64,000 nucleotides of DNA, taken from assembly GCA_030295235.1 (NCBI GenBank), contig AP026139.1, forward strand, positions 310,001 to 374,000, in the 5' to 3' direction. Each line of letters starts with the position of its first letter. The first letter of the stretch is position 1. Positions 1 through 64,000 of this stretch are shown in pieces. A model generated the notes under the pieces. That model made no database searches and had not been told where the DNA came from. It saw only the letters and a list, made by a program, of their open reading frames with translations. A program made the position numbers and the translations under genes. The DNA comes from Fistulifera solaris. Lineage: Eukaryota; Bacillariophyta; Bacillariophyceae; Naviculales; Stauroneidaceae.

Positions 1-154
1 GCTCCTTTTCTTCATTATTGTTGTTTCGACAGTACATAACCAACTATACAACAAAAATAGATAGACGAGATATAGCTACCTGGTTTAGCGTCGCACAGGG
101 ACTGGTTTATTCTTTCATCCGGGTTCTAAAGGTTGTGAAAGTTGCGCGCAACAC

Positions 155-180
155 AACAACAACAACAACAACAAACAACA
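155..180. repeat. CAA trinucleotide microsatellite
   Basis: A run of CAA units with one irregular unit lies about 80 bp upstream of the PRP18 start codon, probably in its 5' untranslated region. It is simple-sequence DNA and no function is claimed. Confidence 0.7.
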
Positions 181-256
181 TCTAAATACATTCGACATTA
201 TTTCGATAAACGCATCGACGGAGTATTACTTATTGATAATAAACATACTCAAAACC

Positions 257-1257
257 ATGGATTTGCTCAAAAGGAAATGGAACGCAAAAGAAAGTCTTGG
301 AGAGTGCCAAGGCCAAATCGGGCCGTTTCATTCGAGTCAAAGACCTCCGGAAGGAAGAAGAAGAAACGCAAGGTACGAAACGACCCGCCGAGCCAAATAA
401 TACCGAGACTTCCAAGCGTTCGAAAACGGATGATGTTGCACACAACGAATTACCCACCCAGAGTCAGCCGCCCATCCCCAAACAGCAATCGACGCGACAT
501 GGTGTTACGGACGACATGAGCTCCATCGACGTTACCACGGAACTGCGTTCGTACGGCCTACCCATTCGACTTTTTTGGTGAAAGCGATATCGAACGAAGA
601 GAACGATTGCAGGAAGCACGAAAGGCACAGAAAGAAACGCTGGCGACCTTGTCGGAAAAGGAAGAGTTTCGACTGGGCAAGGGACACAGTATTCGGAATC
701 CCTTCCTGGAGAAGAACAACAATGAGGATGCGATTGCCGCACCAGCGAAACCGCCGGAAGAAAACAAGTGGACCATAGATGACGAAACGGATCCCCCTAA
801 AAAAATTTATCGCTATTTGAAAGGTCTGCTTCGCGAATGGGAAGACGATTTGATGCAGCGTCCCGAAGAAGTCAAACGATCCGTCGCCGGACGAAACGAA
901 ACCAAAACGCTAAAACAATGCAAAGATTACATTCGACCGCTCTTTAAATTGTGTAAGAATCGTACTTTAGCCGAAGACATGATGGGGCATATTCTCAAGA
1001 TTGTCGAGTACTGTCAGCAAGGAGAATTTGTCAAGGCCAACGACACCTATATTGATGTAGCCATTGGACGGGCCGCGTGGCCAATCGGTGTGACCATGGT
1101 GGGTATTCATGAGCGTACCGGACGATCGAAAATTAACAGTCAGAATGTGGCTCATGTGATGAATAGTGAATTGCAACGCAAATATTTGACGAGCGTGAAG
1201 CGTCTCATTACCTTGCACAACGCAAGCGACCCGATGTGGATCCGTCGAAAAAAGTAA
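257..1257 (+). CDS. PRP18: Pre-mRNA splicing factor PRP18
   Basis: PRP18 is a U5 snRNP-associated factor that acts at the second catalytic step of splicing. The N-terminus shows the short basic helix typical of the family, followed by an SFM/PRP4-like motif (GLPIRLFGES). The C-terminal Prp18 five-helix domain fills roughly the last 170 residues, with YRYLKGLLREWEDDL near its start and the conserved AAWPIGVTMVGIHERTGR loop near the end. The reading frame is broken three times. Restoring it needs one more A at 269-272, one more T at 297-298 and one fewer T at 571-576. All three are run-length changes, so I read this as one gene with sequence errors. The ATG at 257 is chosen because the restored frame starts there with a PRP18-like N-terminus. 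It converges on the J-domain gene downstream. Confidence 0.88.
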
Positions 1258-2126
1258 TTAATTGATTTTCGTCCGGAGATTAGTCTACACTGCTTTTTAT
1301 TTTGATGCATTTTCACTAGACCCTATGATGAATGCGACTTTTCGGTTGTTGGATGAAACAATAGATCAAAGCCAGTACCTGGTGCGACAACGGGAGAAGA
1401 CAGTGACAAGCTGCGAGAAGCGATCATGTTTTTTTTTTTCTTTTTCGATGTTCCCAGATCGCAGGAACATGAAAGCCATAACCACTTGTATGATTTTCAT
1501 AAAAAGCGATCACCGTTTCGTTCATACGATAACGCAATTTATACAATTAATTATCGCCGGCTAACATTTAGTCTAAATGGTCCCCCAAGCACTTATTGCA
1601 ACGCTAATTTTACAATATAGCGCAAAATTTATTCTCTTTTCCCGAGCAGGAGTTTTTTTGAAAGTGCAGGTTCGCTTTATCGGATGATAACAAAGCATCG
1701 CTGACTTGTCATTCATCATCTTGCGTCCCCAAAACAATTCCGACTGTGGCAAAGATTATGCCTGAATCGACAGCACTTTTACCGTAAATCAAACAGCTCT
1801 GCGAATCGCTGTACAATCGCTACTGCCCGTCTATTAGCGAATAACATTGTCTTTGCCTTCTTCATAAGCAAGCTAAGAAAAAACGTAGCTCTCATGGAAC
1901 GTCGTTATGATAACCACGTTCGAAATGCAATGAGCGTTAGATGTTTCTCCTCTCCTCCACGCACAGCTCATCTGCCTCAGTTTTCAGTACACCCGCTCTC
2001 ATCCTGTCACACGTTTTCTTCTAGAAGTCAAAGATGCATTCACTGTCTGCAGCGCCCCTTATGAATTCAAAAGCGTCTTGCCCAGGGCAAATGTCTCTTG
2101 TTTGCGCATCAAAAGTGCGAAAATCA
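1258..2126. other. Intergenic region between convergent genes, with a dispersed repeat
   Basis: This is the 3' flank shared by PRP18 and the convergent J-domain gene. I see no convincing gene. The only recognisable content is a roughly 200-bp repeat (1888-2084) shared with 14782-14983, listed separately. Confidence 0.6.
1888..2084 (+). repeat. Dispersed repeat, copy 1 (pairs with 14782-14983)
   Basis: About 200 bp match 14782-14983 in the same orientation with scattered differences. The conserved core includes ACCACGTTCGAAATGCAATG and a long stretch around CACAGCTCATCTGCCTCAG. Neither copy has an obvious ORF. It may be a short non-autonomous element, but I could not define terminal repeats or a target duplication. 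Confidence 0.65.
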
Positions 2127-2561
2127 TCAATTTGTGCCCGAATCTTGTAGACTCGTAATATCATAAATCAAAGAACATCCAGGGCAATCCACCGGTTCAC
2201 TTTCCCCGACTTCAATATCCATTTCTTGGCCACAACGACACGTAAAATACCACACCCTGACTTCTTGCCCCTCTTCTTCATCGAGCACGTATTCCGGTCC
2301 AGTACAATCTTCTTTTTGTATGCGTAAAGCATTTTTCACTCGACTGAACGATTGAATTTTCCACAAACGCAACTGTTCATCGTACGCCTTTCGATTTTCG
2401 CGCAAACATTCCCACGCCAGTTGAATGCGCCGAAATTCCGCTGTGGCTCCCGGTCGTTTGTCGGGATGATACTGCAAGGCCGCCCGATGATAGGCCGCTT
2501 TGATGGTCTCCATGTCGGCTTGGGGTGAGACTTGTAATGTGTCATAGTGAGTTGTTGTCAT
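2127..2561 (-). CDS. DPH4: J-domain protein with CSL zinc finger, DPH4/DNAJC24 type
   Basis: The protein is 144 residues, the usual size for DPH4. Residues 1-65 form a J domain with the HPD motif (YHPDKRPG). The C-terminal part is a CSL-type zinc finger with CRCGQ and, about 20 residues later, CPGC. In eukaryotes DPH4/DNAJC24 stimulates Hsp70 and, with DPH3, supplies iron and electrons to DPH1-DPH2 in diphthamide synthesis on eEF2. The start is the ATG at 2561; the open frame runs further upstream but without family similarity. It shares a 295-bp divergent promoter with prohibitin-2. Confidence 0.85.
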   Translation of the reverse strand: MTTTHYDTLQVSPQADMETIKAAYHRAALQYHPDKRPGATAEFRRIQLAWECLRENRKAYDEQLRLWKIQSFSRVKNALRIQKEDCTGPEYVLDEEEGQEVRVWYFTCRCGQEMDIEVGESEPVDCPGCSLIYDITSLQDSGTN

Positions 2562-2687
2562 GGTAGAATTGATATTGTCTTGTTTTATTTTGTTTATACG
2601 GAGTATTATTTTAAGATGAGATGATAGCGAAAAAAAAAAAACACACGCGACCAAAGTCAGTCCCGAAAAAACGGATACAGGACAGGT

Positions 2688-2706
2688 TGACTGAGTCACG
2701 CACGTG
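2688..2706. promoter_or_regulatory. bZIP-type site next to a G-box in a bidirectional promoter
   Basis: TGACTGAGTCA (2688-2698) contains the AP-1/bZIP consensus TGAGTCA. It is followed two bases later by the palindromic G-box CACGTG (2701-2706). The pair lies between the divergent DPH4-like and prohibitin-2 genes. Binding is inferred from the motifs only. Confidence 0.4.
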
Positions 2707-2856
2707 TCGTCGCCATGCAAACGCTTCCACGCCGTCCGTTCGTCGCGTGAAAATCTTTTTCCCACCATGCGACAGACGCAGCGATGAAAGAGAGCAGACT
2801 CTTCTCTTCTCTTGTTCCTTCCCAACTCATTTTCTCTTTTCTAATATTATACGAAC

Positions 2857-3798
2857 ATGTCCAATCAATTTCGACAAGCCTTTCAGCGCATGGCCAGTCA
2901 GGTCAATGCCAGCGGCGGAGGAGGCGGAGGAGGACCGAATCGGGCCGCCCAAGCCGCCGCACGATCGATCGGGGCGCTCGCAAGTGCCGCCGTTCTCAGT
3001 TACGGAGCGTACAATTCCGTTTACACGGTTCAAGGAGGTCACCGTGCCGTCGTATTCAATCGCTTTGTCGGTATGAAAGACACAGTCTACGGGGAAGGTT
3101 TGAATTTTAACATTCCGTGGTTTGAACACCCCGTCATCTTTGATATCCGCACGCGTCCGGTCAATTTACAGACGTTGACGGGATCGATGGATTTGCAAAT
3201 GGTGACGATTGCCATTCGTGTGTTGCACAAACCCGATCCCAACAAATTGGTTTGGATTTACCGCTTTTTGGGAGAAAACTACGACGAGCGGGTCTTGCCG
3301 AGTGTCATGAACGAGTGCGCCAAGGCCGTTGTAGCGCGTTACAATGCGAACGAACTCTTGACCAAGCGAGATGAAGTCAGTCGTGAAATTTCGTTGGATT
3401 TACAGAAACGTGCGAGTAATTTCAACATCATTTTGGAAGATGTGGCGATTACGCATTTGGCCTTCTCGCCCGAGTACGCCAAGGCCGTCGAGGCGAAGCA
3501 GGTTGCGCAACAAGACGCGGAGCGTGGTAAATATATTGTCATGGGGGCGCAACAGGAAAAGAAGACGATCATTACCAAGGCGAGAGGAGAGGCCGAATCA
3601 GCTGAACTCATTGGTCAGGCGGTGCGCAAGAATCCTGGTTTCATGAAATTGCGACGCATCGACGCGGCTCGAGATATCGCGGATATTGTGGCGAGTTCGG
3701 GCAATAAGATTTATTTGAACGCTGATACACTCTTATTGAACTTGTTGAAAGACAAAGACGAGAAATTAGAGAAGGGTGGATCCGGTGGATGGCGTTAG
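2857..3798 (+). CDS. PHB2: Prohibitin-2, mitochondrial inner membrane
   Basis: The protein has 313 residues, close to the usual PHB2 length of about 300. After a Gly-rich N-terminal segment there is a hydrophobic stretch (SIGALASAAVLSYGAYNSVY) that would anchor it in the inner mitochondrial membrane. A complete PHB/SPFH domain follows (GGHRAVVFNRFVG, IPWFEHPVIFDIRTRP). The C-terminal coiled coil carries the family's KQVAQQDAERG and ITKARGEAESA segments. With PHB1 it forms ring complexes that scaffold inner-membrane proteins and restrain m-AAA protease. The frame is intact. The poly-Gly run near residue 20 is the only oddity. Confidence 0.95.
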   Translation: MSNQFRQAFQRMASQVNASGGGGGGGPNRAAQAAARSIGALASAAVLSYGAYNSVYTVQGGHRAVVFNRFVGMKDTVYGEGLNFNIPWFEHPVIFDIRTRPVNLQTLTGSMDLQMVTIAIRVLHKPDPNKLVWIYRFLGENYDERVLPSVMNECAKAVVARYNANELLTKRDEVSREISLDLQKRASNFNIILEDVAITHLAFSPEYAKAVEAKQVAQQDAERGKYIVMGAQQEKKTIITKARGEAESAELIGQAVRKNPGFMKLRRIDAARDIADIVASSGNKIYLNADTLLLNLLKDKDEKLEKGGSGGWR

Positions 3799-3995
3799 AC
3801 GTGGCAAGGAAGTCTGAAAACGCGTTGAAAAACTGTTCTTAAAAAATAATGATTGATTATCTGATTTTTCGAAGTCGATCGACATGATTTTCTCGTTTCG
3901 TAAAGAACGTTATCGTTGAACGAGCTTGGCCCAACTAGGATAACGTTGCACCATAAGGTCCAAAGCGCATTATTTTGGAGATGTTATTTGCTTTG

Positions 3996-5824
3996 CTAGC
4001 CCTCAAAACCAAAACAAAAGCTGCTCTTTTGTTCCTTTGTTTTCTGAAACTCGGATTGTAGATCTCCGGCCTGCCTCTTGTTGCAAATATTTTTGTCACT
4101 ATTCGTATAATTTTTGTGATCATCATCATGGTAGAGGAAAGCGGCAATGATATACCTTATTCCTTGAGTCAGCACTTCACCACCGTGGTAAAGAGAGTCG
4201 CCTTTGAAGCTCAACAAGTCTCCCGTCTTCAAATACACTGTGGTGTCCTCGTCATAAAAGTACGTCCCACCACCTTCATAATCGTCACTGAGTGCCAAAA
4301 CAAAGGAATGCGTCGACTCGTCTACGTGAATAGGCAAGTGATTTGAGAGTGACCCGCCTTTATATTTCACACAAAAGGCATCGTGGATATAGAAACAGGA
4401 GGATAGGCCGAACTGGCTCACCAAAATGGGTTGTATTGAAGTCGTGAAGAGGCGCTTGAACCAATTGAGGAGCTTAGGGACGGTATGAACTGGTACATCA
4501 TGTGTCGGGACCGCGTAGTGGCGTTGCGTGGTCCATTCTCCACTTTCCGCCCAAAGAATAACTTGTTGACACGTTTCGCGGCTAAGGACATCCTTCGTTA
4601 CAAACGCCTGGTTTACAATTGCACTCCACAAAAATGTTGTTTCTGTCGCAAGGACTTCAGACCGAGAAAAATACTCATAGCTCGCAATCTTTTCTAGCTG
4701 AAGTCGAATCTCCTTGTGATTACCACAGTCCCTAGGGTAGTTTTCCGCTGCTTTCTGCCAAATTCGTTGCGCTTGCACAAACCTTTGCTCCGCCAGATAC
4801 ACAGCACCTAAGGCATGCCATAGATCCGGGTCGTCCGGAACATATTCTAGCGTCATTTCATACATCTTCTTGGCGAGTTCCAAGTTTCCCACAGAAAAGT
4901 AAAAGTGACCCAACTGTTGGGCCTCGCGCATGTTGATATCGGGAGGATGGCTGGTCCAGCTGGTGGCTTCGTAGCGACAGCGTAAGCAGCCACACGAATG
5001 ACCGGTTCGCCGTTGCAGAGCGTTCTCTCGTATTTCGACTGAATCATGCTCCTCGATCAGGCGGATCGAAACCTCATTTTGTCACGGACATCGTAGAGAG
5101 CTACGAGCGAAAGCTCGAGTTTCCCTGGATTGGTCACGGACAATTCAAACAGACAATTAGGTGCGCAAGAGTGCTGATAAGAATGGATGCACAAGTCGGG
5201 ATCAATAACGGCATACATTTGCTGCTGCAAATGATCCTGCAAGTACTTCATCACCGCCAAGGCAGAATTTTGCTTCGAATATCCTGGTAGTTGACGGGTC
5301 AATACAAGCAACTCTGGTTCGTTCAATTTCGGAACAACGTCCGTCGCGTACTGCATCATGGGATGATCCACAGAAACAACAATCATCCTTTGTCGTACTT
5401 GGGAGATTACAGTTTCCCAGCGATGGTACTCGATTTTCTCCTGTACGAATCTCCACGATAGCTTGGTCAGTGGGTGCGGTTCTGTCTGTTCATTGAGAGC
5501 CTCCAATGCATCATGCTTTCCGTTGTCGACTAACGAAAAGGCAACTTTTATTTCATAGACTTCGAAGCGGCTGTAGTGATGCGATTTGTCGATCTTCTCC
5601 AAGAACGTCTGAATGGATTCCGCATACGAAGGCGCCGACAGGTAAGGGTCGTCACGTTCTGACGAGTACCTTGGAAAGCCCTTCCCCTTCTTCACATAAA
5701 TATCCTCCTCAGTAAGAGCAACTACATGCCATGGACACTTCTTGGTAATGACAAAGTCTCCTTTTCGAAACCTCATAGATGATAATGAAGCGGATAGTTC
5801 CAAGAAAATAAAGAGCCCCTTCAT
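3996..5824 (-). CDS. SET domain - TPR - 2OG-Fe(II) oxygenase fusion protein
   Basis: Read from 5824 the first ~240 residues are SET-like. The recognisable part is the C-terminal half: the pseudoknot motif HSCAPNC, the ALYDV strand, and a Cys-rich post-SET module (GHSCGCLRC). Two or three TPR helices follow (LGHFYFSVGNLELAKKMYEM, LWHALGAVYLAEQRF). The C-terminal ~200 residues are a prolyl-4-hydroxylase-like double-stranded beta-helix with HVDES (iron-binding HxD), a distal His in LYHGG and the 2-oxoglutarate Arg in GIRYII. The SET and TPR parts are in different frames; one extra A in the A4 run (plus-strand T run 5077-5080) joins them exactly through the NEVSI strand. The ATG at 5824 is the first in frame; one about 50 bases downstream is possible. 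Substrates are unknown. A methyltransferase-hydroxylase acting on proteins is inferred. Confidence 0.75.
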
Positions 5825-5848
5825 TTTTTGCGTTTTTTTTGCCCTCAA

Positions 5849-6338
5849 TCTTCCATCCGTGGGCCGCGTATGACGGACGAACGTTTCTACTGCTGTCTGT
5901 CTGTCATCCGCTGAAATGCGCGCAGCGCCGCGCTCTCCCCGTTCCTCGATCGCGAGCCACTCATTTCGTTCCTTTCAAACGGTTTGATTGCTACCTGGTA
6001 ATCGATCTTTCGTTCGTCTCAGTTTCTCTTGAGCCGATTGCCATGGTTGCATATCAGCTATTTGAGGTAGGCGCTGCGGTGTTCGAGGAGCGCCCCGACT
6101 TCCGAGTCCGAGGGCACGCCAACTTATTGGCAGGCTTCTTGGGGAAATTCCCCGGACGTAACGACAGAGAGTGTCACCTCCGCAAGGAGTGCCCAACGCG
6201 AGGCTGCGGAATGCAACGATGTCATTCTTCGGGATGAAGGAGCGTTATCTGACGGCCTTGCGTTTACCGTCCAAGCAAAGTTATGCCATAACTCAACGGG
6301 GATTACGACTACCTTCGAGAGAAACTCCCTCTTTTTTT
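5849..6338. other. Upstream flank of the SET fusion gene, no gene seen
   Basis: The 490 bp hold the promoter of the minus-strand SET fusion and the 5' flank of the first selenocysteine tRNA gene. Open frames here show no family motif and are not called. Confidence 0.5.
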
Positions 6339-6425
6339 GCGAGCATGATCCTGACTGGTGTTGGGCGCGGACTTCAAATCCGTGGACGCCGAGAGGCGTA
6401 GTGGTCCGATTCCACCTTGCTCGCG
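6339..6425 (+). tRNA. tRNA-Sec (anticodon TCA), copy 1
   Basis: The 87-nt sequence folds as a eukaryotic selenocysteine tRNA. A seven-pair acceptor stem GCGAGCA is closed by TGCTCGC. A six-pair D stem (CCTGAC with GTTGGG, two wobbles) follows. The anticodon loop CTTCAAA carries TCA. The long variable arm forms a perfect five-pair stem, ACGCC-GAGA-GGCGT. A four-pair T stem GTGG/CCAC encloses TCCGATT. The long variable arm, short T stem and UCA anticodon set tRNA-Sec apart from ordinary serine or suppressor tRNAs, and the overall string resembles animal tRNA-Sec. It would be charged by SerRS and converted by PSTK and SepSecS to read UGA with a SECIS element. CCA is not encoded. A second copy lies 210 bp downstream. 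Confidence 0.85.
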
Positions 6426-6548
6426 TTTATCTTGTGCTCTGCTACATTGCGTGTGTGTCTGAGGGTATCATTAGAGGCTCAGATGATGCAGCAACGCATT
6501 CTAGACGCTAAAGCATCTTTTGCTTTTGAAAAATCTCTCCCCTTTTTA

Positions 6549-6635
6549 GCGAGTATGATCCTGACTGGTGGTGGGCGTGGACTTCAAATCCGTGGACGCC
6601 GAGAGGCGTAGTGGTCCGATTCCACATTGCTCGCC
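6549..6635 (+). tRNA. tRNA-Sec (anticodon TCA), copy 2, slightly weaker fold
   Basis: It is almost identical to copy 1 over 87 nt and over about 25 nt of 3' flank (TTTATCTTGTGCTCTGCT), while the 5' flanks differ. The variable arm, anticodon loop and T arm match copy 1. The differences weaken pairing: the D stem has an A-G opposition (GGTGGG instead of GTTGGG), the anticodon stem gains a T-G wobble (TGGA instead of CGGA), and the acceptor has T-G instead of C-G at pair six. It may be a second functional gene or a recent duplicate starting to decay. Confidence 0.75.
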
Positions 6636-6639
6636 TTTA

Positions 6640-7019
6640 TCTTGTGCTCTGCTGCATTATACTGCCTCTATGAGGTTCACTTGAACCGAGCGCAGCCGTT
6701 GCACAGTCTCTGGGAAACTGACTTGTGCTAATAACGCTAAACGAATACGAGAAGAGTCTATCTTCATTGACAGTCATATCGGAACACAACGCAGCAAAAG
6801 GGTGGCTGTTGTTCTATGCTTTAGTTTTGTCAAATTTGTACGGTTGCTTCTACCCTTGCTTTGACACAGTTTCAATGTGAGTTTTAAATCCATGGCTTGT
6901 TCGTATTTTATAGTTATAAATTCGATGCATGCTTAAATCCATCATTTATCAACTGCGAAGAATAGGCATTATGGATCGGCAAGCACGTCGTCAAGGGAGA
7001 CCGGGAAAGCCGTGCAGAT
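6640..7019. other. Spacer between tRNA-Sec copy 2 and the inverted repeat
   Basis: No gene, repeat or clear motif is seen here beyond the shared 3' flank of the tRNA copies. The left arm of the large inverted repeat starts at about 7020. Confidence 0.5.
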
Positions 7020-7573
7020 CTGTTACAAAGTAGGCGTACGCGGCGACAACGCTTGTCAACTATAGAGGCAGTGGAGCTGGGGCAGTTAGGTAACTGGTCA
7101 GATATGAACCAGCGAAACAGTCGGGGTTAGACTTATATTCACACTTGTAGAGAATCACTAACTCTGAGGCGTTGCAATAATCATCTACTACAGTATAATA
7201 TTGCGGCGTAAGTTTTAATAAGAAAACGATGCAAACTCAATCATTAATATTAATAATAAAAACACTTGAAAGAACGAGTCTCTCTGCGATGGAATGGGGT
7301 AACTTCAACGAAAGAACAAACAGCAACAATATCAATGGAAGAACACAAGTACCTAAAACGAGTACAAAGGAAGGAAATCGAAAGGACATCAAGTCAAAAC
7401 GGCAGAAGGTCGAACGTCGGTTCATCAAGATAAATTGCTCCCGTGAACAGCCAAAGAAACTGTCTATTCATCGAGATGACCGGATATGAGTGGATGGACT
7501 GTGAAGATCCCCATGAACACCAGACAAGGACAAGGAAAACCTCTCTGATCAGCGCGTATGCGTCGGTGGTCAA

Positions 7574-9022
7574 TCATCCAAGCATCAAATTCGATGAGTT
7601 CCGGGCAATGCGGCGCGTTGTTTTCTTCGTTCGTTCCTGGACGCATTCAAACGAATTCGAAGATCCACACTCGCATTCATCATCAAAATTGAAGCCCAGC
7701 TCCAAAACTAGCAGCTCCAATGACTCGAGTGATTCCAAACAGGACAACTCCAACAACGCAGCTTCATCCTCGAACGAATCAGGTCCATTATGGACATTAT
7801 TGCGAACTTCGGAAGCACCTTGTAGCACCTTGCACGGCTTTGCGACAGAGGATACTGCCTTTTCGTCATCAACATCATCTAACTCATCTGCGTCCATGAC
7901 ATCGAAAAACTCTGCAATGAGCGAATCCCAGGTTGCTTCATCATCATCACTTGCCACTTCAACATCCTTTGCGGCGTCTGGTAGACTGACTCCTGCATGA
8001 TTTGCGTAGAAGTCATCAATCTTTTTGTCAGCGGTGAGGTCTAGTAGGCTGCTGATATCATCATCCTTGTCGTTCTCTTCAGCAAGCTCTGGGACGCTAT
8101 CGTCTTCGTCGTCGCCGTCATCGATTGTGATGATTTCAGGCTGTTGCTCCATTGCAACTTCAACTTCAACTCCAAGTCCCACTCCAACGGATTCTTCAAC
8201 AGCAGCACCACCACCACTGCGGAGCTTAACAACACTTGCTCCCAGCTCTGCGATCCAAGCGACTATCTCGCGATGGCTTCATGCCGGTACTCTCGACAAG
8301 GTCGTCAATTGCAGCCCAGTCGGGAGAAGAATTGTAATCATTCTCCTTCATCCAGTCCATCAACTTGTCGATCTGCCATTTCTTTAACCCCTTACTGCTT
8401 GCTGAAACAGGACGCTGGCTGCTCGGTAGGAGTAGGAAAGGGACAGCGATTGCTGGCCGGGAAACAGGATGCGACGGGATGATGAACTACGTTTGTTGCG
8501 ACGCGTTCTCCCTTCAGTCCTTTCCGGCTTTTCTTCAAACATCATCATTCTTTTTCTGACCGCAAATACGGACGTTTGCGAGAAGCAGAAGCACCCGTTT
8601 TCACCTCCCATCACTGCAGCAACAGCAGCAGCAACAGGATCAAGTGACGCTGCTGCGGCCGTACCCGTAACGACACTCGCCGACGCAGTACTCTGCGTCT
8701 GAAAGGCAGCCATATCACTCAATTCCTTTCTCAAGATCTTGAAACTGTCGTCAAGGATTGCGTCAAGCGTGGTTAATTCACCGCGACGAACGACGCTATG
8801 CTCTGTATGCTGCAAAGCCTTGAATTGGTCTCCAAATAGAATCGCAAGACTAACGGTCTCTTCGACAGAGAAACCGCTAGCAGGAACCCACTGCTTCGAT
8901 TTCCACTGAGACCCACTGCTCTTGCGGATATCCTCCTTCTTCTCGAGTACTTTGTTAGCTAACGACACGAAGAGAGGCAACTCTTCGTGCCAAACGACAG
9001 GACTGACTGTGTTATTTTTCAT
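7574..9022 (-). CDS. Repeat-family acidic protein, copy 1 (homeodomain-like region, frameshifted)
   Basis: The start is the ATG at 9022. An N-terminal region of about 130 residues (EELPLFVSLANKVLEKKED, GFSVEETVSLAILFGDQFK) is conserved in all three copies and resembles nothing I recognise. It is followed by an Ala-rich stretch and a basic, Ser-rich segment. Next comes a region with the spacing of a homeodomain-like helix-turn-helix (KLMDWMKENDYNSSPDW then GMKPSQIVAWIAEL). The tail is strongly acidic (EENDKDDDISSLLDL) and Glu/Leu-rich. The frame shifts between the basic part and the helical part, and one extra G after GMKPS is shared with copy 2. A nuclear DNA-binding or regulatory role is inferred from this layout only. 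Confidence 0.5.
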
Positions 9023-9803
9023 TTTGTTTGCTTTGCGATGCTGCGGACACTTGACTTTGTCAATTGTGCTATATGTAAGCGATTTCAAACCTTCAAGACA
9101 TCAAAAGCAAGCACAGGGGTGAGTAAAGACTTCATCTCTTATGAGAACGAGACAAAAGGGTGCGAAAGTAGACGTTAATAAAGATCTTCATGGTAACTTA
9201 CCTTTCAACACGGCGATTCCTTTGAAAAGTGCGAACAAAGCAGCGAAAATATACAGCAGCGGTACGGCTTATAGATAGAATAGACCTCTGTCCATTCCCA
9301 GTTCACTCCAACAGGGAGGGAGTGAACAGGGATTTTGTTCGAACAAGGAGTGAACTGGGAGCATTTCCTGTACGAATTAATGCGTCCCGTTTACGAAATA
9401 TGGTAGTCAGTCCCTAATCCTTAACGCTTTAGGCTTGTTCTTATCAGTGCACATGTGCAGCATATTTGCACATATTTTTCGAACTAACCCGGAAATGCGC
9501 GCCCGTCGGCCATTTTTTCGTGTGCACCGGCTCGATTAAAATTGCAAAACTCATCAATTATTTATAATTATGCACATCCTTGCACATCGTTGGGAGTCTT
9601 GCACACGGATAATTTACGATCGTTCACGAATGCTTCTTAACAAAAAAACAACGCAAAATTTTTCGTCCCTATTTCCATTTCGGCTTGCTCTCTTGTTTGC
9701 CATCCCCCGCGCGTTCTTCCGACCAACGTTTGCTCTCAGAACAACAGTAAATCGTTTGTGGTACTGCATTTACCCTCATAATATAGCCCCATCGGTCAAG
9801 AAA

Positions 9804-11696
9804 ATGTCGGCAAGACTCAAGAAACATCCTGTGACAGGCCATCCCACGAAAGGGAATGCTAATAAGCCAGTGAAAAACAAGACAAAGACGGCCGCAACGG
9901 TGAAAACCAAAGCTCCGGCCGCAAAGGGAAAGCCGAAGAAGGCTGCCCCCTCAATGGAAGTGATGTTCACAGCACCCACTGAAGACCGGTCTGGCAAGGT
10001 CAAAAAGGTTATTGTGATCTCGGACATCCGAGATGCCAAAACCGCCACTTTGAACTTCGCAATCATTACAGGTGCGTAAAGTGTGGCTTTCAATTGCACA
10101 ACAGTGAATTTGGCTGTGGGCATCCATACGACGACGCGGGCCATGTAATTTGCCCTGATGGATTTGGTTGCGATTTGGGAAGGAAGATTCCTGCAAGAGG
10201 AAATCTTTCTTCGGATGACTCCAACGATGGCGATTCGTTTACTCCACAGGTAACCCATGTCAAACGTTCTGTGGCTCGACTTGATGACTCTTCTGATGAA
10301 TCTGAATCTGAAATGGAGGACTGGGATTTGGGACGCTTGCATAGGAAGCGTCCACCGCAAACTCCAATGCTTCAGCGAACTTGTGCCCTTAAATGATGGG
10401 GAGTTTCCCATTCCGGATCCTTCTGATGATGATCAGACCACTGATGGCAAGCCAGCAGCTAAGGAGACCGGGTCGAAGAAAACATCATCCGCCAGCAAGA
10501 CGAAGAAATCATCGCCCACAGACTCTGACGTTCCCGACAGTGACGGAAAACCTGTCAACTCTTTTTTCCGACTTTATTTTGACACCGACGGAAAGGTTGT
10601 GGGTTACGACAATAAGACCTGGAAAGAAATCTCTGCCCAAGCAATGCGCACTATTGTTTCACAATGCACTGGAATGGGTAATGCCGCAGTATGCCTAAAC
10701 ACGAAATGATCCAAGCCATGGAGAAGGAATATGACGAATGGGATCAAATGGGCCGCCCGCCACCCGGCAATAATCTTGGAAGACACGGAAAACAGAAAGT
10801 TGCGCCCGATAAAGCAACTGCTAACTGCAAGATGCGTTTGTTCAATGTTGTCTTCTCAGCCCGATCATGTGAGCGACTTAGAGAACTTGATGAAGAAGGG
10901 TGATGGAAGGGACAACCAAGACATTGCAATGGCAAAGCATCAACAGTGGTTCTGGAGACCCGTGCGTGAGTCTTATGTTGATTCGATAGAAGAATATGGA
11001 ATAAACAAGTACGAAGACAACGAGTACTTCAAGGATCGCCCGGTCTTGATCTTAATCACTTCTGTGAGCATCCTTGGAAGAAGTTGCGGAGATGTGGAAA
11101 GCGTGTTGTGCGGAATACAATAGACACAAGAAGAACTACACTGCATCCGGGCAGCACTCGAATGACTTCTATCAGTTCACAAACGGTAATCTTGTCATGT
11201 ATTACTTTCATTTGTGCTTGAGAGATAAACCTAACGTTATTGACGTCGTTGAGGCCGATCTTCCAGACCAAGAAGGACGAAACGGTAATGCGACATAACA
11301 GTGGCAGCTGGAAACAAGCGGAAAAAGGAAACTGCTTTCACGGATATCTTGAAGGAGTTGGTCGATCGAGAACCGGAATCATCGGAAATCAAGGAACTGG
11401 TTGAGTTTCACAAGCAGTCGCATGAATTGGAGATCAAAAAGTTGCAATTTGCTCAATCAACTTACGATCTTGAAGAAGAGCGACGTCAAGAAGAGAAGAG
11501 AGCCGCATTATGGGAAGAACTCAAAGACGTAGACAATCGTCTTGAACGATTGTTTGTCATACTTGACAACGATCCTCCGCAACACCGTGTGGAGTATTAC
11601 AGAAGCGATTTGACGACGTATATGAATAGGAAAGAGGAGCTTAAAGCTATTCTGTTTCCAAAAGCCGATAACGATCCTACACATAAAGCGGTTTAA
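9804..11696 (+). CDS. Harbinger accessory protein (zinc finger, coiled coil), frameshifted
   Basis: This is the second gene of the element. From the ATG at 9804 there is a Lys/Ala/Pro-rich basic N-terminus. A Cys/His module follows (RCVKCGFQLHNSEFGCG, then CPDGFGCDLG) that looks like a small zinc finger. Then come a Ser/Asp-rich segment and a C-terminal coiled coil (ELEIKKLQFAQSTYDLEEE). The zinc-finger frame is reached by one more T in the TTT run near 10054; at least two further shifts follow before the coiled coil. In known Harbinger elements the second protein is a Myb/SANT-like partner needed for nuclear import and end binding. I see no Myb repeat here, so equivalence is by position only. 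Confidence 0.5.
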
Positions 11697-11738
11697 AGAA
11701 TACCATAACCTATGTAATGACAGTTAAACTTACTCAAA

Positions 11739-12930
11739 TTAGTATCCACCATTTCTAGTCAGGTTACGGGCGGTTCGGGCTACCCCCTTTTCAATGATCT
11801 TGTCGACGATTGCTTGCCGAACAAGGTTGGAATTTCTTTGCGGGCGACCTGCGCTTGGGCGTTCCAAGTTTGCAGGCTCGCTTGCTGCTGGTCGGCTTCT
11901 ACCTTGTGGGCTATCAAAGTAGGTGTGGGCCATGTCCTTTTGGTCAATACAAAAGTTATGTAGCCGAGCAATACACTGAATAAAAGTATAAATTCGGGTT
12001 TGTTTGATCAAGACCAAGGACCGAAGTACACGCCAGCGTTGCGTCATCATACCAAACGCACATTCGATCTTCATCCGAAGCTGACTGAGAAAGTAATTGA
12101 AGTCGCTCTTTGATCGATCAGATCTCTGTGAGCCAGTAAAAGGAGTCAAAACCTTTGTTGAACACGTGTACGCACTATCCGCCACTATATATTTCCAATA
12201 CGGTAGGTTAGCAACCAACTTTGGCAACTGGGTGCTGTTGAAGGCTCGACTATCACTGCAACTCCCAACCCCCCAGTATCTATAAAGAGAAAACGAGATC
12301 TTTCATCGCACACAGCTTGTATGTTGACTCCGTGCACGAACTGTAATGACCAGAAAAATGAGCCATGGCCGTTTTAGTTTCCGAACTATAAGGAGCTCTT
12401 GTCTCTAAATGGTATCCATCGAGGCACCCAACACATCCACTCATTATTCCATGCGAGGAAATGTTCTTGAACTTCTTAGCTGCTTCGTCTATTTCGGTCG
12501 GAGTCGGGAAAATGTAGTTTCAGGGCGTCACATCTGACTATCGCCTGCATCACTTTATGGAGCAATCGGTAAAATGACTGCATGCTGAGACCCATTTGAT
12601 CGCTCACGTCGATGTATGACCCGCCAGCAAGCCAGCGTGAGGAGCATGTGAACCTGTACCTCAACTGGGATTGGCTTAGTTCCTGCTATCCCAGAAGAAT
12701 AATGAAGCGGGAAGGTGAGGCGAAATCAAGTCGACCAACAACAAAAATGACTGGATCTGCATCCTGTTCTTTCGGGAAAACTGTTTCTCGGATTGTCTCA
12801 TTAGCCGTTGAACATAGAGATCCCAGTCCATACGTTCATAGACTACCTTGGGTTCTCTTGCTTTTAAAACAATACTGGCGGCTAGCATCAATTTCCTTAG
12901 AAGCTTCTTTCGAGCAACGTATTTCAACAT
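11739..12930 (-). CDS. Harbinger-type DDE transposase (DDE_Tnp_4), frameshifted
   Basis: The protein starts near the ATG at 12930, or slightly upstream. An N-terminal helical region precedes a segment typical of the family (RWLAGGSYIDVSDQMGLSMQ). The catalytic triad can be assigned: first Asp in GCLDGYH, second Asp in IVADSAY, and Glu in MKIECAFGMMTQRWRVL. The HNFC motif after the nuclease core is also present (IARLHNFC). The frame changes at least three times between 12.7 and 12.2 kb, so as given it is not a continuous enzyme. Whether this is decay or sequence error cannot be told here. Confidence 0.75.
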
Positions 12931-13960
12931 TATGCACTCCTCCAGAGTTTTCGAGGAAACGACTGGTTTTGGTCGTTTCCAATACCTTCATAGGCTTCGC
13001 AGTAGAGAGCTTCATGGTGTACAAATGAGAGAACATGAAGTTAAATAAATGGTCAAGCGCAATGCTAAAAACATTAGGCAAAAATAAAAACAAGAGCAGC
13101 AACTTGCGATGAAATGCACAACGGGGGAGAAATGAAAGCGGTATTATTATTTAAGAAATTTTATGTCTGCTATGACATAAAGAATGGTGTGCAGTTGCAC
13201 AAGAAATGTGCACTGATAAGAAGGTGAGTTTTTGGGGCTTTTGCAATCCGATGGCAGGCCGGCGCGCGGTGTGCAGATGTGCTGCACATGTGCAGTGATA
13301 AGAACGTACCTTAGATTAGAGATTTTCTGTTGATTTACCGCGCAAACAAAGGAATAAAGGTCTCTGAGTGCCGGTCAGACGTCCACCCACTCATTCCCTG
13401 TCAAACAGGGAATTGGGAAAATGAACGAGGAAGGGAATTGAACTGGGATCCCAGTTGGGAATTCCCTGTTAAACGGAGAACGGACAGAGGTCTAAGATAG
13501 AATTCGTTGTACTCTCACATTTGTATCGTATATTGTATAATAGTAACGTAGCCTTGGTAGTCCTCGCTACATGCGAATACGTGGTACTCAAATCACGTAG
13601 AAAAAATACACCGCAGCTCGCTTTCAACCCAAAAATCACACCATGATGTCATCTTTGCTCTGAAAACAACGTATTGTCCTCTGATATGCCTTTGAATCAT
13701 CACTCATCGACTCGTTATCGTCCTGCGTATCATGTTACGGTGCGGACTGTCGCGCCTCGCACTCCTGAGATGTGAAAAACTCGCCATTACATCGCTTGCG
13801 CTCGGGTGGTGTTCATCGTCCATCACTGTTCAACGCTCGTACTGCCTTTCTGGCTCGTTTCATTCCTTCTCATGGTCACACGGATATGATCTGTGTCTTA
13901 GGAAGCTGAATCTTGCGTCGCAAACGCATGCATCATGTCCAGTGTCGCGAAGCAATCGTG

Positions 13961-15189
13961 ACGGTCATCTCAAGCTTCTCACGTTATTTCGAGGATGCTA
14001 CCATGTTCAATCCACCATTAAAATACCATTAATAACCATCTCCGGGAAAGCAAATCTGGCGGATCAAAGCTATTGTCCTACATAAATCTGGACTTCAAGA
14101 ACTTCAGTTCGCCAGACATTGCTTTCTGGGCTATTTTCTTTGCGATCTGCTACTGCCTGTATCATCTTGTCCGAGACTGCTGCCCCAACTGCCCCTCGCT
14201 CGTGGTGCCCGTGTCCAGCCTGATAACCATGGAAGTCAAGACAAAACTCAAAAGGCTGAGGTGGAAATTCAAGCCGAAATCGAAGTGAACTTGACAGCCG
14301 TCGACCAAAGTCGATGATCTCGTGTAGCACCTCTTGTCGCACAAAATGCACTTACATCAAATAGAGCAAAGGAATAAAAGACTTGAAAGAAATTAGAAAC
14401 ATTTTTTGAGTACTAGACTTCTAGCTAGATAGTTTTGCTATGGTAACAACGCCCAAAGCTGTTGCTGCTCTGCAACGGCTGCTCCTAAGTATTCTTCAAT
14501 CGGAATGAACGAATAGTGGCCATCAGTAAACAAGTTAATAATCAGTTCTTTTTATGACCTCAATATTTCGGGGGACAACAACGCTTCTAACAAGATTTCG
14601 GCTGTTTCCCAGTATCGCTATTAACATTCAACCAACAACGAGGACAACGCATTTATTGTGTTTTCTTTCTGTCGACATCTGCTTCACTATTGGGTCAGCA
14701 TATAGGCTCATGTACGATGGCTTTTTCCTTTAAAAGAATGATTCAACATGAACGCTGCTCATCAAAAGATTATTGTGCCTTGCTCTCATGGAAAGTCGTT
14801 CACGATAACCACGTTCGAAATGCAATGAGCCTTTAATGTTTCTCCTCTCCTCCACGCACAGCTCATCTGCCTCAGTTTTCAGTACACCCGCTCTCATCCT
14901 GTCACGCAATTTCTTCTAGCAGTCAAAGATGCATTCACTTTCTGCAGCGCCTGTTATAAATTCGAAAAGTGTTTTGCCAAGGCGAAGATTTCGCAGCAAC
15001 GATAGGACGATGATTTACCATTTTCCATGGCAGTAAACGTGACCATATCGGTAGATCGACCGTAATTGCAAATAATCATTAACAAGACTCGTCCGAACGC
15101 TGCATTTTGTGCTAACAGTTGCTTCTAAAGGCTTGTTTCGGAAGACCCGGGCGTTCAAGGCAGAGCCAAAACGCTTCGTCACTGGACAA
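13961..15189. other. Centre of the inverted repeat, no gene seen
   Basis: The spacer between the arms has only short open frames without recognisable motifs. It contains the second copy of the roughly 200-bp dispersed repeat (14782-14983). Patchy similarity between the arms continues into both edges, so the limits are approximate. Confidence 0.5.
14782..14983 (+). repeat. Dispersed repeat, copy 2 (pairs with 1888-2084)
   Basis: It matches 1888-2084 in direct orientation from GCTCTCATGGAA to TCTGCAGCGC and a little beyond. It lies in the spacer of the inverted repeat, has no ORF, and its ends are not defined by visible inverted repeats. Confidence 0.65.
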
Positions 15190-17838
15190 TGATTCACGAG
15201 TTTGAGACGGAGATTCAGTACCACGAGAAGGAATGAAACAACCCACGTCTTCACGAAGAGATAGTAAGATGAGGCGCTGAAAGGCTCAAGCGCATGCGAC
15301 GCAGTGGAAATTTCATCGTCTTAGGAGAGTGAGGCGCTGGCAGTCCGCACCGTAACATGATACGCAGGACGATAACGAGTCGATGAGTGATGATTCAAAG
15401 GCATATCAGAGGACAATACGTTGTTTTCAGAGCAAAGATGACATCATGGTGTGATTTTGGGTTGAAAGCGAGCTGCGGTGTATTTTTTCTACGTGATTTG
15501 AGTACCACGTATTCGCATGTAGCGAGGACTACCAAGGCTACGTTACTATTATACAATATACGATACAAATGTGAGAGTACAACGAATTCTATCTATAAGC
15601 CGTACCGCTGCTGTATATTTTCGCTGCTTTGTTCGCACTTTTCAAAGGAATCGCCCGTGTTGAAAGGTAAGTTACCATGAAGATCTTTATTAACGTCTAC
15701 TTTCGCACCCTTTTGTCTCGTTCTCATAAGAGATGAAGTCTTTACTCACCCCTGTGCTTGCTTTTGATGTCTTGAAGGTTTGAAATCGCTTACAAATAGC
15801 ACAATTGACAAAGTCAAGTGTCCGCAGCATCGCAAAGCAAACAAAATGAAAAATAACACAGTCAGTCCTGTCGTTTGGCACGAAGAGTTGCCTCTCTTCG
15901 TGTCGTTAGCTAACAAAGTACTCGAGAAGAAGGAGGATATCCGCAAGAGCAGTGGGTCTCAGTGGAAATCGAAGCAGTGGGTTCCTGCTAGCGGTTTCTC
16001 TGTCGAAGAGACCGTTAGTCTTGCGATTCTATTTGGAGACCAATTCAAGGCTTTGCAGCATACAGAGCATAGCGCCGTTCGTCAGCGGTGAATTAACCAC
16101 GCTTGACGCAATCCTTGACGACAGTTTCAAGATCTTGAGAAAGGAATTGAGTGATATGGCTGCCTTTCAGACGCAGAGTACTGCGTCGGCGAGTGTCGTT
16201 ACGGGTACGGCCGCAGCAGCGTCACTTGATCCTGTTGCTGCTGCTGTTGCTGCAGTGATGGGAGGTGAAACGGGTGCTTCTGCTTCTAGCAGTCCGTATT
16301 TGCGGTCGAAAAAGAATGATGATGTTTGAAGAAAAGCCGGAAAGGACCGAAGGGAGAACGCTCGCAACAAACGTAGTTCATCATCCCGTCGCATCCTGTT
16401 TCCCGGCCAGCAATCGCTGTCCCTTTCCTACTCCTACCGAGCAGCCGCGTCCTGTTTCAGCAAGCAGTAAGGGGTTAAAGAAATGGCAGATCGACAAGTT
16501 GATGGACTGGATGAAGGAGAATGATTACAATTCTTCTCCCGACTGGGCTGCAATTGACGACCTTGTCGAGAGTACCGGCATGAAGCCATCGCGAGATAGT
16601 CGCTTGGATCGCAGAGCTGGGAGCAAGTGTTGTTAAGCTCCGCAGTGGTGGTGGTGCTGCTGTTGAAGAATCCGTTGGAGTGGGACTTGGAGTTGAAGTT
16701 GAAGTTGCAATGGAGCAACAGCCTGAAATCATCACAATCGATGACGGCGACGAAGACGATAGCGTCCCAGAGCTTGCTGAAGAGAACGACAAGGATGATG
16801 ATATCAGCAGCCTACTAGACCTCACCGCTGACGAAAAGATTGATGACTTCTACGCAAATCATGCAGGAGTCAGTCTACCAGACGCCGCAAAGGATGTTGA
16901 AGTGGCAAGTGATGATGATGAAGCAACCTGGGATTCGCTCATTGCAGAGTTTTTCGATGTCATGGACGCAGATGAGTTAGATGATGTTGATGACGAAAAG
17001 GCAGTATCCTCTGTCGCAAAGCCGTGCAAGGTGCTACAAGGTGCTTCCGAAGTTCGCAATAATGTCCATAATGGACCTGATTCGTTCGAGGATGAAGCTG
17101 CGTTGTTGGAGTTGTCCTGTTTGGAATCACTCGAGTCATTGGAGCTGCTAGTTTTGGAGCTGGGCTTCAATTTTGATGATGAATGCGAGTGTGGATCTTC
17201 GAATTCGTTTGAATGCGTCCAGGAACGAACGAAGAAAACAACGCGCGCATTGCCCGGAACTCATCGAATTTGATGCTTGGATGATTGACCACCGACGCAT
17301 ACGCGCTGATCAGAGAGGTTTTCCTTGTCCTTGTCTGGTGTTCATGGGGATCTTCACAGTCCATCCACTCATATCCGGTCATCTCGATGAATAGACAGTT
17401 TCTTTGGCTGTTCACGGGAGCAATTTATCTTGATGAACCGACGTTCGACCTTCTGCCGTTTTGACTTGATGTCCTTTCGATTTCCTTCCTTTGTACTCGT
17501 TTAGGTACTTGTGTTCTTCCATTGATATTGTTGCTGTTTGTTCTTTCGTTGAAGTTACCCCATTCCATCGCAGAGAGACTCGTTCTTTCAAGTGTTTTTA
17601 TTATTAATATTAATGATTGAGTTTGCATCGTTTTCTTATTAAAACTTACGCCGCAATATTATACTGTAGTAGATGATTATTGCAACGCCTCAGAGTTAGT
17701 GATTCTCTACAAGTGTGAATATAAGTCTAACCCCAACTGTTTCGCTGGTTCATATCTGACCAGTTACCTAACTGCCCCAGCTCCACTGCCTCTATAGTTG
17801 ACAAGCGTTGTCGCCGCGTACGCCCTACTTTGTAACAG
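15190..17838 (-). repeat. Right arm of the large inverted repeat (uninterrupted)
   Basis: This is the reverse-complement partner of 7020-13960. It lacks the MITE and Harbinger insertions and so preserves the pre-insertion sequence around 15590. It holds an opposite-strand copy of the acidic protein gene. The arms differ by scattered substitutions and small indels in the gene, for example one extra base near 16085. The outer end is at TGTAACAG, 75 bp from the end of the neighbouring unknown gene. Confidence 0.85.
15846..17273 (+). CDS. Repeat-family acidic protein, copy 2 (frameshifted)
   Basis: It is nearly identical to copy 1 but on the other strand. The start is the ATG at 15846. Upstream, GTAAGT near 15667 and an acceptor-like AG before CACAATTGAC suggest a spliced 5' exon, conserved in copy 3. 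Relative to copy 1 it has one extra base near 16085 (CGTCAGCGG against CGTCGCGG) that ends the N-terminal frame early. The helix-turn-helix-like region and acidic tail continue in other frames. It shares the extra G after GMKPS with copy 1, so that change predates the arm duplication. Confidence 0.5.
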
Positions 17839-17912
17839 TTCGACCGAACGCCTACTGGAAATACTGAATCAGAAACAGAATGAAGCCAGTAACCCACCAC
17901 CCACGACCTAAT

Positions 17913-18488
17913 TCAGCCGGCAAGTCCGATCAAAATCCACGCCAGTATCCATCCGAGGGCCAAAAGAATCGCCAGCTCAGTTCCGTCACAACACCAAGTT
18001 ACAAATGCTGCTTGAATCTGGTGTCTCCCGCGAATGCGATGGCATATTGAGCAATCGAGCCGCTCTCCGATGCCGCGCATTGGCATGTAAAGTAGTGAAA
18101 GCATGCCACAATAGCTCGAAGATGTTATCTTTTCTAAATTCCGCAGGTAAAGGAACATCTTTTCGAGCCTGGAAATTCATGTGATATCGTGCGATTTCCG
18201 CTTCATCTTCGTCGTCGTCCCAGTCGCTGTCTAAAAACTATCAATACTGGCACTGCCCGAAGATTTTGAATGAATTTGATGCAGCCCCACATGCGCCCCT
18301 TCCGCGGTCTCTCCTTCTTCTTTCCAGGGTCTATCACGAAATATTCCTTCTTTATCGTCTTTGTAGCTCTCGTTTTCGTGTTCCTCATTCTGGGCATCGG
18401 CGGTGCCGGTCTTGTTGTTGGCGTTATCCTCGGGCGAAGGAGACTCTTCGTCGAGAACGAGCGGCTGATAAGCTTCGGTTCCGGGCAT
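17913..18488 (-). CDS. Unknown acidic protein with C-terminal membrane segment
   Basis: I do not recognise this family. From the ATG at 18488 the first ~80 residues are acidic and disordered (EESPSPEDNANNK). An acidic patch (SDWDDDEDEAEI) and a helical region (NIFELLWHAFTTLHANARHR) follow. The end is a hydrophobic segment (LAILLALGWILAWILIGLAG), giving the layout of a tail-anchored protein. Two frame changes must be bridged: one more T in the run complementary to 18233-18237, and one near 17.98 kb. The first could instead be an intron acceptor, because the run ends in TTTTTAG. The gene ends 75 bp from the right arm of the inverted repeat. Confidence 0.45.
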
Positions 18489-18925
18489 TTTCGATCCTAT
18501 GCAACTTTGTCGACGAGATAGGCTATTCACACAAGATTACGAAGAAAATTATAATACGATAGCAAATGGCTGCATTCGATCGATCGATCGGCCTCGTTTA
18601 TTATCATCTATCTGCTCCGCCGCTCGGTCTCGCGTTGTCGTTTTGTTATTGTCGTCCGCGCAATGCAATGATGATGCGACATTTCACCACGAAATTAATT
18701 CAGCATCATAGTCACTAACTTTATCCTTACTTCTGGAGTAGGTATCGCACGCGATCAAGCGTTTTTTTTCTTTTTGCTTCCGAATGATATGATTATGATG
18801 ATTGATGATTGATGATGCGTTTCCTCATTTGACAACAAAACGCGTATCGACTTTCATGCACACCCCGCAAACATTCGAGTCTTTCACTGCTAAAAGGAGC
18901 CAGGCATCCTATTATACTTCAACAA

Positions 18926-19914
18926 ATGAAAACACGAAGTTGGTCGCAATTATTTCGGGCGCCATTTCAAGGTGCTAGTGTCCCGAGCAAGCCTCCGGCG
19001 CTCGATGACATTCCCGATCTGATCGATCAGATGCTGCATTCGAATAGTGAAACGCGAGCAGCCGCTGTAAAGAATATATACGAACTATGCGATGTATCTC
19101 ACAAAGAGAATCGTGTTCCTATGGTTTGTAGCGGAAAGTACGATGTCTTATCGCCCCTAGCGAAATGTTTGACACAGGAAAGTGAAGATGGACGTCACTT
19201 AGCCTGCTTGGCTTTGAATAACCTTTCGATACCAGCAGAGAACAAACATATCATGGCTTTGGGACCTGCTTCGGAAGAGGTGATTGGGGCGCTTTGTAAA
19301 GTGATCGCCGAAGACAGACAGGAATCGTATATGTGCTGCATTGCCTCATGAATCTTTCTTTCCTTGAGGCAAGCATCACGTCTATCTTACAGTATTCTCC
19401 TTCTCTTGATGGCAAAGTTTTGAGTCCTTTGGATAATCCGGATTCTCTTCTGCGCGTCCTAGAGAAGCGTCTTGCAAACTCGCCTTTTGTCCGCAAGTCC
19501 GAATCGGGCAACTCTGAAACGGACAAATTAATTGCAGCTGTGGTCCCCAAGGCAAGCACAAGCAAATCGGAAGCTGTGCGCTGGACTTGTGGCTTGCTGA
19601 AAAATTTAGCCAAAAATGAGGAGAATGCAGCTTCGATCGGAAAGACGAACATTCCGAAGTGTATCGTGGATAACCTCCGTGCCGCTACAGATCCTCCATC
19701 ACAATGGAAGTCCAATAGCTTAGAGGACCATGCTCTTTTCGTTATTCTCAACCTTGCCCAATGGCCAGTCTGTCATGAAACTCTCATTCGAGTTGGCGCT
19801 GAAGATGCTATCAAGCCTGTGGCGTCAATGGATGACCCTAGGGGTCTTGAAGCCCAAACGGTTTGCGCTCTACTGGAGGCGAAGAAAGATGCGCTTGCAC
19901 TGATCTTTTGTTGA
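18926..19914 (+). CDS. Armadillo-like repeat protein, short paralogue
   Basis: The protein is closely related to the product at 23926-25772. It shares the start of the fold (LDDIPDLIDQML), the first repeats (RHLACLALNNLSIP) and later helices (SLEDHALFVILNLAQWPV). It has a different N-terminus (MKTRSWSQLFRAPFQG). It stops shortly after LEAKKDA, about 210 residues before the end of its paralogue, so it looks truncated at the 3' side. One missing T at 19341-19342 (CATTGCC against CATTTGCC in the paralogue) breaks the frame in the middle. The function is unknown; helical repeats suggest protein binding. It may be a pseudogene of the longer copy. Confidence 0.6.
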
Positions 19915-20364
19915 CGCAACAACAAGCGAAAAAAGATATCTGGATTTTTATAGGGTCTATATTGCAATCCGACTTATTATGTGACGTCGACCGCCTTACG
20001 CTATGTTCACCATAGGTAACCACAACCAGTAAAATGTTATGGCAGGATCGACCCAAGTTTAGAGAAGAAGTCTTTTCACAAATCAACAATGTAGCGCAAA
20101 ATTAGTTTATTTTTCAGAGCATAAGCAATGCCTAAAAGAATAGATTATCTTGCACCGGGACTTTGATTTTCTTCTCACATGATTTACAAGCGTGTAATCG
20201 ATCCGCAAGTCTTTGGTTTTGCCTCTTTAAGGACTTTATTTTCTTTCGACACTCTTGACCGAAGAAGATCAGTTCAGGCTGCGTCAAGGCATCCAACCGG
20301 GAATAATTCGACGGGCCGGCCTCTTCTCTGGACTTTCGGTGACTTTGTTGCCTCGACTCGTGAT

Positions 20365-21263
20365 TTATTGCTTTCTGACAAGCTTCAATAAGCGCCCTGT
20401 CGTTTGTAGATTTTCAAGATTCGGTACGTTACAGAGGCCGTGGAAGTACGGTCGTGGGCTTTGCTGCTGTTCGCACATTCGGCGGCACTCCCGGTCCCTT
20501 GGACTTCCCGGTATCCTGAACACATTCGGCGGCAATCCCGGCACTTCGGGCTGCATCGCAAGTTGCTGCGCCGAAATCGGTTGCATTTTAGCCTGCTCGC
20601 CCGGCCTCGACTGCTGGTTCGCAAGCAACACTGTAGGCTTCGCTACTTGTTTCGGTGTTAAAGGCTGCTTCGATGCTTCTTGTGGAACTGTAGCTACCTT
20701 TGCTACTCCTTTCATCGCGTTCGCTTGCTTCGCTGCTTCTGCGGTACTTGCTTCCTAGTATTCGACGGCACTGGCGGCATTCAGTAAGGTCGAAATGGTC
20801 TCAGCATTGAGTGCAGCCCGAATCTCATTCATGACATCCGTAACTTCAGTTTGCGTTGTCACGGGGGCGCAAATGAAATGATTTTCGATAGCTTCCAGGC
20901 ATTTCAACTCTTGAATCATGTAATCGTCCAGTAGTTGATTCTGCGGAATAATTTGCTTGTTCAAAGCACCCATTCGTCGTACGCGATTACAGTCGTTCAT
21001 CAGTCTGTCACTAATTTCATTCTTCTTACACGATTCCATTTCGGCATCGTTGAGCAGCGAAGTGATTCTCTTGCTTCCCAGAAATTGGTAGACGGCCGTC
21101 GGAAAATGATGCCGCGCGAAAACGATTTCTTTCTTGTGATCGGTTTTCCCGTTGCCGCAAAATTTTTCTTCAATGCCGGGCGCATACTTGCACATGGCTG
21201 CGAGAAAGATCATATTCTTGAAGAAGGTTTGCGGTGAACTGGATGTCATTATTTTTCTCATCG
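20365..21263 (-). CDS. Unknown protein interrupted by an in-frame TAG
   Basis: A long minus-strand frame encodes a helical N-terminal half (KRITSLLNDAEMESCKKNE, TTQTEVTDVMNEIRAALNAE). It ends at a TAG at 20757-20755 and continues in the same frame as a Gln/Pro-rich segment (QEASKQPLTPKQVAKPTV). The stop could be the true end, an error, or part of an intron, since TACTAG resembles an acceptor. The start is unclear; candidate ATGs lie around 21250-21263. I recognise no family, and the opposite-strand frames look like shadows. Confidence 0.35.
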
Positions 21264-21309
21264 ACCATCGACGGCATTGCCCTTTCCAGACGTCACCAGC
21301 GGGGGCCAA

Positions 21310-21829
21310 AGCTTCGATTGGATCGGAAATCTAACGGCATTCTTTTCCCCACGAACAGTGGCATTGCATTCCTTCCTGTTTTGGTTTTTGTCATCTTGAT
21401 ATTTAAAAAAAATAATAAGGCGTAGATCTCCAGTGTTTTCTTTTGTGCCTTTTTATTTCGCATTACAAAAAGCGCCGCTCGCTCGCTTTTCGGCAAAAAT
21501 ACTTGCGCACGCACATAAAATGCTCAGTACATCTTCTACGGGATTCGCGGACTGTAAAAATGATAGATGAAAATACACAATCAGACATAATGTACTCTCC
21601 ATTTCGGAATTTGTCGCAGTGGTGCAGCGCATACTTTGGAACCCAATAAACGACCGCCGCAAATACTTGTACGAAACACGTTGCGAGATGATGCGATGGG
21701 GCTTCTCCAACTCAATTTTTCAAACCAGCTTCTTTTTTTGGGGCAAAGGCCATCTGATCGGTCTGACATTGGCTCTCCAGGTGTGCTTGACCCAAAGACG
21801 ACATCAAGTGTGTTGCAAAGCTGAGAACA
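21310..21829. other. Intergenic, promoter side of the PsbP-domain gene
   Basis: No gene supported by motifs is seen. It is the shared upstream region of the minus-strand unknown gene and the plus-strand PsbP-domain gene. Confidence 0.45.
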
Positions 21830-22875
21830 ATGAAAGGCATCCGCGTCACGCGCATCGTTTGGATGCCGATTCCGATTCTTATTCTATTTTATTCTGCAAA
21901 ACAAACGGCTAACGCACTAGTCACTGCCGATGGGAGGCATCTTTTCATCAAATACATAAATCAAGTCGCTTGGGTCTTGTAACAAGGTTATCACAAACGT
22001 CCGAGAAAACGGAGAGTGGCGCCGGAATTGACAACCAGAAACAACCTGCGTTGCAATTGCCTCGGTCAGCGACCATTAATGATATAATGACTGCCATGGG
22101 AACATCTCCTCGTCGAATCTTTCTATCGTTTACGTCATCGGCCGGAATTGCGTTGGTGGGAAATTTGTTCGGAGTCACCAGTTCCGTTCTTAGTCAAATA
22201 GACGAGGATTTGGTCGAATCGACTGGGTTGGATTTGTACTATCCAAGGGGTGATTATAAGAGGTATCGAACTGTGGATTACGCCTTTGTGATTCCGAAAG
22301 AATGGGTGGCCGATACAGCGGTCGAACTCGCAAAAGCCCAGCGACGGACACAGCCTCTCGATTATAGAATGCGACAAACAAGTGGAGGTACCCTCCCCGA
22401 CTCTGGTGCGTTTCATTGAATTTCGATATCAAATTACGGAATTGTTTTTAATCTTACGTCGCGCCCTTGACAAGCGTTTGGACCTCCGGGAAGGCTCGAT
22501 AACCGTGGCGTTTCGCAGGGAGACACGAATGTGTCCGTGATACAATCTCCATTTTCCCCGGGCTTTTCACTCCGCGATACGATGAAAACGCCTTCCGAGG
22601 GGGCTCTATTTCTGCTCAACAATTCGATAGCCCGTCCGGAAAGTGGTCGCAAAGCTACACTTCTTGATGCGTCCGAACGAAACGGAGTCTATCAATTTGA
22701 ATACAGAGTCGACCCCGGTGGCGGAAGACCACCATTGCGATCCATTTCCGTCCTAGCACAGGCCAAACAATTCTTATATACGATGACAGTAGTTGCGCCC
22801 GAGAAAGACTGGACTTCCAGCACAGTTTACGAGTCAAAACTACGAAAGATTGCAGAAAGTTTTCATCTTCGATAG
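21830..22875 (+). CDS. PsbP-domain protein, thylakoid lumen (one intron)
   Basis: The C-terminal ~200 residues are a PsbP domain (LDLYYPRGDYKRYRTVDYAF, IPKEWVADTAVELAKAQRR, then YQFEYRVDPGG and ESFHLR at the end). PsbP-family proteins sit in the thylakoid lumen and serve photosystem II oxygen evolution or photosystem assembly. Targeting looks multi-step: an ER signal peptide (RIVWMPIPILILFYSA), a plastid transit region, then a twin-arginine lumen signal (SPRRIFLSFTSSAGIALVG). The intron is 22406-22474 (69 nt); splicing joins GACTCTG to CGTTTGG and gives a continuous domain. The N-terminal ER signal is joined to the rest by one more T at 21942-21945. Whether it is OEC PsbP or a PPD/PPL protein is not decided. 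Confidence 0.82.
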
Positions 22876-23000
22876 CGATTTGCTAAATGGCACTTGCTTA
22901 TTTATAGTCAAGTAGACGAGTTATCAATTTGAACGTAGTTGAATAAATTTAGGAGAATTGTGGAATAGCACGCGGCCTTATAAGACGACAGAGAACTTCA

Positions 23001-23249
23001 TTATTTCTTTTCGGAGGCTCTGTTGAGTTCCTCCCGCAAGTTCTTCGTAAAGTCGTCATCCATATCGTCATCCCAGTTATCCATCCATTGTTGCGTTTCT
23101 TCCTCTATTTCATTCTTGCCCCAATGCTCAGGTTCGAATTCCTCAAATTTGTCATCCTCCTCCATTGCCTCCATCAACGTCTTCGGTTCGGTCTTTTTGG
23201 AGGCATCCGCACTGGGTTGGCTCTTTTTCGCCTCCGTTGTGTCTCCCAT
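23001..23249 (-). CDS. SEM1: 26S proteasome subunit SEM1/DSS1
   Basis: The protein is 82 residues, acidic, with the whole conserved DSS1 core (EEDDKFEEFEPEHWG and QQWMDNWDDDMDDDF) and the C-terminal helix (LREELNRASEKK). SEM1/DSS1 is an intrinsically disordered subunit of the proteasome lid, of TREX-2 and of BRCA2-type complexes. Two acidic-aromatic clusters bind ubiquitin and partner helices. The start is the ATG at 23249 and the frame is intact. It is transcribed away from the armadillo-like gene. Confidence 0.92.
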   Translation of the reverse strand: MGDTTEAKKSQPSADASKKTEPKTLMEAMEEDDKFEEFEPEHWGKNEIEEETQQWMDNWDDDMDDDFTKNLREELNRASEKK

Positions 23250-23925
23250 TCTGCCCTTGCTGCTTTTTTATGATTTACAGTATAAAGAAGAGTAGGATGA
23301 GGTTTTTTAATTATTCTTTATCACCCAACGAGCAATACCTGGTAAGCAATAAACACTCTTTGTTTTGTCTTCCGTCAACAAGATCCTCTTCCTTCGTTGC
23401 CCTTCATCACTTCGTCCCTTGTTGTTGAGGGTGCAAAAACGGACGACACAAGCGTGCTAAATAATGCTAACCACTACGACAGGGATGCGCCTCGTTTCGC
23501 GTGGCGCGCATCAGCCGCGTACGCCGTTCGTATTCTCCCCCATAATGCGAAGTCTCAACGGTCATGAAACGTCCCCACTGCTAATTGATGCTGGCCAACA
23601 GCTTCCTTGCAGAAATTTTACAAATAAGTCCAGAATGTGCTCAAACGCGCTTCGTCTTATTAGGATCATTGGATCTTCCGTCGGTCCAGGCGCGCAAGTA
23701 TTACTACAAGCTATTCGATACTAAGTCGTCGCCAAATGACAGCCCATTTAGCGACCACGGGAGTGAACGGTTATCTCAACGAGCTTCGGCTTTCCCGCGC
23801 AAACGATTGACCCCAAAAAGAACCATCATCGCTCCTTTGATCTGCTTTGCACAGCAACAAGAACTCGCAGTCCTATCAATCTGATCATTTACTAATAACA
23901 ATCTCATCAACATCAACAAGTCAAC
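23250..23925. other. Divergent promoter region with a weak ORF
   Basis: This separates SEM1 from the plus-strand armadillo-like gene. A plus-strand frame from an ATG at 23588 to 23884 (98 residues, LMLANSFLAEILQ, VQARKYYYKLFD) has protein-like composition. It has no recognised motif and an upstream frame overlaps it, so it is not called as a gene. Confidence 0.4.
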
Positions 23926-25772
23926 ATGTAAGTAGTAACACAGTTTTACGCTGCTTCTTGGAACAAATATATACGGTCAATTGAAAACGGCGTCGTTATT
24001 TCTCGTCTTTTATTTGTTTCTTCTCGGCTGTGCTGACGAGTCTTGTTTACAAAATTTCTTCTTCAAAGGGTCTCATTCCGTCGCAAGAAAAAGGAAGAAT
24101 CCACTGACAAGAAGGCTGACACCAAGATGACTTCCAAGAAAGAAGACAAGGTAGGCTTACGGATTATTTAGTGACAGATAAGTAGAACATTTCTCACTTT
24201 CAAATCATCAGCCCGCCACCAAAGCTACTGCCCCTAGCAAGCCTCCGACGCTTGATGACATTCCTGATTTAATCGATCAGATGCTCAATTCGAATGGCGA
24301 AAAAAGCGCAGCCGCTACCAAACGTATCTATGAACTATGCGACGTCGGTCACAAACAGAACCGCGTTCCCATGGTTTGCAGCGGAAAGTACGATGTCTTG
24401 ACGCCCTTGGCAAAGTGTTTGACACAGGAAAGTGGAGATGGACGTCACTTGGCCTGCTTGGCTTTAAACAACCTTTCGATTCCTACGGAAAACAAACGTG
24501 TGATGGCTCTTGGACCTGCTTCCAAGGATGTAATCGGAGGACTCTGCAAAGTGATCGCCGAAGACAAGCAGGAATCTTATTTGTGCTGCATTTGCCTCAT
24601 GAATCTTTTCTTTCCTTGAGGCAAGCATCACGTCTATCTTACAGTATTCTCCTTCTCTTGATGGCAAAGTTTTGAGTCCTTTGGATAATCCGGATTCTCT
24701 TCTGCGCGTCTTGGAGAAGCTGCTCGCAAACTCACCGGCTGTCCCCAAGTCAGGATCGGGCAAGTCGGAAGGTGTGCGCTGGGCTTGCGGTTTGATCAAG
24801 AACCTTGCGAAAAGCGAGGAAAATGCTGCTTTGATTGGAAAGACTGACATTCCGAAGTGCGTCGTGGAGAACATCCGAGCAACTACGGCTCCTCCCTCTC
24901 GCTGGACGTCCAACAGCTTGGAGGACTTTTCTCTGTTTGTTATTCTGAACCTCGCTCAGTGGCCTGTCTCGCGAGATACCCTTATTCGATCGGGAGCCGT
25001 AGATGTTATCAAACCTATCATGTCTGAGGGTGATCTCCAGGGACTCAAGGCGACCATGGCCTGCGCATTCCTTGGCGCCAAATGGGATGCTTTCCCAGAT
25101 GGCGGCAATCCAGCCGCCAAGGCTGTGTCGGAACTCATGACTAACATTGTCGAAAAGAAGGGAAAAGATGGGCAGTACGCTTACGGAGTTTTCAAGCTAT
25201 ACACTGCCACGAAAGCCTACCGCGATCTTGCCGTCTCTGCGGCCCGCGACGACTCGGAAGGAACTGAATCCAACACGAAGGTGCTCGCTTTCCCCTCAGC
25301 AGTTGCCCTTTGCTTGCAGATTGTTTCCGATCTTGTGATCTCTGCCATGGAGGATTCCGAGGGTGGATCCAAGTATGTCCCCGATGCCATGTCTGCTGAA
25401 TACGCTGTAGGTGCCTTCGAGGCTATGCTCCCAGCTATTCTTCAACCGGCGGATCCAGCACGTCAGTCGGTACAAAGCGAGAAAGCCGCGAGTGAAATCA
25501 GTCAAATGTTCCTTACGTATGTTGACGTGTCAGGAACGACCGATGAAGCCAAGAAAAGTGCCAGAAGCGTCGCGTCTAAGCTCAAAGAGGCGACGGGCGC
25601 TGCGCGACCCATTCTCGAAATCTCGCATGACTTGTGGAATCAATACCGAAAGCGAGAGGGACAACCGTTGGATCAATTTATTTCCAGCGAGAAGGGCATT
25701 GAAGCGGATATGAATGGTCCGCTTGATTTTCTTCCGTGCGCCAACTCGGAGGGCGGTTGCATCATCCTTTAA
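23926..25772 (+). CDS. Armadillo-like repeat protein, long paralogue (two introns, split start codon)
   Basis: The start codon is split. AT at 23926-23927 is followed by GTAAGT, and splicing to 24069 supplies the G, giving a basic N-terminus (MVSFRRKKKEE). The second intron is 24151-24211. The rest is a helical-repeat protein of about 520 residues (LDDIPDLIDQML, SLEDFSLFVILNLAQWPV, ending in NSEGGCIIL). The final CIIL resembles a CaaX prenylation box, so membrane anchoring is possible. One extra T at 24606-24609, relative to the short paralogue, breaks the frame. The function is unknown. Confidence 0.7.
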
Positions 25773-26488
25773 ACGCAGTTCAAATAATGGTTAATACTTG
25801 TAGACGTGTGCTCCACAAAAGAAAGATTTGTGCAATTACATAGAGAAACCAGGTGAACCCCTGGTTAATGAATGATGCTTAAAAGTGCATGCTAACTATA
25901 GCTTTTATGGCTAGTTACTTTTGAACAGAACTCAATTCCTAAAATCTATCATCTAGCATGGGCAAAACATAGACTACTCGACTTTGTGGGCTTGTTTTAC
26001 CTACAGTATTTACAAAGTGAGGAGCACAGATATTCGTAAAGGTATCTCAGGAATTTAGTAGTTTGATTTATGAGACATGAAATGAGGCTGTCAATTGTCA
26101 ATCCTTATTTTTCCCAGACAGCCGGTTTCATTCTTTAGCTAAACTTAGCTGAGATAAGAAGGGTTAAGTGAGCATAGTAGGGCTTATGTATCCAAACTCA
26201 ATAAGACTGTAGGATAACCTGTATGAAATGCAGACGTGCATCGCGATCGTGCATCCCTAATTAGGACAAATCGGGACAAACGGCTTTCACGTTTATTCAG
26301 CTAAGTAAGAAACGAAATGTTCAAAGAAATCGACGGCATTGTGAGTGCATTTTTGTGTACACGTCCTTATTTGAATCCAATTGTTGGTCGATCCTTGGTC
26401 TTTTACGCCTCGTTTCGTTGGCCTTCACATCCTTCAACAAGTAATTGATGAAGCATTGAATATCTTTGAAGAAAACGTCAATGCAAGT
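25773..26488. other. Intergenic, no gene seen
   Basis: About 700 AT-rich bases with no coding frame of note lie between the armadillo-like gene and the Cys-rich protein gene. Only short imperfect hairpins (for example TTAGCTAAACTTAGCTGA) are visible. Confidence 0.5.
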
Positions 26489-27547
26489 ATGACTTATATC
26501 TCTTTCTCCGGTCTTCTTCTCATTCTGTGCGGCACGGTCATAGGGCAGTGCCCTCTCTGTTATGACGGATCCGACCCACCGGATCCGGATTTCGTCCCCG
26601 GTGGTAGACTGGACGACCTCACTTGCGATTCGTTGGCTTTCGGTGCGAGCGTCCCCGATCCGGAAGGCGATGGTCCTACCTGCGAAGACTGGCTTCTGAT
26701 CGGACTGCAATGCGGATGTCCCATTCCTCCTGGCGGTTGTCCTCTGTGCTACGACGGAAGCCGTCCTCCTTCCTTTCAAAAAGAAGTACTCAATTCAACC
26801 TGCGCTATTTTCATAAGTGCGGCAGGTACCCCGAATTCGGATCCACAAACCCCTACGTGCGATCAGTGGCTTCAAATCGGTGTACTTTGTGAATGCCCCG
26901 TTCCAGACGATGCGTGTGGACTCTGCGAAGACGGTTCGCCCATTCCAGACCCTGAATTGATGATTGGCGTCGATAAATGTTCGGATTTGATAGCACGTGC
27001 CGCATTTTCGGAAGGAGAAGAGTGCTCGTCGTTGCAAGCTACGGCCGGTGTGTACTGTGGCTGCTCGAATCCGATTGCGTCCGAGGGTTATTGCCGCATT
27101 TGCGGAAACGGAACGTTACTTCCCAATCCGAGCTTTGTTCCAGAAACGGACGACAACACCGAGAGAAGCTGCGGCCAATTAGAAATCAACCGCGAAGGAC
27201 TAGCATGCGATGAGCTGCAGAACCTGTACGCGGAAGCTTGTTGTAGCGCAGCTCCGGTGGCTGCTCCATCTGGCAATGTAGCTCCAACGGGCGACGAAGC
27301 TCCCGCTCCTGTGGAAACCCTCGCCCCGACGGCCGATGGAGCACCTGCTCCGGTAAGCGGTGGAGTACCTACGGTATCTCCAGAGGCTCCCGTGCCGGCG
27401 ACTCCCGTGAATCCGAGCCCTGTGGATTCTGGAAATTTTACAATTGCCCCAGCGCCAACGGGAACTTCTACTGGATCATCCTCCGCGGTAGGAAGGGGCT
27501 ACGAATTCCTGACGGCGATCTTTACCGCGGTCGTAATGGTTTGGTGA
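26489..27547 (+). CDS. Secreted Cys-rich repeat protein with C-terminal anchor
   Basis: From the ATG at 26489 there is a signal peptide (FSGLLLILCGTVIG). Four repeats of about 65 residues follow, each opening with a CxLCxDGS-type motif (CPLCYDGSDPP, CPLCYDGSRPP, CGLCEDGSPIP, CRICGNGTLLP). Each has further Cys around TCDxW and CGC or CEC. The tail is Pro/Ala/Thr-rich, with a final hydrophobic segment (FLTAIFTAVVMVW) that could be a GPI signal or membrane anchor. This is a cell-surface layout; the function is unknown. Extracellular Cys-rich families of this type are common in diatoms. The linker resembles that of the LPMO-like protein 350 bp away. Confidence 0.8.
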   Translation: MTYISFSGLLLILCGTVIGQCPLCYDGSDPPDPDFVPGGRLDDLTCDSLAFGASVPDPEGDGPTCEDWLLIGLQCGCPIPPGGCPLCYDGSRPPSFQKEVLNSTCAIFISAAGTPNSDPQTPTCDQWLQIGVLCECPVPDDACGLCEDGSPIPDPELMIGVDKCSDLIARAAFSEGEECSSLQATAGVYCGCSNPIASEGYCRICGNGTLLPNPSFVPETDDNTERSCGQLEINREGLACDELQNLYAEACCSAAPVAAPSGNVAPTGDEAPAPVETLAPTADGAPAPVSGGVPTVSPEAPVPATPVNPSPVDSGNFTIAPAPTGTSTGSSSAVGRGYEFLTAIFTAVVMVW

Positions 27548-27899
27548 GGACTATAAACAATGTTATATTTTACTTTAGAAGAACACATTTTTTGCAAACG
27601 TTCATCACCTAAAGGTCAAGTCCTTAGTAGCTTTTGATACTCTTCGAGTCAGCTATGGGTGAGAAACAAAGCTTCTTCGAAAGACTGAGTCTTTTGGATC
27701 TACACCTCGTCATCGCCTCTGCGTCTCGTCTGAGACAGGCTCTTTCGGTTGCAAGGACAAACTTCATCAGTGTGTATTCAAGACGTCGTTTGATTTGTAT
27801 CAAATCGCAAGTCTGATTCTTTGAGACATCTGGCAAAGAGACGGGGACCTCTAGTCATCCAAACGAAAGCGCCGCCGCGACGTTAGGACAAAGTCCGCT
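27548..27899. other. Intergenic between convergent genes
   Basis: This is the 3' flank shared by the Cys-rich protein gene and the convergent LPMO-like gene. No gene or repeat is seen. Confidence 0.5.
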
Positions 27900-28973
27900 C
27901 TAGAGTACATGTATCCAGAACCAAGCTAGCCAGATACCCAAGTATGCAGTCACTCTTGCATCATACCGCTTCGTACCAGAAGTCGGAACGACTGATTCGC
28001 CTGCTGGTTCAGTCGCTGGAGCTATCGGCTGTGTAACTGGACTTGCTGGTCCTGTCGGCTGCGCAACGGTGCCTGTGAGCGGTGCCACTGGAGCAGAAAC
28101 TGGTATTTGTACCGGCGAACCGGTCGCCGTGCTCGCACTTGGAGGGGGGAGGCGCGACAGATACTGCAAGTCGATGAGGTGCGCCCTGTTTCAAATGAAT
28201 GACTAATAAACAACTCTAGACTTACCTTCGATACAGCCAAAGAATTGCTCCGGTGTCCCTGGCAGGGAAGGGTCGCCGTTTTGTGGGTAGGGTAAATTGC
28301 AATCCGATACCGTCGGACTGTACCATTCGGAGGGGAGAATTTTGACTTGGGAATTCCCTCCAGTAAAGTAGGCATCGTAATTGGGCGGCTTGCAGCTATT
28401 GGAAGTGATATATTTCCATTGTAAGAGTACTTCCTCTCCATGTATCCCCTGCGGCAGTTGATAATCATGGACGTATTCTGTATAACCTTCACTCCATCCT
28501 GCTAAATAGCCGCGATCCGGGTGAACAGGGTCGGCTGGGATATCGTACAACACGTCTTTGACGAACAGCAGCGAACGCGACGAGTCTGTAAAACAGTCCC
28601 AGTTGGAGGCGTGACCATTCGGACACGCTCGTATTTCAATGTGACCTCCGTGATGAACAGGAATGGTAAAATTCATACGAATCACGTCGCCGCTGTTGTA
28701 GGCACCCTGCGACTCCCAAGGAATGGGAATCCCCAACGAGTCGACCCATTCATCGTAATCATTCGTATCCGTGTATCCACAAACACCGTTGTTTCGATTC
28801 AAACAATGCGGACAGTATTCTTTCTTGGCTTTTCCTGCTTCTTGGCCGTCGGTTCCATTTTCGTGTGCTGCCCAGTTTCGGGAACGAGGGCTGCTGACAT
28901 AGCCGTGGCTGTGCACCAGCGACAAGAGGCTCGACAAACTGCCGAGGGAGGCAATCATTTGTTTGTGTTGCAT
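27900..28973 (-). CDS. LPMO-like secreted copper oxygenase (AA15/AA10 type), one intron
   Basis: After a short signal peptide (SLSSLLSLVHS) the mature protein would begin at His (HGYVSSPRSRNW), as required for the LPMO copper histidine brace. The second brace His is in VHHGGHIEIRACP. Cys motifs (YCPHCLNRNNGVCGY) and LLQWKYITSNSC match the AA15/AA10 style. Such enzymes oxidatively cleave chitin or cellulose outside the cell. The intron is 28164-28225. Exon 2 encodes a Pro/Ser/Thr linker and a hydrophobic end (LGIWLAWFWIHVL) that may anchor the protein. The linker frame needs one C fewer in the run at 28144-28149. Substrate and activity are inferred. Confidence 0.75.
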
Positions 28974-29479
28974 CGTTCGAATAGAGTATCCATCCAGACC
29001 TTTTACTTCAATATGTTGTTTGCTCTGATTCGAAACAGCGCTACTTTGATTAATAATTTACTTTCAAGACCGCAGTCGAAAAATGAAAAAAGGGTGCGAG
29101 ATGCAAGAAATTGTGGATATAGCAGTAGTCTAAAAGTGATACTCAAGTTCACAAGATTCAAATAGTGTACGATCCGGGACTTTTCGTATCAACTTTTCAT
29201 TCCCTCTTAAGGTGCCAAGTATGGGACATTAAAGCCCATAGACCATACAAAATTATCTAAGGAGCAGGAAGCCCTAGCTCGCGCTAGCTAGAGCTTCCAA
29301 CATGCACGATACATCTGATCCATACTCCATGACAGGATCCAATGATGTCAAAGTCAAGGAAAGATCCATTCGAGGAATACAAGCGCTTTAGATATTTCCG
29401 CCTTTTTCGCCGCGTGCCCTCTTGACTCTTACACGGCGAATATGAAAAGAGAAGACGTCAGGAAGGAGAAACGAAGCGA
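28974..29479. other. Intergenic, no gene seen
   Basis: This is the promoter of the LPMO-like gene and the 3' flank of the patatin gene. A short hairpin sequence (AGCTCGCGCTAGCTAGAGCT) near 29276 is the only structure noticed. Confidence 0.45.
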
Positions 29480-30526
29480 TTATAAAATGGACGATGCATC
29501 AACTTCCAAAATGAGGTGCCGATCTTCCTTTCCTAGCACCATAGGTTGATCTAGTGCGCGAATCATGGCCTTTCGCGCCATTTCCAGTGCCACTGGACCT
29601 TTTTCAAGTGCCCAAGGACCTGGTTGGGGCAGATTCCCAAGTAAAACAGAAATTACTTGAACTTCACCAATATCTTGCTTGTTAAGTGCTCTCCGGAAGT
29701 CGCTAGGACCCGGAGGGTTGTACAATGCGGTGCTCATTTGAATATGAATGATACGAGATTTGCGTTTCACAAATGGACCCAAGCCCTTCCAACCGTGCAT
29801 GTCGCCAATGCCACCATCGATCAGAACGTAGTCTTCCTGACTGTCGTCACATTTCCAACCGACTGGTTGAAATAGAATAGGAAACGTCGCCGAAGCACGA
29901 GCGGCACGCGCCATGCTACCACGTTGGAGAATCTTACCCTGGAGTGTTTGCAAATCGAAAGCCGAAATGGCCACGGGTAGTACCGCATCTTCCATTAGCA
30001 AGGACTGGTGCGGACGAGCTTCTCGTAGAAATTGATGGATGGTGGCTTGGAACGCATTGCCTCGGAAGACGGCAAGCAAGGCGGGAAAATCGGCAAATTT
30101 TGATACTGTTACATTGTTCGAACAAAACTCGGCAGCTTCGTTGGGTGATACTCCGGCGGATAACAGTATCGCTGCCATAGCTCCCGCCGATGCCCCGGCC
30201 ACCGATTTCACGCGTGAATTTTCAAAAATAGCCGGGTCGACTTGATCTTCCCAAGCCGCCAAGGCTCCAAAATAGCCATAAAATCCAAAGAATGCGGGCG
30301 CCAACGCCAAATGGAAGCCATCTGGATGCAGTAAGATGTCTCGTAATGTCATTTTTGGTTCCACGGGGCGATACGTTGGCGGCAGGTACTCCACATGAAA
30401 ACAATTTCCAACCTTGGAAAGAAGAACCGCCAAAATGACGATGCCGACGATATGGGCGTGTGCTTGCCAACCATTTCCGGTGGAAACTTTTCCTGCACTC
30501 TCTCTTATTCTATTGGGACGGCACAT
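29480..30526 (-). CDS. Patatin-like phospholipase
   Basis: A patatin Ser-Asp dyad hydrolase acting on acyl esters of phospho- or galactolipids. The nucleophile elbow is GASAG (GxSxG) and the catalytic Asp lies in DGGIGD (DGG motif). An N-terminal hydrophobic segment (AHIVGIVILAVLLSKVG) suggests membrane anchoring or a signal peptide. The start is taken at the ATG at 30526; the frame extends upstream without an ATG. The protein has 348 residues, normal for a single-domain patatin. The oxyanion-hole Gly region appears as FFGFYGYFGALAA, which differs from the usual GGGxRG, so activity needs confirmation. Lipid remodelling is inferred. Confidence 0.8.
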   Translation of the reverse strand: MCRPNRIRESAGKVSTGNGWQAHAHIVGIVILAVLLSKVGNCFHVEYLPPTYRPVEPKMTLRDILLHPDGFHLALAPAFFGFYGYFGALAAWEDQVDPAIFENSRVKSVAGASAGAMAAILLSAGVSPNEAAEFCSNNVTVSKFADFPALLAVFRGNAFQATIHQFLREARPHQSLLMEDAVLPVAISAFDLQTLQGKILQRGSMARAARASATFPILFQPVGWKCDDSQEDYVLIDGGIGDMHGWKGLGPFVKRKSRIIHIQMSTALYNPPGPSDFRRALNKQDIGEVQVISVLLGNLPQPGPWALEKGPVALEMARKAMIRALDQPMVLGKEDRHLILEVDASSIL

Positions 30527-31148
30527 TGCTTGCTTACAAGTTAGTGGCGACGATAAGGCCAAGATAAAGGCGTATAAACAAAAACAACATGAGAAAAAGA
30601 GGCAAAGAACGACGTACACAGCACGCACCGTGTCTTATTGGTCTTAATCCCAAAACGAATGGCAGGGAGCTAGGAGGGAAGATAAAAAGAAACACTTTGT
30701 TAACTGGTTCTAGTTAAACAAAACCAAGAAAAGGCCAACTATCACTATAATTCATTATATGTTACGAAAAGAGCTCATGATGACACAACCACATGGAATT
30801 CCTATTCGGGATATATCTATTGAGTCAATGACGGCCCTCTAGAGCTCGTTTCTCACTCCTGTGCATCGGAACTAAGTCTTTAGGTAAAATTAATCCTTAC
30901 ATACAAAGTAGCCACACGGGACGTTTCCTAGGAAAGGCCAGTGATCGCATCAATCAGTGTAGTACTTTTTCAAAGGGGTTGAATGGCTTGTTATTATAGA
31001 TCGAGTTCGTCGGTGGTACATTATCTACAACGTCCGGAATAAATTACGAAAAGAAAGGCCAATGGATCTATGATTTTTACGTCTTCTTTATCTCTATAAA
31101 TCAAAATCTGTACTTGGTGATTTGTTAACGGAGCTTCGTGGTTTGAGT
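30527..31148. other. Intergenic, no gene seen
   Basis: About 600 AT-rich bases lie between the patatin gene and the next minus-strand gene. Nothing beyond ordinary promoter or 3' flank sequence is recognised. Confidence 0.45.
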
Positions 31149-31898
31149 CTATTTGAATCGTTGAAAAATATTCAAAACTATTGTTTTGCGGCTTGAGCAA
31201 ACCGCATCAATGATACAAAGGAATGTCATGATCACCGGTGAAGCAATCAGGTCTGTCATACGAAGCACTGAGTAATAATAAATCAGGACGGAGAAAGAAG
31301 CCACTAAATCGAGCGCTTTGCTTATCTTTCCTGCAGTAGATTCCCCTGGTTGTAGCCGCCGTTTGACTGTGTTCCTCATTGCAATGGGAATTCGATTCTT
31401 GACGTGATGCAAAACGAGCCCCCAATTTTGCTGCCAGAATAACTTTCCTAAAGGCGACCGCGAAGAAATACCATCTTTTTTTCGTAATTTCTGGCTGGCG
31501 AGATTAGCAACCCCCAACACGTACAATGCGCTAGTGCGTTCTCCTTCCATGTGATTCGTATGTTTCGTCTCCAAAAACCAGTTCCACGCAAACGACTCAG
31601 TTCCAGCACCTTCGAGACGCTGGTATCGTCGCTCGAGGAATGCCAGATAGTCATCGACATTGGCTTGTTGGATAAAAGACTGTTGATTCGCCAAAAGATC
31701 GTTTTTGACATGTCGGTGACTTCCCTGACCGAGAGCATGACGAGAATTCAAACCATGTTTAGGAAGTCGAAGGCTCAGACGGAAACGATTGAAAGAGTGC
31801 AAATATTGATAGGCGGACGCTTCGGATGACACTAAGGCGAGAGCTGTCATCCAGAGCAGTATTCTTTTCGTTGGTGCTGTCATTCGCACTTCTTCCAT
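31149..31898 (-). CDS. Unknown protein with plastid-type presequence
   Basis: From MTAPTKRILL, or the ATG at 31898, there is a signal peptide (LLWMTALALVSSEASA) followed directly by Tyr and a basic Ser/Arg-rich stretch (YQYLHSFNRFRLSLRLPK). This fits the bipartite signal of proteins imported into complex plastids, with an aromatic residue at +1 of an ASAF-like motif. The mature part has Trp-rich helices (SFAWNWFLETKHTNHMEGER) and two hydrophobic segments near the C-terminus. I do not recognise the family. Confidence 0.6.
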   Translation of the reverse strand: MEEVRMTAPTKRILLWMTALALVSSEASAYQYLHSFNRFRLSLRLPKHGLNSRHALGQGSHRHVKNDLLANQQSFIQQANVDDYLAFLERRYQRLEGAGTESFAWNWFLETKHTNHMEGERTSALYVLGVANLASQKLRKKDGISSRSPLGKLFWQQNWGLVLHHVKNRIPIAMRNTVKRRLQPGESTAGKISKALDLVASFSVLIYYYSVLRMTDLIASPVIMTFLCIIDAVCSSRKTIVLNIFQRFK

Positions 31899-32623
31899 GT
31901 TAACTGAATAATTCTTTTTCAGCAACTGCGATCAGCTTTGACTTGGAATGAAGCTGCTAAGAAATGTTCGCCCCTTTGTCGTCCTATCATGATTACGTTC
32001 GGAGTCGTCGTCGATGCGATGGATCGGAACACACAAAAAAGAAGCCGTTGCGCGGCAAAAGTGGTGATCCAAGTTTGGATCGGCGCTCGCCAAACAGAAA
32101 GATACCGAAGACTATAGACCAAAACGTACGAATCGACACGGGACACGACTGCCATCTGTCATTACGGTATTGAAGTTCGAGAAGCTGCAATCCAATCAAA
32201 CTGCAAGCTACCAGCGACTGTTGTTTACAATGTACAAGGGAGTGTTACACAGTACTTCCAGTACCGTACCGGTACCGCTACGTTGGCATCGAATGATTGA
32301 TTGGTGCGTGAATTTTCGACCACGTGTCACCGAACCAATCACAGCCGCCGAGAATCGGGGGGATGACTATAATAATAAGCTGCTTTCGCCTTTCGCTTTA
32401 GGTCGATGATTATTACTGGTATAGCTCGAAGGTTCCGTCTAGAGCCAAAAGGTCCCCGAACTTCATTTAACTTACTAATTTTGAAAGAAGTAACTACCCA
32501 AAGCTCTATCGTCATCAGTCGTCTAGTTGACTACGAAACACGAGCTATCATTACATTGTTCCTATGAATAAAATAAGAATCTCCGCGGATGAAACCTCCC
32601 AAGGTATCTTTCGCGACGCATGA
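31899..32623. other. Intergenic with a TACCGGTA-type palindrome cluster
   Basis: No gene is seen. Around 32260-32280 there is a run of overlapping GTACC/GGTAC units (CCGTACCGGTACCGC) similar to one upstream of Ran. The region is the promoter side of the plastid-targeted unknown and the 3' side of NF-YA. Confidence 0.45.
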
Positions 32624-33211
32624 CTAAGAGCTTCCCTCCTTACTTGTAGAAGACTCCTCGTCTGGAGTCTCATTGTTGTTATCCGTAGGCCCGTCCTCTT
32701 CATTTCGCAGACCCTCCAGTTCTTCCTTGGTCAAAAAGCGTCCCCCCGGTCCTCGGGGACGTTTCATGGCATGATTGTGTCGACTTTCGTGCATATACGG
32801 CTTGCTTCGTTTACTCTGTTGTTCTCTCCGTTTCCGCGCAAAGTATTCTTCCATGATCCGTCGCGCATCGCGTCGTTTGAGAATGCGGGCGTATTGTTTG
32901 GGATTGACGTACGTCGGGAGTGTCGATTCTTCATTCATATTTTGATAGAGTGTGGCGGCGGTACCCGGTGCTACCGATGACAGTAAGGCCATGTGTTGAA
33001 ATAAGACACTGCCGGGGTCGAGTGGTTGCGTCTGTTGAAAGGCCGCTAAACTATTCGCAAATATCGCCCCCATGGCATTCGGATTCATCCATTGCTGTTG
33101 ATTATTATTTAATACTTGTTGTAGAAGTTGTGCAGTAATGGGCTGTTGTGGAGTTGCGCCGTTTGTAGTGTTATTCGAAGGAAACGAATCTTTCGATTGC
33201 GGTGCACTCAT
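32624..33211 (-). CDS. NF-YA: CCAAT-binding transcription factor subunit NF-YA (HAP2)
   Basis: The protein has 195 residues from the ATG at 33211. The NF-YA core is complete. The subunit-association helix is YVNPKQYARILKRRDARR and the DNA-binding part is RHNHAMKRPRGPGGRF, differing from the common RHRHAMRR only in conservative positions. The N-terminal half is Gln/Asn-rich, as in other NF-YA activation regions, and the C-terminus is acidic. NF-YA joins the histone-fold dimer NF-YB/NF-YC and reads CCAAT. It is divergent from the COQ8-like gene with a 450-bp shared promoter. Confidence 0.93.
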   Translation of the reverse strand: MSAPQSKDSFPSNNTTNGATPQQPITAQLLQQVLNNNQQQWMNPNAMGAIFANSLAAFQQTQPLDPGSVLFQHMALLSSVAPGTAATLYQNMNEESTLPTYVNPKQYARILKRRDARRIMEEYFARKRREQQSKRSKPYMHESRHNHAMKRPRGPGGRFLTKEELEGLRNEEDGPTDNNNETPDEESSTSKEGSS

Positions 33212-33565
33212 TGTGTGTATAAAGCGAGAAGAAGAAGCGCACAAAAGCTTTTTCGCGGTTCTCTTTCAAATAATCTAGTGCCGTTAACAAGCACCTTTTG
33301 TTTGGTAAAGCAAAACAATGGCGAAGCGAAGGTTATCGATTGCGTTTCAGAAATGATGATGATTCTTTCCTATTGCCTCATGTTGTTGTTGCGGTTTGCT
33401 CCCGAACCCCGAACTTCCTCTCATTTTGCGTGAAGGATTTGTCAGCAACGGTCGAGAGTCAAAAGTTAAGTACATGGTGCGGCTACACAATACCGCAAGC
33501 TCTAGTCCCGTAGCGACAATGAGTCAGTCGGGACGATTTTTCTCCATTCGTTTTCGCCTTTCTTT

Positions 33566-33579
33566 ATACTCCGGAGTAT
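33566..33579. promoter_or_regulatory. 14-bp perfect palindrome ATACTCCGGAGTAT
   Basis: A perfect palindrome lies about 80 bp upstream of the COQ8-like ATG in the divergent promoter with NF-YA. Its 12-bp core TACTCCGGAGTA recurs at 36399-36410 in another divergent promoter. This suggests a site for a dimeric factor, but that is inference. Confidence 0.4.
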
Positions 33580-33660
33580 TTTATTTCCGCCATTATCATT
33601 GAAACCATTACAACTTCCACTATTCCGCCATCTCTATCTTGTACATAGTTTCAAACAACC

Positions 33661-35444
33661 ATGTCATCCTGGTTGCGTGTCCTTACGGGGGCAAGGAAAG
33701 TCGCGCAAGCGGCATGTCAGCAAACAGATTGGAATGCCAAAGCCATTCGTACGGCTCAACATGGTCGACAAATCATGGATTCTCTGCATAAACAATACGA
33801 GACCATGTCGATAACTTCGGCTACGACGGGAGTATCGAACGATAGGTTACAAACAGAAACAATACAGTCAATGAATACGAATATACCCTCCTCGACACCA
33901 GCACCTTTTTCAACATCGACCAAGGAAACAACGGAAGTACAGCAGCCAGAAAAAGCCAGTACTTTCAAAACTGCTTACAATGAACTCACACAGCCCCCGC
34001 TTGAATTATCGAATCGGAGTTTCGCCTCACCCGGTACAGCAGCCTCGACACAAGTACCCGACAAACCACCCAAAGACTTTTCCCAAGGATCCGCGGTGCC
34101 ATCGTCACGGTTTGGTCGGGCCTTTGGTTTTGCTCGTCTCGGTGCGGGTCTCGTGTGGGGGACCGCCGCGGAAGGACTGAATCGTTTGGTGACCGGCCAG
34201 TCCAAAATATCTTCGATTGTGGTCAATGACGCGAATGCCCATCGATTGGCGGCCGCACTCTGTCGAATGCGGGGTGCGGCCCTCAAATTGGGACAAATGC
34301 TCAGCATCCAAGATCAATCCTTATTGCCGGAAGCACTGAGTCGAGCCTTAGAGCAAGTAAGACAAGGTGCGGAAGCGATGCCGCAGTATCAGTTGGAACA
34401 ACAAATGCAACAACAGTTGGGTGCCGATTGGCGACAGCGATTTGAAACCTTTGACGGCCATCCCATGGCCGCGGCGAGTATCGGACAAGTTCATAAAGCC
34501 ACATTGCCAGATGGGCGAACTGTAGTCGTTAAAGTCCAATATCCAGGAGTTGCGGAATCGATTGAATCGGACTTACGGAACTTGACCATGTTGATCAATC
34601 TGTCCGGATTGGCACCCAAGGGATTGTTTATTGACAAAGTCTTGAGTGTCGGACAAGCCGAACTAAGCCTGGAATGCGATTACGTTCGTGAAGCGGAACA
34701 TCAAATACGCGTTCGACAATTAGTGAATGAGGATCCCGTCTTGTCCACCGTACATCGATTCCAAGTTCCCGCTGTAATACCGGAATTATCGACGGAACGG
34801 GTTTTGACAACAGAATTTTGTCCCGGTAGTACCATTGATGTCGTGGCCCACTTGAGTCAAGAAGAGCGCAACCGGATTGCCAAAACCATTCTTTATTTGA
34901 CTTTTAAGGAAATCTTTGTCTGGCGTCTGATGCAAACCGATCCCAATTGGGGGAACTTTCTGTACGATGTGGGTACACAAACAACATCGTTGATTGATTT
35001 TGGCGCTACACGGGAGTACTCGAAGGAATTTATGGACGGTTATTTGCGCATGGTGTGGGCATCTGCAAACCGGGATGCTCCGACCTTGTTGGAGCAATCA
35101 CGACGCATGAAATTTTGACGGGAGACGAAAATGAGACAATGATCGATGCACATATTATGAGTGGTTACACGGTAGGAGAACCGTTTTGGTCCGACGAACC
35201 CTTCGATTTCCGTGGCTCCAACATTAGCTCTCGTTTGAGTGGTCACATGGCCGTCTTTATGAAACACCGATTGACCGCCCCGCCGGAAGAAGTGTATACC
35301 TTGCATCGTAAAATTGCGGGAGCCTTTATGCTGTGTATCAAATTGAATGCTAAAATCCGGTGCCGCGATATCTTATACAATATTGTCAAAGACTATGCGT
35401 TTGAAGATGGACTCGACCGGCCTGTGTTAGAGCTGATCGCATGA
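33661..35444 (+). CDS. COQ8: ABC1/COQ8 (UbiB) atypical kinase
   Basis: UbiB-family atypical kinase; mitochondrial members support ubiquinone synthesis and plastid members affect prenyl quinones. The family KxGQ motif is LKLGQMLSIQ. The Ala-rich loop is AAASIGQVHKA, followed by the lysine segment TVVVKVQYPGV, the ExD motif in ESDLRNL, the catalytic DPNWGNF and the metal-binding LIDFGATREY. The N-terminal ~140 residues are Ser/Thr/Pro-rich and may include a mitochondrial presequence. The frame breaks at 35113-35116; one more T joins RRMKF to LTGDENE and carries on to the normal C-terminus. The KxGQ motif with the long extension points to the COQ8/ADCK3-4 group. Confidence 0.9.
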
Positions 35445-35494
35445 TGAAAAGCTAATACGGATATAAGCTGTCATAATAATTTTATAAATGAGTC

Positions 35495-36112
35495 TTAACT
35501 CACGGCTACGTTTCGTAGTCTATTTCGCCATTCTTTCAAATACGAGTCGGAGGCGTCGCTCTCTTTAGAAGGATTGCTGGAATCCTTTTCGACTTTCTTG
35601 AGAGAAGAGAGCTTCCCTTGTAAGCTGTCCTCACTAATACCAAGCGCTGTCGTAGCTTTGGACTTGGCTTGCACTTTGAGTGTCTTGAGCTTTTGTTTCC
35701 GAGCTTCTTCAGGATTCTCAACCTGGCGTAACTTCTTTTTCGTTTCCGACATGGCTGACATGACAGCTTGTAAGCTCGGGTCTTTGTAATTCGATTGCTT
35801 CTTTTGAGCGTGTATTTTTGCTTCCCATTCTAGTTCTTTGGCCGTCAATTGTCTGCGTGTGTCTTTGCGTGGATTGTTGCTGTCGTTGTTATTGTCATTA
35901 CTGCGGAGGAATCTTCGGAATGCACAGTATAGAATGGCGGTTCCCGCAAACAAGTACATTTCGAAAGATATATTTTCCAGTGCCTTCCTTAAAAACTTCT
36001 CTAGTTGTTCTATTCGTTGATCCGATTTCTTATCGGTAAAAAAGATTCGACCCAATGTTTGGTCCGCCAAACTGCGCACCGATGCGAAGGATGAATCCAG
36101 CCACAGGGACAT
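35495..36112 (-). CDS. Unknown membrane protein with coiled coil
   Basis: The 205-residue protein starts at the ATG at 36112. It has an amphipathic N-terminus, one likely membrane segment (FEMYLFAGTAILYCAFRRF), an Asn/Asp-rich spacer and a long charged C-terminal helix (KQKLKTLKVQAKSKATTALG). I do not recognise a family. It overlaps no neighbour and is divergent from the FIT-like gene. Confidence 0.65.
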   Translation of the reverse strand: MSLWLDSSFASVRSLADQTLGRIFFTDKKSDQRIEQLEKFLRKALENISFEMYLFAGTAILYCAFRRFLRSNDNNNDSNNPRKDTRRQLTAKELEWEAKIHAQKKQSNYKDPSLQAVMSAMSETKKKLRQVENPEEARKQKLKTLKVQAKSKATTALGISEDSLQGKLSSLKKVEKDSSNPSKESDASDSYLKEWRNRLRNVAVS

Positions 36113-36318
36113 GCTTTCTTCGACGCTCCGTGAATCACTACGCCCTGTTGTCTCAATCTACAATTGCACTACTCAAAATGTGACTTGCAGCAGAATTGAG
36201 AGGAACGTGCTGCTTTTGTTTTTGTCTAAGATTAGGAACAAGTGCAGTCAATAGGGCGCAATTTTCCAGTTTATGTGTAAAAACGAAAATGACTCCAGCT
36301 CCATCAATGTCTAACACG

Positions 36319-36342
36319 TTAGGGGTTTAGGGGTTAGGGTTT
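36319..36342 (+). promoter_or_regulatory. Telomere-like / telo-box sequence
   Basis: Three TTAGGG-like units (TTAGGGGTTTAGGGG then TTAGGGTTT) stand in the divergent promoter at 36.1-36.7 kb. The last unit equals the plant telo-box AAACCCTAA on the other strand. It could be a short interstitial telomeric relic or a regulatory box. Confidence 0.4.
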
Positions 36343-36370
36343 CGTGTGCATTCGTTCCTCGGATGTTGCG

Positions 36371-36410
36371 TGACGTCAGTCGTCGAGCCGATCAAAAGTA
36401 CTCCGGAGTA
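36371..36410. promoter_or_regulatory. CRE palindrome TGACGTCA and TACTCCGGAGTA palindrome
   Basis: A perfect cAMP-response-type element TGACGTCA (36371-36378) is followed 20 bp later by TACTCCGGAGTA (36399-36410), the same core as at 33566-33579. CRE-like motifs are known as CO2/cAMP-responsive sites bound by bZIP factors in Phaeodactylum. Their use here is inferred. Confidence 0.45.
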
Positions 36411-36718
36411 GTTGAAAGGTGTGACGGTCGCATAACTTGCGGTACTTAATACATAGAGCATCCAGTCCCGTTTCTACATATTCGTTTCGCTACGGTTATA
36501 ACTTTGATCTATGATGTAGCCGGTCGGCTCGCCAGTTATTGACGAGAAAGACATCATCGAGAGGAGCAACAACAGCCATGCTGTGAGAAAGAATTATTAT
36601 TCCCCCCTCTTCTACTTATTATCATAATAGTGAGTTTCGTCATTATTGATTGACGCCGTGTTCATTTCTTTTCTACTTTTCCAACAAAATACAGTTCGCA
36701 ACTGTTTCCGAAGACGAT

Positions 36719-37979
36719 ATGCCTCCCCGGGAAGCCGTCGATGAACGACTCGAGGTTGTAGTTTCCGAATCCCCCATTGCTGTACGAAGACGGCGACTGA
36801 CACCAACACCCTACACAGAATACAATCCACCCTTTTCCGATTCGAAACGGCTCCGACGATCCCTGACGGGTGATATGGTGACGACAGCGGAATGGGTCCA
36901 GCGCTCTTGGCAACTGCATTTTGGTGTTTCCCTTTCCGTTTTGACGTTTGGTTACTTCGCCAACCAACCTGCCAGGTACGTAAACGGAGATTTTTTTCTG
37001 ATAGGCGGTGTATAGCCGTCGTCTCTGACTTTCAGTTTTTATCTCGCATTTTGTTAGTAAATACATTCCCATCGATCCGACTTTACTCGTAGGACAGGAA
37101 TGTGAACGGGCCTTTCTGAATGTTCTATCCTCGTCTCTCGAGGATCCTTTTTCTACTGTGTGCTGTAGTGCAGTCAATATACACGGTATTTGCAATAAGG
37201 TGCGCTGCTTCATGTGTTGCACTTCTCTTGTAGCCCTGAAACTCATACTGTCACTCGATTCGATGTTGCAGACAACGCTACCACTCGGAAGCCGACTCTC
37301 GCGATTCCCGGAGGCGTGGCTGATTCCTCTATTTCCGTTAATACTAAGCTGGTGTGTGAATCGTTGGAATAATACTATACAGAACAATCAAACCATGATA
37401 CGCCGACTGGTCCTTTACATAACAATCATGCTAATTCGTGGTGTCATACTTTATCGAGGAATGAATCAAATGGAAACCTATTTTCATAGCACCGATGCTT
37501 CGTGTTGGTACCAAGAGTATTTGCGGGAGGATCAATCAACTTGTTATGGACGATCCTTTGATTTTTCGGATCATGTGGTCCTGTACATGGCGCAAATACT
37601 CCCCATATGCTTGGCTGAGACACTCGAATGCATACAACAACCTCCTACGCTGCCACCACGCCGTATTATGTCGACACAAACCATGACATTGTTAACGAGC
37701 ATGAATGGGGGAATCAATCCAGACGAGGAGACACCTTCGTCTCCAAAAAAGAAATGCCCGACCGTGCGACCTCTCTCGGTCGTGATTGTGTTCGGGACTC
37801 TCTACTTGTATTTGATCACGTTGTGGGGTTCGTACCGTACCACAGCATACTTTCATACGGGTCCGGAAGTCTTTATTGGATTTGCCGTGAGTCTTTTGCT
37901 GCAGTGGCCCCTGTATCGTTTGCAATGTTCGGAGCAACCATTTATACGCCACGTACAAGAATGGTTCTTTGGGAAGTAG
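36719..37979 (+). CDS. FIT (FITM2/SCS3)-like ER membrane protein, one intron
   Basis: FIT proteins are ER membrane diphosphatases needed for lipid-droplet formation. The protein begins at 36719 with a basic cytosolic tail and has about six hydrophobic segments. Both FIT His positions can be suggested: one in SFDFSDHVVLY (compare the family's FDxSGH) and one in TTAYFHTGPE near the C-terminal segment (compare YFHT). The intron is 36976-37057 and joins CCTGCCAG to TAAATAC in frame. A second, in-frame 48-nt stretch (about 37183-37230, GTATTT..TTGTAG) could be another small intron. The Gly of the SGH motif is replaced by Asp, so assignment is probable rather than certain. Confidence 0.6.
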
Positions 37980-38036
37980 CAATAGTGCTAGTACAGAAAT
38001 GTTAATCATGCTTTGTGAACAAATTAGAATTTTAAT

Positions 38037-38882
38037 TTACATTACCATCGCCGGAAACAATTCGCGACGACTCGCTTGTCCGAAATACAGACCCGCGACG
38101 ACCAAGAGTAGATTTATGGCGGCTTTGTTATCACTACACACTGCACGGTGTTGTGCGACCTTTACAACAAGTTTACGTAAGGTGGCAGCATCTTGTCGAT
38201 GTAAGGGCGTTTCCAGTCGTGCCAAGAGTGCATAGCACCACTCATAATACTGTGAACTAGTAAGTTGTGTGGAAGAAGCCAAATGTTGTAAGACGCGACG
38301 TATCATGACTTGATCCAGTTGACACACCAGTTGCACCGTCGGCATATGATATCCTTCCGGTGGCAGTGCGTCTTTCCAGGCGGCGCTGGTGGTAGCGTCA
38401 TCGTCATCAGTAGTTTCTTCGACGTGCCCGCTACAAAACTGGATCCATCCGGCTCGATCTTTCATGGACGGAACGGTCGGGAGGAATCGATGTTCTTTTC
38501 CACCAACTCCTTGTTGATGACACACGCTTAAATACTCTCGTAATTGTTCAAATATCTCTAAAGTTTGCGCAATCCACGCGGCTTCGTGGGGAATTCTTTC
38601 TTTCGGCAGTGGAATTTGCGTGGACAATAAATACTGCAGGGAAGCCGCCGACCCATCCAAAATTTCATAGCCAGCCTTGTGAGAGGAAATGTGTGTTTGT
38701 GAAGAAGCTACGAGGGATGTATCGGGAATGCCGCGAGCTTGCTGGGCAACGCGTTGCAAATACTCGGAAGCTTCCATCGTATCGACATCGTCAAAAGAGA
38801 TTGTGTTGTTGTTGTTGTTGTTGTCGTCGTCGTCGTAGTCAAAACGTTTCCGTTTTGTCGGTAGACAGGGCTGTTGAGACAT
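38037..38882 (-). CDS. GEMIN2: Gemin2 / SIP1 family, SMN complex
   Basis: The protein has 281 residues from the ATG at 38882. Gemin2 hallmarks are visible: EYLQRVAQQARGIPD near the N-terminus, AGWIQFCSG in the middle, and YYEWCYALLARLETPLH followed by KAAINLLLVVAGLYFGQ at the end. Gemin2 clamps the Sm pentamer before snRNP core assembly. The N-terminal region has an Asp/Asn repeat (from TTG/TCG repeats on the plus strand at 38800-38840). It is divergent from the OsmC-like gene. Confidence 0.85.
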   Translation of the reverse strand: MSQQPCLPTKRKRFDYDDDDNNNNNNTISFDDVDTMEASEYLQRVAQQARGIPDTSLVASSQTHISSHKAGYEILDGSAASLQYLLSTQIPLPKERIPHEAAWIAQTLEIFEQLREYLSVCHQQGVGGKEHRFLPTVPSMKDRAGWIQFCSGHVEETTDDDDATTSAAWKDALPPEGYHMPTVQLVCQLDQVMIRRVLQHLASSTQLTSSQYYEWCYALLARLETPLHRQDAATLRKLVVKVAQHRAVCSDNKAAINLLLVVAGLYFGQASRRELFPAMVM

Positions 38883-39145
38883 GATTGTCGAACAGTGGAA
38901 GGAAAGATGTGCAAACCGTAGCACTTCTAAAGTATAAATGGATGAACTATAAACGAAAAAAGAAAATTGTGAGGCGCTGTCGTCGCGATGAGGAGGTGTC
39001 GAGATAATTAAGGTTACGCGTTATGAGCTAAAAAGATTGTGATCAGAAAAGAAAAAGATGCAAAATAAGTCGTAAACAAAACATCAAAGAATATAATTCG
39101 GATTATCGTGGTTTGAAGAATGCTTTCTCTGTTAGAACAATACAA

Positions 39146-39835
39146 ATGAGATTGATACTTGGTCGACAAAGCGCTTGGCTTGCAATGGCTCTACCGACGG
39201 CATCTTCGCTTCGTGGAGCATCACCACTGCTTGTTCGACGCTCCCACAGAATGAATGACACAGCAGGTAGTCAGGACAATTCCGAAGCTACTGCCAAAAA
39301 GTATACATTCAACGGCTGTTCGGACGACGAAAATAAGAGTTCTGTGGCCGTAACGTTTAATACGGGTCACACAATGACAACGGATTTGCCCCTTCGTATG
39401 GGAGGTAAGGATCAGGCCCCGCAACCGGTCGAATGCTTGTTAGCGGCTTGGGCGGGATGTACGCAAGCAACGGCCTTATTTGTGAGTCGGCAACTGATGC
39501 GAGATAATAAGCGTAGTCCGCTACTAGAACGAATGGAATTTGTCAACATTACGGCAACACGAGATGAACGAGGAGCCTTGGCGTTGGCGATCCACGAAGA
39601 TCCGCCCGCACAGAGTCGAATCCAGACCCTTGCCGGAACCATTGTGGTGTGGCCTTCGTTCGACGAAGAATTGTTGCAATTGTTGCAAGAACAAACCGAA
39701 TTGCGATGTCCGGTAGCCAGTATGCTTAGCGCGAGTGGTTGTCGTATGAACGTGGAGTGGATCAATGGAGATGAAAAAGAGAATAGGAGAAGCGTTTTCT
39801 CTAGAAACAGGAACAAGAGCAATATTCCATTGTAG
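39146..39835 (+). CDS. OsmC/Ohr-family protein, probably organellar
   Basis: The OsmC fold covers residues ~50-225. The conserved Cys pair of peroxide-reducing OsmC/Ohr proteins can be seen: AAWAGCTQAT and LRCPVASML. The N-terminal ~35 residues are basic and Ser/Ala-rich (RLILGRQSAWLAMALPTA), consistent with a mitochondrial presequence. The start is the ATG at 39146; the frame is open further upstream without an ATG. Reduction of organic hydroperoxides is the usual role of the family; the exact subgroup is not decided. Confidence 0.78.
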   Translation: MRLILGRQSAWLAMALPTASSLRGASPLLVRRSHRMNDTAGSQDNSEATAKKYTFNGCSDDENKSSVAVTFNTGHTMTTDLPLRMGGKDQAPQPVECLLAAWAGCTQATALFVSRQLMRDNKRSPLLERMEFVNITATRDERGALALAIHEDPPAQSRIQTLAGTIVVWPSFDEELLQLLQEQTELRCPVASMLSASGCRMNVEWINGDEKENRRSVFSRNRNKSNIPL

Positions 39836-40252
39836 AGACGTAAACGAGTCGTTTACTTCGTAGTGATGCTACTAGATGCTTTCTAGGCGGAAAGAGCACA
39901 AGCAAGATCAAGGCTAAGGGTCACTTCAATCCCGCTATCCTTATTCGTTTCCACGTGGAAACATTGTTCCCGTGACTGAACTCTCCTTAAAAAAGTACAG
40001 CGGCAATGCACAGAGACATTTTCTCGCCGCGAAGGAAATAATTCGTTGTAATTGATTCATATTATTTCATTCAAGCACACTACTATTCGTATAACTGTCA
40101 TTTCTTTTCTTTTTTTCATCCAAACAACTTATCCTTCCGATTTCCCGCAAGTGAAAAGAGAGACGGAATTGCAATACGGAGGGAACTTGTGGCAATTGAC
40201 AGAAAAAAGCCGTACTTGGGCAAACGCGGCGTCTTCATCACAGCAAAACATC
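39836..40252. other. Promoter region of the ERO1 fusion gene
   Basis: This is the 417 bp between the OsmC-like gene and the ATG of the fusion. The frame of the fusion is open upstream to about 40052, but residues before 40253 have no signal-peptide or ERO1 character. I therefore treat them as 5' untranslated. Confidence 0.5.
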
Positions 40253-43200
40253 ATGACTCTATCCAATTCGTTCACATACCGTCGATTTCTTCGTCTTTTT
40301 CTACTGGGTGCCTTTTCTGCGGCAGCGCCCGACTTTTTGGGTGTTCCCACGACTGCCGGACCACTCGATGACGCCAAATGCAATGTCGAAGATTTAGAAC
40401 AAGCCAATGATCTGCAACTGTTTGTCATTTTACAAGAATTGCGCAATACGACCTTCTTTCGCAACTTCTTAGTCGATCTCGATCGTCCTTGTCCTTTGCA
40501 GTCTTGGAGAAAAAGAGACAGCGAGCAAGAAGAAGAAGAGGAATTTGAATGCGGCGGTAATGAGGAAGCGGATGAAGATGCTGAACCGGCTTGTCATGTT
40601 GATCTTAGTTCGAATAGCAACCCCTTTTCGTCGAATGCCTTATTTTCCATGGCTACCACAGGATTCGAATCGAAGGCACAAAAGGACACATTTAAGTGGC
40701 AGAAACAAACCGATATTGTGGTCAAAGACGAAGAGCCCTGCGAAGAGCCGCTTTTGCCCGATTCCTTTTGGATTGATATTTGTAGTCCTCCGGGGAAAAC
40801 GGCGGAAGAAAAGCTTGTTAATTTGGCTATGAATCCTGAAAAGAATACCGGATACAACGGGACGCACATTTGGAAAGCCATTTATGAGGAAAATTGTTTA
40901 ATGGTCGATGATATGAACAGTAAAGAACTGATGTGTTTCGAAGAACGTGTCTTGTACCGGCTGTTGTCGGGATTGCACACGTCCACGACATTGTCGATTG
41001 CTATGAACTACTATCCGCCATCCAAGCGAAAGGGACGGACCGAATACGAAGCAAATCCGGATTATTTTATGAAGAAGTTCCATGATAATCCGGAACACAT
41101 TCGGAATTTGCATTTCTCGTACGTCGTTTTGTTACGTGCCTTGCAAAAGGCAGCACCGGTGCTACACGAATTTGATATTCGAACGGGGGATATTGTGGAA
41201 GACGAAACGGCCAAAGTGCTGTTGCGTCGATTGTTGGATTCAGCCATTTTGCAATCCTGTTCGAACGTCTTTTCGGCGTTTGATGAATCGCTGATGTTTC
41301 AGCAGGATACTCGTTTTAATGTTGTTACTCTGCAGAAAAATTTCAAAGGCGTCTTTCACAATGTATCGTCGATTCTGGATTGCGTGCAATGTCAGCAGTG
41401 TAAATTGCACGGAAAGATGGCCATGTTGGGGTATGGGACGGCACTCAAAGTACTTTTCATGAGAGAAGAGCCACCTGTTATGACTCGAAACGAAATTGTG
41501 GCGTTCATCAACACTATTGCGAAGTTCTCTGAAAGCATTCGTCAGGTCCGTGAACTTACGCATCTTTATTTAGAGAAACAAGAGCAAAAGGTGGCCAAAA
41601 TGAAACAGACAGCCGCCCTGCCTCAACATATTACAATTGTGGATGGAATTACAATAGACGCTTTGGATGGTGCCGTAGGTCTCATTGCCAAGTTAGGTCA
41701 GGAAAATCTTATCGATTGGGAAAGAGAGGCTGAACTTGTGCAGTTGGCTTTAGAGCGAAATCCAGAGTTGTTGATTTTGGTAAAACATTACGGTAACGAC
41801 GTGTCGAAATTCCTCGAGCTGGCAAGTTCGATCGGATTCGTCGATACAAAAGCGCCGCTTCCAGATGCCATAATCGTAGGAAGTGGCCTGGCAGGCCTAT
41901 CGGTCGCTCTCAATATTCTTGATCGAGGTGGAAGTGTTGTGATTATTGAAAAGGAACACCTACTTGGTGGAAACTCGAACAAGGCTAGCTCTGGTATCAA
42001 TGCGTACGTCTCACCTGACGAAGCAGGCGCTGACTCCTTGGATTTATTTCGCAATGACACTACCCGTTCAGCAGGATCGTCCGCCCGTCAAGACTTGATT
42101 GATGTGTTGGTTACTAATAGTGGATCGGCTGTCACTTGGCTACGCGAGCGAGTTGGTGTAGACCTTTCGCTGAAGGCACAGCTGGGTGGCCATTCCTCGA
42201 AACGTACACATCGGCCAAGCAACGGTATGGCGGGTGCAGAAATTATTTACGGTATGCAGAAGGCTGTCAGAGAGTATGAGCAGACAGGCCGTGTGAAAAT
42301 ATTAGTTGATACTCGAGTTAGCTCATTAGTAGCGGATGATAACGGTGCTGTTATTGGAGTTGAATGCATCAGTGCTGGAATAGACGAGGCCTACAAGCTA
42401 CATGCACCCAACGTAATTTTAGCTACAGGTGGATTCGCTGCTGACCGTTCCTCTGGATCTTATCTGGAACAGTATCGACCTGAATTGTTGAAGTTCCCCA
42501 CGACAGCGGGCCCATTCTCCACCGGTGATGGAATATCCCTTGCGACAACTTTAGGTGCGGGAACTGTTGACATGAGTAAAGTACAAGTGCACCCAACTGG
42601 TTGGGTCGATCCTAAAGATCCCGACAATACAAGCAAAGTCTTGGCGGCTGAGCTTATGCGGGGCGTTGGGGGCATTCTTATCAACAAAGAAGGGGATAGA
42701 TTTGTCAACGAACTCGGAACAAGAGCACACATTACGGAACGAATGCTCTCTCATGACCCCATTTACGAAAAAAACGGTGCATGGGATAAGAGTCGGCCGG
42801 TACCAACTTTCTCGCTCGTCCTCTCGTCGTCTGCTGCGGAAGAGGCTAAGAAACATGTGGATTTGTACAGTCACAAAGGCTTACTTACTCGAATAGAGGG
42901 TGTGTCTCTTCTTGCACGGTGGATGAATGTACCGAAAGCGAAATTAGTTAAGACTTTTCAAGATTACCAGGATGCATCTAAGGCTGGAAGTGATGCATTT
43001 GGAAGAGTTACTTTCCGTAATTTACCAGCCGAGTCATTGGAAAATGAAGTTTTTTATGCAGGGACTGTGACACCTGTATTGCATTATTGTATGGGAGGGA
43101 TTACAATCGACACCGAAGGGTATGTGTTGAATGTGAACGGTGAACGAATACCTGGTCTGCATGCAGCGGGGGAAGTGACCGGGGGTGTTCACGGCGTAAA

Positions 43201-43564
43201 TCGACTGGCTGGGAATTCGCTACTAGAATGCACTGTCTTCGGATCTCTAATTGGACGCAGAATTCCGATCGCAAACCCAATTAATCGCGGGCCCAAACAA
43301 GGTCAAGGAATGAAATCCAACAAAGACACCTCGCTACGCAACGTCTCATCAGCTGAACTTCATCAGCACAACACCGAAGATGATTGCTGGGTTGCAATTC
43401 ATGGTGTCGTGTACGACCTTACAGAATTTGCAAGTGAGCACCCAGCAGGTCCTGAGTCTATTTGGAGTCTGGCTGGGGGCGACGGAACCGAAGCTTTTGA
43501 TGCTGTGCACAATAAAGGACTACTTGAAGACTTTGCCGAAGATCGAATTGGTCTTCTCGTATGA
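40253..43564 (+). CDS. ERO1 - soluble fumarate reductase - cytochrome b5 fusion
   Basis: One uninterrupted frame of 1103 residues holds three redox modules. Residues 1-30 are a signal peptide (RRFLRLFLLGAFSAAAPDFLG). Residues ~40-440 are ERO1: C43, RPCP (C80), C100 and C114, LHTSTTLSIAMNYYPP, and the inner active site C377-x2-C380-x2-C383 in LDCVQCQQCKLHGK. Residues ~538-1010 are an OSM1-type FAD fumarate reductase: GSGLAGLSVAL (G543-G548), LLGGNSNKASSG, QVHPTGW, VLHYCMGGITID and NRLAGNSLLEC. Residues ~1025-1103 are cytochrome b5 with haem ligands H1063 (HPAG) and H1086. ERO1 oxidises PDI and normally passes electrons to O2. The fusion suggests an ER route from thiols through FAD and haem to fumarate. 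The start is the ATG just before the signal peptide. Confidence 0.9.
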   Translation: MTLSNSFTYRRFLRLFLLGAFSAAAPDFLGVPTTAGPLDDAKCNVEDLEQANDLQLFVILQELRNTTFFRNFLVDLDRPCPLQSWRKRDSEQEEEEEFECGGNEEADEDAEPACHVDLSSNSNPFSSNALFSMATTGFESKAQKDTFKWQKQTDIVVKDEEPCEEPLLPDSFWIDICSPPGKTAEEKLVNLAMNPEKNTGYNGTHIWKAIYEENCLMVDDMNSKELMCFEERVLYRLLSGLHTSTTLSIAMNYYPPSKRKGRTEYEANPDYFMKKFHDNPEHIRNLHFSYVVLLRALQKAAPVLHEFDIRTGDIVEDETAKVLLRRLLDSAILQSCSNVFSAFDESLMFQQDTRFNVVTLQKNFKGVFHNVSSILDCVQCQQCKLHGKMAMLGYGTALKVLFMREEPPVMTRNEIVAFINTIAKFSESIRQVRELTHLYLEKQEQKVAKMKQTAALPQHITIVDGITIDALDGAVGLIAKLGQENLIDWEREAELVQLALERNPELLILVKHYGNDVSKFLELASSIGFVDTKAPLPDAIIVGSGLAGLSVALNILDRGGSVVIIEKEHLLGGNSNKASSGINAYVSPDEAGADSLDLFRNDTTRSAGSSARQDLIDVLVTNSGSAVTWLRERVGVDLSLKAQLGGHSSKRTHRPSNGMAGAEIIYGMQKAVREYEQTGRVKILVDTRVSSLVADDNGAVIGVECISAGIDEAYKLHAPNVILATGGFAADRSSGSYLEQYRPELLKFPTTAGPFSTGDGISLATTLGAGTVDMSKVQVHPTGWVDPKDPDNTSKVLAAELMRGVGGILINKEGDRFVNELGTRAHITERMLSHDPIYEKNGAWDKSRPVPTFSLVLSSSAAEEAKKHVDLYSHKGLLTRIEGVSLLARWMNVPKAKLVKTFQDYQDASKAGSDAFGRVTFRNLPAESLENEVFYAGTVTPVLHYCMGGITIDTEGYVLNVNGERIPGLHAAGEVTGGVHGVNRLAGNSLLECTVFGSLIGRRIPIANPINRGPKQGQGMKSNKDTSLRNVSSAELHQHNTEDDCWVAIHGVVYDLTEFASEHPAGPESIWSLAGGDGTEAFDAVHNKGLLEDFAEDRIGLLV

Positions 43565-44329
43565 TGATCTCTCTGCTATCGTTGGCAAACCTCGACGATT
43601 ATGATGAAACATTTGGGTTTCCGGTTTGTCGCTGCAACGTATACTTGGCCGTTCAAAGTAGGCCTGCTCACCGACTATTAAGACTGAGAAACTTTGAAGA
43701 TGAGCTTTTATCAATTACTTTAGCTAGTGTAGGAACAAATAATGGTTTAGCTAATTTTCAAACATATGAAGAACTCCATAATTGTCAACTCAACCTAGCG
43801 TACCACACTCATCGGAGCATAAAGTAGACAAGAGAACAACAGCAACAAACGGCGAATTAAACACTGAAGACAAAAGCGAGACTCTGGTTTGGAACAAAGA
43901 CTCAAGGAATGGAGGAACTTAATGCGTACATCGTACTCAGCCGGATGGTGAAACGAGACCCAAACGAAAGGGAAGTTAAAAGGTCTAGCTTGCTACCGGT
44001 ACCAGAATTGTCCATTTGTACTAATGATTCAATCACCGCCTCAATGTGAAATCCAAAACAAGGCGGGGACACGACCTGCTGCATGGCCGCTCCGCAGCAT
44101 CGAGGCGTCCCAATGTTGAATCACATCGTCATTGAGACCGCTCCCTAGACACTTGCCTTCACTGTTTCACGCGAGGATACAAACAGACGACTCTTTAGAT
44201 CCGGGCAAAGTCATCCCCGCGGCGGAGTATTGCGCACGTCAAGACCGCAATCTTCCCGTTTGTATACCGCAGTCAATCAGTTCCGCCAATCGTTTCAACG
44301 TAGTGCGCGGACTGGAACCCCTATGAAAG
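43565..44329. other. Intergenic, no intact gene
   Basis: About 760 bp follow the fusion gene. Short frames show no motif. A TACCGGTACC palindrome lies at 43993-44004. The end runs into a decayed WD40-like fragment on the minus strand. Confidence 0.45.
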
Positions 44330-44680
44330 CTAGCGAGGTGCGAATTATTTGTTTTTGCCGGTCGCGTCATACAGCCGAAATACCTTCGCATGTCCTACAG
44401 CTAAAAACTGCGTCAATCCCTCGATTGAGCGCCACTCTATTGTACTAACGCGGCTTCTGTTGCGAAATTTGCCACCACCGCCCGACGTACTGCATTTGTG
44501 GTTTCGTTCACCATGAACGTGGACGACCCGTCAGTAACAGCAAGACATCAATCATGCTCCAACGAAGCGGATTGCTGTAAAAGTCTTTACAATGCCCGGT
44601 ACATCAGCTATCGGAACGGGGACGCTGTTTGTCGAACGCTTATAGCTTGTGGATTGATTTACCATTAAAGGAACGACGGA
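44330..44680 (-). pseudogene. Decayed WD40-like gene fragment
   Basis: Read on the minus strand, pieces in different frames look like one beta-propeller protein: VPIADVPGIVKTFTAIRFVG, then CLAVTDGSSTFMVNETTNAV, then TIEWRSIEGLTQFLAVGH followed by KVFRLYDATG. Stops and at least two frame changes separate them, and no long frame exists. The WD-like spacing (GH..VF.LYDATG) is suggestive only. It may be a remnant brought in or broken with the neighbouring repeat-family copy. Confidence 0.3.
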
Positions 44681-44904
44681 GCTGGGTACCCGAAGTAGCC
44701 CGTCATGGATTATCGACTATAATAGCAACTCTTCAAAAAAATAACTCGTCGGAACGCTACATCTTGCACTCAAAAGTTGCTTTTCGTAGGCGAAATTTTG
44801 GAAAACAAGCGATCGAAGCCGGGTCAAACCGCGTGATAATGGGCACTGATTAAGGAGTTAAAGCAGCAGATTCTAGCTTCCAACGATACAAATCATATCA
44901 ATGC

Positions 44905-47060
44905 GACCACGAGAAGGAGAGAAACGATCCAGGTCTTCACGAAAGGCAGTAAGATGAGGCGTTGAAAGGCCAACACCACTCGAGCGCACGCGAGGTAATG
45001 GGGAGTTTTTTCACATCTTAGGAGTGCGAGGCGCGACAGTCCGCACCGTACACAATACCCAGGACGGTAAGGAGTCGATGAGTGACGATGCAACGTATAT
45101 CAGACGATATTACGTTGCTTTCAGAGCAAAGATGACATCATAGTGTGATTTTTGGTTGAAAGCGACCTGCGGTGTATTTTTTCTACGTGATTTGAGTACC
45201 ACGTATTTGCATGTAGCGAGGACTACCAAGGCTACGTTACTATTGTACACGATACAAATACGACAGTATTGTATCTAAGCCGTACCGCTGCTTATTGTCG
45301 CTGCTTCGTTCGCACTTTTCAAAGGAATCGCTGTGTTGAAAGGTAAGTTACCATGAAGATCTTTATTAACGTCTACTTTCGCACCCTTTTGTCTCTTTCT
45401 TATAAAAGATGAAGTCTTTACTCACCCCTGTGCTTGCTTTTGATGTCTTGAAAGTTTGAAATCACTTACAAATAGCACAATTGACAAAGTCAAGTGTCAG
45501 CAGCATCGCAAAGCAAACAAAATGAAAAATAACACAATCAGTCCTATCGTGGTGGCACAAGGAGCTTCCTCTCCTCGCGGTCGCTCGCTAACAAAGTACT
45601 TGAAAAAAAGAAAGATATCCTTGTGAGCAGCGGGTCTAAATGGAAATCGAAGCAGTGGGTTCCTGCTAGCGGTTTCTCTGTCGAAGAGACGGTGGATATT
45701 GCAATACGATTTGGTGACAAGTTCAAGGCTTTGCGGCATACAGAGCATAGCGTCGTTCGTCGTGGTGAATTTACCACGCTTGACGCGATCCTTGACGACA
45801 GTTTTAAGATCTTGAGAAAGGAGTTGAGTGATATGGCTGCCTTTCAGACGAAGACTACTGCGTCCGCGAGTGAAGTTATGGGTACGGCCGCAACAGCGTC
45901 ACTTGATCCTGTTGCTGCCGCTGTTGCTGCAGTGATGGAGGTGAATTGGCTGTTTCTTCTTCTCGAAAGCGTCCGTATTCGCGGTCGAAAAAGAATGAAA
46001 ATGTTTCGAAGAAAAGCCAGAAAGGACCGAAGAAAGCACGCGTCGCAACAAATGTAGTGCATCATCCCATTGTATCCCGTTTGCCGGCCAGCAATCGTGG
46101 TCCCTCTCCTACTCCTACCGAGCAGCCAGCGTCCTGTTTCAGCAAGTAGTAAGGGGATAGAGAAATGGCAGATCGACATGTTGATGGACTGGATGAAGGA
46201 GAATGATTACAATTCTTCTCCCGACTGGACTGCAATTGACGACCTTGTCAAGCTGCATCGGCATGAAGCCATCGCAGATAGTCGCTTGGATCGCAGAGCT
46301 CGGAGCTAGTGTTGTTAAGCTCCGCAGTGGTGGGGGTGCTGTTGATGATTCAGTGGGAGTGGGACTTGGAGTTGAGGTTGCAACGGAGCAACAGCCAGAA
46401 ATCATCTTAATCGATGATGACAACAACGACGAAGCTGTTAGTGTCCCGGAGCTCGCTGAAGAGAACGACAAGGATGATGATATCAGTAGCCTACTTGACC
46501 TCGCCACGGACGAAATGATTGACGAATTCTACGCAAAGTATGCAGGAGTCAATCTACCAGACGCCACAAATGAAGTTGCAGGTGTTGATGACGAAGGTAC
46601 AGAGCCCACTGTCGCAAAGCCGTGCAAGGTGCTTCAAGATGCTTCCGACGTTCACAATGAGTCCCAAAATGAATCTGAGTCGTCTGGGGGCGGCGAAGCT
46701 GCATTGGAGTCGTCGTGTTTGGAATCACTCGAGTCGTTGGAGCCACTCATTTTTGAGCTTGGCTTCGACTTTGACGATGAATGCGAATGTGAAACTTCAT
46801 TTTCATCTGAGTGCGTGAAGAATCGAGCGAACGACCCGCTCATTAAGGGAAACTCATCGGGTTAGCTGCTTGGATCGTTGACTGCTGATGAAGGTGCGTT
46901 GATCAAAGAGATTGACTTTTCCTTATCTGGCGTTTATGGGGATCTTCACAGTCCATCCACGCATATCCGGTCAGAATTGATTGATAGTATCTTCGGCTGT
47001 TTGCTCCCTGATCGTTTGATCGGATGTTGATGAATGGTTTCGTCTTATCGTCGTTTTCCC
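44905..47060 (+). repeat. Third, diverged copy of the inverted-repeat arm sequence
   Basis: From about 44905 to 47060 the sequence follows the right arm (15225-17430) in the same orientation with many substitutions and small indels. It includes the conserved block CTACGTGATTTGAGTACCAC and the putative 5' exon and intron. It has no MITE or Harbinger insertion. Limits are approximate. Confidence 0.75.
45522..46865 (+). CDS. Repeat-family acidic protein, copy 3 (frameshifted)
   Basis: This diverged copy shows which parts are under constraint. The N-terminal region is retained (GFSVEETVDIAIRFGDKFK). The basic, nuclear-localisation-like segment is clearer than in the other copies (SRSKKNENVSKKSQKGPKKA). 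The helix-turn-helix-like region is intact after GMKPS (QIVAWIAELGASVVKL). The acidic tail is conserved with changes (DDISSLLDLATDEMIDEF). Frame breaks lie between the Ala-rich, basic and helical parts, at different positions from copies 1 and 2. Most substitutions within frames are conservative, which suggests the family was functional for some time after duplication. Confidence 0.5.
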
Positions 47061-47561
47061 TATGAGTGCTGTCGCTGTCACTTTTCCCGCCAATACCCTT
47101 TCCAAGAGTCCATCTCCGACTGCTTAGCCATGAATACCTTCTTAATCGTTTTCGCTTCGTATGAATGAATCAAAATAAAGAGTTGTTCTTCCTTTGTTGT
47201 GCTGTCACCGTCTTCCAAACTAGTACTATAAAAAACATGTCAATTCTGCTGTTCTTTAAAGTTAAATTTGAAAATTTTCGTAAATAACTCTGGCTTGCTT
47301 CGTAGTTGCAAATATCTGCTATCCTTGTTTGATTGGATCCATTTTTTCGTTGAACCGTAGCTAGAAAAAAATTGCGCGATCGCGCGGTCTTTCATGTCAA
47401 CGCTCGTGGCCATTATACCGTACAAAGTATACACGAACCTGCGGTAATTTTTTTGTCGTGCATGATCGCGCTTCAATGTTTTTTTCCCCTTCATTCTTTT
47501 CAACAACCAACAACAAACGAGTGAGTAATTGACTAGCTATTGCTGTAAAACGTAAAACACC
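47061..47561. other. Promoter region of the sterol dehydrogenase gene
   Basis: About 500 bp lie between the repeat copy and the dehydrogenase gene. No gene with motif support is seen; a minus-strand frame here is Lys-rich without similarity. Confidence 0.45.
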
Positions 47562-48721
47562 ATGTTTGGTCTGGGCAAGAAGAACGTGGGACCTCCGGAG
47601 AAACCAGGATATGACACAGCCCGAGGATGCACAGCTTTGGTGACAGGCTCCTCGGGTTTATGCGGTGCTCGCCTCGTCGAAATGTTGCTCGAACGAGGCG
47701 CCAAGCACGTCATTTGCTTTGATCTTATGCCACCGGATGCTACTCTTAAGCAGCGTTTTGCGGAAGCGGAGAAAAAAACAAGGGAAAGTTAACGATTCTC
47801 ACTGGCTCCGAGGGGGATCTTACCAATGGCAAAGCCGTTATGGCTGCTTTTGAAAAGGATTCGAAAATCGATGTGTGTTTTCACATCGCCGCCCTGGTCG
47901 GTCCGTTTCACGACAAAGAAAAATATCGTGCGGTTAATTACGAAGGTACTTTGAATGTGATCAAGGCTTGTCGTGAGAAGAAAGTTCCCAAACTCGTATA
48001 CAGTAGCAGTCCGTCGACTCGATTTACCGGTGGAGATATCACCGGCCAAACCGAAGATGAGCTTGCGATTCCTAATACTTTTCTAGCTCTCTACGCGGAA
48101 ACGAAAGCAATGGGTGAAAAGGCCGTAACAGAAGCGTGTTGTGATGCGTTGTTGACTGTTTCTGTGGCCCCTCACCAAGTATACGGTCACTATGATTCCT
48201 TGTTTCTTCCGAATTTGCTCGAGACTGCTGGCAATGGGCGTCTTCGTATTTTCGGTAAAGGCGGAAACAAGATCAGTATGTGTCATGCCGACAACTATGC
48301 GCATGGGCTCATGTGCGGAGCGGATGCTTTGTATCCAGGAAGTCCGGCACTGGCCAAATTCTACATTGTCACGGATGGTGCACCGGTGGATTTCTGGAAG
48401 ACGCTGAATCAAGCGGTAGTCGCCATGGGTTTTACGGATCTGTATTCCAAGTTTCATCTTCCGGCCTGGTTTTTGTATACGATAGCCTACGCGGCGAATG
48501 TTGTTGGCTTCCTGCTGAATCGAAAATTCAAGTTGAATCCCTTCAATGTGAAAATGCTAACGATTCACCGCTACTTCTCTATTCAAAATGCACAGCGTGA
48601 CCTTCAGTACGAACCAGTGCGTACATTTGAGGAGGCTTGGCCCGATACAATTGCTTGGTTCAAGGAAAACTGGCTGCCTGGCTTCTTGGAACGACAACGT
48701 AACTCGAAGAAGACTGATTAA
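47562..48721 (+). CDS. 3-beta-hydroxysteroid dehydrogenase / sterol-4-alpha-carboxylate dehydrogenase type
   Basis: A short-chain-dehydrogenase fold with NAD-binding LVTGSSGLCGARLVEML near the N-terminus and the catalytic Tyr-x3-Lys in LYAETKAMGEK. Middle motifs (VAPHQVYG, HADNYAHG) are those of the 3-beta-HSD/NSDHL (ERG26) group, which removes the C4 carboxyl of sterol intermediates at the ER. The C-terminal third has a hydrophobic segment (YTIAYAANVVGFLL) and ends in a Lys-rich tail. The frame breaks at the A7 run 47772-47778; one more A gives a continuous protein of about 387 residues. The exact substrate is inferred. Confidence 0.85.
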
Positions 48722-49040
48722 AAAAAGTGAAAACGCTCGTGTGCTAAAAAACGGTTTGTGTAAATCTACAATTTGTCAAATGATCATTTCTTTTTGTTTT
48801 ATTAGAGATGATCTAAGTAGATTCATCAGTCGGACGGCTACGATTTGTGCTAGGTTTTCGACTTCGGTGTAAGACTGGCTATAGGTAGTTGAGTCCAGAA
48901 CGAAATTGAGTCATTCACGTAGAAAAGGCACGACATGCGGTAGAAAACAGACGGTGCCAGCGTCGTTTCGCGTTTTTGTCGTTTTGCTTCAACTTGTTGA
49001 TGGAAAGGCATAAACATCAAGAAATATACCATATCAAACC
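48722..49040. other. Intergenic, no gene seen
   Basis: This is the 3' flank of the dehydrogenase and promoter of the DUF2358/SOUL gene. A plus-strand frame rich in Ser/Arg near 48780-48870 looked at first like a presequence exon, but its phase does not fit. Confidence 0.4.
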
Positions 49041-50389
49041 ATGAGAATAATAGTTCTTCTGCAACTTCTTTTCAATTCAGAAATCCTGCTGTAGCGTGGG
49101 TATCATCACCCCGAATCCTCCAGTCTCGTTCGGTGCTTTCTGTGCAGAAACGTTCCTCGGTGGTCGACGAGACGAAATTGGACGATGAAGATAGCATCAT
49201 TCCGATTGAGGGCGCTCAGTTCTTTGGTGGCAACAAACAAAAGGAAGAGTTCTTCGATCCAGTTGCCGAAGCTCAGGCCGGTTTAGAAACAAGGCAGTAT
49301 TACGATCGGTTTGCCGATACGCTGGCATTCCAAGATGCTGCTGCCACATCTGTTGCCCGATCGGTACAACAACAAATCAATCGTGTTCTGTACGAAGAAG
49401 AACAGAGTCAGGTAACAGAATATTCTTATAAGCCTTCGATGGAGTGGAAAACTTCGTTTCCTGTCAAAGAAGCTAATCCGTTGATGGAACTGAAGAATGC
49501 TCTTGCTTTTTACGAGCACATGGATGTCGCTATTACTTCCGCAAAATCGATCAGCTCGAACACCATTGAAGTTCGATGGGAAATCGCTGTGACGTGGCCT
49601 ATTTTTTGGGAGCCGCGTTTGCTGTTTACAGGACAGTCGATTCTGTCGATTGATGGAAGCTCTATTACTCGACAAGTGGATACACTGGATGAAAAGGACT
49701 TGTTGGTTAGTGTTGCGAAGCAAATCTTCCCTCGTTTTTGGGATATTTATCACATTGGAATGACTCCATCTGCAGAATTGTCTCCTCGCTTTCCCCAATC
49801 CAGTCTTTTGAAGTCGTACAATGTGTACGAATTGCCAGCGCGGCTGTATTTACAGCCCACGCAGTTGGACACGGGTAAACGAAGCGACAATACTGCAGCT
49901 ATGATCCCCAACCATGCTTTTACATGTATTATCAAAACAATGGGCCCCCAAAAGCAAAGATATGTACCAACATCGCCAGTTGAAGTCAAATTGATCTCCC
50001 AAGGAGACGGCTTGCAAATTCAATGGCACATTCCCTTGGCTGTAGAGTTCGCATCACAAGCAACGCTAGCTCTTCCCGATGCCGATGAAGAAGCCGAAGC
50101 AAGTTTGAACCCAGCATGCGGGTATAAGTGGAAAGAATCGCGAAAGGTTGCAACTGTGCCGTATGGTGGCAGTCCGCAGGATGAAGAGATAGCGAATATT
50201 CGAAAGCAGCTATACAACCAAGTAATCAAAGATGGCTTGAAGCCTCGTATGGAGAACGGAAGACCCGTTTTCTTTTTCTGGATGAACTCTGTGAAAGCAT
50301 GTTATACTAGCAGCGGTCTGGGGATGGGAGTATACGATTGGCGACCTACATTTGTGAAAGCCAATGAAGTTGGTATTGAATTAGAATAA
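49041..50389 (+). CDS. Plastid DUF2358 + SOUL haem-binding-like protein
   Basis: The start is taken at 49041, which gives a signal peptide (MRIIVLLQLLFNS) followed by AVAW, an ASAF-like plastid cleavage motif. One more A at 49081-49083 joins it to the main frame. Residues ~75-220 match the DUF2358 layout (ALAFYEHMDVAI, WEIAVTWPIFWEPRLLFTG). The C-terminal ~140 residues look like a SOUL/HBP domain (KVATVPYGGSPQDEEIANIR). The same pair of domains occurs in the plant HBP5-type proteins, which bind tetrapyrroles. Haem or chlorophyll-precursor handling is inferred. Confidence 0.7.
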
Positions 50390-50476
50390 TCGTCAAATAT
50401 GTCGCTATTCAGCTCTGTTTACATTCTGGTCGATCGTCACCATTTCGTCGCTCGTTATTCACTTGCGTGTAATCCA

Positions 50477-53400
50477 TTAGTGACATAGGGGGTTGCTCGT
50501 TACTTGTGCTTCCGATTCTCCTGTATCCTTACACGCTATGCGTTTTCTCAAAGGTTGATAATCGGCGCCAATTCCGAAGCTTGTTGATGGCTCATTATTT
50601 TGAGACATCGATGCACTGTCTCGATTTACAGAATCAGTGGCAAACGATTCTATGACGTCTTCATCGGGTCGATTCGATTGTTGTTCGTGTTTTTGAGTCG
50701 GTGCAAGAACATTTTTCAACGGTAGTGGTTCCTTGAAGGTCACTCGTGAGGGGTCTTTCGAAGTATTGGTAAGAGATTGTAGACGTTGTCTAAATTCAAG
50801 TTCGTATTCTTGCTTCTCCTTCATTGCTTTCATCAAACTAGGACTACGTTCTCTCAAGTCGGAGTCAAAGAAGTTGCCATGAGAAGCAGGATAACTTTTC
50901 GGCTCAACAAAAATGACGTATCCGGCTTTGATGGCTTAATAGTTGGGATACCTGTCTTTCGCAGGCGTGGTGAGTTTTCTTCGCATAACCTTAGTGCACT
51001 TTTTTGGAGGAGTACGAGGAGGAAGGCCATCAAGCATCTCCTGACCTCGATATTGGTTATCAAAAATGTCTAGCTCGTTTTCTTCGCGTAAATCGTGTTG
51101 CAAAGCGTCTCTTAGTACCGTGTCATCATTCGTCAACTCTTGACGCTGTATTTGGAGCTTCAAAGAAGTTATCTCTTCGTTTAATTGGGCAATCAGTTCA
51201 TCCTTTTCAGCTGCTCGCCGCTCAGCCTTTTCGATGTCAATTGACGCGGAATAGTTCTTCATCAGAAGTTCTCGTTTTTCGTCAACCAAATTCGATATGT
51301 GTGCGTCATACTCGAACTTAATCTCTTTTAGTTTCTCGTTCGTCATTCCTCCCGATCTGCCGTATTTATGTTGCTCGTTTTCGTCGTATTCGCTCATAGC
51401 CGACTCTGGTATTACTCCGATAGAATGACTATAGCGAGAAGCTTTCTTCAGTTCTCTGTTTTCTTCTAAGAGTAGAGAGTACTCCTTTTGCAGCTTTTCA
51501 AGCTGTGACTGGAATTGTCCACCCCTCCTGTTCCTCGAAGCTGCCTTCTGCAACGGTCGTTATCCTCCTGAAGATCGAAGTTTTCCCGCTCGAGTGACCT
51601 CATCTTTTCTTGACAAGTGTCCACCTCAATAGTGAGCTCATTGACTTGAGCAGTAGAAAATTCAAGGTGGTTTTTCAGAGAGGCAATTTTTCCTTCAAAC
51701 ATCTCATGTTCACTTTCTTTTCCATTTTGAGCTTCTTCAAATACGCATCAAGTTGTTGATTCTTCTCAAACAACGCGTCGAGCTCTTCCTTTGCTTGGTT
51801 CTTCGCTTCAGCAATCATAGCTTTTCCTTTCCGTACAAGGTTTTCCTTATCTTCTTTGGCGCCTTCTTTGATTCGCTCGATTTGGTCTTCGTATTCCCTT
51901 TGCAAAGTTTCAATGCGCTCTTGTGACTTCTCTTTGTACTTATTCAAACCTGAGGTTGACCTTTCTTGAAGACCATCATACTCGTTTTTCCATTTCGATT
52001 CGATGGAAAGTAATTTCGCTTCGGAGTCTTCTTTTGTTTTGCAGTGAGCTTTTCTTTCTTCCTCAAGAAGCCTATTCATTGTCTTTTGGAGGTCATCAAT
52101 GTCTTTCTTTGCTTTCGCTTCCAAAACTTCACGAGTTGCTTCCAAAGCTCTGTGCGCTTCATCCGTCACCTCTTGCCGCGCTTTTCGAAGCTCATCGATA
52201 CTCTTTTTCTGATTTGCGTTTTCTTCCAACAAATTTTCGATTTCGCTTCGCAAAGACGATGCCTGCGTCATAGCAACTTGATGATCCTTTTCCGATTGCT
52301 TTAGCTTCTGGCCAACATCTTCTAGCTGCGACTCCAAGTCGACGTTGGCTCTATGTAGTCCAGAAAGCTTCTCTTCCGAAATTGCTAACAGCTCTTGTAA
52401 TTCGGATACTGTCTTTGACGACCGCGCCAATTCTGACATAACTTGTGCCATCTCTGTGGCCAGCTCATTAATTCTCGTCGAGCGTTCGGAAGCCGCGGCT
52501 TCCATTGTGTTGTACTTTTCCTTCCAATGGTCAACGTCTCGACGAAGATCGGCATTTCGTTTTTCTGAGTCGTTGAGAGATTGTGCCGTCGCGCTCAGCT
52601 TTTGCTCTACTGTTTGACAGTGTTCATCGACCTCTGATTTCGCGTGTTGTAAATCAGCCAACTCCATCGAAACATTATTTAATTCAGCAGCCAATTTTCT
52701 TTCGCGTTCCTCCGACTGGAAAAGAGTCTGGAGAGCTTTTTCCAGCTTATCCTTCGTTGAAAGATACTCCTTCTTGTATTTGTCACCCAATCGCTTTGTA
52801 TCATCCAAGGTGTCAGCCATTTTCTGTACCGAGTCGTTTGACCGTTTTTCTGCGAATTCTCGCAGCTTTTTGTTTTCGTTTCTTAGACGGTACAATTCTT
52901 CCATCACTTCTGGATTGAGCTCATTGATCCCCTCACCAACGCCTGTGGTGGGCTCGCTTGGCGCTTTCGCATCTTCTTGAAGGCGCCTACGGAGTTCATC
53001 CATCTGTTCTTTTTGAAGCATTGCCCCCTTCCACAGACTTTCGTTGACATGAGACTGATCATTGGCTTTTTTCTCTAGCTTCTCTAATGCATCTTGGGTC
53101 TCAACAAGCTTCACCTCTGCTTCGATTGCTCGAACCTTGTAGTCTTCAAGCTGGCGCCTCAAAGGTGCTAACGTTTGAAGCTCACTTTCGAGTCTGACGA
53201 TCTCGTCCACTGCATTCCCGTGCGCCTCCTGCTCTCGACGCAAAGCGTCCTTCGTGTCCTGAAGCTCGTTTATCCGCTCTTTGTACTTCCGTAGCTTTTC
53301 CGACAACTCCGGCAGAGCGCCTTGGTTTTGATTCAGAACCTCGATTTCTTCCTTGGCTTTCTGCAGCTCTTTGATTGCTTGTTCACCTCTGCTAGCCTTG

Positions 53401-54558
53401 TCCCGAATATCATGAAGCTGATTATTCAATGCTTCCACATGTTCCTTGTATTTCGCAATCAATTCTTCCTCACGGTCGAACGATTGTTTTTCGAGTTTCA
53501 TCATTTCATTGCGGTGGCGACCTTCAATTATCTCGAGTTTACCTTGAAGTTTCTGCTCTCGCTGCTTGTAAGTATCCATGTAGCTTTCGTATTTCACAAT
53601 TCTCGAGTGCAGCTCGCGGAAAACTATCTGCATTCTACCCGGAGACTCAAATGTTCCCGGACTTGGCATTGTAATTTCTGGGTGAGGGGACGCCATGCGA
53701 CGTGAAGCATCTGGAGTGTAGCCGGAACTACGAATTGAGTCAACTGTTTTCCGAGAATGACTTCGCTCTGGACTAAGGTTGCTTTGAATTGGTGTCGCCA
53801 TGGATGTGTTGGAGTCACTTTGTTCAATCGGATAAGAGCGCCCCGAGCTTGCAGATTGAGGTGGCTGTGGACTTCGTTCTGCTTCCGATATAGGTGTCTC
53901 CAACAAGGATCGTCGCTGACGCAACGCAGATTTTGGTGGGGTCATTGAGCTCGAGCCGACCCCACGTGACGGTGACCTCTTTTTCGGTGTGCTTTTCCCA
54001 CGACGCTCGATCAAAGACATCAACGTTTTCTGCACGGATTTATTCAGTCCCATAATTTTCTCAATGTATTGACGACGCCGTTGCATATTAGGGGATTGAA
54101 CTGCACAGTCAAGTAGATTGCTCAAAACGTAAAGTTTTAGACGCGCAGGGGTCATTCGAGAGTCTGAGTCCTCTCGGTTCACGTCCTTCGGAGAGTGGGC
54201 GTGCCTTTGTTGCAGTCAGCATCAAAAGCGAAGTCCAAATTCGGTCTGTACCCGGCGATTTCCTAGCCATGTCTTGAAAATCAACCTTTGAGTCACATAT
54301 TTCTTCTGCAATTCTCGAAATTGCGCTGAAGAACACAGGAAGGGAAGACTTTGAGAGAACACGAAATAAGTACATAAGGAAAAAACTAGTTGCTGAGCAA
54401 ATATCGTACCGTGTAACTTCAGGAGAGGCTAAGCGCTCAACAACCATGTCAGGATTCTTCAAAATTTCGGTTGAGTTGACATTCTCAAAGTTGAACAAAT
54501 TAAACGTATTCAGCCAATCAAGTAGAGAAGCAAGTTCTTTGACCTGCTCTGCGTTCAT
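50477..54558 (-). CDS. HOOK-type coiled-coil protein
   Basis: The start is the ATG at 54558. The N-terminus is HOOK/CH-like (LASLLDWLNTFNLF). The second half of the HOOK domain follows (LLDCAVQSPNMQRRRQYIEK), then some 900 residues of coiled coil. HOOK proteins link cargo to dynein or organise microtubules. An 84-nt intron (54326-54409) is likely; it is open in frame and so could be retained. Restoring the frame needs changes at 54197-54199 (one G fewer), 51718-51721 (one T more) and 51522-51525 (one C more). An in-frame TAA at 50936-50938 is removed by a possible 57-nt intron that keeps the frame, and the ORF then runs to 50477. If that intron is not used, the protein ends at 50936. Confidence 0.72.
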
Positions 54559-55127
54559 GATAGCGTATATTATTGTTGGTGGATCACGCCGCTCAAATTT
54601 TTAATATTTAGAGGAAAAGTAAGTAGTTGCTAAATGTCTTGCTTCAACCACAAGCCTTTTCTCTACACAAGGCTTGCTTTTGAAGAGCAACAAGCAGCAG
54701 CCAAGCAGTGGTCTTGATTGCACCTTGCAACAATGAAATTATTTGACAAAAATGGCTCGGCGCGCTTGTGTGACAAGTTCTAGATTATACGAAACTGTAT
54801 TTAAGTCAATTTGTTACTTAGATAGTTTGTCCTGCAACAATAATTTTTCACGGTTTTTTCTACACATTAGGAGTGGTCGGCGCACCACGGTTCGCCTATT
54901 TAGTACTATCTACCTTTTCATTCTGACCAGCATCGCACACTTGCTACCACAGTGCAAAACGAACTGGGAAAGGGCGCGAGCGCAAAAAAGGACAACGTCG
55001 GGGAGACAAAGAAATTGCCTCTCTCTGGTAGACTGCTGACCTCTCGTACGTCGTATTGATAGCCTCATTTCTGCGACGATCATTGCAATGCAATCATTGA
55101 AGCTCAGGTCACGAGACGGCTAAAGAC
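54559..55127. other. Divergent promoter of two coiled-coil genes
   Basis: The 569 bp between the HOOK-type gene and the plus-strand coiled-coil gene hold no gene I can support. A plus-strand frame near 54743-55039 has no motif. Confidence 0.45.
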
Positions 55128-57124
55128 ATGAAAGAACCAGGCGAAGACGAGCTTACTTTAGAGTCGAACCGCAACACAATGCCCCAATCATCGGCGGTGA
55201 CAGGAGAACCTGGTAACGGCGACGCGACTGGCCGTGACAGTTCCCGCTATTTCTCTTTGAAAACGCACGGATCATTCGACGAAGATCATTCTGTCGGTAA
55301 CAAAAGTCCAGATAGCTCTGACGAAGATATTAGTATCTTTCGAACTCGTTCTCTGCTCGACGACGATGATGGGGAAGAAGCGGAAGGAGAGACGGGACCG
55401 GATGCAACTTTGCAAGCAGCCACTAATCTAGCTGGCAACAAAGAGAGTTCAATCCGTGGTATCAGCAACAAACCGCAGCAACTTGTTCACGCGCCGCAGG
55501 GTTCCATGTCGGCGGAAAGTCGTCAACTTACTTGTCGACCTAGCGTCCTCTCGGTACATCTCGCAAATCAACACTCGTGGGACGGCTTCGTGCGTCGAGG
55601 AACGCGTCTAAAGACTTTTGTGGATGGCGCTATGCACAAACTTCGCGATTCATTTGGAGCCGAAAGTGGGGAGAAGCGTCAACAGCCGTCTGGGCAAGAA
55701 AATTCAGTCAGCGAGCCGCCACAGCAACGCCGTCGTCTTGACCAGACCGACTTTGCGTCGTCCTTAGCACAAGAAAGAACGGCCGAAGTCATTCATCTTC
55801 AACGAGTAAGTTTGAAGTGTGCGGCTTCATAACGTCGTTGTATTACTCATACCTTTCTTGTCCAGCAACTAAAGGATTACGAGGTCCAGGCTTCCGCTAT
55901 GAAGGCAGCGAATGATGCTTTGCGCGAAGAATCTGCTAGTATTCAGCAACGACTCGATCGTACCACTCAAGCTCTTCGAGCTGCAGGTTCCAATGCACAG
56001 AAAGCACGCGCTGATGCCGATGCAGCACAAGCTACAGCAGCTAGCTTGGCGCAGACGCTTGATTCCCTAGATACTGTTGTCACCGAGACGAAACGCGCAT
56101 CTCAGGTTCTGCATCAAGAACACCAGAAGATATCTTCCACAGTGTCTTTAATGGAAGGCAAGCTCATTCAAAAAGAAAGTGAGTTGATTCGAGTGAACAA
56201 AGAACTGAAGAGCCTGCGAGCTGAGAACACGGAGTTGGAGGAACTGAAAACAAAGTGGAGCGACGAACAGAAGCGTCTAAAGAAGTCGCTGGATCTGCAG
56301 GACGAGGAGCTACGAGATCTGAAGCAGCTACAAGGGGAGCGTGATGCACTCGAGAAAGCACGGAAGATTCGCGCCGAGCAGGTGGAGAAAGAACTTCGTG
56401 AGACTCAAGAAATGTTGATTTCAGCGACCTCGGGACAGGCACAAGCGGAGAAGATACAGAAAGAGCTCCAAGAGACGATTTTGGAGCTTCGAAAGTCTAA
56501 CGAAGATATTCATGCAAAGATGTCGCTCCAGCAATCTACGAACGCTGATGAAGTAAGCCGTCTTTCCGAGGCACTGACGAAGGCTGAGAAAGAAACACAG
56601 AAGCTGCGTATCGAAGCGGAGGCGGCAGCGGAGACAATTCAACGCTTGAAGATGGAAAGAGAGTCCGCGAAGAAGCAAATATCCGATCTAAAAAGTCGTG
56701 CTCTAGCGGCGGAACATCGAGTGAAAGATCTCTCTAGTATGAGTTCCTTGTTTACTACGCCGGAAGCCCACACGAATCAGAAAGATGCTCGGACCGTTTC
56801 AACGACGTCGACAACTCCAGCTGCAAGCAAGTCTTTCATTTTGCCGCCACTCAATGGGTCGGGACCACACCCGATTCCTACTTCTACGGACAAAGAGAAC
56901 ACTATTGGCCTTTCCAACGTTCCGCAGAGCAGCATCTGCTCTATTTGTTCTAAGGCTTCTTACGGACTTATGAAGCCATGTCAGTGTGGAAACAAAGCAT
57001 GCACGAAAAAGCTCACCTTTCCTGCGTCAACCGTATCCAACCCGGCCCCAGTGTATCACACCCTGGAACTCCAGCTCCTCAGCTTCCTGTTGTTCTGTGC
57101 TCGGTGATCAGCTCTGGCAATTGA
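55128..57124 (+). CDS. Coiled-coil protein with C-terminal Cys/His zinc finger, one intron
   Basis: Exon 1 (55128-55805) encodes an acidic, disordered region. The intron is 55806-55865 (60 nt, GTAAGT..TCCAG) and exon 2 encodes about 280 residues of coiled coil (QKARADADAAQATAASLAQT). Near the C-terminus is a Cys/His cluster (CSICSKASYGLMKPCQCGN, then C, H and C). The final H and C appear only if one A is added to the run 57006-57010; the frame then ends at 57124. The spacing resembles a RING-CH or PHD-like finger. The function is unknown. It is divergent from the HOOK-type gene. Confidence 0.68.
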
Positions 57125-57237
57125 GGAACCATTTTTATTGTGAATTCTGATAAGCGCTGTGCATAACAAAACTACTTTGCATTGTGGCCGGGTACCAGAA
57201 TTTCTGAGTATCAAAACGGATTGTTTCATAACGTAAT

Positions 57238-57783
57238 TTAGAATTTAGGAGGAAAAAATTTATCCATAACCGGTTTCACCGTCACGATGACAAGGGGCAA
57301 CCGAAGCGGTTCAGCTAATTCGTTCATCACCAGTGCCATTCCTATCTTTCCCATCTCTGGATCAACTTTAGAAGCCATATCCCATCCTAATCTTGTATCA
57401 ATTTGAGCGATAAGAGCCATAGTATCCAAGTTACCCACCTCAATGGATGCATAACACAAAGCGAATGTTGACGTCCACGCGGCCCAATACCAAACGAGCA
57501 AGGGCATTCCGTAGTCACGTGCTAGCGCTTTGTAGCGACCCCGCCACGAATAAAGTTCTCCCGTATTAATCCCTTTCAATGTTTCCAGCTTGGCAATTTC
57601 ACGATTCAATTTCCGAAGCTCTTGGTCTTTCTGAAAGTCACTCAGGCCGGCAACGCGATTCTTTTCGATTTCTTCCTCCACGGGTGTTAAGGGCGTGTAG
57701 AACCGGCGGACGATATCAATCGAGAGCGAGGGCCTTTGACAAACATAGCGCCGAAGACCGTGCATCTGGAGAGTTAATGCCAT
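57238..57783 (-). CDS. FAM210-like (DUF1279) mitochondrial membrane protein
   Basis: From the ATG at 57783 the first ~35 residues are basic and free of acids (MHGLRRYVCQRPSLSIDIVRR), typical of a mitochondrial presequence. A short coiled coil follows (DFQKDQELRKLNREIAKLE). The DUF1279 domain is clear from YKALARDYGMPLLVWYWAAW onward, with a Pro-rich end (LPLVIVTVKPVMDKFFPPKF). FAM210 proteins sit in the mitochondrial inner membrane; their molecular role is not settled. Intact frame, 181 residues. Confidence 0.82.
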   Translation of the reverse strand: MALTLQMHGLRRYVCQRPSLSIDIVRRFYTPLTPVEEEIEKNRVAGLSDFQKDQELRKLNREIAKLETLKGINTGELYSWRGRYKALARDYGMPLLVWYWAAWTSTFALCYASIEVGNLDTMALIAQIDTRLGWDMASKVDPEMGKIGMALVMNELAEPLRLPLVIVTVKPVMDKFFPPKF

Positions 57784-58038
57784 AGTCAACAACTCTTTAT
57801 TGCCTAATGAAATTGTAATGGAGAGAGAGTTACGTACAAAGTATGAATGCCTTCGTCTTCGAAAGCTGCAGTGAGGCGTGACTTACTGTAGGATCAGTTT
57901 GCACCGAATTATTTAGGTCGAGGCGGGCCGTAAGTCGAAGCGTATGTACGTCAACCGAATAGCCAGACATGCACCTAAAAAGCTAAGGTCCAAGTCTGCT
58001 CCGATAGAAGAGATCGGAGGTACCAAAGTAATACGTCT

Positions 58039-61000
58039 CTAGATTGTTAAATTACTCCGTCTTTCTTCGACTAGACTTCTGGCCCTTGTTATGCACTTCT
58101 TCGCAAAATAAACCACATCTTGATCACCGCCGCTCTCCATTTCCCTTTCGGACTCGAGCTGCTGGATTAATGCAGTTTCAATGAACCTTATTTCTTCTTC
58201 CTCAAAGTTATGCAGCACAGCTTCGAGACAGCGGCCGACATTCAGCCGTACATTGGCAATCCGATCCGTTGATAGAGACAAGGCTATCGCCGCTAACTCC
58301 TGCACAGGCGAATTCGTCATTCTTTCCTCGACTTGGCAGTTTCCTTGCCACTTCGAAGCACAGGCCCCATTAAGTAAAAGCGTTTCCATCATTTTCAGGC
58401 TAAGGAGACGTTGTTTGCAGTCAGAATGGATCGCAGCCTTCCTCACGTTTGGAATAACAATGGAGGATATCCATTCCGCGGCGGCATCCTCACCATGGCT
58501 TCCTAAACTGCTGCCACCCATGCAAAGACACTCTGCGGCAGTCTTTCGTACTGCATCAACTTTGTCCCCCATCAATTGGACACAAAGTTTAGCAATTTCT
58601 GATCGCGTTCCGTGTTGTTGAGTGCAGCCTAATAATGCTGGAACGATCTCTACGGCGCTTTGTCTCACTCGCCATTGCTTACTATTGCCAAGCTCCGCTA
58701 ATGTCGGAAGTAGCCTTAGTACCTGTTTCTCTGAAAGCACAGGTACAACTACAGGTTTTTCAGATGCATAGGAGGATATTGAAACAGAATCGTCATCTAA
58801 AGACGCGATGGAAGCATGGCGGGCACGAGCTTGATGAGATGACGTCCGAGTTGCGTTAGTAACAGCTCGTAGAGCAGCGCTAGTCACCTCGGGATCGCTA
58901 TCGTTCAACAAAGTTTGGACCGTGGGAATTAGACGATCATCAACGTGCTTCTTGTAGTGTACAACGGTATCAAAATCCGCGGACAAAGATTTCTCGAGCG
59001 AAGAAGGATCAACAGCCACGTCGAACCCGCGGTTCTGTAACGAAACCAGCAAAGCCAGGAGGTCACCAACAGCTGAAGCCAGAGAAACGCGCACGGATAC
59101 GCTCGCATCTTTCTGTAGCTTGATAGAAGCCGGAATCAGAGCCTCAAGGATGCTGACCTCGCTTGGAGCAGCTTCTCCAGGATTCGTTGACATCATTACT
59201 ATTTGCGAAAGACGAGGGACGCACGCAACAGCTTCACACCGTACGCGTTCATCGGAATCCGACAGCAGGGCGAGCAGGGTATCTATCACCACACTAGACC
59301 AATGTGCCCCCAAAGCATCGCATAAGCGGTCGCACTGAGCAGCTACAGAAAGTCTGACTGAAGGTGAACGGTCTTCTGCTAACCGAGTTGCAACTGGGAG
59401 CAACTTGCATTGAAGTAAATATACCTCAGCAAAGGTGGGGTCGTCACGACTAGGAAGACGGCGCAGGTATCGACTTCCTTGGCTGGCGTCTCCCAAAAAC
59501 GCATTAGGCAAGTGCTCAGCGAGATGCCAGGTCAATGTCATCGCTGCTGAGCGCAAATGAGGTTCCGGATCTGTCATGGACCGCTCGCACATGAGCACTA
59601 GCCATGGGACTGAACGAGGATCAAATACTAGCTCAGCGATTTCGTGTAATACTTTGGCCGTTGCTTTTCGAACCATCACATCGACGTCGTGCAGTGCTCG
59701 AGTAATCACCCCTCGGAGCTGGAGCTGATGCGGAAAGTCGAGGTGACCCCACAAGACAGGACCTAGTGAGCACGCTGTTATTCGAGCACTTGTACTTCGA
59801 CTCGCAGCCAGCCTGTGAACGACCGCAAGAAACCTGTTCCCCGCATGCAGTCTATGGATGTCCGACGATGACAATTCCCCCTTCGAACCGAATCGTCGCC
59901 TCAGTTCTGCTTCCAATTCGGGATCCAGGGGCCGTCCGCTTTCCGAGTCACATCCCGGGCTCTTCATGATTGGACAACTCATCACAATTAACTTTAAAAG
60001 ACTGCCTGCGGTTCCGAGGTCATTAATAGCACCCGCTTCCTGTGATGTACGTCCAGCCGTTGCCGACAAAGCCTCTTCTTCAGATAGTTCCATTTCTGTA
60101 TCTATGTCTAAGATATCACAAAGCAGCGAAATGAGTTCTCCACGTAGTAACGCTGCTGGCGGCGACGTTGTGTCGGCAAGGAAAGTGCGTGTGCGTTGTA
60201 ATACATCACCAATTTGCAACAAGGGCTTTTCGTGTGACAAGCTCGAATCCAAATCAGAGGAAATGGTTGGGCGAATCGCCCCTTTCCCGTCTCTTGTCGG
60301 GGTAAAGGGCGGCGGGAGACCCTTTCTTCGTTTAATAAGACCTGCATCTGGCAATCCACTTTTTACTTTCCCTGGTGGATTCGCTTTTGGGACAAGCTTC
60401 ATCCTAGTATAGTCAAGTACAACCTTTGCGACGCTCTTGGCGGCGTCGCCGTAGTCTCTTGAAGAGTGATGGTAAACACTATGAGGATTCCTTCTTGGAC
60501 TTGCGGCACTATCTGCGTTACTCGTATTTCCGGAAAGAGAAAGTAAATGTCTTTCTTCATCTTGCAATCCTATGACAAAGAGAAGAAGGACCCAAAGGAC
60601 CTTTTCTCCAACTTTGAATAACGCTTCTTCTTTCTTGTTCTTCACCGGATCACGAATTTCGGCGAAACGGCGGCGTACGAGATTAGTATAGGCGTCAATT
60701 CTGAGATCCGCACCAATGAGTGGCCGTGGTGTTTCACCGTGATCATCGCTCGGCTCAACTGAATCGCGGACTCTATTGCCATCCATCATATTTCCAAACC
60801 CAGAACCCTTAATTAACCTTCCCATCTCTTCTCTTGCTAACCGTAGCGCATCGTCAGCGACAGGCCGGAGAATAAGAGTCAGCGGTCGATTACTTTGTCT
60901 TAGTTCATCAATTGTCTCAAAATGGGTCAAATTTTTTGTGTCGACATTGCCTACTTTCACAATGAGGGAACCAACTTTGGCACCAGCTTTCTTTGCAGGT

Positions 61001-62414
61001 CCACCTGGGGCAACAGTTCGGACAACAGTTCTCTCCAAAACATTTTCAACAGTAAGACCGAGCATTTCGCGCTCAATTTTAACTTCATAGTAGTCTGAAT
61101 TAGAGTTGCGACTCTGTGCCTGAGGAAGGGCGCGCGTGTCTTCGTCATTAGGTTCGAGGCCCTCCTGAGTTGATTTCCCAAAAATGATTGTTTGGGACCC
61201 ACCCGCCGAAACATGGAAGCAAAAACAGAGTTTGTAGTTTTTGATATTGTTTCTGATTTCTCCTTGTGGTCTACTGGTTGTTCGAGGCCAGCATCTAAAG
61301 TAAAACTCTCGGTGCTTCCTGTCGCTTTTCGATCCTGGTTGGCAACTGATACATCTCCCATACACGCACGAAAAAAGGCAGCGGTCATATCACCTTGCGG
61401 AGGAGAACAAGAGGGGAGTAGATCCGACACTACCACTGGTCGATCAACTTCGTCAATCTCATTGATGTCATTAGAAAGGGTGGATTTCCCTTTCGGTAAA
61501 AGATCGACTAAACTTTGATACGCTCCATCTACTTTTTTCAACGTCATCTCCAAGCAATCGCAAGCGTCTCTAATATCTTGTTCTTGGTATTGTTTGATCG
61601 GTTCAGAGTCGATAGTTGTTTGTTTAGGATGCCGTGGTGATTTGTCCGCGTCAACTTTCATTGAGTCCTCAACACCACCGTCAACGGCGCTAAAGTACTC
61701 CAATAGAAGTAACACCTGCAGCAATGCATCGTTACCTCCCTCACTTAACTTTTTCAAAAGAGGAGATTGCGGGTTGCGACTCTGGAGCTCATTTCGAACA
61801 GCTGTCAACGATACACTTCGTAATTCAAATTTGTTGCTGCTTGCACCTTTTCTATCATGTCTATCATCTTTCTCATCTGCAGCCGATGAGATAAAAGAGT
61901 GTGCAACCGCACGCGCTTCTCGCGCTGCTTCAGCTGGAGATTTATTTTTCGCACTAGCTGCAGCAGCCACAGCCGCCAATGCCAAGGCAGCTTTTCGCTT
62001 TACATCGTCTGCTTCATTGTTGTCATCATGCGAAGACTCCTCAGCGATTGAAGTTCGTACTTTTGTAGATCCACCATCCTGTAGCTCTGGTAACTCTACA
62101 ATTGTAGGCTTCAGCTCGTACTCGCTCCCCGCATTCGTCGTCTCTTTGTTGGCATTGTCGACTTCCGACATATAATCAGATCTTTCCTCGGAGCCACTCT
62201 CGACGTCGGCCTCCTTCGGCTCATCCATGCTTTGAGCTTCAACAATGTCGCGAGAGAGTTCTTCAGTCATTTTCACATACTCTTTTTCCTCTCCGTTGGC
62301 TTTTTGCTCGAGCGATGTTTCGGTGGACGACAGCGGTGTAATTGTTGTCCCTGGTTTCGTCAAATTGTCTTTCGCATTCTCGCCAACCTTCTCGCCATGC
62401 TCTCCTTCCTGCAT
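58039..62414 (-). CDS. PDZ and HEAT-repeat scaffold protein
   Basis: From the ATG at 62414 the N-terminal ~430 residues are acidic and Ala-rich with helices. A PDZ domain follows near residue 430-520 (LGLTVENVLERTVVRTVAPG, AKKAGAKVGSLIVKVG). The remaining ~850 residues are HEAT repeats (VRLSVAAQCDRLCDALG, ASVSVRVSLASAVGDLLALL, QWRVRQSAVEIVPALLG) resembling the PP2A A-subunit/PPP4R1 or RELCH type. One more G in the run complementary to 61177-61179 joins the two frames. A scaffold for a phosphatase or membrane complex is inferred. The total of about 1457 residues makes it one of the largest proteins in the window. Confidence 0.75.
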
Positions 62415-63151
62415 TTTTAAATCAAAGGATCAGATCTGCCGAGAATTGTAGCTGCACTCTATACGTAATGAAATGAGTTTCTATTTCTCTATATCTTTTC
62501 CAGGAAGTGCATTTGCTTGTAAGTATAAGCGGAACAAGCAGTGTGAAGTGCACAAGTCACTAAATAATTTAGGCCGGCATCGTGGCGATACACACTGGTC
62601 AAATATATAGATTTCTGGGTACCAGTACGACTTTATCCTAAGGCACCACACACCACAATCTTCACTAAATTTACGCAACTGGTCTTGAGGGCCATTTCGT
62701 TCGAAATGTTCGCTCGTGAAGGGTTGCCAGTGATAATCATATACTCATTCAAAGAAGGAACCGAAAGGCAAAACACTCTAGCTACTCGATTTTGCATTCT
62801 TGTGCGAACGCGACTGTCAATTGTTTAGCCACTAAGTTGCTACTGTCGTGATGATTCGTGATTGACCTTGTTCGACCTCACGCATCGTGCGCCCGACAGA
62901 CGCTCCCATCAAGCGAAAAAATATACGGAGTACCTGGTACTGCCGGTACCTGGTTTTGGTACCGGTACGCTACCGGTATCGTACCTGGTAAGGCGAAACT
63001 GCGAAAACAACACGCTAAATCGCAAAATCGTCCGGCGTTCACAATTGGCTGTCAAACGTCAAACCACAGTGCTTCCATCGCTAAAGACGTTGTTTTCGCT
63101 CGTCAACCTTCTACAATTAAATTTATTTCTTGAAGTATTCTACAACATACA
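62415..63151. promoter_or_regulatory. Divergent promoter of the PDZ-HEAT gene and Ran, with GGTACC/TACCGGTA cluster
   Basis: The 737 bp have no gene. At 62928-62991 there is a dense cluster of GGTACC and TACCGGTA palindromes in varied spacing. A shorter cluster of the same kind occurs at 32260-32280. It may be a regulatory array or a small satellite-like expansion. Confidence 0.45.
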
Positions 63152-64000
63152 ATGGTGAGTAGAAAATATTTTACTGCGCCTTATCGTGTGGATGGGATGA
63201 GCTTATAATAAACAGTGCGTTTCTAATGGTTGGTGGACGGGTCGCAAGTCGGTTTTGTAACATTCTCTTTACTACTTGATATCTCATAGTAAAAGGGAAT
63301 TTTAGTGTCATTGTTGACTTGGTTTCTTGTCAATTCCCATGGATATTGGGGCGATTTCATTTTGAGTTTTCATTTCCTTTCAACTCACTTCATTCTAACG
63401 ATTATGTTTATCCAGGCAACTGAAATCCCAGAGTTCAAACTAATCCTAGTCGGCGATGGAGGCGTGGGAAAGACAACATTCGTCAAGCGCCATTTGACGG
63501 GTGAGTTCGAAAAGAAATACGTCGCTACTTTGGGAGTGGAGGTCCACCCATTGCTTTTTCACACGAATCGTGGGCCTATCAAATTCAACGTATGGGATAC
63601 CGCTGGTCAGGAAAAGTTTGGTGGTTTGCGTGATGGATATTACATTCAAGGGCAATGTGCCATTATCATGTTCGATGTGACCAGTCGCATCACTTACAAA
63701 AACGTTCCTAACTGGCACCGCGACTTGACGCGCGTCTGCGAAAACATTCCAATCGTTTTGACTGGAAACAAGGTTGAGATTAAAGACCGAAAGGTCAAGG
63801 CGAAGCAAATTACGTTTCACCGAAAGAAGAATCTTCAGTACTACGATATCTCCGCTAAATCGAACTACAATTTCGAGAAGCCGTTCTTGTGGCTAGCTCG
63901 AAAGCTTTCCGGAGACAATCAGCTTCACTTTGTTGAAGCTCCTGCCTTGCAGCCACCGGAAGCAACTATTGATGATGCTACTAAGATTCTTTACGAGCAG
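63152..64000 (+). CDS. RAN: Ran GTPase, partial (runs off the window)
   Basis: Ran drives nucleocytoplasmic transport and spindle assembly. Exon 1 is the ATG alone (63152-63154). The intron is 63155-63415 (GTGAGT..TCCAG) and exon 2 continues to the window end, giving 196 residues so far of the usual ~215. Motifs are G1 [10 protein letters not shown]3 [10 protein letters not shown] and the Ran-specific [21 protein letters not shown]4 reads NKVE instead of NKVD. G5 is ISAKS. The remaining C-terminal switch with its DEDDDL-like acidic end lies beyond 64000. It is divergent from the PDZ-HEAT gene. Confidence 0.93.

Follow-up and report, generated by a model that had tools for sequence, protein, structure and literature searches.

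An ERO1, fumarate reductase and cytochrome b5 fusion in the diatom Fistulifera solaris, a predicted thiol:fumarate oxidoreductase

Background

How O2-free disulfide formation proceeds in eukaryotes beyond yeast is, to our knowledge, an open question. The locus studied is from the diatom Fistulifera solaris: in the window, the whole stretch of 64,000 nucleotides that was analysed, a sequence-only reading had pointed to one polypeptide joining ERO1, an FAD-dependent fumarate reductase and cytochrome b5. It had proposed that electrons would pass within this molecule from ERO1 to fumarate with the b5 as relay or entry point, and that the enzyme would work without O2 or peroxide and might serve in darkness or anoxia. 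Is this locus a single gene, and if so, what might its product do? The precedent comes from yeast, where, in the available parts of PMC6242907, Ero1 and Osm1 are two proteins that associate with a Kd of about 150-200 uM and oxidize thiols to form disulfides with fumarate once O2 is depleted. For Arabidopsis, the accessible portion of PMC9516139 calls ERO activity strictly O2-dependent.

Results and discussion

A single open frame with three domains

Translation of the window confirmed a single ATG-initiated frame of 1103 codons plus stop on the forward strand (40253-43564), free of internal stops and without any gap calling for an intron. The frame is open upstream to at least 40052 (TTG), with the first ATG at 40253. 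At the base composition of the window, the probability that any given frame stays open by chance for 1103 codons is about 10^-25.5. Its features are the following:

40253..43564, forward strand: whole fusion coding frame, 1103 amino acids; stop at 43562-43564; same domain order on contig C27
40253..40354, forward strand: signal peptide region, residues 1-34 (by eye and hydropathy)
40418..41548, forward strand: ERO1 domain, residues 56-432 (Pfam PF04137, 279.8 bits; phmmer matches to human and yeast ERO1 chains)
40550..40594, forward strand: C100 and C114, probably the outer (shuttle) pair, judged from their position after RPCPL, the region of human Cys85
40895..40936, forward strand: C215 and C228, which correspond to human Cys208 and Cys241 in alignment A1
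41381..41401, forward strand: inner active site CVQCQQC (C377, C380, C383), aligned with human and yeast ERO1
41573..41857, forward strand: ERO1-reductase linker, residues 441-535; no Pfam domain above cut-off; dN/dS 0.18
41864..43222, forward strand: soluble fumarate reductase (FAD_binding_2), residues 538-990 (Pfam, NCBIfam, Osm1 alignment)
43268..43336, forward strand: reductase-b5 linker, residues 1006-1028; dN/dS 1.19, p 0.74
43349..43522, forward strand: cytochrome b5 domain, residues 1033-1090 (Pfam), with H1063 and H1086

The first domain is a full ERO1, as had been claimed: the PF04137 match (279.8 bits against a cut-off of 27) spans profile positions 2-354 of 354. An inner CxxCxxC site and SG[LF]H are the motifs of this family, and in the fusion CVQCQQC at residues 377-383 aligns with CVGCFKC of human and CVQCDRC of yeast ERO1, while SGLH is also present (alignment A1). 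The outer shuttle pair of ERO1 is typically C-x4-C; in the corresponding segment of the fusion, where the MAFFT alignment is not clean, C100 and C114 are separated by 13 residues forming an acidic loop, FECGGNEEADEDAEPAC. Judged from this placement, the two probably act as the outer pair, in which case their acidic 13-residue spacer is unusual. Equivalents of human Cys85, 208, 241, 391, 394 and 397 (numbers that we in part presume) are all present in alignment A1. There is no cysteine at residues 115-162, and hence no partners resembling the human regulatory Cys104/Cys131. In the part of PMC6238587 consulted, the C104/131A mutant of human ERO1 is described as deregulated, and Cys208-Cys241 are cited as suggested modulators of oxygen tunnelling to the FAD; the retention of equivalents of the latter pair suggests that the ERO1 domain of the fusion may still use O2.

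At the other end of the protein, the Cyt-b5 profile (PF00173) matches residues 1033-1090 with 70.0 bits against a cut-off of 23.7, and the solved structures that this region resembles include chains of cytochrome b5 as well as flavocytochrome b2. Both histidines of the sequence-only reading are in place: H1063 (in HPAG) and H1086 (in VHNK) align with histidines of the solved b5 chains and are what we take to be the haem ligands.

A fumarate reductase with an altered second flavin pocket

The middle domain (residues 538-990) matches FAD_binding_2 of Pfam with 268.2 bits and passes the cut-off of the NCBIfam flavocytochrome c subfamily (TIGR01813 flavo_cyto_c, 369.9 bits against 285.45). The best solved-structure match of the whole fusion is a chain named Fumarate reductase 2 (5glg, 274.2 bits), and its identity as Osm1 fits the residue numbers given in the accessible part of PMC6242907. 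When the residue lists from that source were mapped on the fusion by alignment, all seven fumarate contacts of Osm1 were found to be kept, plus E301 and R304 (Osm1 numbers), as were all six catalytic residues (H281, E301, R304, R326, H435 and R477); together these make up nine different positions, all retained (S579, S580, H780, E800, R803, R824, H944, R984 and G987). The 11 FAD contacts named there are likewise all conserved. These domain profiles and conserved residues support the connection with Ero1 and Osm1 of yeast that had been drawn earlier.

Might the acceptor be a related enoate, such as urocanate or acrylate, rather than fumarate? The FAD_binding_2 superfamily acts on several substrates, and urocanate reductase is also among the solved-structure matches (189.9 bits). 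The retention of every fumarate contact listed for Osm1, the higher score of the Fumarate reductase 2 chain (274.2 bits) and the passing of the flavocytochrome c subfamily cut-off all favour fumarate, and we regard a different enoate as improbable.

The assignment as OSM1-type holds for the subfamily and for the fumarate and catalytic residues, but not for the pocket in which Osm1 oxidizes free flavins. Only four of the nine residues listed for this second site in the available text of PMC6242907 are kept (K76, S78, L298 and Y363), with W295 replaced by S, F297 by V, F362 by L and N359 by H, while P162 stands opposite a gap in one alignment and an A in the other. With three pocket aromatics lost, the domain as read from its residues would not be classed with Osm1 proper, the free-flavin-oxidizing type. 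The altered pocket would fit an electron donor other than free flavin, though this is weak and only suggestive evidence because the second site also varies among bacterial relatives.

These relatives were collected from bacterial and archaeal contigs, in which 470 pattern matches included 414 relatives of the reductase, the best 80 of the 414 having best-segment identities of 34-38%. Their frames had been chosen with a motif filter that itself contains HP and R; among these 80, the six catalytic positions are kept in 80/80, and of the nine positions that are catalytic or contact fumarate only S78 (75/80) and S79 (74/80) show any variation. Several positions of the second flavin site vary in the same 80. 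In 79 of them the match ends at or before query position 481, short of the b5 part, which begins at about position 502; the remaining one (L107) matches up to position 533, through a stretch with a stop codon. No relatives were confirmed in viral contigs in three scans (9, 109 and 21 pattern matches).

Evidence for a single gene under purifying selection

F. solaris is an allodiploid diatom, and in its 51.7 Mb genome (61 contigs) many matches fall in contig pairs. Two 23-base targets printed for this species in PMC13276009 each matched the genome exactly twice, on C7/C8 and C38/C39, and the reversed control had no match. The homoeologue of the fusion (C27:361223-364505) encodes all three domains, 95-96% identical at the protein level, in surroundings that are collinear with the window and mostly show 82-90% DNA identity, interspersed with rearranged repeats. 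On C27 the coding sequence is carried by two overlapping frames, one of 1009 codons with ERO1, the linker and most of the reductase, the other of 142 codons with the end of the reductase and the b5, and both domain junctions lie in open frames. The copy differs from the window by four length changes, a 3-base and a 6-base insertion that keep the frame and two one-base insertions, one in a run of T close to the start, the other in a run of G within the reductase (C27:361232 and C27:364114). The first one-base insertion shifts the C27 start region out of frame with the ATG of the window, so that the assembled C27 copy lacks a clean start; this copy is either misassembled or decaying.

A comparable pattern is seen elsewhere in the genome: the L-aspartate oxidase-like homoeologue on C35 has two one-base length differences from its counterpart on C34, in an alignment that also contains a 159-column gap at its upstream edge. 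For the one-base differences on both C27 and C35, assembly error and decay of the homoeologue are both possible.

We estimated dN/dS between the window and the C27 copy by the Nei-Gojobori method with inserted columns dropped. The whole fusion gave 0.080, residues 1-34 gave 0.44, ERO1 0.025 (one-sided Fisher p 2e-37), the ERO1-reductase linker 0.177 (p 1e-4), the reductase 0.069 (p 2e-24) and the b5 with its tail 0.105 (p 1e-4). Purifying selection on ERO1, the first linker, the reductase and the b5 is thus supported; the reductase-b5 linker, with 23 codons and few sites, shows no sign of constraint (dN/dS 1.19, Fisher p 0.74). With gap columns scored as differences, DNA identity between the two copies is 94% within the frame, against 72% and 79% for the flanking sequence.

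The two one-base insertions on C27, and the two similar differences on C35 that make small assembly errors or decay possible, could be taken to mean that two genes were misassembled together or yield separate transcripts. Set against this, the ERO1-reductase and reductase-b5 junctions are each open in one frame on two contigs, the linker between ERO1 and the reductase is under purifying selection (p 1e-4), and no stop separates the domains in the window; we consider such an explanation highly improbable. The claim of a single gene thereby gained the backing of a collinear second copy with the same domain order, open junctions and a constrained linker.

An assembly join and a pair of separate genes were both rejected as candidate explanations on the strength of the C27 homoeologue and the codon substitutions.

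Directly upstream of the fusion is an OsmC-like protein (39113-39835, forward strand, 33.8 bits; 86% DNA identity to C27), and further off a SIP1/Gemin2 homologue (38037-38924, reverse strand, 120.2 bits). A repeat of about 2 kb occurs at 7017-9271, 15225-17637 and 44700-46930 of the window and in several copies, in both orientations, on C27.

Predicted location

The signal peptide of the sequence-only reading stands to the extent that, by eye and by hydropathy, the N-terminus has a basic n-region and a hydrophobic window at residues 13-31. ERO1-like sequence (GPLDDAKC) comes directly after residues 1-34, which leaves little room for a plastid transit peptide. The highest 19-residue hydrophobic windows (Kyte-Doolittle values of at most 1.72) fall in the first-strand region of the FAD fold, followed by those in the linker (at 460) and those at the N-terminus, so that by hydropathy the protein appears to have no clear membrane anchor. 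It would be a soluble enzyme of the ER lumen, although the C-terminus bears no KDEL-like tail, which counts against a lumenal thiol:fumarate enzyme.

Plastid targeting, suggested by LLGA/FSAAAP with a possible phenylalanine at +1, was considered and found unlikely, as ERO1-like sequence starts from about residue 35.

Other thiol oxidases and reductases of the genome

The ERO1 profile has five matches in the genome (5/5 candidates scored), falling on both copies of the fusion and on one divergent pair of genes:

C19:858775-860043, reverse strand: divergent ERO1 (L027; ERO1 profile)
C20:769844-771132, reverse strand: divergent ERO1 (L028; ERO1 profile)

Both carry a C-x4-C in FECYTESCEI. Read as two exons, the C19 gene scores 152 bits; in alignment A1 its identity to the fusion is 26%, compared with 38% for human ERO1. 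Its start, GRG/FVVPK, has by eye the look of a plastid presequence of diatoms, with its phenylalanine in the +1 position. A plastid ERO1 would, as far as we know, be unusual. Phenylalanine at this position is the rule for diatom plastid presequences in the part of PMC12136025 consulted. If the C19/C20 pair were plastidial, the fusion may be the only ERO1 of the ER. The genome further contains eight Evr1_Alr and four VKOR matches, counted exon by exon, and oxidative folding therefore need not depend on ERO1 alone. By eye, a longer Evr1_Alr frame on C9 is perhaps QSOX-like, and a VKOR frame on C21 has a seemingly thioredoxin-like end.

No further soluble fumarate reductase was seen among the 16 matches listed (15/92 first-look candidates scored). 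Of the matches, seven are weak; the strong ones outside the fusion, which the reading by eye covered, look like L-aspartate oxidase (C34/C35) and succinate dehydrogenase (C5/C6).

A lumenal thiol:fumarate oxidoreductase?

The reading that we prefer, to which we give a probability of roughly 60%, is that the fusion is a lumenal thiol:fumarate oxidoreductase that would make disulfides and, inside a single chain, hand the electrons on to fumarate. PDI-type proteins would donate electrons to the outer cysteines of ERO1, from which these electrons would move to CVQCQQC and the ERO1 FAD, then by way of the tethered b5 haem, or directly from flavin to flavin, to the reductase FAD and finally to fumarate, giving succinate; O2 possibly remains a second acceptor, and the enzyme may serve in darkness or anoxia. 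Speaking for this reading are the single frame with three domains above cut-offs, the same order on a collinear homoeologous contig with purifying selection on all three, the intact fumarate, catalytic and named FAD residues, the lack of another soluble fumarate reductase among the 16 matches listed (15/92 candidates scored), and the fact that separate Ero1 and Osm1 perform the reaction together in yeast, according to the accessible part of PMC6242907. In the docking reported there the flavins of Ero1 and Osm1 are more than 20 A apart, for which its authors offer two models: either the conformation changes, or a relay is missing.

Other observations weigh against it. Equivalents of human Cys208/Cys241 are kept, so reactivity with O2 is possible; single bases are inserted at two places of the C27 copy; and the linker before the b5 shows no constraint. 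The reading also presupposes that fumarate and haem reach the lumen. According to the same portion of PMC6242907, an Fcc3 haem domain grafted on Osm1, which was misfolded, abolished Ero1 binding in yeast, so that a b5 could obstruct rather than help, and thiol oxidation in the yeast system still worked without Ero1-Osm1 binding, so that tethering is perhaps unnecessary.

Several of these points also fit an arrangement in which the halves are tethered but uncoupled, with ERO1 acting as an ordinary O2 oxidase, the reductase-b5 half drawing on its own donor (for instance free flavins, or another lumenal reductase reaching the b5), and the fusion merely co-retaining the two in the ER or stabilizing FAD binding. 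The retained oxygen-access cysteines, the unconstrained reductase-b5 linker and the dispensability of physical binding for the coupled yeast reaction are all compatible with this. A lumenal b5, however, cannot meet the cytosolic b5 reductase, the free-flavin pocket of Osm1 is changed at five of nine residues, and both homoeologues retain the junction between ERO1 and the reductase, with purifying selection acting there. We judge uncoupled halves unlikely.

Returning to the thiol:fumarate oxidoreductase, its more far-reaching form, a dedicated enzyme with a built-in b5 wire, O2-independent by design and with ERO1-dependent folding in the ER resting on it, is one that we entertain tentatively and with considerable doubt; ER folding by ERO1 would rest on the fusion because the sole other ERO1 (C19/C20) has an apparent plastid presequence.

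Significance

Each of the domains is already known, and the reaction has been rebuilt from separate yeast proteins, as described in the part of PMC6242907 consulted. We found no description of an ERO1-fumarate reductase-b5 fusion in the titles and abstract starts of open-licence papers among the matches listed, in agreement with the earlier statement that no enzyme with this domain order was known. As far as these listings show, what is new is the covalent joining of ERO1 and reductase together with a b5. A natural fusion is genetic evidence for a real pathway behind the partnership of Ero1 and Osm1, whose contact in yeast was measured at about 150-200 uM. It also makes the path of the electrons measurable within one protein, and it suggests a built-in route to O2-free folding of secreted proteins. 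A test within the cell is feasible because Cas9 editing has been published for F. solaris (PMC13276009, consulted in part).

Comparison with known systems

Yeast Osm1, which is 39% identical to the reductase domain (175/444 aligned residues), shares with it the fumarate and named FAD contacts, and the same overall reaction is proposed for both; yet, in the portion of PMC6242907 available, Osm1 is a separate protein, a weak binder of Ero1, without a haem domain and with a free-flavin pocket, whereas the fusion is one chain with a b5 and has five of the nine second-pocket residues changed. Human and yeast ERO1 (38% and 37% identity to the fusion domain, alignment A1) have in common with it the whole family profile and the inner active site. 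The fusion differs from them in the long acidic spacer between its presumed outer cysteines and in being fused at its C-terminus, and it has no match to the Cys104/Cys131 regulatory partners of the human enzyme. Shewanella flavocytochrome c3 (Fcc3) likewise combines a haem domain with a soluble FAD fumarate reductase, a likeness reflected in the passing of the flavocytochrome c subfamily cut-off by the fusion. Fcc3 has an N-terminal multihaem c domain, its reductase beginning near chain position 127 in the alignment, and no ERO1; the diatom protein instead carries a single C-terminal b5 together with an ERO1. Flavocytochrome b2, finally, also joins a b5 to a flavoenzyme, with the same 23-residue spacing of the histidines, but it is a lactate dehydrogenase and its b5 is N-terminal (chain positions 5-74), in contrast to the C-terminal b5 of the fusion.
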